Source: a virus. From it: 42,542 nucleotides of DNA. The translations under genes and the position numbers were made by a program. Shown here piece after piece: positions 1 through 42,542 of this stretch. Position 1 is the stretch's first letter; every line of letters begins with the position of its first letter. The stretch is from positions 1 through 42,542 of the IMG/VR virus record IMGVR_UViG_3300035121_000036; one strand, 5' to 3'. The notes below the pieces were generated by a model. It saw only the letters and a program-made list of their open reading frames with translations, was not told the DNA's origin and made no database searches.

Positions 1-126
1 CCTGACGGCCACGTGGACACTGACCGGACGTCGTCCGTACGGACACTTCACCACACCGGCCAAGCCGCCCAAGGCCGTGACGTTCGCGGACATGGCCATG
101 GCCGTGGACGGCGCGGACATGTCCAA
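1..126. repeat. Terminal direct repeat, left copy
   Basis: Bases 1-126 match 42410-42535 exactly. The translocase frame runs without interruption from the right copy into the left copy, so this is most simply the overlap left when a circular assembly graph is written out linearly. A real 126-bp terminal redundancy cannot be excluded from sequence alone. Confidence 0.95.
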
Positions 127-1111
127 GCTGATCCTGGGCACGGGCTCCCGCGGCAAGGTGGTGGATTTCGATCTGACCATGGACAGCCCGCACCTACTGA
201 TCAATGCGCAGTCGATGGCCGGCAAGAGCGAGCTACTGGCCTGGATCGTGGCGCAATTCATGCGCCGCGGCTATGGCGTGCTCTGCTTGGACGCGAAGTT
301 CGTCAGTCACATGTGGCTGCGCAGGATTCCGGGCGTGCTGTACGCCGCGGAGAGCGAAGAACTGCATGAGGCCCTGCTCTGGCTGGACGGCGAGCTGCTG
401 CGCCGAGCCCGGTTCGTCTCGTCCGGCGGTGACCCTGAGCTTCTGGAGCCGCTGGTGACTGTGCTCGAGGAGATGAACGGCGCCACCAACCGGCTACGTG
501 GCTACTGGAAGTCGATCGACGGAAAGGGGCAGTCACCTGCACTGACGGCGCTCGCGAACCTGGCCAACATGGGACGGGAGATGAGGGTACACATCCTGCT
601 GGCCGGCCAGAGTGTGACCGCGCGAGCCACCGGCGGGCCGGAGGGGCGGGAATCGTTCGGTGGCCGGGTGATGGGCAAGGCCACCGCGAACGCGTGGCGC
701 ATGCTGACCGGCATCCGGCCGATCCCGAAGCATGCCGGCATGCCTGGCCGCTGGCACTTGGTGGTGGGCGACAGCCTGAAGGAGTTCCAGGCGCCCTTCT
801 GCGACATCAAGAATCAGGTGGCGCGGCTGATCGAGTGGGCGACCGGTGGAGCGCCGATCCCGGACGTGCCGGCCATGATGCTGGGTGCTGCTGCTCCCAC
901 CGAAAACCTGCGCAATGCCAGGTCAGAAGCTGTAGCAGCAGGTATAACGCTGCGCGATTTTGCGAATTCTCGCAACGTCAGTTACCAGAGTTTGATCGAC
1001 TGGCGTAACCGACGGCCGGAGTTTCCCGAGCCGATCGGGGACGGCAACAACCGAGCCAAGCTGTATGAGCCAGAAGACCTGGATACGTTCATTCAGAGTC
1101 GCATCGGTTAG
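1..1111 (+). CDS. TraB/FtsK-type DNA translocase, C-terminal part (continues from 41964)
   Basis: This is the 3' portion of a 518-residue protein that begins at GTG 41964 and crosses the ends of the window; ATG 77 lies in the same frame and is only an internal methionine. A P-loop-like motif AQSMAGKSEL, a degenerate Walker B (LVTVLEEMN) and the FtsK-type strand LLAGQS appear in order, typical of the FtsK/SpoIIIE/TraB motor family. That family pumps double-stranded DNA, and actinobacterial TraB moves plasmid DNA between mycelial cells. The last 65 or so residues look like a small helix-turn-helix or winged domain (LRDFANSRNVSYQSLIDWRN, then a YEPEDLDTFI segment), suited to reading a DNA site. 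The first glycine of the P-loop and the Walker B aspartate are replaced (A and E), so ATPase activity needs testing. A strong terminator follows at 1137. Confidence 0.8.
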   Translation, partial: LTATWTLTGRRPYGHFTTPAKPPKAVTFADMAMAVDGADMSKLILGTGSRGKVVDFDLTMDSPHLLINAQSMAGKSELLAWIVAQFMRRGYGVLCLDAKFVSHMWLRRIPGVLYAAESEELHEALLWLDGELLRRARFVSSGGDPELLEPLVTVLEEMNGATNRLRGYWKSIDGKGQSPALTALANLANMGREMRVHILLAGQSVTARATGGPEGRESFGGRVMGKATANAWRMLTGIRPIPKHAGMPGRWHLVVGDSLKEFQAPFCDIKNQVARLIEWATGGAPIPDVPAMMLGAAAPTENLRNARSEAVAAGITLRDFANSRNVSYQSLIDWRNRRPEFPEPIGDGNNRAKLYEPEDLDTFIQSRIG

Positions 1112-1136
1112 GCTGAAAGCTGCCCCCATGCAGCAG

Positions 1137-1170
1137 GAAACCCCCGGTCGGCGCGGACCGGGGGTTTCTT
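1137..1170. terminator. Bidirectional rho-independent terminator
   Basis: A perfect 13-bp stem (1137-1149 with 1156-1168) has a 6-base loop and is flanked by A and T runs. It lies between the rightward translocase gene and the leftward DUF2637 operon, so it can stop transcription from both sides. Confidence 0.85.
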
Positions 1171-1181
1171 CATGTCCATGA

Positions 1182-1274
1182 TCAGTTCTTTCCTTCGCGT
1201 CCCGCCTGTTGACGCCTGGCCTGTTCGAGGCGCACCTCGAGCTCCTGCCGGGTGGGTGCGTCCGTCCGGCTCAA
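1182..1274 (-). CDS. Possible 30-residue charged micro-protein
   Basis: A TTG start at 1274 overlaps the TGA stop of the DUF2637 gene (TTGA), and the frame runs 30 codons to a stop just before the terminator. The predicted product is almost entirely charged and helical (for example RQELEVRLEQARRQQAG). I do not recognise it. The stop-start overlap is the style of this genome, but the start is weak and the frame is short, so it may be non-coding trailer sequence. Confidence 0.35.
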   Translation of the reverse strand: MSRTDAPTRQELEVRLEQARRQQAGREGKN

Positions 1275-2323
1275 GATTTTTCCGGCGAACCGGAAACCGG
1301 CTCCAGCAACACCGCAGCCAGCCAGCGGCGCACCGTCCGCTCGGACACGACGAAGTAGGCCGCGGACAGCTTGACCATGTCCGCGCGCGGCAGGGCGTCC
1401 GGGTCCCAGGCCGTGGCCATGAGCGCGAACTCCACCGGATAGGACACGCCGGGTGTCCGTGTCCGCCTCGGCAACGTGTCCGCGGACATGATGTCCTGGA
1501 CGTACCGCTCCGCCTCGGTGGCCAACTCCTGCCCCATGTCCGTGACCGCACGGTCATGGCCGTCCGCCCAGGACATCAGGTCCGTGTCCGCGGACACGAG
1601 ATCCCGCCATGACCGCGGCGTGTCCGTGGACATCTGTGTCCACTCCACCTGTCCGCGGAAGGCCGCCTCGCTGTCCGCGGACACGGGATAGCTGGAACCC
1701 ATGTCCGTGGTCACCGTGGCGTCCGTGGCCATGTCCGCGCGGACATACGTGTCCGTCCACGGATTGTCCGTAGTATGTCCGCGGACATAGCTACCGGACG
1801 CAAACTCGTCCGCGGACATCGTCTTCGTGTCCGCGGACATCTTCTCCTTGAACGTGACCACGTCCGGCGCGGTCATGGCCACGCGCTGGCGGATGTCCGT
1901 GTCCGGCAGTTGTCCGCGGACACGACGGCCGGCCAGGATGAGTGCCGTGGCCATGACCGCAAGCAGGTCGATGGCCAGCGGCCATGTCGTGGCCACGTCC
2001 GCGGTCTGGCCGCGTCCGATCATGAAGTCGTGACCGTGCGTCCACGAGGCGCGCATGGCCACGCCACCGATGACCAGACAGCCGGACCAGCGCAGTACCT
2101 GCATGGGCCAGTGGGTGCCGATCCACCAGTTGGAGACGAACAGCTCCACCATCAGCACCACGATGCCGGGCGCCGCGATGGCTGTCACCAGGTCGTAGAT
2201 GTCCATGGCCGGACCGCGCACGGTGGCCGTGTCCACCACGTTGTACATGATCGACAGGCCTGCGCCGACGGCCAGCGCCACGTACGCGATGCCTGCCGTC
2301 CAGAGTTTGCCGAGCTTGGTCAT
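1271..2323 (-). CDS. DUF2637-family membrane protein with C-terminal helix-turn-helix (Spd-like)
   Basis: This is a 350-residue protein with four predicted membrane helices in the first 135 or so residues, near 8-30, 44-66, 75-95 and 112-132, in the pattern of DUF2637 proteins. Those proteins accompany Tra/Spd genes on actinobacterial plasmids and integrative elements. A long hydrophilic middle repeats the motif [M/V]SAD[T/E/S], encoded by palindromic DNA (see 1477-1922). The last 40 or so residues contain a helix-turn-helix-like segment ending SERTVRRWLAAVL. ATG 2323 is chosen because an AGGAG sits correctly upstream and it overlaps the stop of the preceding micro-gene; the frame stays open to 2416 but without a better start. 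It converges on the translocase gene, and a role as its membrane partner in DNA transfer is inferred. Confidence 0.75.
   Translation of the reverse strand: MTKLGKLWTAGIAYVALAVGAGLSIMYNVVDTATVRGPAMDIYDLVTAIAAPGIVVLMVELFVSNWWIGTHWPMQVLRWSGCLVIGGVAMRASWTHGHDFMIGRGQTADVATTWPLAIDLLAVMATALILAGRRVRGQLPDTDIRQRVAMTAPDVVTFKEKMSADTKTMSADEFASGSYVRGHTTDNPWTDTYVRADMATDATVTTDMGSSYPVSADSEAAFRGQVEWTQMSTDTPRSWRDLVSADTDLMSWADGHDRAVTDMGQELATEAERYVQDIMSADTLPRRTRTPGVSYPVEFALMATAWDPDALPRADMVKLSAAYFVVSERTVRRWLAAVLLEPVSGSPEKS
1477..1922. repeat. Array of TGTCCGCGGACA palindromes
   Basis: Six exact copies of the 12-bp palindrome TGTCCGCGGACA start at 1477, 1585, 1672, 1776, 1828 and 1911, and a one-mismatch copy starts at 1807. 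All lie inside the hydrophilic half of the DUF2637 gene. Many half-sites (TGTCCG, CGGACA) fill the surrounding DNA and also the 5' part of the translocase gene. The density suggests a protein-binding array, with the adjacent translocase as the obvious candidate reader. No binding is shown. Confidence 0.8.
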
Positions 2324-2424
2324 TTTTTCTCCTGATAGCGGGCGAACGCGATTCCGGCCAATAGGGAGAGCGCAGCCGCGGCGCACGTAACCGCGGCGCA
2401 CGTCAGCCACTGCCACCAGATCAT
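2320..2424 (-). CDS. Micro membrane protein, 34 residues
   Basis: The frame starts at ATG 2424, overlapping the stop of the upstream gene (ATGA), and its own stop overlaps the start of the DUF2637 gene. A GAGGCAG purine stretch sits just upstream. The product is a single membrane helix (about residues 5-27) followed by a basic tail ending FARYQEKK. It is co-transcribed with the DUF2637 protein and may be a small partner of it; Spd operons often carry such proteins. Function is unknown. Confidence 0.6.
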   Translation of the reverse strand: MIWWQWLTCAAVTCAAAALSLLAGIAFARYQEKK

Positions 2425-2615
2425 TTCTGCCTCCCCGTGTCCGCGTGGTCCGCGGCGTACTCGGTGGCGTCGTTCATGTCGTCGTACCGCTCGGACCAGG
2501 TGCATTCCCAGGAGGATGCGAAGTGCTGGACGCACGTGGCGATCACCTGGCCGTCCTCGTCGTCCTTGGTCAGCTCCACCGCGGCAATGTCACCTTGCAA
2601 AATCAGCTTTGCCAT
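2421..2615 (-). CDS. Small acidic protein, first gene of the leftward transfer-like operon
   Basis: This 64-residue protein begins with MAKLILQGDIAAVEL and continues into an acidic region with two cysteines. Its ATG lies exactly six bases after a TATACT -10 box, so the transcript is probably leaderless. It overlaps the next micro-gene by four bases. I do not recognise a family. Position suggests a soluble accessory or regulator of the DUF2637 operon. Confidence 0.65.
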   Translation of the reverse strand: MAKLILQGDIAAVELTKDDEDGQVIATCVQHFASSWECTWSERYDDMNDATEYAADHADTGRQK

Positions 2616-2621
2616 GACTCA

Positions 2622-2649
2622 AGTATAGCAAGCCCATCCAGGGATGCAA
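2622..2649 (-). promoter_or_regulatory. Leaderless promoter for the 2615 operon
   Basis: On the minus strand TTGCAT (2644-2649), a 16-base spacer ending CTTGC and TATACT (2622-2627) are followed by six bases and the ATG. The TGC before TATACT is an extended -10. The same arrangement recurs at 6728, 9960, 11643 and elsewhere. Confidence 0.75.
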
Positions 2650-2664
2650 TACCCTGGACACGCA

Positions 2665-2701
2665 GAAGCCCCGTACCGAGGAGAAGGCGGTACGGGGCTT
2701 C
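2665..2701 (-). terminator. Rho-independent hairpin
   Basis: A perfect 14-bp stem (2665-2678 with 2688-2701) has a 9-base loop and lies just after the stop of the 2711-2929 gene. It separates that operon from the promoter at 2622-2649. Confidence 0.75.
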
Positions 2702-2710
2702 GCTATCCGA

Positions 2711-2929
2711 TCATCGCTCGTGCCGGCGCGGCCGGAAATCGTCCAGCCTGGTGGTTGTCTCGTCGTCCGTGTTGCGATGCCTGGCCTGGTGCTCCGGCTC
2801 CGTGATCTCATCCGAGGCCGGATGCGCGCCCGACAGATGCCGCACCGGGAACATGAACGCCACACACCCCGCCGCCGTCGCCACCGCGAGCACGATCAAG
2901 AACCATGCCGTCACCGTTACGTCCGACAT
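2711..2929 (-). CDS. Single-pass membrane protein, 72 residues
   Basis: One hydrophobic helix near residues 7-28 (TAWFLIVLAVATAAGCVAFM) is followed by a hydrophilic tail rich in Arg, His and Asp. It starts right after the stop of the peptidase gene and is followed by a terminator, so it is the last gene of that transcript. No family is recognised. It could anchor or assist the upstream peptidase-like protein; that is inference. Confidence 0.6.
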   Translation of the reverse strand: MSDVTVTAWFLIVLAVATAAGCVAFMFPVRHLSGAHPASDEITEPEHQARHRNTDDETTTRLDDFRPRRHER

Positions 2930-2930
2930 C

Positions 2931-3653
2931 TCAATCCCTCCCGGGCCAGATCCAGTGCGCGCCGTCCATCTCCAGCAGTCGACGCGCGAGCGCGCCCGGC
3001 GTCACGCACTGGTGCGCCACACCCTCCATGATCTTCTTGCCGGTCAGCGACCACGCCTGATCAGCCAGCACGGAGCAGATGGCCTCGCGGGGAAGGTAGG
3101 CGACAACCCGAGGTGCGACGTGACCGGGCGTGGGGATGATGAACGGATCGTCTTTCCGCCTGTTGATCCAGGTTTCCAGGCGTTTCGCCTTGATTCCGAA
3201 ACGCCACGCGGCCAGCGCCGCGTACGACGCGAACGAGTACGGCGTCCCGATCATCGCGCGGGCGATCGCCGCGGCGTCGCTCGCCTGGCCGGGATAGTCC
3301 TCGGGGAGCCGGACGTAGGCGTACTGGTCCGTCCAGCGGTCTGCGCCGAAGATCACGTGCCGTGCCCCTGACGGCATCGCTTCGACTGCCGATCCTCCGA
3401 TCAGCTTTCCCGAGTTCGGGCCACCCTCAGGAACATGAAGAACGTCCACCACCACGAACACGTGCCGGATATCCAGATCGCCCACCCGGAACCCCTCGCC
3501 CAGTAGCAACTGCCCGGCGCTCACCAACAGGCCGGCGCCGCCCCGGATGGGCCCGAAGCCTAAACAGCCTGGCGTCAAATCACTCAAGCTACTCAAGATG
3601 ACTCCACGTTTTCCCCGTGATGATGTTGGAAATGGTCGGCTGCTTGACGCCAT
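2931..3653 (-). CDS. Permuted NlpC/P60 (YiiX-like) papain-fold hydrolase
   Basis: The protein has a histidine-led strand (RHVFVVVDVLH), then an acidic loop (IGGSAVEAMP), then a helix led by cysteine (ICSVLADQAWSLTG). This order, His before Cys, is that of circularly permuted NlpC/P60 enzymes such as YiiX/YebB, which cleave amide or thioester bonds in cell-wall or lipid substrates. The pattern is seen; the catalytic roles are inferred. There is no signal peptide, so it would act inside the host cell unless exported otherwise. ATG 3653 lies inside the 3' end of the HNH gene; the conserved part starts well after it, and an in-frame TTG at 3596 overlapping the HNH end is a plausible real start. 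The HNH gene may have displaced the original 5' end. Confidence 0.6.
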   Translation of the reverse strand: MASSSRPFPTSSRGKRGVILSSLSDLTPGCLGFGPIRGGAGLLVSAGQLLLGEGFRVGDLDIRHVFVVVDVLHVPEGGPNSGKLIGGSAVEAMPSGARHVIFGADRWTDQYAYVRLPEDYPGQASDAAAIARAMIGTPYSFASYAALAAWRFGIKAKRLETWINRRKDDPFIIPTPGHVAPRVVAYLPREAICSVLADQAWSLTGKKIMEGVAHQCVTPGALARRLLEMDGAHWIWPGRD

Positions 3654-4095
3654 ATTCTGAGGCGATCACGTACTGGCCGGCTCCTGCGGCGCAGCGAGCG
3701 CGGATCTCGCGTACCTTCTCTGCGGTTAGCTTCACCTGACCGTTGATCTCGCCGTTCGTACGCGTCGCACGCCCATGGCGGATCTTGTCTGCGATGTTCT
3801 CCTTGGCGGTAGCCCATCGCAGGTTGGTCACCGCGTTGTTCTCGGGGTTGCCGTCCCAATGTGCGCACTGATGTTTCGGCGTAGGCCGTGGTCCGGTGAA
3901 GGCCTCAAGGACGAGTTGATGGACCTTACGCATCCGCCGTGAGCCATCGGTTGAATAGATCAGGGCTTGTCGATACCCGTAAGTATCGCGACCTGGGTTC
4001 AGCGTGCGCCCGCTCGGTCCTATCAACGATCCATCGGATCCGATCTTGTAACGCTCAGCCCCGATGACCGGCCGATACTCCACTTGATTGGACAT
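3589..4095 (-). CDS. HNH homing endonuclease (NUMOD4/HNH_3-like)
   Basis: This 168-residue protein has an N-terminal segment like NUMOD4 (YRPVIGAERYKIGSDGS), an HNH_3-type core (CAHWDGNPENNAVTNLRWAT) and a C-terminal helix-turn-helix-like segment (VIASEYGVKQPTISNIITG). Free-standing phage nucleases of this kind cut a specific site in uninfected or unmodified DNA and spread themselves. It is wedged between a small gene and the peptidase, overlapping the latter. A TAAGAT -10 box ends six bases before its ATG, so it probably has its own leaderless promoter, as the other HNH genes here do. Confidence 0.85.
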   Translation of the reverse strand: MSNQVEYRPVIGAERYKIGSDGSLIGPSGRTLNPGRDTYGYRQALIYSTDGSRRMRKVHQLVLEAFTGPRPTPKHQCAHWDGNPENNAVTNLRWATAKENIADKIRHGRATRTNGEINGQVKLTAEKVREIRARCAAGAGQYVIASEYGVKQPTISNIITGKTWSHLE

Positions 4096-4101
4096 GTAGA
4101 T

Positions 4102-4107
4102 ATCTTA
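4102..4107 (-). promoter_or_regulatory. Candidate -10 box for the HNH gene
   Basis: TAAGAT on the minus strand lies exactly six bases before ATG 4095. No convincing -35 is present. The spacing matches the other leaderless promoters in this genome. Confidence 0.45.
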
Positions 4108-4347
4108 TCATGCCTCTCCCGTCATCACCCTTGCGCAATCTTGCACAAGCGCCCGTCCACGCTCTCTGGCCGCTTCCACTTCAGCCTTCAGTCGCGCCCG
4201 GCGCGCCTTGCCACGAGCGGCCATGGCGTCCAGGTTCCGGCGTCCGCTCTTGTTCACCTTCGCGGGCCGATCCGGTTTCCAGTGCCGGCACCCCACGGTG
4301 GCCGGCACGTACTTCTCGCATGCGCCGCACGGCCTGAAACCGATCAT
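4108..4347 (-). CDS. Small zinc-binding-like basic protein
   Basis: The 79-residue product begins MIGFRPCGACEKYVPATVGC, with a CxxC pair, a third cysteine and a histidine, followed by a strongly basic helix (ARRARLKAEVEAARERGRAL). A GGAAGGTGAG ribosome-binding site precedes ATG 4347. The layout suggests a small nucleic-acid-binding protein. No named family is recognised. Confidence 0.6.
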   Translation of the reverse strand: MIGFRPCGACEKYVPATVGCRHWKPDRPAKVNKSGRRNLDAMAARGKARRARLKAEVEAARERGRALVQDCARVMTGEA

Positions 4348-4368
4348 GGCTCACCTTCCGGGTACGGC

Positions 4369-4403
4369 GCGGCCCGCACAGCTTGGGGGTCTGTGCGGGC
4401 CGC
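4369..4403. terminator. Strong hairpin between SSB-like gene and 4347 gene
   Basis: A perfect 13-bp stem (4369-4381 with 4391-4403) has a 9-base loop. No T run follows on either strand, so it may attenuate or protect the SSB-like mRNA rather than terminate fully. Confidence 0.5.
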
Positions 4404-4433
4404 TTCACCATGGGGGGCGGTGTCAGATCGATG

Positions 4434-4985
4434 CTAGTCGTCGAACTCGTCCGCGGGAGTGCCCGGCGCGACGTACGCCGGACCAACGCCCAGTTCGAGC
4501 TTGGCTGCCCACTTCCATGCCTCGAAATCACCCTTGATCGTCTTGCCGGTCCGGGTGAGGGTGAGGCGCGCACCGACCAGGTCAGTACGCTTCTTTGCTC
4601 CGGCCTCTTTGATGGCCGACCGGATGGCCGCCTTCATGGCGCCGGACGCGAACACGCCGCGGTTGCCGTTGTCCTCATCCATCTCGCGCTGCTCGAGCTG
4701 GGCCTCGTTCAGCCGGTACTCGGTGGCCAGCACGAACACCGTGTCCATGCACGGCTTGTTCGGTCCGCCCAGGCCCATCGGCTGATCGGTCGGCTTGCCG
4801 TCGGCGCCCCAGTACTTCAGCGCGCCCTGACCACCAGCCTTGTAGAAGCGGGACTGCCGGTCCTCCGGAGCCTTGAGGATGATGCCGGCCCGGGTGGTGC
4901 CCACGTCGTGGGTCTTGTCGAACAGGCTGGGCAGCTTCTCCCCGCCGAACAGAGAGTCGTACTCCTCGATGATGTCGTCGCTCAC
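4434..4985 (-). CDS. Single-stranded-DNA-binding-like protein
   Basis: This 183-residue protein has a beta-rich body and ends in an acidic tail (ADEFDD), as SSB proteins do to recruit partners. The central segment GAMKAAIRSAIKEAGAK followed by LVGARLTLTRTGKTIKG resembles the actinophage SSB-like family found next to replication genes. It would coat single strands during replication and recombination. GTG 4985 is chosen with AAAGGA upstream. It is transcribed after the tRNA-like array from the 5533 promoter. The family call rests on pattern memory, not an alignment. Confidence 0.55.
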   Translation of the reverse strand: MSDDIIEEYDSLFGGEKLPSLFDKTHDVGTTRAGIILKAPEDRQSRFYKAGGQGALKYWGADGKPTDQPMGLGGPNKPCMDTVFVLATEYRLNEAQLEQREMDEDNGNRGVFASGAMKAAIRSAIKEAGAKKRTDLVGARLTLTRTGKTIKGDFEAWKWAAKLELGVGPAYVAPGTPADEFDD

Positions 4986-5116
4986 GCCGTGATCCTTTGC
5001 TCTGCTTCGATGATCATTGTTTGGTGAGGGGCGCTGGGCATGCCTTCCCAGGAGATCGCGCGTCGTGCGGTCCGCCCCTCGTGATCATCCCGCCTGGTTC
5101 AACAGTTGGGTGATCG
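4986..5116. other. Spacer between SSB-like gene and tRNA-like array
   Basis: I see no convincing gene here. A 24-codon minus-strand frame exists but has no family resemblance. The SSB ribosome-binding site lies at its left edge. The segment is part of the leftward transcript. Confidence 0.5.
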
Positions 5117-5211
5117 TGCCCCTGCCCGGACTTGCACCGGGATCTCCCGACCGATCATCGACCTGTGTGAGAAGGTCAAAAAGCCGGGTGTTCTGCTTGA
5201 ACTACAGGGGC
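5117..5211 (-). tRNA. tRNA-like element D with enlarged anticodon loop
   Basis: On the minus strand a 7-bp acceptor stem (5205-5211 with 5118-5124), bases TA at positions 8-9, a D-like arm GTTC/GAAC, a stem CCCGG/TCGGG in the anticodon position, a 4-base variable loop and a T-arm CCCGG/CCGGG with 7-base loop TGCAAGT fit a cloverleaf. The anticodon loop is 33 bases instead of 7 and contains its own 5-bp hairpin (GACCT/AGGTC). No amino acid can be assigned. It could be an intron-bearing, decayed or non-translational tRNA mimic. Confidence 0.45.
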
Positions 5212-5257
5212 GGTCACTGCCTGTTCGGTGGACGATATGACCATACGTCCGGCGCCG

Positions 5258-5336
5258 TGCCCCTGTCCGGAATCGAACCGGAACCCACTGACCACAGGAA
5301 GACGGAATCGAACCGTCATGGTCGCCATCCAGGAGC
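5258..5336 (-). tRNA. tRNA-like element C (possible class II)
   Basis: An acceptor stem (5330-5336 with 5259-5265, one G-U pair), a very short D-like arm TGG/CCA, a 5-7-5 hairpin in the anticodon position, a long variable segment and a perfect T-arm (TCCGG/CCGGA, loop TTCGATT) can be drawn. The anticodon-position loop is also TTCGATT, the same as the T-loop, so a CGA anticodon (serine) is formal only and position 37 is not a purine. It looks like a rearranged or degenerate tRNA. Confidence 0.4.
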
Positions 5337-5339
5337 GTT

Positions 5340-5453
5340 GCCCGGCGGAGCGATTCGCGCGCTGGTCAGTTTGATTCGCAGACCAGTTCGCTCACTCTTG
5401 CCCGAGAGCGGGACTACTCCCTGACTCTCCCGGGAGGCTCGGCCTCCGCCGGT
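5340..5453 (-). ncRNA. Structured RNA element B with tRNA-like ends
   Basis: A perfect 9-bp closing stem (minus strand CCGGCGGAG with CTCCGCCGG) encloses a 3-bp D-like arm, a long 8-bp hairpin (CCCGGGAG/CTCTCGGG) and a second hairpin (CTGGTC/GACCAG). The ends and order mimic a tRNA, but the arms are not standard. It lies in line with elements A, C and D on the same transcript. Confidence 0.35.
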
Positions 5454-5463
5454 TCGGTGCGTC

Positions 5464-5519
5464 AGGAGCGGCCCGGGGAATTTAACCCCGGCTGACCACC
5501 TGCCGTGGTTACCGCTCCT
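5464..5519 (-). ncRNA. Structured RNA element A, minimal tRNA-like
   Basis: An 8-bp acceptor-like stem (5512-5519 with 5464-5471), a 5-bp hairpin (ACCAC/GTGGT) and a T-arm-like hairpin (CGGGG/CCCCG with loop TTAAATT) form a compact three-arm RNA lacking one arm of a normal tRNA. It is the first element downstream of the 5533 promoter. Confidence 0.35.
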
Positions 5520-5532
5520 GCCTTACGAGATA

Positions 5533-5562
5533 ACTATAGCAAGCCTATCTCTGCCCCGTCAA
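5533..5562 (-). promoter_or_regulatory. Promoter for the tRNA-like array and SSB-like gene
   Basis: Minus-strand TTGACG (5557-5562), 18-base spacer ending CTTGC, and TATAGT (5533-5538) give a near-consensus extended -10 promoter. Unlike its relatives, it is followed by RNA elements rather than an ATG. Confidence 0.8.
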
Positions 5563-5566
5563 CCCC

Positions 5567-6469
5567 TCAGTCCGGGCAGATTCCGCCTACCCGCGTGCCC
5601 TCGGTGCGCAACGCCACGATCCGCTCCGCCTCCTCGACCACCCGCGCCCCGTACTCCAGGTCCAGCTCATGTAGTTCCACGGGCCCACCCTTGCTCGGCA
5701 TGTGGATCAGCAGCGCGGCAGGCTTGCCCTCGCACGGTCCGCCCGGGCGGCCACGGTACGTGCCTACACGCTGAAGCACCCACCGACCCTCGTCCGACAG
5801 CGGCCCTTCCCACACCCACGGCGCGGTGTCGTAGATCCATTGCTGGCCGGCGTGCTCCTGATACGTCCAGAACCGCTGTTGCGTCTTCAGGTCGATCGTG
5901 CCCACCTGGCCGGTACGCCGGCACAGAAAGCGGGCATCACGCTTGCCCATCACGCCGCCCGCGGCCGGGTGCCAGATGAAGCTCTCCTGGGTGCCGGGGA
6001 TGAACTCGAACCCTTTGCGGTCCATCACGTCCAGAAGCTCGTGCATCTGCACCTGCATCCGCCGGTGGCCGATGACCTCGCTCGCGAAGATGTAGTGCTC
6101 CAGCACGTTGTGCCGCGCCGTGCCCTTGCGGGCGCCCTTGTCGGCGCCGACCGCGCTGCGCGCCTTCTCCGCCCAGTCGCGCAGCGCCTTGGCCTGCACG
6201 TCGGACGGCAGGTACTCGATCCCGGACGCGGCCAGTTCGTCGAACAGGAGACCGTCGTTGGCCAGCAGGCCCAGCAGGGTCATCCGCTCCAGCCAGAGCT
6301 GCAGGCGGTACTGGTCCGAGAAGGCCTTGACCAAATTCGTCGTGCGGCGCCACCCGTTGTTGACGGCAGGTGCCGGCACGCCCGGCGGGGGCGGGAAGCG
6401 GTAGCGTCTCAGCGCCTGATCGAGGCCGTACTTCGGGACCTCGGGGTCGTCGAAAAGGTCGTCGATCAT
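5567..6469 (-). CDS. RecB/Cas4-type PD-(D/E)XK exonuclease
   Basis: This 300-residue protein has a histidine-containing helix (GTARHNVLEHYIFA), a downstream GKRDARFL acidic segment and the core nuclease strand GTIDLKTQQRFW, with D and K in the DxK position. A final tyrosine-containing helix (QQWIYDTAPWVW) completes the layout of RecB-family nucleases. Such phage enzymes process DNA ends in recombination or repair. ATG 6469 is preferred because AGAGAGG stands six bases before it; the open frame reaches 6511 but runs into the terminator hairpin. It is the gene just upstream of the tRNA-like promoter. Confidence 0.7.
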   Translation of the reverse strand: MIDDLFDDPEVPKYGLDQALRRYRFPPPPGVPAPAVNNGWRRTTNLVKAFSDQYRLQLWLERMTLLGLLANDGLLFDELAASGIEYLPSDVQAKALRDWAEKARSAVGADKGARKGTARHNVLEHYIFASEVIGHRRMQVQMHELLDVMDRKGFEFIPGTQESFIWHPAAGGVMGKRDARFLCRRTGQVGTIDLKTQQRFWTYQEHAGQQWIYDTAPWVWEGPLSDEGRWVLQRVGTYRGRPGGPCEGKPAALLIHMPSKGGPVELHELDLEYGARVVEEAERIVALRTEGTRVGGICPD

Positions 6470-6487
6470 GTGCGCCTCTCTGGGCAT

Positions 6488-6545
6488 AAAAACGGGCCGG
6501 GCGACCGTCACTCCCGCGGGGTGACTCTCGGTCGTTGCCGGCCCG
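6488..6545 (-). terminator. Leftward terminator after the 55-residue gene
   Basis: A long, slightly imperfect hairpin (arms about 6493-6510 and 6521-6545) is followed on the minus strand by a run of five U residues (6488-6492). It ends the transcript of the 6554-6721 gene and leaves the downstream nuclease dependent on read-through or an unseen promoter. Confidence 0.75.
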
Positions 6546-6553
6546 TACGATTT

Positions 6554-6721
6554 TCAGGCTACGCGGACGAAACGGAAGTGCTGTCCCTCAACGGCGAGGC
6601 TGCCCCGTGCCTGGCGCTCCCGGCGGTTCAGCTCGCACTGCTCGGCCGTCTTCGGCTTGCCGTAGTTGACGAACGAGCCGCGGTGAGTGAGCGTCTGCAT
6701 CTGGAACATCTCCGTCATCAT
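6554..6721 (-). CDS. Small basic protein, 55 residues, monocistronic
   Basis: The product begins MMTEMFQMQTLTHRG and contains KPKTAEQCELNRRERQARG, then a beta-like tail. It has its own strong promoter ending six bases before the ATG and its own terminator, so it is expressed alone. No family is recognised. A dedicated transcription unit for such a small protein suggests an early host-takeover or regulatory factor; that is inference. Confidence 0.65.
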   Translation of the reverse strand: MMTEMFQMQTLTHRGSFVNYGKPKTAEQCELNRRERQARGSLAVEGQHFRFVRVA

Positions 6722-6727
6722 GGGAGA

Positions 6728-6756
6728 AGTATAGCAAGTTCGTTACTGGACCGCAA
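6728..6756 (-). promoter_or_regulatory. Leaderless promoter for the 6721 gene
   Basis: Minus-strand TTGCGG (6751-6756), 17-base spacer ending CTTGC, TATACT (6728-6733), six bases, then ATG. The -35 lies inside the end of the helicase gene. Confidence 0.75.
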
Positions 6757-8587
6757 GACTCTGCCTCTCCTTGATCCTCACTACCGCCTTGTCGATCGAT
6801 CGTGATGCCTCTACTCGGCGGATGAGATCGGAGACCTTCCCTGCCTTGCCGCCTGCCGGCGCATCCATGATCCGGTTCACCTCGGATTCCAGGCCCAGGC
6901 GCAGCGCGTACTGGATCATCTTGTCCGTCCAGGCGGGTTTCGCTTTGCGCCACGCTCGCGTTCGATCCGCGAGCAACGCGCCCACGTCCCCGCCTCGCTC
7001 CGCCGCCTCATCCTCCGCGAGCGAGAACGCCAGTTCCTGATCTCCCACAGTGTGCAGGCGCTGGACCCTTACGCCTCGCGTGCCGTCACCCCGTGTCAAT
7101 ACGTAGATGTCCGTATTCCCGTCCGGACTGTCCATCAGGAACACGTACTCCCGATCCTTGCTGATCGGCAGGAACCAATGACCGCCCTTGGTGCGCGTCC
7201 AGACCTTGCTGCGCGCGGCAACGATCGGATCGAACCGGGTGGCGTCCACCTTGCCGGTCCAGTGCCTGGCCGCGTCCTCGATGCCGCGGCCGATGTCGAA
7301 CTCGTCCTCCATGGCGGTCAACGGGCCGTCCGCCTTGCGGTCGGTGAGCCGGTCGGAGAGGTCCGCGATGCTGCACAGATCGGTGGTGGCGTCGGCCAGG
7401 CTGATCAGGATGCAGTCCTGATCCTCGACCGGAATGCCGGGCACCGGGCGCAAGCCGCGGCCGGCCATCTGGATGAACAGGCTCCGGCTCTTGGTCGGCC
7501 GCCCGACGATCACGCAGGAGGTGGCCGGATCGTCGAATCCCTCGGTGAGCACCATGGCGTTACAGAGAACTTGGATGTCGCCACGACGGAAGGCGTTGAT
7601 CACGCTGCGCCGCATGGCCGGCGGCATGTCGCCATGCACTACGGCAGCTTTGACGTCGATGGCCAGAAACTCCGCCTCGAGCGCCCTGGCTGATCGCACC
7701 AGCGGCATGAAGGCGATCGTCTTGCGATCCTTGGCCAGCTCCTGCCACTTCTCGACGATCTTCTCGGGAGCCATGGAGTCCATGAGTTGCCTGTCCAGCT
7801 TGTCCACTCCGGAAGCCATGACTCCTGCTCCACCGGGCATGTATTCAGGTCCGGGGCGGTCAACAGGCGTGACATCGATCATGTCTCGGACATCGATCTC
7901 CAGCCGGTACCCGATCGGCTGCACGAGGTAGCCCTTGCGGACCGCCCAGGAGATGTCGCGGGTGAACGCCACGTTCTGCCACACGCCACCCAGGCCGGCG
8001 CCGTCGCCGCGTTCCAGGGTGGCCGTGAAGCCGAGCGCCGGGGTGTAGCCGACTCGTTCCCCGCATTCGTCGCATGGATCTTCCATGCACCCGAAGTGCT
8101 GCAAGATTTCCTGGTACGACGTGGCCGCGGCGTGATGCGCCTCGTCCACGATCACCAGGCCCACATCGGTGATCCGGGCGCGCCGCTCCGGACGGGCCAG
8201 GGTCTGCACGCTGCCGACGATGATGTCCGCGTCCGTCTCGTCGCGGTCCGCCTTGACCACGCCGACGGTCCACCCATCACGCGTCACCAGCCGGACGGCG
8301 CTTTCAAGCTGGCTGACCAGTTCATCCGTGTGCACCAGGATCAAGGCGCGGCGATAGTCGGGAAGCATGGCGCCGCGCTCGTCGCGCGCAACGGTGTCCA
8401 TCAGGACGGATCGATATGCGGCACCTCGGTTGTCCTGGATGAACCGCCGCGCCCGCTCCGCCAGCGTGATGGACTTGCCCGTGCCGGTGGGCAGGACGAT
8501 GGCCAGGCGGGTTTCGGCCGGCTCGGTCTCGCGATGCTTGCGCTCCGCCTCAAGCGCCTGGACCTGATAATCGCGTAAAGAGATCAT
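6743..8587 (-). CDS. SF2 DEAD/DEAH-box helicase
   Basis: This is a 614-residue helicase with, in order, a DYQ entry motif, Walker A PTGTGKS (near residue 33), DEAH box VIVDEAHHAA, motif III-like GFTATLERG, motif V-like LTEGFDDP and motif VI QMAGRGLRP. A four-cysteine-like insert (CMEDPCDECGE) sits between DEAH and motif III. The layout is of the XPB/type III restriction group used by phages for replication, recombination or DNA loading. ATG 8587 overlaps the stop of the upstream gene (ATGA); the longer open frame to 8884 carries unrelated low-quality sequence. Confidence 0.9.
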   Translation of the reverse strand: MISLRDYQVQALEAERKHRETEPAETRLAIVLPTGTGKSITLAERARRFIQDNRGAAYRSVLMDTVARDERGAMLPDYRRALILVHTDELVSQLESAVRLVTRDGWTVGVVKADRDETDADIIVGSVQTLARPERRARITDVGLVIVDEAHHAAATSYQEILQHFGCMEDPCDECGERVGYTPALGFTATLERGDGAGLGGVWQNVAFTRDISWAVRKGYLVQPIGYRLEIDVRDMIDVTPVDRPGPEYMPGGAGVMASGVDKLDRQLMDSMAPEKIVEKWQELAKDRKTIAFMPLVRSARALEAEFLAIDVKAAVVHGDMPPAMRRSVINAFRRGDIQVLCNAMVLTEGFDDPATSCVIVGRPTKSRSLFIQMAGRGLRPVPGIPVEDQDCILISLADATTDLCSIADLSDRLTDRKADGPLTAMEDEFDIGRGIEDAARHWTGKVDATRFDPIVAARSKVWTRTKGGHWFLPISKDREYVFLMDSPDGNTDIYVLTRGDGTRGVRVQRLHTVGDQELAFSLAEDEAAERGGDVGALLADRTRAWRKAKPAWTDKMIQYALRLGLESEVNRIMDAPAGGKAGKVSDLIRRVEASRSIDKAVVRIKERQSLAVQ

Positions 8588-8814
8588 CTTTGCTGCCACT
8601 TCCCGGCACGTCCCGCGTGCCAATGCTTTTTTGCCGTACGTCCGTCCCGGTACCACTGACCCCATCGACAGGGGTACGGAGACCAGGGGGCACGCTCGGG
8701 AAAGTCCCGATTCAAGCGACGCGCATGCAGCCATGCGGTCAGGCGTATTCGGTGGATGACCTTCTTTCCGTGCTCCTTGGTCCATTGAGTGGATGGGGAA
8801 TTGGAATTGGTCAC
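8584..8814 (-). CDS. Hypothetical Arg/Trp-rich protein, 76 residues
   Basis: GTG 8814 overlaps the stop of the upstream gene (GTGA), and the stop overlaps the helicase start. The product is rich in Arg, Trp and His (for example LTAWLHARRLNRDFPERAPW), so it may bind DNA or the helicase. A second in-frame GTG at 8826 is possible. No family is recognised; the overlaps on both ends are the main support. Confidence 0.5.
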   Translation of the reverse strand: MTNSNSPSTQWTKEHGKKVIHRIRLTAWLHARRLNRDFPERAPWSPYPCRWGQWYRDGRTAKKHWHAGRAGKWQQR

Positions 8815-9017
8815 TCCGCCACCCACCCCGGCAGCGTGTCCCCGAACTCCACGCGCACGGCGTCGCCGGCGGCGTCCAGGCCAACCCGGATCCCGCCGAT
8901 CTCGCGCCAGTCGATCGGGATGTGCGCGCCGTCCCGCTCCACCGCGGTCACGTGCTCCGGGATGTAGAGCTGGTGCTCGAGGTCCGTGACCCTGTCTTCC
9001 AGTTCGCTTTTGAGCAT
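8811..9017 (-). CDS. Hypothetical protein, 68 residues, short coiled coil
   Basis: The protein opens with a helix (MLKSELEDRVTDLEHQLYIP) that reads as a short coiled coil, followed by beta-type sequence ending LPGWVAE. It overlaps both neighbours by four bases in the leftward early operon. Similar small coiled-coil proteins are common in actinophage early regions, with unknown function. Confidence 0.6.
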   Translation of the reverse strand: MLKSELEDRVTDLEHQLYIPEHVTAVERDGAHIPIDWREIGGIRVGLDAAGDAVRVEFGDTLPGWVAE

Positions 9018-9442
9018 CACTTCTCCCCGCTCGAGAACACGTTGACGAACTCGTCCACGGCCCGCCCGTCCTGGCCGCGCTTGACGGTCGCGAACGGCTC
9101 CCCGCCGTTCGGACGCACGATGCTCTTCGGGCCGCCCGGCATGCCCACCTCGATCACGTAACGGCCGGTGGTCTTGCCCATCTCCACCTCGCGCCGGGTG
9201 CGGATGACGGGGAAGAAGGCGCCGGACTTGCCGCGCAACTCGTCGCCCGCGGCGACCAGCGACCATTCGATCTCGCTCACGCCCGTGGTGGCCTGCTGCT
9301 GTTCGTACAATTCCAGTGCCGCAACTGCGGCGGTCAGCGGAGTGGCCGGCGCGTAGTCGCCGATGGCCGCACCGAGGTCCCACTTGTTCCCATGGGCAAA
9401 CCTGCGCGCCGCCTCGATGACGGCGCGCTCGTGGGCGTTCAC
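9017..9442 (-). CDS. Hypothetical protein, 141 residues
   Basis: GTG 9442 overlaps the stop of the upstream gene. The N-terminal half is alpha-helical and Ala-rich; the C-terminal half is mixed with RYVIEVGMPGGPKSIVRP. No family is recognised. It is the third gene of an operon that leads to the SF2 helicase, so a role in DNA metabolism is plausible but unproven. Confidence 0.55.
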   Translation of the reverse strand: MNAHERAVIEAARRFAHGNKWDLGAAIGDYAPATPLTAAVAALELYEQQQATTGVSEIEWSLVAAGDELRGKSGAFFPVIRTRREVEMGKTTGRYVIEVGMPGGPKSIVRPNGGEPFATVKRGQDGRAVDEFVNVFSSGEK

Positions 9443-9651
9443 GTGACGACCTTGCCTTCTGCGCTAACTTCGGAGATGGCGAGAATGACAACCTCGCCCT
9501 TGGTGATCCCGATGGCCGCGGCGACATCTTCCCGAAGGCGAACAATGCTCTGAGGGCCGGGGAGCTTGTTGTCAGGCCGCTCGTGATAGATCGACCCGAA
9601 GCCGAACCCCGCTTGGGTGTCGTACTGGTAGCTGACCAGGAAACGGCGCAT
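9439..9651 (-). CDS. Hypothetical protein, 70 residues
   Basis: The start is placed at ATG 9651 (MRRFLVSYQYDTQ), with AGTGAGG upstream; a GTG at 9660 overlapping the previous stop is an alternative. The product looks like a small beta-rich domain ending in a charged tail. No family is recognised. Confidence 0.55.
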   Translation of the reverse strand: MRRFLVSYQYDTQAGFGFGSIYHERPDNKLPGPQSIVRLREDVAAAIGITKGEVVILAISEVSAEGKVVT

Positions 9652-9656
9652 GATCC

Positions 9657-9953
9657 TCACTTCACCTTCCGGATGATGACGATGGAGCTGTCGGCAATGG
9701 TGGACGGAAGGTGCAGTCCGCCCGGCAGGGCGCGCAGCGCGAGCGCTAGATCGCCGGCATCCTGACCCTTCGGGAAGGTCACCGTGGTGACGACGATGGC
9801 CACGTCGTTGTTGATGTCGTGCGAGAGCTCGCTCTCGACAGTGGCCATCACGCCCGGCATCACCTGGTCCACGATCTTGCGTGCCTGCCGGGTGGCCACC
9901 GGGACGGTGAGGCCGACGTTCTGGCGCTTCGCGTTGCTCTTGACCGTTCGCAT
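9657..9953 (-). CDS. Hypothetical protein, first gene of the leftward early operon
   Basis: This 98-residue product is basic at the N-terminus (MRTVKSNAKRQNVGL) and continues as a mixed alpha/beta domain. Its ATG is six bases after TATAGT, so it is the leaderless first gene of the operon running to the SF2 helicase. No family is recognised. Confidence 0.65.
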   Translation of the reverse strand: MRTVKSNAKRQNVGLTVPVATRQARKIVDQVMPGVMATVESELSHDINNDVAIVVTTVTFPKGQDAGDLALALRALPGGLHLPSTIADSSIVIIRKVK

Positions 9954-10028
9954 GAGAGAACTATAGCAAGCCCGTTGACGGATGGCAAGTCCGTAGCGGA
10001 AAGCTTATGGGCATGCTATAGTTGAGTC
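9954..10028. promoter_or_regulatory. Divergent early promoter region
   Basis: Two promoters face away from each other. Leftward: TTGCCA (9983-9988), 17-base spacer, TATAGT (9960-9965), six bases, ATG 9953. Rightward: TATAGT (10017-10022) preceded by an extended TGC, six bases, ATG 10029; its -35 is weak. The 75 bases therefore set the balance between the leftward and rightward early operons. Confidence 0.8.
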
Positions 10029-10343
10029 ATGACAAGCCAGTACGACAATCCGAAGCTCTGGGCCCGCGTACCCGGTACGCGCGGCAAGGACTACGTGTCC
10101 GTTGCCGCGCCTGTGCCGGAGGCCTGGAAGCGCCTGCGCTACTGGCCCGGTTTCGAGGTCGGCCAGGTGCGTTACGTCAGCGGCGAGTACGAGATCCGCG
10201 GTCGGGTGTACGGCACGCGCAAGTCGTACACCGTGTGGCGTCAGGGCGCGGAACTGGATCTCTCGATCGCCAGCCGACTCAAGGACGCCAAGGCGCGCGC
10301 GGTGAAGAACGCCAACGGCGAGGACAGGATGCATGTCGCATGA
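10029..10343 (+). CDS. Hypothetical protein, 104 residues
   Basis: This is the first gene of the rightward early operon, with a leaderless promoter directly upstream. The product has a beta-rich middle (GQVRYVSGEYEIRGRVYGTR) and a basic helical end. It overlaps the SF1B helicase by four bases. No family is recognised; the context suggests DNA metabolism. Confidence 0.65.
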   Translation: MTSQYDNPKLWARVPGTRGKDYVSVAAPVPEAWKRLRYWPGFEVGQVRYVSGEYEIRGRVYGTRKSYTVWRQGAELDLSIASRLKDAKARAVKNANGEDRMHVA

Positions 10344-11623
10344 TCACCCTTACCCCGGAGCAGGAGAAGGCGCTCGAGGCCGTGCAGGCTTGGTACGAGG
10401 GCGCTACTCGTTTCGTGCGGCCGGCCTGGTCGAAAGACCCCTTCCGCCTGTTCGGCCCGGCCGGCACCGGCAAGACGACGCTGGCGCGGGAGATCGCCGG
10501 ACGGCTCGGACTGCGCGACATGGTGTTCGGCGCCTACACCGGCAAAGCTGCCAGCGTGCTCGCCCGCAAGGGCGTGCCGGCCACCACCATCCACTCCGCC
10601 ATGTACCGGCCGATGGAGAACGCGGAAACGCGCCGTAAGTGGCAGGACCTCATGGACGAGCGATCCGAGATCCTGAGTGGGCTCGTGGGTGTGGCCGAGC
10701 GTCCACGCCTGGAACTCATAGACGGACGCATTGCCGAACTCGAGGCCCAGCTCCGTCAGCCAGGTTTCGTCCTGAACCCCGAGAGTGAATGGGCGTACGC
10801 GGACCTGATCGTCCTGGATGAGGTGTCCATGGTGAACACGGACATGGCGCGCGACATCGAGAGCTTCGGCGTGCCCGTGCTGGTGCTGGGCGACCCGTTC
10901 CAGCTTCCGCCGATCGAAGGTGGCGGGTTCTATACGCGGCCCGACTACGAACCGGACGTGCTGCTGACCGAGATTCACCGGCAGGCACTGGAGTCGCCCG
11001 TGCTGCGGCTGGCCACCGAGATCCGGCTAGGTGATCGATTCTCGCGGATCGCCGCGGACGAGTGGGAGACGGCCAGTATCACGCGCGCCATGGAATTCGA
11101 GCAGGTGCTCTGCTGGCGCAACGCCACCCGCTGGAAGCTGATCGAGCGGATCCGGTCCAGGAAGGGCTACCCGGCTGGCCGAGTGGTGGCCGGGGATCGG
11201 GTCATCTGCCTGGTCAACAACAAGCGGGACCTGGGCATCCTGAACGGCCAGCAATTCGATGTGCTCGAGGTGGACGGCGCGCGGTTGCTGCTGAAGGAGT
11301 CCGGCACGGAAGCGCCGGAGCGCTGGATCCATGCCTGGCCGGACGGCTTCGCGGGGCTCGAGGGGGAGAAGTCGCTGAAGGGCCGGCGCGCCTGGCGCGG
11401 CGAGGTAGGGGCGTTCACGTTCGCGGACGCGATCACGACGCACAAGGCGCAAGGCTCGGAGTGGGACTCGGTGTACGTGGTGGACGAGACGCGGGCCATG
11501 ATCGAGATGCAGGCGCGGCGGGATGGGACGGCGCGGGCCATGGAGGAGGCGCGGCGGTTTCTGTACACAGGAGTCACGAGAGCGCGGGAGAGTGTGCAGC
11601 TCGCGCGGCTGAAGACAGGTTGA
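10340..11623 (+). CDS. SF1B RecD/Dda-like DNA helicase
   Basis: This 427-residue protein has Walker A GPAGTGKTT (near residue 34), motif Ia with GAYTGKAAS, Walker B LIVLDEVSM, motif III LGDPFQLPP, an RQ motif (EIHRQ), a UvrD_C_2-type ITTHKAQGSEWD and a final YTGVTRAR. This is the complete RecD2/Dda set. Dda-type helicases unwind 5' to 3' and help replication start or pass blocks. It starts at ATG 10340 overlapping the upstream gene. Confidence 0.93.
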   Translation: MITLTPEQEKALEAVQAWYEGATRFVRPAWSKDPFRLFGPAGTGKTTLAREIAGRLGLRDMVFGAYTGKAASVLARKGVPATTIHSAMYRPMENAETRRKWQDLMDERSEILSGLVGVAERPRLELIDGRIAELEAQLRQPGFVLNPESEWAYADLIVLDEVSMVNTDMARDIESFGVPVLVLGDPFQLPPIEGGGFYTRPDYEPDVLLTEIHRQALESPVLRLATEIRLGDRFSRIAADEWETASITRAMEFEQVLCWRNATRWKLIERIRSRKGYPAGRVVAGDRVICLVNNKRDLGILNGQQFDVLEVDGARLLLKESGTEAPERWIHAWPDGFAGLEGEKSLKGRRAWRGEVGAFTFADAITTHKAQGSEWDSVYVVDETRAMIEMQARRDGTARAMEEARRFLYTGVTRARESVQLARLKTG

Positions 11624-11648
11624 CGGTCAGGCATGGACTTGCTATAGT
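11620..11648 (+). promoter_or_regulatory. Leaderless promoter for the 11655 gene
   Basis: TTGACG (11620-11625), 17-base spacer ending CTTGC, TATAGT (11643-11648), six bases, ATG 11655. It is the closest to consensus of the set. Confidence 0.85.
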
Positions 11649-11654
11649 TGCCTC

Positions 11655-12005
11655 ATGAGCGAGCCATTCATCACCGCCGAAGAGTCCACTTCACCCTTCT
11701 GGGGTGTGTGGGTGCTGCTGTCCACGCTGTGCGTGAAGCTCGCCGACGGCACGATCGTGCCGCACTCGTTCGTGATCACCACATCTAGCGGCTACCGCGC
11801 CACCCTGCCCGCGTGTGGACTGGAGCACGCGGACGGGTTCATTAACTGCACGCGCAAGATTGATGATCGGCGCCAGCATGCCGGCATGAGCGTAGATGCG
11901 TGGCTGAAGCACTGTCGGACGCATTGCCACTCGTACCACCTGCCACTTGCTCAGGATTTTCGCGACCGTGTGCAGAAGACATACGGGAAACGCCCGACCG
12001 GATGA
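11655..12005 (+). CDS. Hypothetical protein, 116 residues, Cys/His-rich
   Basis: The protein contains several cysteines and histidines in its second half (CGLEH, INCTRK, HCRTHCHSYH), which could hold a metal ion. It has its own strong promoter and is followed by a hairpin, so it is a single-gene unit. I do not recognise it. Strong early promoter plus small size fits a host-takeover or regulatory protein, by inference. Confidence 0.65.
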   Translation: MSEPFITAEESTSPFWGVWVLLSTLCVKLADGTIVPHSFVITTSSGYRATLPACGLEHADGFINCTRKIDDRRQHAGMSVDAWLKHCRTHCHSYHLPLAQDFRDRVQKTYGKRPTG

Positions 12006-12053
12006 CCCCGGTCTCGTGACCAGGAGAAGTATCCTGGCAAGCCCATAGACGAC

Positions 12054-12085
12054 AGCAGACCCCCGCTGCCCGGCGGGGGTCTGCT
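12054..12085 (+). terminator. Hairpin before the primase-helicase gene
   Basis: A perfect 13-bp stem (12054-12066 with 12073-12085) has a 6-base loop. No T run follows, so it may attenuate rather than stop transcription into the primase gene, which has no obvious promoter of its own. Confidence 0.6.
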
Positions 12086-12115
12086 CATGCCCAACTACAT
12101 ATGGATGGAGAATCC

Positions 12116-14536
12116 GTGGACAACGGTACCAAGATTTCTGCGGTAATCGCATATCTTGTGGGACTTTACGGCAACAACCCCCAGGGGTTGTTGTGGATCG
12201 GCGGGCACGCGGACGGCTGGAAAGGTCGAACGTTCGCAGCGCCGGACACGGCAGCGCAATACGCCATCGAGCTGGACGAACGGGGCGGAGCCGGGGTCTA
12301 TCACCGGTCGACCACCCTGGCCGTGAAGCCGGAGCGGCGCGGAGAAGCTGACGATTCAGCCGCTGTGTACTATTTCGCGCTGGACGCGGATGTCCGCGGG
12401 CCGGGGCATAAGGCGGAGAACCTCCCGGCAGGCCGGGAGGACATCGAGCGACTGATCGAGAAGGCCGGCTTTCCGGCGCCCACGTCCTGGGTGTTCTCCG
12501 GTGGTGGCTTCTACCCGCAATGGCGCTTCGCCGAGCCGATCGACGTGCATGACGCGGAGATGCGTGCCTGGGTCACCGAGTCGTTCACGCAGATCTCCGC
12601 GCACTTCCTGGCTGCGGCCGGTGAGCTGGGCTGGAAGCTGGACAATGTCCGGGACTTGGCCAGGGTGTTCAGGCTGCCGGGCACCACCAACCGCAAGACC
12701 GACGAGCACGTCATTGCGCAGTTGCTGTCCGCCGACGGCAAGGCCTGTGATCTCGGAGTGCTGGCATCACTGGCCCGGCCGAATCGCGGGGTTGTAACTC
12801 CTAGGTCGGTGCCGGCCAGCGACCCCGCGCCGACCAGCGATGATCTTTTCGACGATCCGACCGACGAACGTCGCTTCACTCCCGAGCAGGCCAAGAAGTT
12901 CGTCCGGGACGCGCGCGCGAAGCTGGGCGCCACCGAGTCCGGATTCAACGCGGCAATCAATGACTTCGCCATGACATGCGCGCACTTCCCCTGGCTGGTC
13001 ACCCGAGACAAGTGCGCTCAGTTCGTCATCGACCAACTGGGCGACAAGACCGGATGGACCGAGCCGGACCGTGACGACATCGCGACGATCAACAGCGCCT
13101 ACAGCGCGACGGAGGCCGGCAAGAGTTGGGTGGCGGTGGAAGCCCCGCCCGTCCAGGCCGCGAAGACGACGGACGGGGCTGGGGATGAGGGTACGCCGAT
13201 CACCCTTCCACCCCCCGGCCAGCCGGTCCAGGTGGCCCGTGAGTTGATCAAGGGAATGCCGGCCACGGACGGCGCGCCACATTGGTCCTGGTGGCGGGAG
13301 GACTTCTACCGGTGGGCAGGTGCGCACTGGGAGGCCGTGGAGCCCGCGGTCATCCGGCAGTGGCTGTACCGGCAGACCGCGGACGCCTCCTACTTCACGC
13401 CGGCCAAGAAGGAGGGCGAGGCGCCGACCGTCACCCCCTGGGCGCCTACCCGTAAGAAGATTGGCGACCTCATGGAGGCGGTGGGCGAAGGGGAGCTGCA
13501 GCGCCAGGGCGACGAGGACCGAGTCATTGCCGCGGCCAACGGGGTGGTGAATCTGCGCAGCAGGGAGCTGACCGCGCACACGCCACGACTGTTCAACCTG
13601 TTCAGCCTGCCGTTCGACTACGATCCCGGCGCCACCGCGCCGATGTGGCAGGCCTTCCTGGACAGCGTCCTGCCGGGCGATCGGCAGTCGCAGGACTTCC
13701 TGGGCGAGTGGTTCGGGTATGTGCTGAGCGGACGCACCGATCAGCACAAGATCGCCGCGCTGATCGGTAAGAAGAGGTCTGGCAAAGGCACCATCGCGCG
13801 GGTCCTGGGCGCGCTCGCGGGCAAGGACAACGTTGCCGGCCTGAATCTGGGCACGCTCTCCGGCACGTTCGGGCTCGAGCCGTTCGTAGGTGCCGCCCTG
13901 GCCGTGGCGTCGGACGTGCGCTGGAAGTCACGCAACATCGGGGACGCGGTACAGATCCTGCTGGAGGTGTCCGGTGAGGACGTGGCCACGGTGAGCAGGA
14001 AGAACCGGAAGGCCTGGAAGGGCAAGCTCGGTGTGCGGTTCATGCTCATGAGCAATGACACGCCTACCTTCTCGGACCGGTCCGGCGCCCTGGTGGATCG
14101 GATGATCTACGTGTCTTTCCGGCAGTCGTTCTACGGCCGTGAGGATGTGGCGCTGACCGACAAGCTACTGAGCGAGCTGCCAGGCATCTTCAACTGGGCG
14201 CTTGACGGTCTGGAGCGGCTGTCCGGTCGTGGGCGCTTCACTCAACCGGACAGCGGTCTGCACGAGCAGGAGGCGACACGCAGGCTCGCCGATCCGGTGG
14301 GCGCTTTCCTCGAGGATTGGTGCACGCTCAGTAGTGAGGTGGAGTTCCCTCTTGACCATCTTTATCTGAAGTTCCGGAATTGGTGCGAATCGGAGGGGCG
14401 TGACAGGGATTCGACCACGAAGGAGATTTTCAGCCGAGATCTCCGGAATAAGGTGGAAGGCCTGAGTTCGCGGCGGATCAAGGAGAATGGGAAGTTCGTG
14501 ACCCTTTTGAGGGGTATCGACTGTTCTGCGCTCTGA
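12116..14536 (+). CDS. P4-type primase-helicase (AEP primase plus D5/SF3 helicase)
   Basis: This is an 806-residue protein. The N-terminal third has archaeo-eukaryotic primase signs: YFALDADVRG (DxD metal site), FSGGGFYPQWRF (motif II-like; the usual H is not clear) and a VRDLARVFRLPGTTNRKT block. The C-terminal third is an SF3 helicase with Walker A GKKRSGKGT, Walker B region ALAVASDVRW and sensor segment FMLMSNDTP. Proteins of this kind open the origin, lay primers and unwind for P4-like plasmids and phages. GTG 12116 is preferred over ATG 12101 because GGATGGAG lies correctly before it. An iteron region follows directly, so the protein is the likely initiator; part of its C-terminus may bind the iterons. 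Confidence 0.9.
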   Translation: MDNGTKISAVIAYLVGLYGNNPQGLLWIGGHADGWKGRTFAAPDTAAQYAIELDERGGAGVYHRSTTLAVKPERRGEADDSAAVYYFALDADVRGPGHKAENLPAGREDIERLIEKAGFPAPTSWVFSGGGFYPQWRFAEPIDVHDAEMRAWVTESFTQISAHFLAAAGELGWKLDNVRDLARVFRLPGTTNRKTDEHVIAQLLSADGKACDLGVLASLARPNRGVVTPRSVPASDPAPTSDDLFDDPTDERRFTPEQAKKFVRDARAKLGATESGFNAAINDFAMTCAHFPWLVTRDKCAQFVIDQLGDKTGWTEPDRDDIATINSAYSATEAGKSWVAVEAPPVQAAKTTDGAGDEGTPITLPPPGQPVQVARELIKGMPATDGAPHWSWWREDFYRWAGAHWEAVEPAVIRQWLYRQTADASYFTPAKKEGEAPTVTPWAPTRKKIGDLMEAVGEGELQRQGDEDRVIAAANGVVNLRSRELTAHTPRLFNLFSLPFDYDPGATAPMWQAFLDSVLPGDRQSQDFLGEWFGYVLSGRTDQHKIAALIGKKRSGKGTIARVLGALAGKDNVAGLNLGTLSGTFGLEPFVGAALAVASDVRWKSRNIGDAVQILLEVSGEDVATVSRKNRKAWKGKLGVRFMLMSNDTPTFSDRSGALVDRMIYVSFRQSFYGREDVALTDKLLSELPGIFNWALDGLERLSGRGRFTQPDSGLHEQEATRRLADPVGAFLEDWCTLSSEVEFPLDHLYLKFRNWCESEGRDRDSTTKEIFSRDLRNKVEGLSSRRIKENGKFVTLLRGIDCSAL

Positions 14537-14849
14537 GCGTTGCAGGGTCGTTGCAGGGTCGAACCGGTACATTTCGGGGCACCCTGCAATACCCTGCAAC
14601 GCCTGTTTTCCCAGGTCACCTACTATTTCTTTACTCTTATTGCAGGGTATGCAAGGTAAAACAGTACTCAGAATAGAGAGTCCCTTCGCTACTTCATGAT
14701 CATTACTTTTTGCGATGTTAGAAGTGAGTAGCGTTTGACCCTGCAACACCCTGCAATCCTGCGCCCAATACTGGCCGTGAGCTGGGAAAACAGGCGTTGC
14801 AGGGTGCCGGGGACACCCTGCAACGCTATGGATGTGCTATACTTGGTTC
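14537..14849. other. Candidate replication origin with nine iterons
   Basis: Nine exact copies of TTGCAGGGT or its complement start at 14540, 14551, 14581, 14591, 14640, 14738, 14748, 14797 and 14815. They flank an AT-rich core (about 14620-14730), the most AT-rich stretch I noticed in the window. A perfect 24-bp inverted repeat (14591-14614 with 14782-14805) brackets the core. Iterons beside an AT-rich unwinding region and directly downstream of a primase-helicase are the classic form of a replication origin. No protein-coding gene fits here. Confidence 0.85.
14815..14843 (+). promoter_or_regulatory. Iteron-overlapped leaderless promoter
   Basis: TATACT (14838-14843), preceded by an extended TGC, lies six bases before ATG 14850. 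The last iteron (14815-14823) covers the -35 position, which is otherwise poor. Iteron binding could therefore switch the operon, as in plasmid self-regulation. Confidence 0.65.
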
Positions 14850-15299
14850 ATGGAATTACTCAACGTAGCCGACCTTCCGCAACGGGAACTGGATCTCATC
14901 ACCCGTGCCGGCGCGCACTGCCTGGCCGACGAGAGCACGCCGGAGGCGGTCCGGTTCCGGCGCGGCGTGACCGACCTGGATGCCGCGCGGCTGATCCACC
15001 GGATCGAGCGCGGCGCGCTGGTCGTCCCGGCAGGCCGTGCCTGGCACATGATCGGCGGATGGGACGACATCCACCTGACTCGCATCGTGAACGAGTGCCT
15101 GCGGCTGGGGCTGGTGGAGGCGAGCGTGGCGCACACCGGGCGCGACATCGTGCGCACCACGCTGAGCGCGGCGCCCGTTCATCTGCGCGTCCGTGACATG
15201 CCGGCCTGCGCCGCCGCGGATCCGGGCACGCGGTATCGCCTGGTGGTGGATCCGCGCCTGGTGGACTGCCACGCTTGTCTTGCCCGGACCGATGCGTAA
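14850..15299 (+). CDS. Hypothetical protein next to the origin, 149 residues
   Basis: ATG 14850 is chosen because the promoter's -10 lies six bases before it; an ATG at 14832 overlaps that box and is rejected. The product is helical and ends with two cysteine-rich segments (DMPACAAADPG and DCHACL) that could bind metal. No family is recognised. Its position at the origin edge suggests replication control. Confidence 0.6.
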   Translation: MELLNVADLPQRELDLITRAGAHCLADESTPEAVRFRRGVTDLDAARLIHRIERGALVVPAGRAWHMIGGWDDIHLTRIVNECLRLGLVEASVAHTGRDIVRTTLSAAPVHLRVRDMPACAAADPGTRYRLVVDPRLVDCHACLARTDA

Positions 15300-15302
15300 T
15301 AC
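15275..15302 (+). promoter_or_regulatory. Candidate promoter for the winged-helix gene
   Basis: TTGTCT (15275-15280), 16-base spacer, TAATAC (15297-15302), seven bases, ATG 15310. It overlaps the end of the preceding gene. Confidence 0.55.
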
Positions 15303-15309
15303 TGGACCC

Positions 15310-15696
15310 ATGGCAGTGATCGAGCGACCCAACGGAATCGCGCCCGTCCCCAGCGGCACCTATCGCTTCGGCGCGAAAGGTGGCCGGATGGCGCAGGCGT
15401 GGCAGTACGTGTGGAACCGCCTCGATCACACCACCTTCAAGAACGGGCAGGAGTTGGCGGACCTGGCGGCCAAGGAGTTCGGCGTCAAGCGCGCCAGCGT
15501 TGCCGAGATGCTGAGCCGGATGCGCAGCACGGGCGTACTGGAGCAGGAGCTGATCCCGGTGCCCACCACCTACTCCCGGGGCAAGGGCTACACGGCCAAC
15601 CGGCCGCGCGTGCACTACCGGATCGCACAGCAGACCATCTCGCTCGAGGCCGGCTTGTACGACGTGAGCCGGAACTTTTCCGAGAAAGCCTCCTGA
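15310..15696 (+). CDS. Winged-helix DNA-binding protein
   Basis: The 128-residue protein contains a helix-turn-helix (NGQELADLAAKEFGVKRASV, then AEMLSRMRSTGVLE) and a wing-like hairpin before HYRIAQQ. This is the layout of MarR- or Rep-type winged helices that bind a DNA site as a regulator or origin factor. ATG 15310 is chosen because the candidate promoter ends just before it. It may read the iterons or act as a repressor; neither is shown. Confidence 0.6.
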   Translation: MAVIERPNGIAPVPSGTYRFGAKGGRMAQAWQYVWNRLDHTTFKNGQELADLAAKEFGVKRASVAEMLSRMRSTGVLEQELIPVPTTYSRGKGYTANRPRVHYRIAQQTISLEAGLYDVSRNFSEKAS

Positions 15697-15697
15697 G

Positions 15698-16150
15698 ATG
15701 CCCGCTACGGTCACGCTGGACTGGAACCCACCCACGGGTATGGGTCCGGAGCTTCTGAGGACGTGGCGGGCTTTTTACCGGCACATCGGGCGTGAATACA
15801 GGGTCACTCCGACGTTCTATCGGCAGATGTACCTCGCTCAGTCCGGACGGTGCTACATCTGCCGGACTGCGCGAGGCATGCACCCGGACGATCCGGCAGG
15901 CCGCGGCGGACGCCGGCTTGGCGTGGATCACAACCACCTGATCGGCAACCGGCTCGAGGCGGTACGCGGCCTGGTCTGTACGGGCAGTCTGAGCGCGAAC
16001 ACCTGCAACCGGCTGATCGCCCGCTATGACCATGGCCAGCTGTCGCGCGCTGTCAAACTTCTCGAGCGGCCACCGGCGCAGGAGCTGCTGTCCGCGCTGG
16101 ACGGCGCGTACGACTGGACCGACAGCGAACTGACCGGATGGCTGACATGA
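15698..16150 (+). CDS. Recombination endonuclease VII family protein
   Basis: This 150-residue protein has the Endonuclease_VII pattern: a helix, then QSGRCYICRTARG (CxxC), then LGVDHNHLIGN (His-based ββα-metal active site), then VRGLVCTGSLSANTCNRLI (second cysteine group). Such enzymes cut Holliday junctions and branched DNA before packaging. The zinc cysteines and the DHNH motif are all visible. It lies immediately downstream of the winged-helix gene and overlaps a micro membrane gene. Confidence 0.9.
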   Translation: MPATVTLDWNPPTGMGPELLRTWRAFYRHIGREYRVTPTFYRQMYLAQSGRCYICRTARGMHPDDPAGRGGRRLGVDHNHLIGNRLEAVRGLVCTGSLSANTCNRLIARYDHGQLSRAVKLLERPPAQELLSALDGAYDWTDSELTGWLT

Positions 16151-16260
16151 CCGGAATCGCGCTGGTCATTGGCGTGGCGGCCTGCTGCTGGCTGGCCATC
16201 GCTGTCGGTATCGGCGTCACGGTGGGCAGAATGACCAAGACCAGGGATCGGAGAGGCTGA
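16147..16260 (+). CDS. Micro membrane protein, 37 residues
   Basis: ATG 16147 overlaps the endonuclease VII stop, and the TGA overlaps the next ATG. The product is one long hydrophobic helix followed by a basic tail (MTKTRDRRG). It is one of seven such single-helix micro-proteins in this genome. Function is unknown. Confidence 0.6.
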   Translation: MTGIALVIGVAACCWLAIAVGIGVTVGRMTKTRDRRG

Positions 16261-16643
16261 TGCAGATCACGCACTACCCGTTTCCGCCTCCCGGCGCCGC
16301 GCCCCTGCCGGCCACGGCCGAGCCGTACCCGGCTCCGCTGCTCACCTCGGACGACCCGTACGACGGCCCTACCTCCAAGCCCGCGGCCGACCTACTGAAA
16401 CTGGCGCTCTCGCACGGCTGGACCGGGCGCATCACCTACGCGAACGGCTACGTCCCGCACGCGAGAACCGGCAAGCCCGGCGCGGCACCCAAGTTCAGTG
16501 AGGCGCTGCGGCTGGCGCGTGGTGACCGGCGTGCGGTGGCGGTCCGCCTGGGCGGATCATGGGGATCGATGTGGACCTGGAGCGGTACGGAGTTCTTCAC
16601 CCGGCACAAGCTGCTGGACGAGTTCAGGGCGGCACTGACGTGA
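16260..16643 (+). CDS. Hypothetical protein, 127 residues
   Basis: A Pro-rich N-terminus (YPFPPPGAAPLPATAEPYPA) precedes an alpha/beta domain with GSWGSMWTWSGTEFFTRH. It overlaps both neighbours in a tightly packed rightward operon. No family is recognised. Confidence 0.6.
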   Translation: MQITHYPFPPPGAAPLPATAEPYPAPLLTSDDPYDGPTSKPAADLLKLALSHGWTGRITYANGYVPHARTGKPGAAPKFSEALRLARGDRRAVAVRLGGSWGSMWTWSGTEFFTRHKLLDEFRAALT

Positions 16644-16810
16644 ATAGGTGTCACAAGGCTGTGCCCTGGCATGGACGCATGGTGCCGTGCGATGCGTTGC
16701 TGGTTGATGGCAAGTGTTCCGACCCTGCTTTACACCCACGGCCTGTGGATAACCCTGTGGATAACGCCCTGACCTCCGATAGAGCCTCCGATGCCTCAGC
16801 CGAAGCTTGA
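16640..16810 (+). CDS. Small Cys-containing protein, 56 residues
   Basis: GTG 16640 overlaps the previous stop (GTGA). The N-terminus (MNRCHKAVPWHGRMVPCDAL, then a third Cys) could hold a metal ion; the rest is hydrophilic and overlaps the small terminase start by 20 bases. Similar short Cys motifs recur in this genome. Function is unknown. Confidence 0.5.
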   Translation: MNRCHKAVPWHGRMVPCDALLVDGKCSDPALHPRPVDNPVDNALTSDRASDASAEA

Positions 16811-17222
16811 GAAGCCCTGGACGCGGCGAAAGCTGATTGTCGAGCTTGCGCACTCCGACAAGAGCCAGGTGCGCCTGGCTGAGGAGTACGGCGTAACCCA
16901 GTCGTCGGTCTCCGAGTTCGCCTCCCGGCACCGCGCTGAGATCGACGTCGTGCGCGCGGACAAGGAGAACGAGTTCGCGGGCATCGCGATTGCGGACAAG
17001 GCCAACAGGCTGGCCACGTACGAGGACGTACTGCGTCGGCTGACCGGTGCGCTCGAAGATGCCGACTTGATGGACGAGAAGGTGGCTAACGCGATCGGCA
17101 AAGTGCTGCGCAACGTGGCCGAAGAGTTGGGGCACCTGCCCAACCGGGTGACGCTGGGCGGTGAGGTGGGAGTGACCACCAACTACAAGATCAACGGGGT
17201 TGAGCCGGAGAATCTGAGATGA
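16791..17222 (+). CDS. Terminase small subunit
   Basis: This 143-residue protein has an N-terminal helix-turn-helix (SQVRLAEEYGVTQSSVSEFA) and a long helical oligomerisation region, the layout of small terminases that recognise the packaging site and recruit the large subunit. It is separated from the large terminase by three micro-genes and a secreted-protein gene, which is unusual. The assignment comes from the layout and from its place before the packaging genes. Confidence 0.75.
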   Translation: MPQPKLEKPWTRRKLIVELAHSDKSQVRLAEEYGVTQSSVSEFASRHRAEIDVVRADKENEFAGIAIADKANRLATYEDVLRRLTGALEDADLMDEKVANAIGKVLRNVAEELGHLPNRVTLGGEVGVTTNYKINGVEPENLR

Positions 17223-17320
17223 GCCGGCTCATCCTGGCCGCGCAGCTCGCGGTGCCCATGCTCAGCATCATGATCGGATCCATGCTGATCACCATCGGCA
17301 TTGGGCAGAGCCTGCGATGA
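17219..17320 (+). CDS. Micro membrane protein, 33 residues
   Basis: It starts at ATG 17219 overlapping the small terminase stop and ends overlapping the next ATG. Nearly the whole product is a hydrophobic helix (residues 4-29). It is one of three consecutive micro-genes. Function is unknown. Confidence 0.5.
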   Translation: MSRLILAAQLAVPMLSIMIGSMLITIGIGQSLR

Positions 17321-17391
17321 GAAAGATCATCAGGGATATCCGGGACGGACTTCTCGCCGGTCTGCGCGCGCTATATCGGATAGGGCTGTGA
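17317..17391 (+). CDS. Micro amphipathic peptide, 24 residues
   Basis: Frame MRKIIRDIRDGLLAGLRALY plus four residues forms an amphipathic, positively charged helix of the type that lies on membranes. It overlaps the genes on both sides by four bases. Such a short frame is weakly supported alone; the two overlaps and the regular series are the argument. Confidence 0.4.
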   Translation: MRKIIRDIRDGLLAGLRALYRIGL

Positions 17392-17555
17392 GCTTCCATC
17401 GGCGCGCCTGGTACGCCGCAGCGGACGAGTACGGCCGGCGCCGCGCTGAACAGTACGGCCGTTACGCGAGGGCGCGCGCCGCGCTCGGCCTCTGCGCCGC
17501 GGTTGTCCTGGCGGTATTGACCATCGTCGCTGTCATGGGCGCTTTCGGCGGATAG
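17388..17555 (+). CDS. Micro membrane protein, 55 residues
   Basis: GTG 17388 overlaps the previous stop. A basic, Tyr/Arg-rich first half (DEYGRRRAEQYGRYARARAA) leads into one C-terminal membrane helix. It ends just before the promoter of the secreted-protein gene. Function is unknown. Confidence 0.55.
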   Translation: MSFHRRAWYAAADEYGRRRAEQYGRYARARAALGLCAAVVLAVLTIVAVMGAFGG

Positions 17556-17571
17556 ATCAACCAGATATAAT
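17543..17571 (+). promoter_or_regulatory. Leaderless promoter of the secreted-protein gene
   Basis: A consensus TATAAT (17566-17571) lies six bases before ATG 17578; the -35 (TTTCGG, 17543-17548, 17-base spacer) is weak. A promoter inside the late operon marks the next gene as an independent unit. Confidence 0.65.
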
Positions 17572-17577
17572 GAGCCC

Positions 17578-18189
17578 ATGAAGAGATTTGCAGTCTCGAT
17601 CCTGGGCACGCTCGTCGTGGTGCTCTCCCTGCTGGCACTGCCCTCCGCGGCGCAGGCCTCACCGTTCAACGGTGCCGGCTACTACTACGCCGGCGGCAGC
17701 CAGACGTTCTCCGGCACCGACTACGTTCAGGGCTGGGGAGGCAACGCTTACGTTGCCAAGCCGTTTGTGCCGAACACGCCCACCGGTGGCGTCTATGATC
17801 ACGCGGTTACCGATCTCGTGGTGAACGAGACCACCAGCGGCATTGCCGGTAACGCCATCGAAGCGGGCATTGCGGTTAATCGGAATGTGTGGGGCGATTT
17901 CAACCCGCACCTATTCGTCTGCGCCTGGCACAACAGCGTGGACAACGGATGCTGGACCAACGGCGCCGCTCCGGGTGTCGGCGCCGCGTACATCAGCAGC
18001 GTCACGCTGTACGGCGCATCCCCGGGCACGCTGACCCCATCGCTCACCTTGTTCACGCCGACCGATTCGTCCGCGTACGACGCAGCGTTCACCAGCGGCA
18101 CCACCACTCGATCGTTCTACTACGGCGGCGCGGGCTACAAGTTCGTGAGCGGTGTCGCAACCACCCCCGGCAACGTCGGCTCCTGCTAG
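17578..18189 (+). CDS. Secreted protein with Sec signal peptide (moron), weakly neprosin-like
   Basis: This 203-residue protein has a textbook signal peptide: basic MKRF, a hydrophobic core, and AQA cleavage near residue 28. The mature part is Gly/Tyr-rich and beta-type. The segment AIEAGIAVNRNVWGDFNPHL followed by FVCAWHNSVDNGCW weakly recalls the neprosin domain, in which a glutamate at the first position is catalytic; this is a faint likeness only. Its own promoter and terminator, inserted between small and large terminase genes, are the marks of a moron, a cargo gene expressed from a resident phage. It may alter the host surface or medium. Confidence 0.7.
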   Translation: MKRFAVSILGTLVVVLSLLALPSAAQASPFNGAGYYYAGGSQTFSGTDYVQGWGGNAYVAKPFVPNTPTGGVYDHAVTDLVVNETTSGIAGNAIEAGIAVNRNVWGDFNPHLFVCAWHNSVDNGCWTNGAAPGVGAAYISSVTLYGASPGTLTPSLTLFTPTDSSAYDAAFTSGTTTRSFYYGGAGYKFVSGVATTPGNVGSC

Positions 18190-18225
18190 CCTGAGATTCG
18201 CCTCCGTATCATCGCTGTCGCAAGG

Positions 18226-18262
18226 AAACGCCCCCGCTCACTCCTGCCGAGCGGGGGCGTTT
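18226..18262 (+). terminator. Rho-independent terminator after the moron
   Basis: A perfect 14-bp stem (18226-18239 with 18249-18262) starts AAACG and ends CGTTT, with a 9-base loop and a short T run. It would end the moron transcript and works in both directions. Confidence 0.85.
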
Positions 18263-18265
18263 CTG

Positions 18266-18271
18266 CATACT
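18266..18271 (+). promoter_or_regulatory. Candidate -10 for the large terminase gene
   Basis: CATACT lies six bases before ATG 18278, the same spacing as the other leaderless promoters, and directly after the terminator. The -35 is not clear. Confidence 0.4.
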
Positions 18272-18277
18272 TGCCCC

Positions 18278-19582
18278 ATGCAGGTACTCGATCATGAGGT
18301 GGAGCTGCGCGGCGCCGCGCTTGAGCTGGCCAACAGCCGCGCGAAAGAAGTGCTCATCAGCGGCGCCGCGGGCACGGGCAAGAGTCGCGCCGTCCTGGAG
18401 AAGATCCACCTGATCTGCCTGATCACACCCGGCGTGAAGGCACTCATCCTGCGCAAGACGGCGCGCAGCCTGGCCACCAGCGCGCTACGTACCTGGGAGC
18501 GCGACGTCATCCGCGAAGCGCTGATCGATCGGTCCGTCAGTTACTACGGGGGTAGCTCCCGGGAGCCGGCGCAATACCGGTACACCAATGGATCATCCGT
18601 GGTAATCGGTGGCCTGGACGACCCCATGAAAGTGATGTCCACCGAATACGATGTCGCGTTCATCCAGGAATGTACGGAGATCACGGAAGAAGACTGGGAA
18701 TCCGTCAATATCCGGCTTCGCAACGGGGCGATCTCCTTCCAGCAGATCATCGGGGACTGCAACCCCTCGCACCCGACCCATTGGCTCCTGGAGCGCGCCG
18801 CGACCGGCAAGCTTGTCCACCTGGTCAGCCAGCACGAGGACAACCCTCGCTACTTCCTGCCCGACGGCACGCCCACCAAGGAGGGCGTGGACTACATCGC
18901 GCGCCTGGACTCGCTCACCGGGGTGCGCTACCTGCGGTTGCGCAAGAACATCTGGGCCGCGGCCGAAGGTGTCATCTATGAGAACTTCGATCCCGCCATC
19001 CACGTCATCGACCCGTTCCCCGTGCCGCCGTCCTGGGAGCGCATCTGGTCCGTGGACTTCGGCCACACCAATCCGTTCGTGTGGCAAGACTGGGCGCTCG
19101 ATGAGGATCGACGTGCCTACCTGGTGCGCGAGATCTACATGACCGGACGGCTGGTGGAGGACCACGCCCGGCAGATCCGCTCCCTGGCCGGCCCGCGTCC
19201 GTCCGCCATCGTCTGTGATCACGACGCCGAGGACCGGGCCACCCTCGAGCGGCACCTCGGCATGGGCACCATCCCCGCCGAGAAGGCCGTAACCTCCGGG
19301 ATCGATGCAGTGGCGGAGCGGCTGAAGGTGGCCGCGGACGGGCGGCCACGTTTGCAGTTCTTCCGTAACGCGCTGGTGGAGAAGGATCCGTCGCTGGTCG
19401 ATCGGAAGCTGCCGACATGCACGATCGAAGAGATTCCCGGCTACGTGTGGGCACCGGAGCCACTCAGCGCCGACCGAAAAAAGGAACAGCCTGTCAAGAA
19501 GAACGATCACGGGGCCGACTGCGCACGCTATATGGTGGTCGAGATCGACTTGCATGGTCCGACCAACGTGCGCTGGGGGTAA
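18278..19582 (+). CDS. Terminase large subunit
   Basis: This 434-residue packaging motor has Walker A SGAAGTGKS near residue 27, Walker B DVAFIQECTEI, a coupling motif region (IIGDCNPSHPTHW) and a C-terminal RNase H-fold nuclease with WSVDFGH, IVCDHDAED and NDHGADCARYMV. It cuts DNA and pumps it into the prohead through the portal. ATG 18278 is chosen because a candidate -10 box and a terminator lie directly before it; the open frame extends back into the moron gene. Confidence 0.95.
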   Translation: MQVLDHEVELRGAALELANSRAKEVLISGAAGTGKSRAVLEKIHLICLITPGVKALILRKTARSLATSALRTWERDVIREALIDRSVSYYGGSSREPAQYRYTNGSSVVIGGLDDPMKVMSTEYDVAFIQECTEITEEDWESVNIRLRNGAISFQQIIGDCNPSHPTHWLLERAATGKLVHLVSQHEDNPRYFLPDGTPTKEGVDYIARLDSLTGVRYLRLRKNIWAAAEGVIYENFDPAIHVIDPFPVPPSWERIWSVDFGHTNPFVWQDWALDEDRRAYLVREIYMTGRLVEDHARQIRSLAGPRPSAIVCDHDAEDRATLERHLGMGTIPAEKAVTSGIDAVAERLKVAADGRPRLQFFRNALVEKDPSLVDRKLPTCTIEEIPGYVWAPEPLSADRKKEQPVKKNDHGADCARYMVVEIDLHGPTNVRWG

Positions 19583-19585
19583 CCG

Positions 19586-19774
19586 ATGGATCTCGCTAAC
19601 GACCCCCTGCCGCTCTCTCCGGAAGACTGGGTGGCCGTGGTGAACGATGCCGTCGCCGCGACCGGTCACGGGGATGAGGTGGTCGTGGCCGTTGAGACCA
19701 CCATCGACGGCTGGAAGGTGACGGTTAACCCCGTACGCAACGCCACTCCCGCGCCCGGACCGGAGTCCTCGTGA
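19586..19774 (+). CDS. Hypothetical protein, 62 residues
   Basis: An acidic helical N-terminus (LSPEDWVAVVNDAVAATGHG) is followed by a short beta hairpin and a Pro-rich tail. It sits between terminase and a small membrane protein with stop-start overlap. No family is recognised. Confidence 0.5.
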   Translation: MDLANDPLPLSPEDWVAVVNDAVAATGHGDEVVVAVETTIDGWKVTVNPVRNATPAPGPESS

Positions 19775-20022
19775 CCACCATCAGCCAGGCCTGGGCGACG
19801 GCGCGCCCTCGAACTCGGCGCACGGCACGTCCGGCGCTGCTGCTTCTGGTGTCTTGGCTGGCTCGCAAGCTTCCTTCCTGGAAGCGCGCGCGTACCGCGG
19901 TCATGCAGTGGGGTGCGTTCGCGGCCATCGACACCGGCCTGTTCGGCTGGCACTGGATCGCCGGCACCGTCGGTATCGGCGTGAGCCTGCTGGTACTCGA
20001 AGCGCTGGGCGGTGATCGGTGA
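19771..20022 (+). CDS. Small membrane protein, 83 residues
   Basis: GTG 19771 overlaps the previous stop and the stop overlaps the portal start. The first 50 residues are very basic with a short hydrophobic stretch; a second, clearer membrane helix (HWIAGTVGIGVSLLVLEAL) ends the protein. Function is unknown. Confidence 0.55.
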   Translation: MTTISQAWATARPRTRRTARPALLLLVSWLARKLPSWKRARTAVMQWGAFAAIDTGLFGWHWIAGTVGIGVSLLVLEALGGDR

Positions 20023-21320
20023 GGTCCCTTCTCGGCTCCCTGATCAACCGGTCGCCCGTGCCGTATACCGCGCATCGCGGACCGCACCTCATCCCCGGCA
20101 GGTTCGCTCGCGGCACGGCCATCACGCAGATGGAGGCCATGGGCGCCTCCGCCACGCTGTTCTCCGTCATCAACCGGACCAGCACGGCCACCGCCAAGCA
20201 GGACTGGCATTTGCACAGGCCGGCGCCGGGCGAGACGTGCGGTTATGGCCAGGGCACCGAGGACGAGTGCGGCGCCGTGGACGTCATGCGCGTCGAAAAG
20301 CATCCCGCGCTCGTGGTGCTGGACCGACCGAACCCGTTCTACACCCGGCAAGAGTTGTTCGAGTCCGGTCAGCAACATGTGGATCTGACCGGCGAGGGTT
20401 GGCTGGTGGTGTCCCGGATCGGCAGCATGCCGGCAGAGCTCTGGGTGGCGCGCCCGGACCGCATGATCGTTGTCACCGACCCGTCGGACTTCCTGATCGG
20501 GTACATCTACTACGGCCCGGGTGGGCAGGAAGTGCCGCTCAAGACGCGGGACGTGCTGAGCATGCGCATGCCGAACCCGATGGACCCGTACCGCGGCATG
20601 GGCGCCGTGCAGACGATCATGTCGCAGATCGCCGGCTCAGCCATGAGCGCGGAGTGGAACGCCAACTTCTACCGCAACGGCGCGCGCCCGGGCGGCATCG
20701 TCAAGTTGAGCCGGCGCATGTCTGATCCCGAGTTCGACAAGCTGATCGAGCGCTGGAATTACAACCACAAGGGCGTGGCCAACGCAGGCCGGACCGCATT
20801 CCTGGAGGACGGCGATTGGGTCGACCCCAAGCCGATGACCGTTGCCGACATGCAGTTGGTGGAGACGGCCAACCTGAACCGGGACACGATCCTGCTGGCG
20901 TTCGGTGCCAGCAAATACGACGTGGGCGTCCTCGAGGACGTCAACCGGGCGAGCGCCTCGGCCGCGGCCAACGACTTCGGGGAGCGGCTGACCGTGCCGC
21001 GCCTGGACCGTTGGGCCGGCATGCTGAACAACGACTTCCTGCCGTTGTTCGCGGGCACCGAGGGCATGGAGTTCGTCTACACCAGCCCGGTCCGGCGCGA
21101 GCGCGCGGAACAGCGCGCGGACGATCTCGCCTCGGCGCAGATCTTCCAGATCCTGGTCAGCTCCGGCGTGGCCAGCGCGGACGCCGCGGAGATCTCCGGC
21201 CTGCCTCCACTGACCATGGAGCCGAAGCCTGAACCGGTGGCCGCTCCCGCGCCGGTCGCTCCGCCGGTGGATCCGAACAATCCGCAGGAAGCGCCCAAAC
21301 CCCTGCCGGAGTCCGGATGA
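20019..21320 (+). CDS. Portal protein (HK97-like)
   Basis: This 433-residue protein has portal signs: VINRTSTATAKQDWHL near the N-terminus, LGEGWL-like DLTGEGWLVVSR, VLSMRMPNPMDPYRGMGAV, the wing/stem segment NFYRNGARPGGIVKL and a helical LDRWAGMLNNDFLPLF. Portals form the 12-fold ring at one capsid vertex through which DNA enters. The C-terminus is Pro/Ala-rich (PAPVAPPVDPNN). GTG 20019 overlaps the previous stop. It is followed by the protease and capsid genes as expected. Confidence 0.9.
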   Translation: MRSLLGSLINRSPVPYTAHRGPHLIPGRFARGTAITQMEAMGASATLFSVINRTSTATAKQDWHLHRPAPGETCGYGQGTEDECGAVDVMRVEKHPALVVLDRPNPFYTRQELFESGQQHVDLTGEGWLVVSRIGSMPAELWVARPDRMIVVTDPSDFLIGYIYYGPGGQEVPLKTRDVLSMRMPNPMDPYRGMGAVQTIMSQIAGSAMSAEWNANFYRNGARPGGIVKLSRRMSDPEFDKLIERWNYNHKGVANAGRTAFLEDGDWVDPKPMTVADMQLVETANLNRDTILLAFGASKYDVGVLEDVNRASASAAANDFGERLTVPRLDRWAGMLNNDFLPLFAGTEGMEFVYTSPVRRERAEQRADDLASAQIFQILVSSGVASADAAEISGLPPLTMEPKPEPVAAPAPVAPPVDPNNPQEAPKPLPESG

Positions 21321-21463
21321 CCGTGTGGATCATTACCATCGGTGGGCGCATCAACAGCGTATGGGCCGATGAAGACGCGGCAGACAGACATGTCGCGCGC
21401 CTGATCGAGGTGAACGGGGACCAGATCACTCCGGTAGTCGTGGGCCTTGAGGTACGCGAATGA
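21317..21463 (+). CDS. Small hypothetical protein, 48 residues
   Basis: The frame overlaps the portal stop and the protease start by four bases each. The product MTVWIITIGGRINSVWADED and onward is a small alpha/beta domain with no signal peptide. No family is recognised; the double overlap supports translation. Confidence 0.55.
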   Translation: MTVWIITIGGRINSVWADEDAADRHVARLIEVNGDQITPVVVGLEVRE

Positions 21464-22551
21464 CCATCGGCGCGCCCCGGCAGAACGGGGACTGGGGACA
21501 GCCCGAGATGGCGCAGCGCTGGGTAGTCAAAGCGCACATAGACGACAACACGTGCGAACCATGTCAGGAGAACAACGGCAAGCTGTACCGCAACCGCGCC
21601 GACGCGTACGCCGATTACCCGAACGGTCATGGATACGTAAAGTGCGTTGGTACAGAATATGGCAACGATTGTCGTTGTCGCGTGGTCAAGCGCGGCAAGG
21701 CCGGCAGAGGCGGGAGCAACGTGAAGCGTGATCTTGCCTCACTGATTGCAAAGGCGCAGGCCCTCACGGCCGGCGCAAGCGCACGCAACCTGGTGGCCAT
21801 GCGCCCCGACGACGCACCCCCGTTCGCGGCCATGCAGGACTTCCGCGCCGACGGCAACACGCTGTACCTGTATGACGCCATCGGCGGATGGGACGGCACC
21901 CGGGCCATCGACGTCGCGCAGGCCCTGGCCGGCATGACTGGCCCGGTTGACATGCACATCAACTCACCCGGCGGGATCATCTTCGAGGGCGCGGCCATGT
22001 ACAACGCCATCCGCGCCTACACCGGTGGGCCGATCACCGCATGGATCGACGGCTATGCCGCGTCCGCGGCATCGTTCGTCGCTCTGGCCGCATCCCCGTA
22101 CGACGCCACCGCGGATACCGGTGGCGTCCGGATCGCGGACAACGGCTTCATGATGGTGCACGACGGCATGGGCCTGGCCATGGGCACCGCGGACGACATG
22201 CGCGACGTGGCTGACCTGCTGGACATGCTGTCCGACTCGATCGCGCAGATCTACGCCAACCGGGCCGGCGGCACCGCAGCGGACTGGCGCGACGTCATGC
22301 GCGACGGGGATACCTGGTACTCCGCGCAGGCCGCGCTGGACGCGAAACTCGTAGACCTGGTGGTGGGCGAACAGCCCGAGCCGGCCATTGAAGAGAGCGC
22401 CGCGGCCAATCTGCTGGACATCAGTATGTTCACGGTCACCCCATCGACCACTGCCGGCATCACCGCGGCAGCACCGGCCAACACCGAACCCGCTACCACC
22501 TTCGATTTCGAGGGGTTGCGCAACGCCCTGAAAGGAGCGTTCAGCCAATGA
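21460..22551 (+). CDS. MuF-ClpP fusion capsid maturation protease
   Basis: This is a 363-residue fusion. Residues 1-70 carry the MuF C-terminal cysteine pattern (TCEPCQENNGK, then KCVG, then NDCRCRVVKR). The rest is a ClpP-type (S14) serine protease with nucleophile IDGYAASAASFVAL, histidine in GFMMVHDGMG, and an acidic DGDTWYSAQAALDAKLVDL. In HK97-type heads such a protease removes the capsid scaffold domain after assembly. MuF-type proteins join the portal/head interior, so fusing them would put the protease at the portal. ATG 21460 overlaps the previous stop. Confidence 0.88.
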   Translation: MTIGAPRQNGDWGQPEMAQRWVVKAHIDDNTCEPCQENNGKLYRNRADAYADYPNGHGYVKCVGTEYGNDCRCRVVKRGKAGRGGSNVKRDLASLIAKAQALTAGASARNLVAMRPDDAPPFAAMQDFRADGNTLYLYDAIGGWDGTRAIDVAQALAGMTGPVDMHINSPGGIIFEGAAMYNAIRAYTGGPITAWIDGYAASAASFVALAASPYDATADTGGVRIADNGFMMVHDGMGLAMGTADDMRDVADLLDMLSDSIAQIYANRAGGTAADWRDVMRDGDTWYSAQAALDAKLVDLVVGEQPEPAIEESAAANLLDISMFTVTPSTTAGITAAAPANTEPATTFDFEGLRNALKGAFSQ

Positions 22552-23948
22552 CGGCACCCACCGCACAGCCGGTTACCCCCTCGGAGTGGGAGGAGTTCCT
22601 GAACACCGCCCTGGAGACGCCGGAGAAGTTCGCCGCACTCGCCGCGGACGGCACCTTCCGCGCCATGCTGGACGGCTACACCAACGCGTATCGCGACCAG
22701 GTCAACTCCACCATGAAGGACCTCAAGGGTCAGCTCACCGATCAGGTGAGCGCTTCGGTCCTGGAGATGTTCAAGCGCAACGGCACGTCCACCGACGGCC
22801 GGCCCGATGTTCGCCCGACCGACATCAAGGCGCAGCGCGCCGGTACCGCGTACAACAAGCTCGCCCCTGGAGCGAACCCCGAGCTGGGCAAGATCTGGGA
22901 GAACTCCGGCCAGATGCTTCAGGACTTCCTGTTCAAGAAGCAGGGCAAGGACAACGGCGAGGTCCGCGCCCGGCTGGACAAGTACGAGGAGTTCGTCAAC
23001 GCGTACGGACCGAACGTGCCGGCGGAGGGTGGCTACCTGATCCCCGAAGAGGTCCGCGCGGACATCATGACCCGCGCGCTCGAAGGTGCCGTCGTCCGTC
23101 CGCAGGCCACCGTCGTCCCGCTGAACACAGGCAAGATGAAGTGGCCCGTCAATGACATGACCACCGAGGTCGGCGAGGTCTACGGTGGCATCCAGTTCGC
23201 CTGGCTGGACGCGGGCGAGACGTTCACCGAGACGTCCGGCACGTTCGGCATGCTGTCTCTGGAGCAGCACAAGCTGGGCGGTCTCGCGTCCATCCCGAAC
23301 GAGGTCACCCGGTTCATCCCCGCGCTCGAGACGTGGATCCGCGACAAGATGCCGCAAGGCATTCGCGAGTTCGAGGACCGCGCGTTCATGAGCGGTGACG
23401 GCGTCGGCAAGCCACTGGGCGGTCTGCACGCCAACAACCCCGCACTGATCTCGGTGTCCGGCGAGTCCGGTCAGCCGGTTGCGACGATCACCTGGGTCAA
23501 CATCCTGGCCATGTACGCCCGGATGCTTCCCGAGTCGTACGCGAGTGCGGAGTGGGACATCACTCCGGACGCCCTGCCGGAGATCTTCTCCATGGCGCTC
23601 CCGGTCGGTACCGGTGGCTCGGCGGTCATGTTCGGCGAGGGTGCCGGCCCGGGCCGACTGCCCATGACCATGCTCGGCCTGCCGATCCGCTGGACCCGCA
23701 AGGCTCCGGCTGTGCTCGGCACCCAGGGTGACGTCTCGCTGGTGGACTGGAAGCAGTACACCATCGGCGATGCGCTGGCCATCCAGTTCGATACCTCGGA
23801 GCACTCTTCGTTCCGGTCGGACAAGACGGACTTCCGCATCCTGGAGCACGTGGACGGTCAGCCGTCGCTGCTGTCCGCGCTTACTCCGCAGAACAACGGG
23901 CCCACCCTGTCCAGCTTCATCCAGCTCGCCACGCGTACTGGATCCTGA
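22548..23948 (+). CDS. Major capsid protein (HK97 fold) with N-terminal scaffold
   Basis: This 466-residue protein has a helical, Gln/Lys-rich N-terminal 150 or so residues that would act as scaffold and be removed by the preceding protease. The HK97-type core follows: NVPAEGGYLIPEEVRADIMT, AWLDAGETFTETSGTFG, ASIPNEVTRFIPALETWI, REFEDRAFMSGDGVGKPLG. AAAGGAGCG precedes the ATG. It is the expected main virion protein, and no separate scaffold gene is needed. Confidence 0.9.
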   Translation: MTAPTAQPVTPSEWEEFLNTALETPEKFAALAADGTFRAMLDGYTNAYRDQVNSTMKDLKGQLTDQVSASVLEMFKRNGTSTDGRPDVRPTDIKAQRAGTAYNKLAPGANPELGKIWENSGQMLQDFLFKKQGKDNGEVRARLDKYEEFVNAYGPNVPAEGGYLIPEEVRADIMTRALEGAVVRPQATVVPLNTGKMKWPVNDMTTEVGEVYGGIQFAWLDAGETFTETSGTFGMLSLEQHKLGGLASIPNEVTRFIPALETWIRDKMPQGIREFEDRAFMSGDGVGKPLGGLHANNPALISVSGESGQPVATITWVNILAMYARMLPESYASAEWDITPDALPEIFSMALPVGTGGSAVMFGEGAGPGRLPMTMLGLPIRWTRKAPAVLGTQGDVSLVDWKQYTIGDALAIQFDTSEHSSFRSDKTDFRILEHVDGQPSLLSALTPQNNGPTLSSFIQLATRTGS

Positions 23949-23951
23949 TTT

Positions 23952-23984
23952 CCGCGCCGGGCGAATCCCCGTTCCCCGGCGCGG
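23952..23984 (+). terminator. Hairpin after the capsid gene
   Basis: A perfect 10-bp stem (23952-23961 with 23975-23984) has a 13-base loop and no T run. It may protect or partly attenuate the late transcript so that capsid is made in excess. Confidence 0.45.
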
Positions 23985-24059
23985 GCCCACCACCTAAGTC
24001 CGCACGTGGCCAATCCTGGCCGGCGCCGGACCTAACTCCCGGAAGGGGAGAGGCAACAC

Positions 24060-24608
24060 ATGGACGCACTCGGTAATCTCTTCGATGTCGGTATCGGCTG
24101 GTCGCCCGTCGATCTCGACACCGCGAACGGCGCGACCGGCAAGCGCGTGAACATGAGCATGCATGAGCAGGTGACCTTCCTGGTCGTCCTGGCTGCGGGC
24201 GCCACCACGGACGCCACGCTCACGCTCAAGCAGCACACCGCCTATACCGGTGGCACCAGCAACAACCTCGCCTCGGCCACGGTGAGTACGTCGACCGGCA
24301 TCACGTACTGGCACATCAAGTCCGAGGCCACGCTGGACAACGATGAGGCCTGGACCAAGGTCACCCAGTCGGAGGCGGCCACCATCGCGCTCACCGGCAC
24401 CACCTACGGCGACAAGGAGACGATCCTTGCGCTCGAGGTGCACCGCGCCCAGCTCGGTGACACGTACACCCACATCAGCCTGGACCACGCGGCCACGCTC
24501 GGCGCGGCCAAGCTGGGTACCTGCCTGATCATCCCGTCCGGGCTGCGGTACCGGCGCAAGCCTGCCTCGCTCGGCAACCTCCTGCGGCCCGGGGCGGCGA
24601 ACGCATGA
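24060..24608 (+). CDS. Probable head decoration or structural protein, 182 residues
   Basis: A beta-rich, Thr-rich protein (LVVLAAGATTDATLTLKQHT, SATVSTSTGITYW) with a strong GGAAGGGGAG ribosome site before ATG 24060. It follows the capsid gene, the usual place for decoration proteins. I see no diagnostic motif, so this rests on position and composition. Confidence 0.55.
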   Translation: MDALGNLFDVGIGWSPVDLDTANGATGKRVNMSMHEQVTFLVVLAAGATTDATLTLKQHTAYTGGTSNNLASATVSTSTGITYWHIKSEATLDNDEAWTKVTQSEAATIALTGTTYGDKETILALEVHRAQLGDTYTHISLDHAATLGAAKLGTCLIIPSGLRYRRKPASLGNLLRPGAANA

Positions 24609-25066
24609 CCGTCGTCAACGATGGGGATGCCTTCCGCAAGAGCGTCCTCGGCAACGTCGCCACCAAGGCGTACACCCCGCTGGTGGTGGAGACCAAGACG
24701 CTGTTCACGGTGTCCGGCCTCTGCCTCATCACCGCCATTGTCGGCAAGGTGACTACGGCCATCACGGTGGCCAACACGGTGAAGCTTCAGGCCAACCCGA
24801 CCACGGGTGTCACGCAGGACCTGTGCGCGGCCACCGACATCGGTACCACCGACACGCCGGCGGGCAACCTGCTGACCGTGGCCGGCGCCGCGGCCACCGC
24901 GCCCGTCAACGGCATCGGCGCGGCGCCGATGTTTGCAACGGCCGCGGGCATCCTGATTGCCGCGGGCACTATCGAGCAGGTCACCGCGACCGGCGCCGAT
25001 GGTGGCATCACGTGGTTCGTAACGTATGTGCCGATCGAGTCCAACGCCACGATCGTCGCAGCGTGA
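24605..25066 (+). CDS. Probable structural protein, 153 residues
   Basis: A Thr/Ala/Val-rich beta protein (TVSGLCLITAIVGKVTTAIT) that overlaps the previous gene by four bases. It is followed by a strong hairpin. Position among capsid-associated genes suggests a second decoration or capsid-stabilising protein. No motif is recognised. Confidence 0.55.
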   Translation: MTVVNDGDAFRKSVLGNVATKAYTPLVVETKTLFTVSGLCLITAIVGKVTTAITVANTVKLQANPTTGVTQDLCAATDIGTTDTPAGNLLTVAGAAATAPVNGIGAAPMFATAAGILIAAGTIEQVTATGADGGITWFVTYVPIESNATIVAA

Positions 25067-25068
25067 CA

Positions 25069-25113
25069 GTCCGGCTCGCAGGGTATTCGAGGGGGAGACC
25101 CTGCGGGCCGGAC
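25069..25113 (+). terminator. Strong intercistronic hairpin
   Basis: Two 16-base arms (25069-25084 with 25098-25113) pair with a single mismatch around a 13-base loop. No T run follows. It lies between structural genes and a GAAGGAG ribosome site and may set mRNA stability. Confidence 0.55.
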
Positions 25114-25129
25114 ATCGAAGGAGTACACC

Positions 25130-25354
25130 ATGGAAATGACGCAGCAGGACTACACCGAGCGCGCCGCGCGGATCGACGATGGCACCGCCACCGACGATGA
25201 CCGGCGCCTGGTGGAGCTGTACGAGCGTGAAGGTTTCGCCCGCGACGGTGAGGCCGTCGTCGGCAAGCTGGTCGCCACCGGTGAGGCCGAAGTTATCAAA
25301 GCGGAGCCGGCCAAGAAGGCCGCGCGTCCGCGCGCCAAGAAGGACGACGCATGA
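25130..25354 (+). CDS. Small hypothetical protein with Lys/Ala-rich tail, 74 residues
   Basis: The first 45 residues form a charged helical domain (TERAARIDDGTATDDDRRLV); the end is rich in Lys, Ala and Pro, like histone-type or low-complexity tails. GAAGGAG precedes the ATG. Proteins of this size in this place are common in actinophages and are without known function. Confidence 0.55.
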   Translation: MEMTQQDYTERAARIDDGTATDDDRRLVELYEREGFARDGEAVVGKLVATGEAEVIKAEPAKKAARPRAKKDDA

Positions 25355-25743
25355 CCGCAGGACTTGCCGCCGTCAACCTGGCTAATAAGTGGCTGGACAT
25401 GTTGGCCGCTACCGCGTTCTCCGCGCCGGCCAACACATACGTCAAGGCGCACACGGGTGATCCGGGTAGTGCCGGCACGGCCAATGCCAGCGCGGAGACC
25501 ACGCGCAAGCTACTGACCTGGTCAGCGGCCAGCGCGGGCAGCAAGGCGATCACTGCCACGCTGCCGTCATGGACGCCGTGGGCCGTGGGCACCGAGACGA
25601 TCACCCATATCAGCGTGTGGGACGCGTCCACGTCCGGCAACTTCCTGTACTCGTTCGCGCTGACCGCATCGAAGACGGTGAGCAACGGCGACACGCTCAA
25701 CCTGACCAGCCACACGATCGCGTTCACGCCGATAGCGGCGTAG
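25351..25743 (+). CDS. Probable virion protein, 130 residues
   Basis: A beta-type protein with AHTGDPGSAGTANASAETTR and ITHISVWDASTSGNFLYSFA, a family often annotated as structural or minor tail in actinophages. It overlaps the previous gene by four bases. Position before the head fiber-like protein supports a virion surface role. Confidence 0.55.
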   Translation: MTAGLAAVNLANKWLDMLAATAFSAPANTYVKAHTGDPGSAGTANASAETTRKLLTWSAASAGSKAITATLPSWTPWAVGTETITHISVWDASTSGNFLYSFALTASKTVSNGDTLNLTSHTIAFTPIAA

Positions 25744-25768
25744 CCATGAGCGCCCGCGGGGTGATCAG

Positions 25769-26842
25769 GTGACCGTCCTCGATCGCAACTCCGGCACTTT
25801 CAACACCGCCACCTCGATCTCGGTCACCCGATCGTCGGGCAACTTCGGCACCGGCACGACCATCGTCGTGATGGTGCTAGGTAACACCATCGTCAGCTCG
25901 GGCACCATGACCGCTCGTGGCAGCAGCGTTGTCGACCTTGGTATCTATGTCTGGGACAAGGTGGGTGCCGGCGAGTCGTCGATCTCGCTGTCAGGTTCGC
26001 CGGCCGGCTCCGGTGAATGGTTCTGCTGGGAGCTGTCCGCAGGATCCGCGTTCGATGTCGTGTCGGCCACGCAGTCCGCGGTATCTGCCCCGAACTTCAC
26101 CACCGGAACCATCACGCCGGCATCCGGCGCGCGGCACCTGCTGGCCGTGGCCGGTGGTGTCGGCTCAGGTGCCGCGCGAACCGTGGACTCGTTCGACAGC
26201 TCCTTCGCCATCACGCTGACCTCAGCCCAGGTGACCGCCCAGGACTGGCCGTTCGCGGCCGGCGCCGAGCTGGACGTGACCGCGAACGGCTCCACCGGCT
26301 ACTCCACCACGGCCACCTTCTCCGGCTTCAGCCTGAACGCCCGTGGCGGCATCATCGGCGCCTGGTCTACCGGCGGCGGATCCACCCTCAACGGCGCCGG
26401 AGACAGCACGGTCACGGCCACGCGGACAGGCGCCGCGTCTGTCGATCACGTCATCGACGGCGCATCCACGGTCACGACCACGGCCATCGGCGCGGCCACG
26501 GTCGCACCGGGCGGACAGGGTGCGGCCACGACGTCCGCGGCCATCACCGGCGCGGCCACGGTCACCGCTGCAGCGGCCGGCAACCTGGCTGTGTCCGCGG
26601 CCATCACCGGCGCGGCCGAGCCGGATGTGGTCGTCGCACCCCCCGCCGGCAACAACTGGGGCAGCCTGCTGTCCATCTACCGGCAGAACGTGACGGACGC
26701 GGTCATCTTCCTGACCACGCCGATTACGATCTGCCCGAACCATGCCTATCCGCTCGATCCTGGGCGTACGCCGGGCACGCTGCACTGCACGTTCGGCGGG
26801 GAGTTCTTCGATCTCTACGGCAATCCGACGTTCATCCAGTAG
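25769..26842 (+). CDS. Head fiber-like repeat protein, 357 residues
   Basis: GTG 25769 opens a Ser/Thr/Gly-rich beta protein whose middle repeats GAATVT-like units (GDSTVTATRTGAASV, GAATVAPGG, ITGAATVTAA). The DNA has an exact repeat of about 25 bases 60 bases apart at 26532 and 26592. A separate C-terminal domain follows (YPLDPGRTPGTLHCTFGGEF). Repeat-built shafts with a conserved tip are typical of phage surface fibers; lying between capsid and connector genes it may sit on the head. Confidence 0.55.
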   Translation: MTVLDRNSGTFNTATSISVTRSSGNFGTGTTIVVMVLGNTIVSSGTMTARGSSVVDLGIYVWDKVGAGESSISLSGSPAGSGEWFCWELSAGSAFDVVSATQSAVSAPNFTTGTITPASGARHLLAVAGGVGSGAARTVDSFDSSFAITLTSAQVTAQDWPFAAGAELDVTANGSTGYSTTATFSGFSLNARGGIIGAWSTGGGSTLNGAGDSTVTATRTGAASVDHVIDGASTVTTTAIGAATVAPGGQGAATTSAAITGAATVTAAAAGNLAVSAAITGAAEPDVVVAPPAGNNWGSLLSIYRQNVTDAVIFLTTPITICPNHAYPLDPGRTPGTLHCTFGGEFFDLYGNPTFIQ

Positions 26843-26891
26843 GATCGCGCCAACATCAAAATAGGCATGACCTCGCAGAAAGCAGCCGAGG

Positions 26892-27926
26892 ATGACGGGC
26901 ATCGCGTATTGCACGCGTGAGCAGGTGCAGACCGCCTTGGACCAGGCGGACACCTTCCGCACCAACACGCGCATCGATGCCGCCATCCAGGCCGGCGCGC
27001 GGCAGGTGGAAGCGGTCACCCATCGGCGCTTCTACCCCACCACGTGCACCCGGTACCCCGAGCTGCGTATGGTCACCGGGCCCGTTCTCTGGCTGGACCT
27101 GGATTACCTCGAGATGATCTCGGTGTCCTCGTTCACGGTGGACGGAACCGAGTTGACCGAGGGCACCGACTTCTTTCTGCGCCCGGACGACGGTCCGCCG
27201 TTCACCTCGCTGAAGCTGATCAACACGTCGTCGACCGGCTTCTTCACCTCCGACGATCGCGGCATGGCACTGACTGGAGAGCAGGGCGCATCGGCCACCA
27301 CGCGCGCCGCGGGTTCCCTGGCCGGTTCGATCGGCAGCACCGACCTCACCTTGACGGTTTCTGACTCGTCGCTGATAGGTGTGGGGGACCTGCTCACCAT
27401 CGGGTCCGAGCGCCTGAACGTGACCGGCAAGAGTTTCACCACCAGTGTCACCACACTGGGCGCGGACGTAGCGGCCGGCGCGGCCACCCGGGCGGTCACG
27501 GTAGCGGACGGCACCTTGCTGCACATCGGTGAGGCGATCCAGGTCGGTACCGAGCGGATGTTCATCGAGAACATTGCCGGCAATGTGCTGACCGTGCGGC
27601 GCGCCGAGTCGGGCAGCCAGTTGGCAGCACACACCGCCGCGGACACGGTGTATGCGGCCAGGGCGTGCGTGGTGGAGCGTGGCGTCACAGGGTCGACCGC
27701 GGCCAGTCACACCGACGGCGCCACCATCACCGCGAACGATCCGCCTGCGCTGGTCAATGAGTCCAATCTCGCCTATGCGCTGGTGAACCTTGAGCAGTCC
27801 AAGGCCGCGTACGGTCGCGTGGTCGGTTCCGGCGACAATGCGCGCGAGTCGTCCGGGCGCGGCCTGGCGCAGATTGTGGACGACTTGATCGCGCAGCACG
27901 GGCGCTTGCGGTCTGGTGCGGCGTGA
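26892..27926 (+). CDS. Head-tail connector-like protein with large insertion, 344 residues
   Basis: The start (YCTREQVQTALDQADTFRTN and TRIDAAIQAGARQVEAVTHR) resembles gp6/gp15-type connector proteins that bind the portal ring. The middle, from about residue 130 to 290, is an extra Thr/Gly-rich beta region with a repeated LTVSDSSLIGVGDLLTIGSE / VTVADGTLLHIGEAIQVGTE unit, likely surface-exposed. The C-terminus returns to helix. GAGG precedes the ATG. Connector genes are normally much shorter, so the insertion is notable. Confidence 0.65.
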   Translation: MTGIAYCTREQVQTALDQADTFRTNTRIDAAIQAGARQVEAVTHRRFYPTTCTRYPELRMVTGPVLWLDLDYLEMISVSSFTVDGTELTEGTDFFLRPDDGPPFTSLKLINTSSTGFFTSDDRGMALTGEQGASATTRAAGSLAGSIGSTDLTLTVSDSSLIGVGDLLTIGSERLNVTGKSFTTSVTTLGADVAAGAATRAVTVADGTLLHIGEAIQVGTERMFIENIAGNVLTVRRAESGSQLAAHTAADTVYAARACVVERGVTGSTAASHTDGATITANDPPALVNESNLAYALVNLEQSKAAYGRVVGSGDNARESSGRGLAQIVDDLIAQHGRLRSGAA

Positions 27927-28045
27927 CGGGGGACAGCGTGGTCAGGACACTGATGATCCTGTTTGTGATCGCCATCAGCCCGTTGATCCTGGCTATGGCC
28001 ATCTTCGTCGGCTACCTCTGGTGGGGGGTGCTGGCCAATGGCTGA
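27923..28045 (+). CDS. Micro membrane protein, 40 residues
   Basis: GTG 27923 overlaps the connector stop and the end overlaps the next gene by eight bases. One long hydrophobic helix (LMILFVIAISPLILAMAIFV) makes up most of the product. A membrane protein inside the connector gene block is odd; function is unknown. Confidence 0.5.
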   Translation: MTGDSVVRTLMILFVIAISPLILAMAIFVGYLWWGVLANG

Positions 28046-28412
28046 GGTCCGCGGCACGTTCTTTTCCCCGGGTGAGCAGTACGTGGTGAAGGCGTATCTG
28101 CACAAGGCCCAGGACAAGATCGCCAATGAGGTGGAGCGGCGCGTTCACCTGCTGCAACGGCAGTACTTCAAGCAGCCTACCGGCTACTACGAGCGGCACA
28201 TCGTCAACCGGGACATGGGCTATCAGCACGTCATCCACGACTCCGGCGTGGTGTACGGCCCGTGGCTGGAAGGTGTCGGCTCTCGCAACTTCCCGCACAC
28301 CCGGTTCAAGGGCTACTCGATCATGCGCAAGACGACGCGCGCCGTTCAGGACCGGGCCGAGGCCATCGCCGCGCCGATCATCCGTGAGCTGTGCGAGGCG
28401 CTGAACTCATGA
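28038..28412 (+). CDS. HK97 gp10-like head-tail joining protein
   Basis: This 124-residue protein begins with MAEVRGTFFSPGEQYVVKAY and has a helix-rich, basic body, in the place where HK97 gp10-type joining proteins are encoded, right after the connector and before the tail terminator. The call rests mostly on order and size. Confidence 0.6.
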   Translation: MAEVRGTFFSPGEQYVVKAYLHKAQDKIANEVERRVHLLQRQYFKQPTGYYERHIVNRDMGYQHVIHDSGVVYGPWLEGVGSRNFPHTRFKGYSIMRKTTRAVQDRAEAIAAPIIRELCEALNS

Positions 28413-28885
28413 GCATCGACATGCAAGAGATCACTAATGCGTTGATGTCACATGCTCAACTGACCGGATACTTCGACAAGGTCAACAGCGCCGAGCCGAA
28501 GAGTCCTCCCGCCAACGGGATGACCTGTTCCATCTGGGCGCAGAGCATCGGACCGCTGGTGAACGAGTCCGGACTGAGCTCCACCAGCGCCTATCTGGTC
28601 ATGCAGGTGCGCGTGTACCGGAACATGCTCAGCGCTACGCCGGATGAGGCGGATCAGATCGATCCGGACATGCTGACCGCGGTGGACCGGTTGCTGGCCT
28701 CGTTCAGCGGGGAGTTCACCCTGGCCGGTCTGGTGGAAGCCATCGACCTGCTGGGCATCGGCGGGGAGACGTTGCGCGCCGAGGCCGGCTACATCCAGAT
28801 CGGTGGGCAGGGTTCCGGCATGTACCGGATCATGACCATCACGGTACCCATGATCATCCCCGACGCCTGGGAGCAGGTTGCATGA
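28409..28885 (+). CDS. Tail terminator-like protein
   Basis: This 158-residue alpha/beta protein (CSIWAQSIGPLVNESGLSST, YLVMQVRVYRNML) fits the phage lambda gpU type that caps the tail tube and joins it to the head. ATG 28409 overlaps the previous stop (ATGA). The gene order connector, joining protein, terminator, tube supports the call. Confidence 0.65.
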   Translation: MSIDMQEITNALMSHAQLTGYFDKVNSAEPKSPPANGMTCSIWAQSIGPLVNESGLSSTSAYLVMQVRVYRNMLSATPDEADQIDPDMLTAVDRLLASFSGEFTLAGLVEAIDLLGIGGETLRAEAGYIQIGGQGSGMYRIMTITVPMIIPDAWEQVA

Positions 28886-29616
28886 GCAAGAGCACGGGCC
28901 TGGGGGATCGACTCTCCGTCGGCGGATACGACCTCGGCGGAGACATCGGCAGTCTTCAGCAAATCGGCGGAGGACCTGCCGCGCTGGACCTGACCGACAT
29001 CACGCAGAGCGCCTACGAGCGGCAAGGCGGTGAGCGTAACGGCAGCATGCAGTTCGCCTCCTACTTCAACAAAGCCACCGGGCGTGCCTTCCCCGTCCTG
29101 AAGGCGTTGCCCACCACGGACACGATCGCGATGTACGGGCGCGGCGCAGCCATCGGCTCGCCCGGCGCGGCCTGCTACGGCCTCCAGATCGACTACAACC
29201 CGACGCGCGCCCAGGACGGATCGCTCTCCTTCACCACTGCCGTCCAGTCCGACGGCTACGGCCTCGAATGGGGTGACCAGCTCACGGCGTGGATGCGCAC
29301 GGACACGACGGCCACCAACGGATCAAGCCTGGACGGCGCCGCGTCCAGCTCCTTCGGCGCACAGTTCTACCTGGCGGCCAACACCGTGGTGGGCACCAGC
29401 GTGACCGTGAAGATCCAGGACTCCGCGGACAACTCGTCCTGGGCGGACCTGTCCGGCGCCGCGTTCACCGCGGTCCTGGCCGGCACGGTCAGCGCCCAGC
29501 GGATCGCGGCCACCGGTACCGTGCGCCGCTATCTGCGCGCGGTCAGTTCCGGCACCTTCTCCGCGGCCACGTTCGCCGTGATCGCTTGCCGCAACGCGAC
29601 GACAACGGCCTTCTGA
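28882..29616 (+). CDS. Tail-tube-like protein with C-terminal beta domain
   Basis: This is a 244-residue protein. Its first 135 residues share the pattern of the protein at 30810: ITQSAYER matching LDKSAYER, and NPTRAQDGSLSFTTA matching YTRAQGGELTWTA. The last 100 residues are a separate beta domain (VTVKIQDSADNSSWADLSGA) as in tail-tube decorations. It may be the major tail protein or a variant subunit. The start overlaps the tail terminator stop. Confidence 0.65.
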   Translation: MSKSTGLGDRLSVGGYDLGGDIGSLQQIGGGPAALDLTDITQSAYERQGGERNGSMQFASYFNKATGRAFPVLKALPTTDTIAMYGRGAAIGSPGAACYGLQIDYNPTRAQDGSLSFTTAVQSDGYGLEWGDQLTAWMRTDTTATNGSSLDGAASSSFGAQFYLAANTVVGTSVTVKIQDSADNSSWADLSGAAFTAVLAGTVSAQRIAATGTVRRYLRAVSSGTFSAATFAVIACRNATTTAF

Positions 29617-29708
29617 TGTGGCTCATCTATGTTGCCGGAGGCGCGGTGCTCGGCGTGGCCGGCGCGTTCGCCTGGCTGATCTGGTATTTCCGGGACGTGA
29701 TGCACTGA
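29616..29708 (+). CDS. Micro membrane protein, 30 residues
   Basis: ATG 29616 overlaps the tail gene stop and the TGA overlaps the next ATG. The product is one membrane helix (about residues 3-25) ending YFRDVMH. It is one of several such genes sandwiched between virion genes. Confidence 0.5.
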   Translation: MWLIYVAGGAVLGVAGAFAWLIWYFRDVMH

Positions 29709-30160
29709 TGATCGAACCTTTCCGCATCGCGCCGACCATGCCGCCGCAGATGTACAAGACGCACACCTTGGCGCAGCCGTTGCGCACCCATTGGCGCCGC
29801 GCGACGTGCGCCGAGGTGGACTGTCCGCGGTACCTCAACGGCTGGAAGTCCGTCCTGGACATGACCGGCCAGGACGGGCAGAACGCCGCGGCGTGGATCC
29901 GCAGCATGTCCGGGCTGCACTTCACCGAGAGCGCGACCGGCCCGAGCGAGCTCACCTTCCTGTTCCCTGCCGGCCAGATGTGCGCGCGCGCCGATCGGCA
30001 TCGGCTCCCGCTCGGCCGGGATCCGCTCATGCTGGTCCGAGGCGGGGACCATCGCGGCAACCCGTCCGGGCTCAAGCACCTGTTCGGCCGCGCCGAGGAC
30101 TGGCGCGACGATCTGGGCGAGCACCTGGACGTGCTGCGCGAACAGAAGCAGAGGGGTTGA
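29708..30160 (+). CDS. Hypothetical protein in tail operon, 150 residues
   Basis: This protein begins MIEPFRIAPTMPPQMYKTHT and contains RATCAEVDCPRYLNGW (two cysteines) and a His-rich ADRHRLPLGRDPLML. It has no membrane segment. It lies between two related tail-tube-like genes. No family is recognised. Confidence 0.6.
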   Translation: MIEPFRIAPTMPPQMYKTHTLAQPLRTHWRRATCAEVDCPRYLNGWKSVLDMTGQDGQNAAAWIRSMSGLHFTESATGPSELTFLFPAGQMCARADRHRLPLGRDPLMLVRGGDHRGNPSGLKHLFGRAEDWRDDLGEHLDVLREQKQRG

Positions 30161-30742
30161 TCAGTGGTTAGCGGCGTGTTGTTGTGCAGCCCGGCGGGCG
30201 ATCCATCCGCCAGGGTCGCGCCGTCGCGCGTTCTGTTCCTTGACGGTCAACCATCGGCAGTTGCCCGGCTCGTATCCCTTTTCCGGATCGATGCGGTCGA
30301 TGCTGTATTCCTTGCTTGGTCGCTCGCCCATGTCCGCAAGGAACAGGGTGAAGTCGGACCAGCGCTCGCAGACCTTGATCCCTCTTGCGCCGTAGCGCTT
30401 GTACGACGCATTACGTGGATCCTCGCAGCGCTCATGCATCGACTTCCACGACTTCCATGTAGGCGTAGTGGACCATCCGTGCTTGTAGCTGGACGCGCGT
30501 TCACCGGAGTACTGGGCCAACTTGGCGCGCGTCTCCTCGGAGACGGACTGTCCGCGGCGTGCGCCGTTGTGGCCAGAGACGAACTTGCTTACGCGCTGTC
30601 GCCTCTCGTCTATTGCGGCGAATTCCCCGCACCCGCAGGCGCACAACTGCGGCACCAACGCTGGACGCCCCTTGATCCCGCGCTTGCTTTCGGAGATCTT
30701 CTTGCGCGTCTCTTCGGTGTGCTTCTTCCCCTGCATCGTCAT
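30161..30742 (-). CDS. HNH homing endonuclease with NUMOD3 motifs, antisense in the tail operon
   Basis: This 193-residue protein has a NUMOD3 DNA-binding motif (KHTEETRKKISESKRG), a CACGCGEF zinc-like site, a second SVSEETRAKLAQYS motif, and a nuclease core with HERCEDPRNASYKRYGARG and SIDRIDPEKGYEPGNCRW. Such nucleases spread by cutting allele-matched sites. It is the only leftward gene in the late region and fits tightly between two tail genes. TAGACT lies six bases before its ATG, a leaderless promoter independent of the late operon. Confidence 0.88.
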   Translation of the reverse strand: MTMQGKKHTEETRKKISESKRGIKGRPALVPQLCACGCGEFAAIDERRQRVSKFVSGHNGARRGQSVSEETRAKLAQYSGERASSYKHGWSTTPTWKSWKSMHERCEDPRNASYKRYGARGIKVCERWSDFTLFLADMGERPSKEYSIDRIDPEKGYEPGNCRWLTVKEQNARRRDPGGWIARRAAQQHAANH

Positions 30743-30748
30743 GGTCTT

Positions 30749-30754
30749 AGTCTA
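30749..30754 (-). promoter_or_regulatory. Candidate -10 box for the antisense HNH gene
   Basis: Minus-strand TAGACT ends six bases before ATG 30742. No clear -35 is present. The spacing equals that of the other leaderless promoters. Confidence 0.45.
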
Positions 30755-30809
30755 CAGGCATCGGATGGAAACTGCGAGTCTTTGCAGGTAAATCCACATA
30801 CCGAAGGAA

Positions 30810-31226
30810 GTGAGTAGGATTTCTAAGGAAACCGGCATTGGCTGGAGCACGTTCAGCGTTGACGATTCGGGCGGAAGCGTCTGCGACATCAAGAACGACA
30901 CCACCCAGTTGGCCATCACCACGCCGCGCGGCGTCCAGGATGTGACCGGCCTGGACAAGAGCGCCTATGAGCGCCTGCTTCTGCTGGCCGACGGCACCGT
31001 CAATCCGCAGGGCGTGTTCAACGACGCGGCCAGCAAGAGCCACGCGGTGTTCAAGACGGTGCCCTCCACCAGCGTGCTGCGCACCGTCAGCATCGGCGTG
31101 TCCGGCCAGACCCTGGCCATGGAGATGCTGTTCACCGATTTTCAGTACACCCGCGCTCAGGGCGGCGAGCTCACCTGGACGGCGCCCGGCGTGGTTGCCG
31201 ACGGCAACGTCCCTACCTGGAGCTGA
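30810..31226 (+). CDS. Major tail (tube) protein
   Basis: This 138-residue protein has the compact tube-fold pattern (WSTFSVDDSGGSVCDIKNDT, DVTGLDKSAYERLL, YTRAQGGELTWTAP) and stands immediately before the frameshifted chaperones, where tube proteins are encoded. A GAAGGAA stretch lies directly before GTG 30810; it is unusually close, so an alternative downstream start is possible. It is a shorter relative of the 28882 protein. Confidence 0.75.
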   Translation: MSRISKETGIGWSTFSVDDSGGSVCDIKNDTTQLAITTPRGVQDVTGLDKSAYERLLLLADGTVNPQGVFNDAASKSHAVFKTVPSTSVLRTVSIGVSGQTLAMEMLFTDFQYTRAQGGELTWTAPGVVADGNVPTWS

Positions 31227-31230
31227 CCGG

Positions 31231-31617
31231 GTGAAGCTACCTAGTCGCGTGCTGGTCCTTCAGTTCGAAGATCCAGACTACGCCGGCCTCGAAGTCAAGG
31301 CGCGCTCGGTGTCGCTGGGCGTGCTGCTGGATCTCGAGGACGAAACCAGCGCCATGCGGCAAGGATCCGGGACTGCGCACACGCGTGGCTTGCTCAGCCT
31401 GTTCACGGACAAGCTGATCTCCTGGAATCTCGAGGACGACGACGACAAGCCGATCCCCACCACGCTCGAGGGCATCCTCTCGCTGGAGATCGACCACGCG
31501 TACCCCATCGTCCTGGCCTGGGTGGACGCCATGCTGTCGGTCACGGCGAGCACGGGAAAAGCCTCGAGCTCTGGGCCGCCGTCGGCCCCGCCGAACTTCC
31601 CGATGGAAGCACTCTGA
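31231..31617 (+). CDS. Tail assembly chaperone (gpG-type)
   Basis: This 128-residue protein, with acidic DLEDETSAMR and NLEDDDDKPI segments, lies between tube and tape measure genes. The slippery heptamer GGGAAAA at 31554-31560 is in the correct frame for a -1 shift. In lambda-like phages the short and the frameshifted products bind the tape measure during tail assembly. GTG 31231 follows the tube gene by four bases. Confidence 0.8.
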   Translation: MKLPSRVLVLQFEDPDYAGLEVKARSVSLGVLLDLEDETSAMRQGSGTAHTRGLLSLFTDKLISWNLEDDDDKPIPTTLEGILSLEIDHAYPIVLAWVDAMLSVTASTGKASSSGPPSAPPNFPMEAL

Positions 31618-31772
31618 GCAAACCCGAAGAACTCGCCACGGCGGAACTGGTCATCGGACTGGCGGACCGGTGGCACAAGTTGCCGGAAGAGATCCTGGCC
31701 ATGGACGCCGGCGCCATCCGGTACCTGGAGATCCTGAGGCTCGGAAGGAGGGACGACGTAGATGCCGAATGA
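31560..31772 (+). CDS. Frameshift extension of tail chaperone (gpGT-type)
   Basis: A -1 shift on GGGAAAA (31554-31560) extends the frame 70 residues to the TGA at 31770-31772. The extension is a helical domain (PEELATAELVIGLADRWHKL, EILAMDAGAIRYLEILR), as expected for the T part. The tape measure ATG at 31762 lies inside its last codons. The shift is inferred from the slippery site and the open -1 frame. Confidence 0.75.
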   Translation, partial: SLELWAAVGPAELPDGSTLSKPEELATAELVIGLADRWHKLPEEILAMDAGAIRYLEILRLGRRDDVDAE

Positions 31773-33444
31773 AGTAATCATCCGAGTCCGGGCGATCAAC
31801 GACACCAAGGTCGTCTTCGACAAGATCCGAGCTGAGGCCAGGGATCTGGGCGAGACCGTCGCCATCAACATCAACGAACATGTCACCCAGCGACTCGAGC
31901 GCGACGCGCAGGCCGCGACCGGCAGCAACGGCGGCTACGCGCGCACCGGTGACCTGATCGGCGAAACCATCGGCAAGCGTGTTGCCGAACGCATCACCGA
32001 GCACATCAATGTCAACATCGACGAGAAACTCCGCGAAACCATGCACAACAGCGGGCGTGGCAACGACAACGGGCGCGAGAAGGTCAATGTCGACGTGCAT
32101 GACCGCGAGAAGGTCACCGTCGATGTCAACGTCGACAAGAAGTCCTTCTTCCAGCAGATCTCCTCTCTCGGCGCCGACATCAAGGACAAGGTGTCCGGGT
32201 TCTTCAGCGGGGGCATCGCGGACGGCATGAGGTCGGTATTCGGTAGCGACGTCTTCTCGATGATCATCAAGGGTGGCCTGGTCGCGCTGGGCGGCACGGT
32301 GCTGGCTCCGATCCTGGGCGCCACCATCACCTCCGGCATCCTGGTGGCGCTGGGCGGCGGAGCGATCGGCCTGGGCATCGCCGCGTCGATGAAGAGTTAC
32401 AGCGTCAAGAGCGCGTTCGGTGAGCTCAAGAAGGAGGTCACCGGACTCTTCGGCGCATCGGGCACGGGGACAGGCAAGAAGAAGACCGAGGACACCTTCG
32501 GCTCTTTCGGCTCCTACTTCACCGGGCCGGTCCGGGACTTCATCGGCATGCTGACCAGGCTGCTGGAAGGGCTCAAACCCACCATCAACGAGATCGGCAG
32601 GGCGTTCGGGCCGGTCACGGACTCGCTGGCGCACGGCATCATCGGCTTCTTGCAGAACGCGCTACCGGGTGTCCTGCGCGCCATCAAGTCTGCCGAGCCG
32701 CTGATCAAGACGCTGGCGGACAACATGCCGGCCATCGGCGACGCAATCGGCCGATTCTTCGATCACATCAGGAAGGGCGCGCCGAACGCCAACGTGTTCT
32801 TCGATGACCTGTTGCACATCCTTCCCTTGATCATCAGGGCGCTCGGTATCCTCATCCAGGCGTTCACGACCATGTACCGGATCTTCCGGGACGGATTCCT
32901 GGACCTGATGGCCATCGCGGCCGACTGGGCGGTGGCCGTCACCTCCTCCGCGCGCATCGCATTCGGCTGGGTTCCCGGACTGGGGCCGAAGCTGGATGCC
33001 GCGGCGCGCAAGGCAGCGGACTTCAAGAAGAGCGTGAACAAGCAGTTGGACGGCATCCACGACGTGGACGTATCCGTGAAGATCCGGGTGGCCGGCATGG
33101 GCGTCGTGTCCGCAGCCCTGGACGCCTTCCACGCACTGGGCCTGAAGCCGAGCGCACACGCGCATGGCGGCATCATCGGCGCGGCAGCCACCGGAGGCGC
33201 GCGCGGTGGCATGACCCTGGTGGGTGAGCGCGGGCCCGAGCTGATCAACGCGGCGCCGGGCTCCCAGGTCTACTCCAACGCGGACTCGGCCAGGATGCTC
33301 GGCGGTGGAGGCGGGGGCGGGGGGAGCATGGTCATCAACCTGGTGGTGGACGGCATGGTCATTGCACGCGCCATGGCGGACCCGATGCGCAAGATGGTGC
33401 TCAATCAGTACGGCGGGGATGTTCAATCCGCCTACGGGCGGTAG
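31762..33444 (+). CDS. Tape measure protein, short
   Basis: This is a 560-residue protein. The start is coiled-coil-like (IRVRAINDTKVVFDKIRAEA), there are hydrophobic stretches from about residue 165 to 210 and 370 to 400, and the end carries the typical GMTLVGERGPELINAAPGSQ motif. Tape measures set tail length and pass into the host membrane on infection. At 560 residues it predicts a short siphovirus tail, on the order of 80-90 nm by the usual 1.5 Å per residue rule. It overlaps the chaperone extension. Confidence 0.9.
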   Translation: MPNEVIIRVRAINDTKVVFDKIRAEARDLGETVAININEHVTQRLERDAQAATGSNGGYARTGDLIGETIGKRVAERITEHINVNIDEKLRETMHNSGRGNDNGREKVNVDVHDREKVTVDVNVDKKSFFQQISSLGADIKDKVSGFFSGGIADGMRSVFGSDVFSMIIKGGLVALGGTVLAPILGATITSGILVALGGGAIGLGIAASMKSYSVKSAFGELKKEVTGLFGASGTGTGKKKTEDTFGSFGSYFTGPVRDFIGMLTRLLEGLKPTINEIGRAFGPVTDSLAHGIIGFLQNALPGVLRAIKSAEPLIKTLADNMPAIGDAIGRFFDHIRKGAPNANVFFDDLLHILPLIIRALGILIQAFTTMYRIFRDGFLDLMAIAADWAVAVTSSARIAFGWVPGLGPKLDAAARKAADFKKSVNKQLDGIHDVDVSVKIRVAGMGVVSAALDAFHALGLKPSAHAHGGIIGAAATGGARGGMTLVGERGPELINAAPGSQVYSNADSARMLGGGGGGGGSMVINLVVDGMVIARAMADPMRKMVLNQYGGDVQSAYGR

Positions 33445-33447
33445 ACC

Positions 33448-36366
33448 ATGGCCTTCCCGCAAAGCGTGCTACCGATCAAGCAGGAGCTGTTGATCGATGG
33501 CACCTGGACGGACATCACCGCCAAGACCCGCAATGATGCCGATGTGAACATCACCCGCGGGTTCTCCGGCCAGCAAGGCGCGCTGGCGCCGGGCAACGCG
33601 GCATTCACGGTGAACAACCGCGATTTTTTCTTCTCCAACCGCAGCCCGTCATCGGTGAACTACAAGAAGATTGGTCGCAACACGCAGTACCGGTGCTCGA
33701 TCACCGAGACCACGCCCTGGCTCTTCCTGGCCGACTACTCCGACAGTGCCGGCAACTATGACGGCGCCAGGGCAGGCACCACGGACAAGGCCGTCCTGGA
33801 CATCACCGGCGACATCGACATCCGGGTGGATTGCCGTCCGGACAACTGGCGCGGTGGCCACGGCATGGCGCTGGCCAGCAAGTACAACACTGCCACCGCG
33901 GACCGGTCCTGGCTGTTCTGGATTGACCGCATGGGCTATCTGCGGTTGCGCTGGACCACCAGCGGCGCCGCGGGTACCGCGGTCGACATCAGCTCCACCG
34001 CGGTAGTGAGCGCGCTACGCCGGCAGGCGCTGCGCGTGACCCTGGACGTCAACAACGGATCCGGTGGCTACACGGCCACCTTCTACACCTCCGACACCAG
34101 CGCAGGCTCCTGGACGCAGCTGGGCTCCACGGTGATCGGCGGATCCACCACCTCCATCTACGCGAGTACGGCGCCGCTGCACGTCGGCACCATCAGCCTG
34201 TCCAGCTCGAGCACGGGCACCTACGACCGGGACGAATTCGGCATCGGCTCGGAGGTGATCGCCCCGTTTACCGGGCGCATCTACCGCGCGCAGGTGTACT
34301 CCGGCATCGCCGGCACCCTGGTGGCCGACATGAACGCCGGCGCGCTGGCCGCGGGCACCACCTCCTGGTCCGACGGCCTGAGCACGCCGAATACCTGGAC
34401 GTTGAGCGCGAGCGCGGCGATCACCGCGCAGAACTACCGGTTCTGGGGCGAGCTGGGCGATCTGCCTCAGCAGTGGGATGTGTCCGGCACCGACATCTTC
34501 GGGCAGATGAGTCCGTACGACATCCTCAGCCGGCTTCAGCAGGGCGCGAGGTCGCTGCGCTCCAGCGTGTACCGCAACATCATCCGGTTCGAGAGCACCA
34601 CCACCGGAACCTCCGGCACGCTGGACGGCTACTGGCCGATGGAGAACGGCACCCAGGCCACCACGCCCAGCCCTGCCGTCGGCCAGAACGGCTTCATGAC
34701 GGACGGCACCTTCTCCACCGACACCGACTTTCCCGGTACGGCGGGAGTGCTTTCCTTCTCCGCCGACACCGGCACGGCGAGCGGGACCAACCTGTCCGCC
34801 GCGGTGACCTCCAATACCGGAGTGGTCACCGTGCTGTTCTACTTCCGGGCGCCGTCGGTGCCGGCGGCCAGCCGGACCATCATGAATTTCTACCTGCTGG
34901 GCGGAACTTCGGCGATCGTAACGCTGAAGGTCACGGCCACCACGTACGACATGGTGGTAGCCGACAGCACCGGAGTCTCCCTGCTGTCCACGTCCGCCGG
35001 GTTCGGCACCGGAGGTGAGCCGGACCAGCCGTTGGCCATGCGCGTTATGTTCACGCAGAACGGCGGTAACGTCGACTACGAGTGGGCCTGGTACCCGATC
35101 GGCGCGGCCACGCTGTTCGGGGTGAGCGGCAGTTACGCCGGCACGATCGGCAGGACGCGTTCCTGGCTGTCTCCGGCGTTCACCACCAAAGCGGGGTGGT
35201 GGATCGCGCACGTCGCGACCACGCGGGAAGACATCGACTGGGAAGGCCACCAGTTCATCGGCTCCACCAACGCGTACGTGGACGAACGCGCGGAGCAGCG
35301 GTTCGTACGGCTGTGCCAGGAGCAGGCCGTCCCGTACTGGGTGGTGGGCAGGGTTTACAACAGCGTGCTGGACTCGGACGTGGGGGAGCTCTGCGGACCG
35401 CAGACACCGCAGACCTTCGTCGCGTTGATCACCGAGTGCGCCACGCTGGACCGCGGACTCATCTACGCGCCGCGCGACAAGTTCGGGCTGACCTTCCGGC
35501 TGCACAACTCCCTGATCAACCGGGAGTGCGTGGAGCTGGACTATGCGCAGAACCATCTGTCCGCGCCGTTGCTGCCCCGTGACGATCTCTTCCTGGCTCG
35601 TAACGACGTGACGGTCTCCAACGCCACCGGTGGATCCGCGCGGTACGTGAAGGCCAGCGGCAGCCTGAACGTCAATGAGCCTGCCGACGATCCGGACGGT
35701 ATCGGCACCTTCGATCCCGGCCCGATCACCCGGATAGCCAGCGACGACGCCCGGCTGCCCACGCTCGCGCAGGAGGAAGTGTTCTACGGGACGTGGGACG
35801 AACTGCGCTACCCGTCCGTGACGGTGCGCCGGGAGCGTTCGGTGATCGTGGCCGGCGCGCTGCTGGACGCGGACATCCTGGACGCGGATCTCGGTGATGC
35901 GCTGCGCCTGGTGAACCTGCCGGCGCAGTTGCCACCGGATGATGTCGAGTTGCTGGCGATCGGCTACGCGGAGAACTTGCAGAACCGCGGGCACGGCATC
36001 ACCTGGAACACGCAACCGTACGGGCCGTACCGCTACCTGAACGACCTGTCCGCCTCCACCCTGGCGCGTGCTCGCCTGGCCGCGTCGAATTCGACCCTGG
36101 CCGCGAACATCACCAACAGCGCCACCTCGTTCACGGTCACCACCAGCACGGGCCTGCTCTGGGCCACCGGCTCCAGCGCGCCGACATTCCCGATACCGGC
36201 CACGGTGGGCGGCGAAGAGATCAGCATCGGCTCAATCTCCAGCTCCACCAGCCCGCAGACGTTCTCCTCCGTGACAAGATCGGTAAACGGAGTGGTCAAG
36301 GCGCATACCACCGGGGACGAGATTCAGGTACGGGACGTGTTCTACCTGGGAAGGGACAACGGCTGA
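33448..36366 (+). CDS. Distal tail/tail tip protein, large, with LamG-like region
   Basis: This is a 972-residue protein. The N-terminus (QSVLPIKQELLIDGTWTDIT, ITRGFSGQQGALAPGNAAFT) is of the distal-tail type seen in actinophages. Residues about 90-300 form a LamG/concanavalin-like beta sandwich region (SWTQLGSTVIGGSTTSIYAS), a fold that often binds sugars. A second similar region lies near 400-600. The C-terminus returns to tail structural sequence. It likely forms the tip and contacts host glycans. Confidence 0.75.
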   Translation: MAFPQSVLPIKQELLIDGTWTDITAKTRNDADVNITRGFSGQQGALAPGNAAFTVNNRDFFFSNRSPSSVNYKKIGRNTQYRCSITETTPWLFLADYSDSAGNYDGARAGTTDKAVLDITGDIDIRVDCRPDNWRGGHGMALASKYNTATADRSWLFWIDRMGYLRLRWTTSGAAGTAVDISSTAVVSALRRQALRVTLDVNNGSGGYTATFYTSDTSAGSWTQLGSTVIGGSTTSIYASTAPLHVGTISLSSSSTGTYDRDEFGIGSEVIAPFTGRIYRAQVYSGIAGTLVADMNAGALAAGTTSWSDGLSTPNTWTLSASAAITAQNYRFWGELGDLPQQWDVSGTDIFGQMSPYDILSRLQQGARSLRSSVYRNIIRFESTTTGTSGTLDGYWPMENGTQATTPSPAVGQNGFMTDGTFSTDTDFPGTAGVLSFSADTGTASGTNLSAAVTSNTGVVTVLFYFRAPSVPAASRTIMNFYLLGGTSAIVTLKVTATTYDMVVADSTGVSLLSTSAGFGTGGEPDQPLAMRVMFTQNGGNVDYEWAWYPIGAATLFGVSGSYAGTIGRTRSWLSPAFTTKAGWWIAHVATTREDIDWEGHQFIGSTNAYVDERAEQRFVRLCQEQAVPYWVVGRVYNSVLDSDVGELCGPQTPQTFVALITECATLDRGLIYAPRDKFGLTFRLHNSLINRECVELDYAQNHLSAPLLPRDDLFLARNDVTVSNATGGSARYVKASGSLNVNEPADDPDGIGTFDPGPITRIASDDARLPTLAQEEVFYGTWDELRYPSVTVRRERSVIVAGALLDADILDADLGDALRLVNLPAQLPPDDVELLAIGYAENLQNRGHGITWNTQPYGPYRYLNDLSASTLARARLAASNSTLAANITNSATSFTVTTSTGLLWATGSSAPTFPIPATVGGEEISIGSISSSTSPQTFSSVTRSVNGVVKAHTTGDEIQVRDVFYLGRDNG

Positions 36367-36367
36367 G

Positions 36368-36883
36368 ATGACACGCCTGTATCCGAGTCCGAACCTGGCC
36401 GTCGGAGTCCTGGTGACCGCCGACCTGATCGATTCCATGTTGCCGCTGTACGCGCGTAAGAGCGCAAGCGAGGCAGCGCCCACCTCGAATACCACCTTGC
36501 AGGACGATGACGAGTTGTTCGTGCCCGTGGAGGCGAACGCTTCCTATTTCGTGGACGGCTACCTGCGCTACGTGGCAGCCAGCGCGACCCCCGACCTCAA
36601 GCTGAACTACACCTACCCGTCAGGGGCATCGTTCGCGCGCTCCGACTGGGGTGTCCCGACCACCACGACCACCGTCGCGGACTCCATCGACACGAGACTT
36701 GCATCGACGGGAGACAGCCTGCGCGGTGGAGACGCGAACCCACGATCAATTTTCATGAAAGGTGAGCTGGTGGTGAGTTCCACCTCAGGCACTTTTCGAG
36801 TGCAATTCGCCCAGAACACGTCATCTGTCGACTCGGTAACCATGCTGTCCAGCAGCCGCATTGTCCTGACGAGGTACGCATGA
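36368..36883 (+). CDS. Tail tip or receptor-binding protein, 171 residues
   Basis: A beta-rich protein with FVPVEANASYFVDGYLRYVA and FRVQFAQNTSSVDSVTMLSS, as in small trimeric tail-tip or upper-fiber proteins. It is the last virion gene before the lysis region. Its TGA overlaps an ATG that was probably the original lysin start (see 36880). Confidence 0.6.
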   Translation: MTRLYPSPNLAVGVLVTADLIDSMLPLYARKSASEAAPTSNTTLQDDDELFVPVEANASYFVDGYLRYVAASATPDLKLNYTYPSGASFARSDWGVPTTTTTVADSIDTRLASTGDSLRGGDANPRSIFMKGELVVSSTSGTFRVQFAQNTSSVDSVTMLSSSRIVLTRYA

Positions 36884-36912
36884 CCATCTTCGGTTCGGAC
36901 ATCTCGCAATTT
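36880..36912 (+). pseudogene. Remnant of the original lysin 5' end
   Basis: The eleven codons MTIFGSDISQF closely match the start of the intact lysin at 37395 (MTIFGNDCSHY), and both ATGs overlap the preceding stop as ATGA. This looks like the ancestral lysin start, cut off by insertion of the HNH gene. It stays in frame with the HNH coding region. Confidence 0.7.
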
Positions 36913-36939
36913 AGACATCCGACGCGTGTCCATTATGAT
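36911..36939 (+). promoter_or_regulatory. Leaderless promoter of the lysin-associated HNH gene
   Basis: TTAGAC (36911-36916), 17-base spacer, TATGAT (36934-36939), six bases, ATG 36946. It lets the nuclease be made without late transcription. Confidence 0.6.
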
Positions 36940-36945
36940 AATCCC

Positions 36946-37398
36946 ATGGACCTTCACGCAAACATTGACCAACGTGGCCCCGACGAGTGTTGGCCCTGGT
37001 TGCGGGCAAAAGTTGTGGGCTACGGATCCGTCCGTCACCAGGGGCGGACGGCACTGGTGCATCGGCTGATCTATGCGGAAACCTACGGCGAGATGCCGCC
37101 CGGACTGGTGGTTGATCACGTTTGTCATAATGCTGATCCGACCTGCATTGCAGGAAATTCCTGCCCTCACCGTGCCTGCCAGAATCCTGCCCACATGCAA
37201 TTGACCACGCGTGGACAAAATCGTGCGAATGCTCCAATCTCAGGAGTAGCCGCCGTTCATGCTGCAAAAACCAGATGCGTCAACGGGCATGACCTGACCG
37301 GATCAAACCTAAAGCCAGGCAAGACTCGAATATGTCGAAAATGCGCTAATCGCAGAAACGCTGCTTACTGGGCCAAAAGGCAGAGTGTGGCAATATGA
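36946..37398 (+). CDS. HNH homing endonuclease inserted at the lysin start
   Basis: The nuclease proper starts at ATG 36946 (MDLHANIDQRGPDECWPWL), a common start for this HNH type, although the frame is open to 36880. It carries VDHVCHNADPTC, CPHRACQNPAHMQL (HNH with zinc cysteines) and a C-terminal zinc motif (RCVNGHDLTGSN, RICRKCANRRN). The segment is visibly more AT-rich than its neighbours, suggesting recent arrival. Its stop overlaps the rebuilt lysin ATG, keeping translational coupling. Confidence 0.88.
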   Translation: MDLHANIDQRGPDECWPWLRAKVVGYGSVRHQGRTALVHRLIYAETYGEMPPGLVVDHVCHNADPTCIAGNSCPHRACQNPAHMQLTTRGQNRANAPISGVAAVHAAKTRCVNGHDLTGSNLKPGKTRICRKCANRRNAAYWAKRQSVAI

Positions 37399-38504
37399 CC
37401 ATTTTTGGTAATGATTGTTCGCACTACGATGCGCCCGACACCCGGCCCATGTTCAACGACGGCATCGTCTTCCAGACCCACAAGGCCGGCGGCGACAAAG
37501 ACGATCAGGAGCTGGGTTCCTGGTGGGGCTACGTCAAGGGCGAGCGGCACCGGGCGCTGCTGGGCGCCTACTGGGTGCTGTACCCGGGCAACCCGTCCGG
37601 CCGCGCCGATGCCTTCCTGGCTCGCCTGGATTCGCAGTGTCCTGGCTGGCGGGACGGGCCGTTCATCCTTCAGGCGGATTGCGAGAAGTGGAACGGCGAT
37701 CCCTCCACGGTGCCGTCCGTCTCGGAGGTCAACGCGTTCTGCGATCGGCTGGCATCGAGGATGCCGAAGCTTCGCCCGGTCGGCTATCTGCCGGACTGGG
37801 TGTACGGCGACATCTCCGCGTTCAAGTACCCGCTCTGGTCATCGAAGTATGTGGAGGGAGCCGGCCACTACCGGTCTCTTTACCCTGGTGATTCCTCGAG
37901 CAAGTGGGCATCCTACGGTGGCAAGGATGTTGCGATCTTGCAGTACAGCTCGAGCGCGACCATCGGCAACCAGACCACGTGCGACGCGAACGGGTTCCGC
38001 GGGGACCTGAAGGAACTGACCGCACTGCTGGCGCCCGGATGGGCAGAGAAGGGGTTCGGCGAGATGACCACCCAGGAAGTTGTCGACGGCAACAAGGAGT
38101 ACGACAAGCCGTACCGGCAGGGGGACAGCCCGGCCGGCGTCGACTGGTACGGCAACAACACAGGCGTGGCCGTCTGGGACAAGCAGTACATGCCGAACCC
38201 GATCTCCGGTGCCAAGACTCAGGGTTACGTGCTGCTGCGCGACCTGGCCACCCAGATCATGCTGGTCAAGCAGGCCGTGGCGGACCTCGCCGGCACGGAC
38301 TTCACGGATGAGGCAGCCATCATCGAGGGCGTGCTCGCCGGCCTGGCCGGCGCGGACGGCGCCGCGGAGACGATCGCTCAAGCCGTCTGGAACTCCGTCC
38401 CGCCGGAGCTCGCCACCGATGTGGCTCAGATCTTGCTGACCAAGGGTGGGCAGGCGCTGACCGCCGCGGGCGAAGCGCTGGGAAGCGACCAGCCGAACGG
38501 ATAG
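37395..38504 (+). CDS. Endolysin, GH25 (lysozyme-type muramidase)
   Basis: This is a 369-residue protein. The GH25 catalytic domain covers about residues 1-215: FGNDCSHY (first catalytic Asp region), LQADCEKW (DxE pair) and LQYSSSATIGNQTTCDANGF (C-terminal GH25 strand). GH25 enzymes cut the β-1,4 bond between MurNAc and GlcNAc. The remaining 150 residues (RQGDSPAGVDWYGNNTGVAV and a helical end) are a likely cell-wall binding or oligomer domain. No signal peptide is present, so a holin is needed for release. The ATG overlaps the HNH stop. Confidence 0.88.
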   Translation: MTIFGNDCSHYDAPDTRPMFNDGIVFQTHKAGGDKDDQELGSWWGYVKGERHRALLGAYWVLYPGNPSGRADAFLARLDSQCPGWRDGPFILQADCEKWNGDPSTVPSVSEVNAFCDRLASRMPKLRPVGYLPDWVYGDISAFKYPLWSSKYVEGAGHYRSLYPGDSSSKWASYGGKDVAILQYSSSATIGNQTTCDANGFRGDLKELTALLAPGWAEKGFGEMTTQEVVDGNKEYDKPYRQGDSPAGVDWYGNNTGVAVWDKQYMPNPISGAKTQGYVLLRDLATQIMLVKQAVADLAGTDFTDEAAIIEGVLAGLAGADGAAETIAQAVWNSVPPELATDVAQILLTKGGQALTAAGEALGSDQPNG

Positions 38505-38551
38505 TTTCCGCACGGCAACCGTGTTTGCGCACGTCGATGGGTGGATTATGA

Positions 38552-38821
38552 GTGATCATGCGGCCGAGTACCTGGACAATCCTGCGCGACGCAGGGTCGT
38601 GGATAGGCGGCTGGCTGATCATCTTCAAGCAGGCCGGCATCCTCTTCGATCCGCCACCCCAGACCAACGAAACCCTGGTGTGGATGGCCGCCGTCCTGAT
38701 CGGCGTACCGGGCGTGGCGCAGCTGTGGCTGGCCCGGTATGGCCAGAGCACGCCTACGGCCGGATCGTCTCTCTCGCCTCCCTCGCCGGAATCATCGCCG
38801 TCGTCGCCTGGCGCGCCCTAG
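38552..38821 (+). CDS. Holin-like membrane protein, 89 residues
   Basis: The protein has a hydrophobic segment (WIGGWLIIFKQAGILF), a second (LVWMAAVLIGVPGVAQLWLA) and a Ser/Pro-rich C-terminus. The gene directly follows the lysin, where holins are expected in actinophages. A start at ATG 38558 (MRPSTWTIL) is equally possible. Sequence similarity to a named holin family is not claimed. Confidence 0.6.
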   Translation: MIMRPSTWTILRDAGSWIGGWLIIFKQAGILFDPPPQTNETLVWMAAVLIGVPGVAQLWLARYGQSTPTAGSSLSPPSPESSPSSPGAP

Positions 38822-38832
38822 GATCCTGAACC

Positions 38833-39111
38833 ATGCCCAAGCGCATGCTTCCCGGATCGTGGGCGTGGATCGTCCTGGTGGTGTTCACCGCGCTGAATGT
38901 TGCGCTGACCACCGTGGTGACCACCAGGGTGGCGCAACGCAGCATCGCAGCCGATCGGGTGGCGCGCGCAGCAGCAGCGGAGCAGAGCAGGGCCGTGGTG
39001 TGCCTGGTGGTCACCAAGCAGGAAGCGGTATTCCGCGACGCATCCACGCAGGTGGGACGCAATGCCGCGGACGCGTGGCATGATCTTGGCATATTGTTCC
39101 GGTGCTACTGA
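38833..39111 (+). CDS. Membrane protein of the lysis cassette, 92 residues
   Basis: A signal-anchor type helix near residues 9-32 (GSWAWIVLVVFTALNVALTT) is followed by a long helical, charged region with RVARAAAAEQSRAVVCLVVT. This is the layout of type II single-pass lysis proteins or antiholins. It lies between two holin-like genes. No family is recognised. Confidence 0.6.
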   Translation: MPKRMLPGSWAWIVLVVFTALNVALTTVVTTRVAQRSIAADRVARAAAAEQSRAVVCLVVTKQEAVFRDASTQVGRNAADAWHDLGILFRCY

Positions 39112-39120
39112 GGAGAGATC

Positions 39121-39354
39121 ATGCCCAACCCGATCAACAACGGTCCCGCCGGAGACGGCTCGTACTCCCTGGCCAAGGAGAGCAAGGCCGGGCTCGCCGT
39201 CGGCTTCATCGTGACCACCGTGCTCCAGGTGGTCGCCCAGGGGCTGGCCGGCCTGGACACCACGGACTGGTCCGGCTGGTGGGTGCCGCTGGCCACTGTC
39301 GGCGTCGGCACGCTCTCCGGCCTGATAACCGCATACCTCAAGAAGAACCGGTAA
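39121..39354 (+). CDS. Holin, two membrane helices, 77 residues
   Basis: Two helices (AGLAVGFIVTTVLQVVAQGL and WWVPLATVGVGTLSGLITAY) separated by a short polar loop, with a basic KKNR end, are the form of class II holins. GAGGAGAG precedes the ATG. It is the last late gene before a strong terminator. Confidence 0.75.
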   Translation: MPNPINNGPAGDGSYSLAKESKAGLAVGFIVTTVLQVVAQGLAGLDTTDWSGWWVPLATVGVGTLSGLITAYLKKNR

Positions 39355-39380
39355 AGTAATACCTGTCGAGCTGCAACGGG

Positions 39381-39416
39381 AAGGCCCGAACCTCCACAAG
39401 AGGTTCGGGCCTTTTT
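39381..39416. terminator. Late operon terminator
   Basis: A perfect 14-bp stem (39381-39394 with 39400-39413) has a 5-base loop and a run of T. It lies between the end of the rightward late operon and the end of the leftward right-arm operon and serves both. Confidence 0.9.
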
Positions 39417-39435
39417 GCGCAACCTTCCGAGTCGG

Positions 39436-39636
39436 CTAGTTGAGGATCCGCCCATCAGCGCTGATGCACAGCAGAGTCCCCCGGACGTTGATCACGTGAT
39501 CCCCGCCTGCCGCGACACAGACCTTCTGCGCCTTGGCCGCGCGATGATCCACGTAGATCGTCGTGAACTTGACCACCACGAACGCGATTACGCCGGCAAC
39601 GGCAAAGGAAACGATGATCACCTTCAGCGTGGTCAT
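39436..39636 (-). CDS. Small membrane protein, 66 residues
   Basis: ATG 39636 overlaps the upstream gene. One helix (TLKVIIVSFAVAGVIAFVVV) is followed by a small extracellular-type domain with two cysteines (KVCVAAGGDH, LLCISADG), perhaps a disulfide. It is the last gene of the right-arm leftward operon. Function is unknown. Confidence 0.6.
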   Translation of the reverse strand: MTTLKVIIVSFAVAGVIAFVVVKFTTIYVDHRAAKAQKVCVAAGGDHVINVRGTLLCISADGRILN

Positions 39637-40064
39637 CGCATGGTCACATTGTTCGTGATGTTCACGGTCTGCCGCTTGCCGGCGCGCGCCAACAGGATCA
39701 GGCAGAACAGCAGGAACAGGCAGAAGACGGCAACCGGCGCCGCGGCCAGGGAGGCGAGCACCCACCAGGTCAGGCCGGCCAGCACACCCAGCAGGACCAG
39801 GACGGCCAGCGTGATGGCGACCGGGCGCAGCCAGGACGGGTGATCCGGTTCGAGGCGAATGACGCGATGCTCCCACAAGCCGCGGTCCGGGTTGTAGATC
39901 GGCCGCGCGGTCAGTGGACGGATCTCGCCGCGTCTGGCCCGACGGCTGACATCCGCGACGAGATCCGCCTTGGCGTGGTAGGGCGCGGTAAGGGTGAGCA
40001 CCGGGCGAGTGTCGACGACGGTTGCGGAGCGCCGGACGACGAGGGAACGTTCGATCTCATTCAT
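39633..40064 (-). CDS. Membrane protein with two helices, 143 residues
   Basis: The first 75 residues are hydrophilic (SLVVRRSATVVDTRPVLTLT) and two membrane helices follow (AITLAVLVLLGVLAGLTWWV and VAVFCLFLLFCLILLA). It overlaps both neighbours in the right-arm operon. The form, a cytoplasmic domain plus two helices, is similar to Spd-type proteins of actinobacterial plasmids, but no motif confirms it. Confidence 0.6.
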   Translation of the reverse strand: MNEIERSLVVRRSATVVDTRPVLTLTAPYHAKADLVADVSRRARRGEIRPLTARPIYNPDRGLWEHRVIRLEPDHPSWLRPVAITLAVLVLLGVLAGLTWWVLASLAAAPVAVFCLFLLFCLILLARAGKRQTVNITNNVTMR

Positions 40065-40335
40065 CGCGAACCATCCCGAGCTGAGGCGAGAGCTTGATGG
40101 TCACCTCTCGCGGGCCTTGCGCGAACGTGTTGCCGGTGTCGATCGCGCCGAAATCGTGCCTGACGTCGATCACCGTGGCGCGCATGAAGCGCCCGGCCTG
40201 CGTGGTGATCAGCACGTCGGTGCCCGGCGCGGCATCCGCGAGCGCATCCTCGAGCGATCGTGCCCTGACGGTCCTGCGCAGTTCGTCACGCGCCTGGACG
40301 ATCCCCAACTGCCGCTCAAGATCTTTCTTCTTCAC
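40057..40335 (-). CDS. Hypothetical protein, 92 residues
   Basis: The product starts with a charged helix (MKKKDLERQLGIVQARDELR) and continues as a small beta domain (GTDVLITTQAGRFMRATVID). It overlaps the 40064 gene by eight bases. No family is recognised; it is part of the leftward right-arm operon. Confidence 0.6.
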   Translation of the reverse strand: MKKKDLERQLGIVQARDELRRTVRARSLEDALADAAPGTDVLITTQAGRFMRATVIDVRHDFGAIDTGNTFAQGPREVTIKLSPQLGMVRDE

Positions 40336-40342
40336 GGTGCCC

Positions 40343-40828
40343 CTATCTGGTGGCCAGCGCGCCGACGATGCCGGTCACGATCATCAAGATTGCTGCTGCC
40401 CGGATCGCGAGATCCACGTAAGACGGGCGAAGGTAGATCGGCGCGCCGGACGTTGCGGCCTGGTTGCGCTGCTCGCGCTGCATGATCTGCATACCAGCCG
40501 GCACCTTGCTCCGCCGTGCGTTCTTCTGCACGTTGTAGCGAGGGCGCAGCAGGGTGATCAGGCAGGTCTCCAGGGACAGCGTGATCCATTGCCAGCCCAG
40601 CCACCAGGGCAGCTGCAGTTGCCGGCGCCGGACGATCAGGTCCGACCAGGGTTTGCCTCCCGCACATGCGGGATGTCGCGTGCACCTGCCCTCGTGGCAG
40701 TCTGCGCGCAGGCCCAGATGGTTGCTCTTGCCGACATAACCCCACTCTGTGCCGCGCTTCAGGTGCCGGCGCGTGCGGTACCAGTAGATGCCGGGGGAGC
40801 GGCGCCGGGCGCGAGGGAAGAGGATCAC
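40343..40828 (-). CDS. GIY-YIG-like protein with C-terminal membrane helix
   Basis: GTG 40828 overlaps the upstream stop (GTGA). The protein has GIYWYRTRRH, then GYVGKSNHLGLRADCH, then LETCLITLLRPRYNVQKN, the spacing of the GIY-YIG nuclease fold (GIY, YVG, R..H, E, P.YN). A membrane helix ends the protein (AAAILMIVTGIVGALA). Soluble GIY-YIG nucleases nick or cut DNA; a membrane-tethered one is unusual and would fit a transfer or defence role. The glutamate and arginine needed for catalysis appear present; activity is inferred. Confidence 0.65.
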   Translation of the reverse strand: MILFPRARRRSPGIYWYRTRRHLKRGTEWGYVGKSNHLGLRADCHEGRCTRHPACAGGKPWSDLIVRRRQLQLPWWLGWQWITLSLETCLITLLRPRYNVQKNARRSKVPAGMQIMQREQRNQAATSGAPIYLRPSYVDLAIRAAAILMIVTGIVGALATR

Positions 40829-41091
40829 AGCAACTTTCCGTGCTTCTCGCGCAGGTGGTTGCGGGAGAGTTCCAGCGCTTCGCCGACCGATCCCGTCTTC
40901 CATGGGATCTCCTCACCGCACGGACAGTCGATCTGATCAGACGGCATGTCGTAATCACTCGGGCTGGTCATCATCGAGTACAGCGTGAGCCGGATCGGGT
41001 GATGATTCGACAGCAAGGGGAGCGGCACCATCCGCTGGTAATGCGGGTTGTACCAGAGCAGTCGGTCGATCACGATCATCGTGGTCACCAT
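40825..41091 (-). CDS. Small protein with CxC...H...H zinc-like C-terminus
   Basis: ATG 41091 overlaps the upstream stop. The last part (IDCPCGEEIPWKTGSV, then LSRNHLREKHGKLL) has two cysteines and two histidines spaced as in a C2H2-type finger. The first 50 residues have no recognised motif. It is part of the right-arm operon diverging from the translocase gene. Confidence 0.6.
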   Translation of the reverse strand: MVTTMIVIDRLLWYNPHYQRMVPLPLLSNHHPIRLTLYSMMTSPSDYDMPSDQIDCPCGEEIPWKTGSVGEALELSRNHLREKHGKLL

Positions 41092-41333
41092 GATCGTGTA
41101 ACCCGTCCGTCCGCGTGCCGCGTGATGCTCTCCGGCTCCGGCAGATGTGCGCCCGGGCCGCAGCAGACGATGGCCGTCCACCACTGGCCGTACCGCTCGA
41201 TCGGGACGCGCGATTCCGGCTCGTCGAAACGCCAGACGGGCACGGGCTTGGCGTAGTCGTACAAAAACACCTGCCGCTGGCCGAGAAGTACGCCAGGAAG
41301 ATCGAACAGTCCGGTCATCTCGCCGGTTGCCAT
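41085..41333 (-). CDS. Hypothetical protein, 82 residues
   Basis: The protein contains GVLLGQRQVFLYDYAKPVPV, a CCGPGAHL segment and a basic end (ITRHADGRVTRSW). Its ATG directly follows the stop of the zinc-ribbon micro-gene. No family is recognised. Confidence 0.55.
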   Translation of the reverse strand: MATGEMTGLFDLPGVLLGQRQVFLYDYAKPVPVWRFDEPESRVPIERYGQWWTAIVCCGPGAHLPEPESITRHADGRVTRSW

Positions 41334-41417
41334 CTACTTCTGGCCCTTGTTCTGACATGCGGTCCCGTGCGGGTTACGGGCTCCGCAGTACGGGCAGCGT
41401 GGGGTCGTGTCGGTCAT
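41334..41417 (-). CDS. Zinc-ribbon micro-protein, 27 residues
   Basis: The frame MTDTTPRCPYCGARNPHG and on to CQNKGQK has a CxxC pair, a histidine and a third cysteine. GGAGGTG precedes ATG 41417. It is too short for most gene finders. Such micro-proteins are typical of actinobacterial plasmids and phages and could bind RNA polymerase or DNA; its role is unknown. Confidence 0.55.
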   Translation of the reverse strand: MTDTTPRCPYCGARNPHGTACQNKGQK

Positions 41418-41440
41418 GTTCACCTCCGCAGGAGAGCGAA

Positions 41441-41479
41441 GGTCCGGCCGTGGGGATCTCTGCCGCTCACAGCCGGACC
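41441..41479 (-). terminator. Hairpin upstream of the zinc-ribbon gene
   Basis: An 8-bp perfect stem (41441-41448 with 41472-41479) has a long loop and no T run. It lies between the 41490 gene and the zinc-ribbon gene and may attenuate the operon. Confidence 0.4.
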
Positions 41480-41489
41480 GTCTATGGGC

Positions 41490-41660
41490 TCAGTATTGCT
41501 CAACGGTTGACGGTTCCGCAATCCGTCGATGGGGTGGGATCTCCAAACTTTCAGGCTCAACCACCTTGAAACCGAAGGACTGGAGCTCGAGAGCGGCGCG
41601 GCGCAGACGCCGCACGGTCTTAGCCCAGTTCGCCACGCGGGTGTCCCGTGGGCCGGCCAT
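41490..41660 (-). CDS. Hypothetical basic protein, 56 residues
   Basis: ATG 41660 overlaps the stop of the first gene of the operon (TGATG). The product has a basic helix (RVANWAKTVRRLRRAALELQ) followed by a short beta segment. A DNA-binding or regulator role is possible from the charge. No family is recognised. Confidence 0.55.
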   Translation of the reverse strand: MAGPRDTRVANWAKTVRRLRRAALELQSFGFKVVEPESLEIPPHRRIAEPSTVEQY

Positions 41661-41917
41661 CAGAAGCTCACGTCCGGCGCCTCAGCGGGGTAGGCAGGCA
41701 AGATGTTGGTGATGGCCATCGATGCGGTGAAGTGGGCGACGGCCAGAGTCGCGTGGTGCTGATTCCACTCCAGGCCATCGTCACGCCGGCTCGCCGCGCG
41801 GAGATGGAGTTCACCGGCCGCGACATGCTCCCCCGCCGCCTCGATCGAAATCGCCTCTTGTCCGGTCATACCCACATCCCTACTAGATGTGCAAGTTGCA
41901 CGTTTGCGGGTCATCAT
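41660..41917 (-). CDS. First gene of the right-arm leftward operon, 85 residues
   Basis: The protein begins MMTRKRATCTSSRDVGMTGQ and is mainly helical (EAISIEAAGEHVAAGELHLR). No motif is recognised. It lies 46 bases from the divergent translocase start and shares its control region. Confidence 0.55.
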   Translation of the reverse strand: MMTRKRATCTSSRDVGMTGQEAISIEAAGEHVAAGELHLRAASRRDDGLEWNQHHATLAVAHFTASMAITNILPAYPAEAPDVSF

Positions 41918-41963
41918 ATCTGACGGTTAACGGTCTGGTTAACCGTGCGCTAGTGTCAATCTT
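41918..41963. promoter_or_regulatory. Divergent control region with paired GTTAAC sites
   Basis: Two GTTAAC palindromes (41926-41931 and 41938-41943) with like flanks stand 12 bases apart, on one face of the helix. TAGTGT (41951-41956) ends seven bases before the GTG of the translocase, so a leaderless start is possible. The leftward promoter is not clear. An operator for a small regulator is the simplest reading. Confidence 0.6.
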
Positions 41964-42535
41964 GTGAACCCACGTGCACGTGCATATGACGCGGTATGGC
42001 GCACCCTGCTGGCCGGCCACCGCGGCATGGACACCCGTGTCCGCACCATGGCCAAACGCAACATCGGCTTCATCCTCCTGCTGTCCGCCACGTGGCCGTG
42101 GGCCGGCTGGTGGCCACTACTGGCCTACGCGTCCGTGTCCATGGCCATGGCCGGCCACCGCGGTGTCCGCTACGTGGCCACGTGGTCATTCCGGCGCCAT
42201 GTCCACGAACCGGTGGCCACCGTCCTGGACAACGTGATCCGTCCGCGGACACCGGGCGGACACGGCCTTGTCCACGTGGACATCCCCCGGGACTTCCGTG
42301 ACCGCGAGGGCGCGGACATTCGTGTCCACGTCCCGATGGCGTGGCCGGCCACCAAGGAAGACATGTCCGCGGTCACGCGGACACTGGAGCAGCGCTTGGC
42401 CATCACGGACCTGACGGCCACGTGGACACTGACCGGACGTCGTCCGTACGGACACTTCACCACACCGGCCAAGCCGCCCAAGGCCGTGACGTTCGCGGAC
42501 ATGGCCATGGCCGTGGACGGCGCGGACATGTCCAA
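41964..42535 (+). CDS. TraB/FtsK-type DNA translocase, N-terminal part (continues at 1)
   Basis: GTG 41964 starts the 518-residue protein whose remainder lies at 1-1111; the frame is continuous across the repeat. Two hydrophobic stretches near residues 33-62 (NIGFILLLSATWPWAGWW and LLAYASVSMAMAG) anchor it in the membrane. A cytoplasmic alpha/beta region (VHVDIPRDFRDREGADIRVH) follows before the motor. This architecture, membrane anchor plus linker plus motor plus DNA-reading domain, is that of TraB/FtsK proteins. The start has no ribosome site, fitting a leaderless mRNA. Half-sites of the TGTCCGCGGACA motif are frequent within this part. Confidence 0.75.
42410..42535. repeat. Terminal direct repeat, right copy
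   Basis: The sequence is identical to bases 1-126. Trimming it gives a circular sequence of 42,409 bp. Confidence 0.95.
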
Positions 42536-42542
42536 AGATCGG
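42536..42542. other. Probable sequencing adapter remnant
   Basis: The last seven bases, AGATCGG, are the start of the common Illumina adapter and do not match the continuation at base 127. They are probably not part of the genome. Confidence 0.85.

Follow-up and report, generated by a model that had tools for sequence, protein, structure and literature searches.

The segment at positions 14537–14849 of the window (i.e., the whole 42,542-nucleotide stretch of metagenomic viral record IMGVR_UViG_3300035121_000036) is very probably a replication origin recognized by the phage's own primase-helicase, encoded directly upstream at 12101–14536. Two features are worth following: the helicase half of the initiator and the origin are exchanged between phages as one cassette, and a constant box lies beside iterons that vary.

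Structural genes of the siphovirus type (terminase, portal, protease, capsid, tail, and lysis genes) were all found in the window. Bases 1–126 of the record are repeated at 42410–42535, a 126-bp direct end overlap, and the second copy is followed by AGATCGG (region 42410–42542), the probable start or remnant of an Illumina adapter; the assembly thus closes as a circle of ~42.4 kb and may be taken as complete. IMG/VR classes the record as lacking end repeats, yet it is a closed circle.

Anatomy of the probable origin and its initiator

The 9-mer TTGCAGGGT occurs in nine exact copies, all within 14540–14823; in a shuffled-window control, no 8-mer exceeded four copies per 400 bp. A search of the whole genome found no exact copy elsewhere in the record, and a phage-wide role for the iteron was dropped for this reason. 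The earlier note described nine identical 9-bp iterons in both orientations, and this count stands, with plus-strand copies at 14540, 14551, 14640, and 14797 and minus-strand copies at 14581, 14591, 14738, 14748, and 14815. The 10–11 bp spacing that it reported is found for 14540/14551, 14581/14591, 14738/14748, and the dimer 14640/14650, the remaining spacings being longer. The 24-bp perfect inverted repeat is present (14591–14614 and 14782–14805; extended arms of 29 nt, 97%), as is the AT-rich core (14615–14737), with 39% GC against 65.2% for the genome. Two further features emerged: a degenerate tenth copy, which makes a tandem dimer of the iteron at 14640, and a pair of 13-bp boxes (B-boxes) at 14606–14618 and 14778–14790. 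The inverted repeat is mostly one iteron plus one B-box. With arrows for iterons and B for the box, the pattern reads > > < < B >> core << B' > <, followed by the -10 element of the next gene.

12101–14536, plus strand: initiator, a primase-helicase of 811 aa (AEP PrimPol-like domain, D5_N/DUF5906 SF3 helicase, Pox_D5-type C-terminal domain)
14540–14548, plus: iteron 1 (outer), exact TTGCAGGGT, starting 3 bp past the initiator stop codon
14551–14559, plus: iteron 2 (outer), exact
14581–14589, minus: iteron 3 (outer), exact
14591–14599, minus: iteron 4 (outer), exact
14591–14614, no strand: left arm of the inverted repeat (iteron 4 and B-box)
14606–14618, plus: left B-box, TTTTCCCAGGTCA, kept across relatives with different iterons
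14640–14648, plus: iteron 5 (inner dimer, left), exact
14650–14658, plus: degenerate tenth copy, ATGCAAGGT, its position kept in relatives
14659–14737, no strand: AT-rich core between the inner dimers, presumed melting region (GC 0.392 against 0.652 for the genome)
14738–14746, minus: iteron 6 (inner dimer, right), exact
14748–14756, minus: iteron 7 (inner dimer, right), exact
14778–14790, minus: right B-box, TTTTCCCAGCTCA on the minus strand, in reversed orientation in L016 and L048
14782–14805, no strand: right arm of the inverted repeat, 24 bp, perfect
14797–14805, plus: iteron 8 (outer), exact
14815–14823, minus: iteron 9 (outer), exact, occupying the -35 position of the next promoter

There is no DnaA box inside the origin, and the only perfect boxes lie 2.2 kb away, at 16744 and 16756. 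These two copies of TTATCCACA sit on the minus strand (16744–16752 and 16756–16764), 12 bp apart, at the 3′ end of a small ORF. Similar pairs or clusters occur 2.2–2.8 kb behind the primase in L011, L016, L048, L055, and L017, where the overlapping ORFs differ; such pairs are common among viral contigs (at least 120 stretches). A GC-skew signal at 14.7 kb had been proposed as a check of the origin, but the skew changes sign near 10 kb, at divergent transcription units, and lends the origin no support.

The initiator matches Pfam families D5_N (3.6e-12), DUF5906 (2.4e-11), and Pox_D5 (8e-7), and these alone, i.e., it is not a Rep_3-type initiator as in a classical iteron plasmid. Its sole sequence match in the PDB is the primase-helicase of SaPI5 (7ola, E 6.9e-17). 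In an AlphaFold model (mean pLDDT 76), the helicase part is closest in fold to the same protein (7ola, Z 24.2), followed by ASFV PrimPol, poxvirus D5, and NrS-1 (6k9c, Z 16.4), and residues 8–226 resemble the AEP domain of cyanophage S-2L PrimPol (6zp9, Z 12.5 over 171 residues). This structure comparison took only the top-ranked Foldseek chains, and families missing from it are uninformative. AEP domains usually carry histidine in motif II. In the primase type of the window (domain at 12101–12805), this residue is replaced by tyrosine (SGGGFYPQW), which makes AEP activity uncertain.

The earlier note stressed the lack of a DNA polymerase gene. Searches of the window and eleven relatives for Pol A, Pol B, and Pol III alpha came up empty, in line with that statement, but the primase domain of the initiator folds like a phage PrimPol. 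Together, these results leave room for more than one synthesis route, and the phage may use the host polymerase, its own PrimPol domain, or both.

Conserved layout and the exchanged cassette

About 15 relatives (phages, one prophage, and two circular plasmids) have the same cluster layout behind the same gene. The shared order is outer iterons, B-box, inner tandem dimer, AT-rich core, facing dimer, second B-box, and outer iterons; between lineages, the iteron sequence varies and the layout stays constant. For instance, the left part is > > > < in L010, L017, L009, L016, and L048, with offsets that match within ~3 bp, and the iterons of these phages are TGTGCAGGGT, TGTCCCGGGT, and TGTCCCAGAT. 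Iteron offsets are 4, 23, 34, 54, (100, 109), (197, 206), 250, and 270 in L010 and 1, 20, 31, 51, (95), (182, 191), 239, and 259 in L016. The gap between inner dimers is 67–105 bp in most relatives. In L009 and L011, the iterons are degenerate, with two exact copies each, and the L011 cluster taken alone is barely above shuffles.

The arrangement >> core << with outer sets is also found in a Micromonospora prophage (L070), in a 16.3-kb circular plasmid of Streptomyces virginiae with 11 copies of TGTTCAGGG, and in a 27.4-kb circular Pseudonocardia plasmid with capsid and terminase genes. In both plasmids, primase/polymerase and helicase are separate genes. Facing tandem dimers occur in the streptococcal satellite Javan582, in mycobacteriophage Amelie (with a shorter core), and in a Rhizobiales element.

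Iteron clusters adjoining D5-family primases were further seen in Amelie (L084, 3568–3834, 3′ of the gene) and, on the 5′ side, in Alteromonas phage R9Y1 (L081, 724–989) and two Gordonia contigs (L072, 9597–9862; L073, 9628–9866). Origins of this sort are possibly unannotated in many known phages. In an exact 8-mer test, blind to degenerate iterons, the primases of Streptomyces phages Wentworth, Dryad, and Rowa had no adjoining iteron cluster, and neither did those of TforTroy, Elva, 2972, KP13-27, and a Vibrio phage.

The relatives also bear on whether the inverted repeat is recognized structurally by the primase-helicase, as a large stem-loop. Plasmid pRN1 has an essential 100-nt stem-loop 3′ of a gene for an AEP primase, SF3 helicase, and winged helix, and phages have been proposed to share this arrangement (PMC4234260); the perfect 24-bp repeat of the window would fit. 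Yet the phages and the prophage among the relatives have 8–15 bp as their longest perfect repeat over the core, where the window has 24, and the flipped right B-box of L016 and L048 would destroy the arm. What is conserved is the position of the iterons and the sequence of the B-box. A stem-loop origin was rejected on the grounds that the arm is unconserved and flipped in two relatives, and we give it very little credence beside an origin read through its iterons.

Which protein reads the iterons was approached by comparing iteron similarity with protein similarity at 11 loci. Iteron similarity follows the helicase (r 0.86, p 0.0008) and the C-terminus (r 0.86, p 0.0004), and it does not follow the N-terminal primase domain (r -0.25), the products of 14850 (r -0.24) and 15310 (r -0.35), endonuclease VII (r -0.21), or the RecD-like helicase (r -0.06). 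A 14-locus version gave r 0.74 and 0.73 for helicase and C-terminus and -0.25 for the primase domain. Without the L012/L055 lineage, r drops to 0.39 (p 0.06–0.08), and thus it is mainly this swap that carries the statistical argument. Since the helicase and C-terminal domains are co-inherited, the correlations do not separate which of them reads the iterons.

The swap itself can be followed along the genome. The iterons of L012 and L055 (GGACCGGCA and GGACCGGTA, respectively; form GGACCGG(C/T)A) are unrelated to those of the window. L012 is 87% identical to the window in the primase domain and 48% in the helicase half; its DNA identity is 79% over 12126–13249 (86–98% at 12351–12751) and 77% from 14871. 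For L055, DNA identity is 81–90% left of the cassette (to 12135; 90% at 12004–12135), 65–73% through the helicase half, ~45% and unalignable in the origin, and 88% from 14878. This drop and recovery are seen for L012 as well. Its proteins for 14850, 15310, endonuclease VII, and the RecD-like helicase are 88%, 89%, 93%, and 83% identical to those of the window, and its helicase half ~50%. As the initiator half is diverged and the iterons are unrelated in the relatives closest by flanks, the helicase half and the origin have moved as one cassette. Its approximate limits and the features behind the origin are:

12842–14870 (about 12.85–14.87 kb), plus strand: exchange cassette of initiator helicase half and origin, with breakpoints approximately at the linker joining primase to helicase and where gene 14850 begins
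14838–14843, plus: extended -10 (TGC TATACT) of a near-leaderless promoter, ATG at 14850
14850–15299, plus: first gene of the downstream operon, 149 aa, conserved in L055 despite unrelated iterons
15310–15696, plus: the winged-helix protein of the earlier note, 128 aa, with weak Fe_dep_repress and GntR matches below cut-off

Exchange also affects the other half of the initiator, where the N-terminal primase domain is replaced between AEP types among otherwise close phages. One type is found in the window, L009, L010, L012, and L053; the Pfam Prim-Pol type is found in L011, L017, and L048 and, by similarity, in L014, L015, L016, L052, and L055. This exchange has no effect on iteron type, i.e., L017 and L009 share iterons at 12% identity in this domain. 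Co-variation and natural swaps together point to iterons that would each be read by their own initiator only. In the TGC group, residue 793 of this protein is I/V in phages with TTGCAGGGT (window, L014, L056) and T/A in those with GTGCAGGGT, a small-sample lead. The swaps are ready-made protein/origin pairs for testing which residues read an iteron, and they suggest possible competition for origins, or mutual indifference to them, among co-infecting phages, satellites, and plasmids. That an adjacent P4/D5-family primase-helicase serves the iteron origin, as the earlier note held, is supported by the Pfam matches, the SaPI5 likeness in sequence and fold, the layout, and the co-variation.

The last iteron (14815–14823) lies on the -35 site of the next gene, as had been claimed; other such promoters have TTGACG or a similar sequence there. 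The near-leaderless family occurs phage-wide (2622-, 6728-, 9960-, 10012+, 11638+, and 14833+, the sign giving the strand), with a TTGACG-like -35 in most members, an extended -10 of the form TGCTATA(C/G)T, and an ATG ~6 bases on. The same promoter is seen at 5533-, with no ATG at that distance. An iteron ends 13–27 bp upstream of the -10 in nine phages; overlap with the -35 is thus only partly conserved. Self-regulation, which had been read from the overlap, does not follow from it, as the covered promoter drives gene 14850 and not the initiator gene at 12101. With iteron 9 in place of the -35, and iterons 13–27 bp upstream of the -10 in relatives, control of the downstream operon by bound initiator is plausible.

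The iteron on the promoter of 14850 and the weak winged-helix matches of 15310 could also be taken to mean that the repeats are operators, through which one of these two gene products, as an adjacent regulator, would control the downstream operon. We consider this highly improbable. Both proteins are 88–89% identical between the window and L055, where the iterons are unrelated, and neither tracks iteron type; no homologue of either was detectable in L053, L070, L206, and L207, which keep iterons. Both were discarded as repeat readers because they are conserved where iterons change, and the winged-helix protein proposed as a site reader is very unlikely to be one, having also no detectable homologue in several origin carriers. 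Nor would operators need two facing arrays across an AT-rich core.

Recognition by the initiator, the preferred reading, would proceed in the following steps. (i) The C-terminal half of the initiator would bind the 9-bp iterons, the outer arrays gathering the protein. (ii) The inner tandem dimers, facing each other across the AT-rich core, would place two SF3 helicase rings, so that the core is opened. (iii) The AEP domain would prime and may extend, with host polymerase III probably doing most of the synthesis, outward in both directions. At the last iteron, the initiator may also control the next operon, and the B-boxes would be contacted by a partner different from the variable recognition surface, possibly a host protein.

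The constant B-box

The 13-bp B-box, consensus TTTTCSCAGSTCA, stays constant while the iterons change. With up to two mismatches allowed, only the two origin copies were found in the window. A matrix built from ten left copies was tested on 3.7 kb of held-out actinobacterial origins and found 14 sites, where the remainder of those loci would predict 0.58 (P 3e-15, an optimistic value since weak sites are among them and certain loci are kin to training loci). More independent matches come from the S. virginiae plasmid, L059, and prophage L070. By eye, GCAGGTCA was seen beside repeats in pPR2, a linear Planobispora plasmid that probably replicates through a gene of a different type (DUF927). The box was not found in Javan582 or the Rhizobiales element.

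Such constancy next to changing iterons suggests a further, likewise unchanging partner that binds there. The B-box is a clear handle on a possible host contribution. Rather tentatively, we propose that actinobacterial phages, prophages, and plasmids have in common a single modular type of origin, in which helicase half and iterons are swapped as a specificity cassette (similar to incompatibility types), and the constant B-box flanks the melting region and is bound by a conserved actinobacterial host factor not recognized in replication initiation.

Known replicons and the lifestyle of the phage

The term 'plasmid-like' used in the earlier note is a fair one, but among described layouts, the best likeness is found in PICI/SaPI origins, which lie immediately 3′ of rep and always have two iteron sets flanking an AT-rich region (PMC6092414). 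This organization, of which one PICI origin was studied in a pri-ori plasmid assay, was described as present in no other known replicon (PMC6092414). Similarly, the origin of the window lies directly 3′ of the initiator gene (first iteron 3 bp past the stop codon) and has two iteron sets around an AT-rich region, with an SF3 primase-helicase closest to SaPI5 in sequence and fold. Judged by these sequence features, it is an origin of the PICI/SaPI kind in a new setting, a complete tailed-phage genome. Unlike a PICI element, the window lacks an integrase and has terminase, portal, protease, capsid, tail, and lysis genes. Satellite Javan582 shares the inner tandem dimers, 9 bp apart across ~80 bp, but not the B-box. 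Complete tailed phages, a prophage, and circular plasmids thus also have an origin of the PICI type, which is relevant to the source of satellite replicons.

The fold of the helicase part is shared with NrS-1 and that of the AEP domain with S-2L PrimPol. Phage P4 has a second origin element, crr, and no counterpart was identified in the window. P4 alpha, with detectable homology, likewise joins primase, SF3 helicase, and C-terminal DNA-binding domain in a single protein, but its primase is of the Toprim type (PMC4234260), whereas the window initiator has an AEP fold. ORF904 of pRN1 combines AEP primase, SF3 helicase, and winged helix, with the origin just 3′ of the gene; pRN1 differs in having a stem-loop where the window has iterons, and the inverted repeat of the window is not conserved in relatives. 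The Streptomyces theta plasmids pWTY27, pFP1, and pFP11 likewise have actinobacterial iteron origins. A primase/polymerase gene is predicted in pWTY27 (PMC3583192), where, by description, the iterons are bound by a separate RepA and the iteron has been footprinted experimentally.

The description of the phage as lytic was not borne out: the window has no integrase, but it carries plasmid-like FtsK/SpoIIIE and DUF2637 genes. The FtsK/SpoIIIE-like protein (497 aa) spans the record ends (42027–42535, then 1–1111), and the adjoining DUF2637 gene lies at 1271–2323 on the minus strand. Among the collections searched, relatives of the former are found only in Streptomyces, Planobispora, and similar actinobacterial plasmids.

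A phage-plasmid life is thus possible, and the same initiator and origin might form a plasmid-maintenance replicon rather than serve lytic replication only, which we hold to be a minority possibility. The genome is a circle by its 126-bp overlap, although terminal redundancy or concatemers can also give such an overlap. FtsK/SpoIIIE relatives occur in 47 actinobacterial plasmid records and in none of 50,697 phages; DUF2637 is present in 11 of the 12 related records, and integrase is missing from as many. The 27-kb circular Pseudonocardia plasmid combines capsid, terminase, DUF2637, and FtsK with the same origin layout, but it is related in sequence only in the initiator half and one tail-region gene. 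A search for ParA found none, and no repressor was identified. Two PLSDB plasmids with this origin layout, NZ_CP053567.1 (L207) and NZ_CP108186.1 (L206), resemble satellites or phage-plasmids. Genes for capsid, connector, terminase, integrase, FtsK, and DUF2637 are found in one of them; the second encodes a terminase-family protein together with integrase and DUF2637.

The FtsK-like gene also invites the reading that the repeats are a transfer or translocation site (clt/TRS-like) for its product, given that Streptomyces Tra proteins bind repeat arrays at clt (PMC3583192). We regard this as the least credible account, as the gene is ~13 kb away around the circle, the Micromonospora prophage has iterons with no FtsK or DUF2637 match, and the repeats track the initiator. 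A second repeat cluster lies within the DUF2637 gene at 1458–1837, with CGGACACG and CGCGGACA in eight copies each, built on TGTCCGCGGACA palindromes; it could be a binding-site array or coding repeats.
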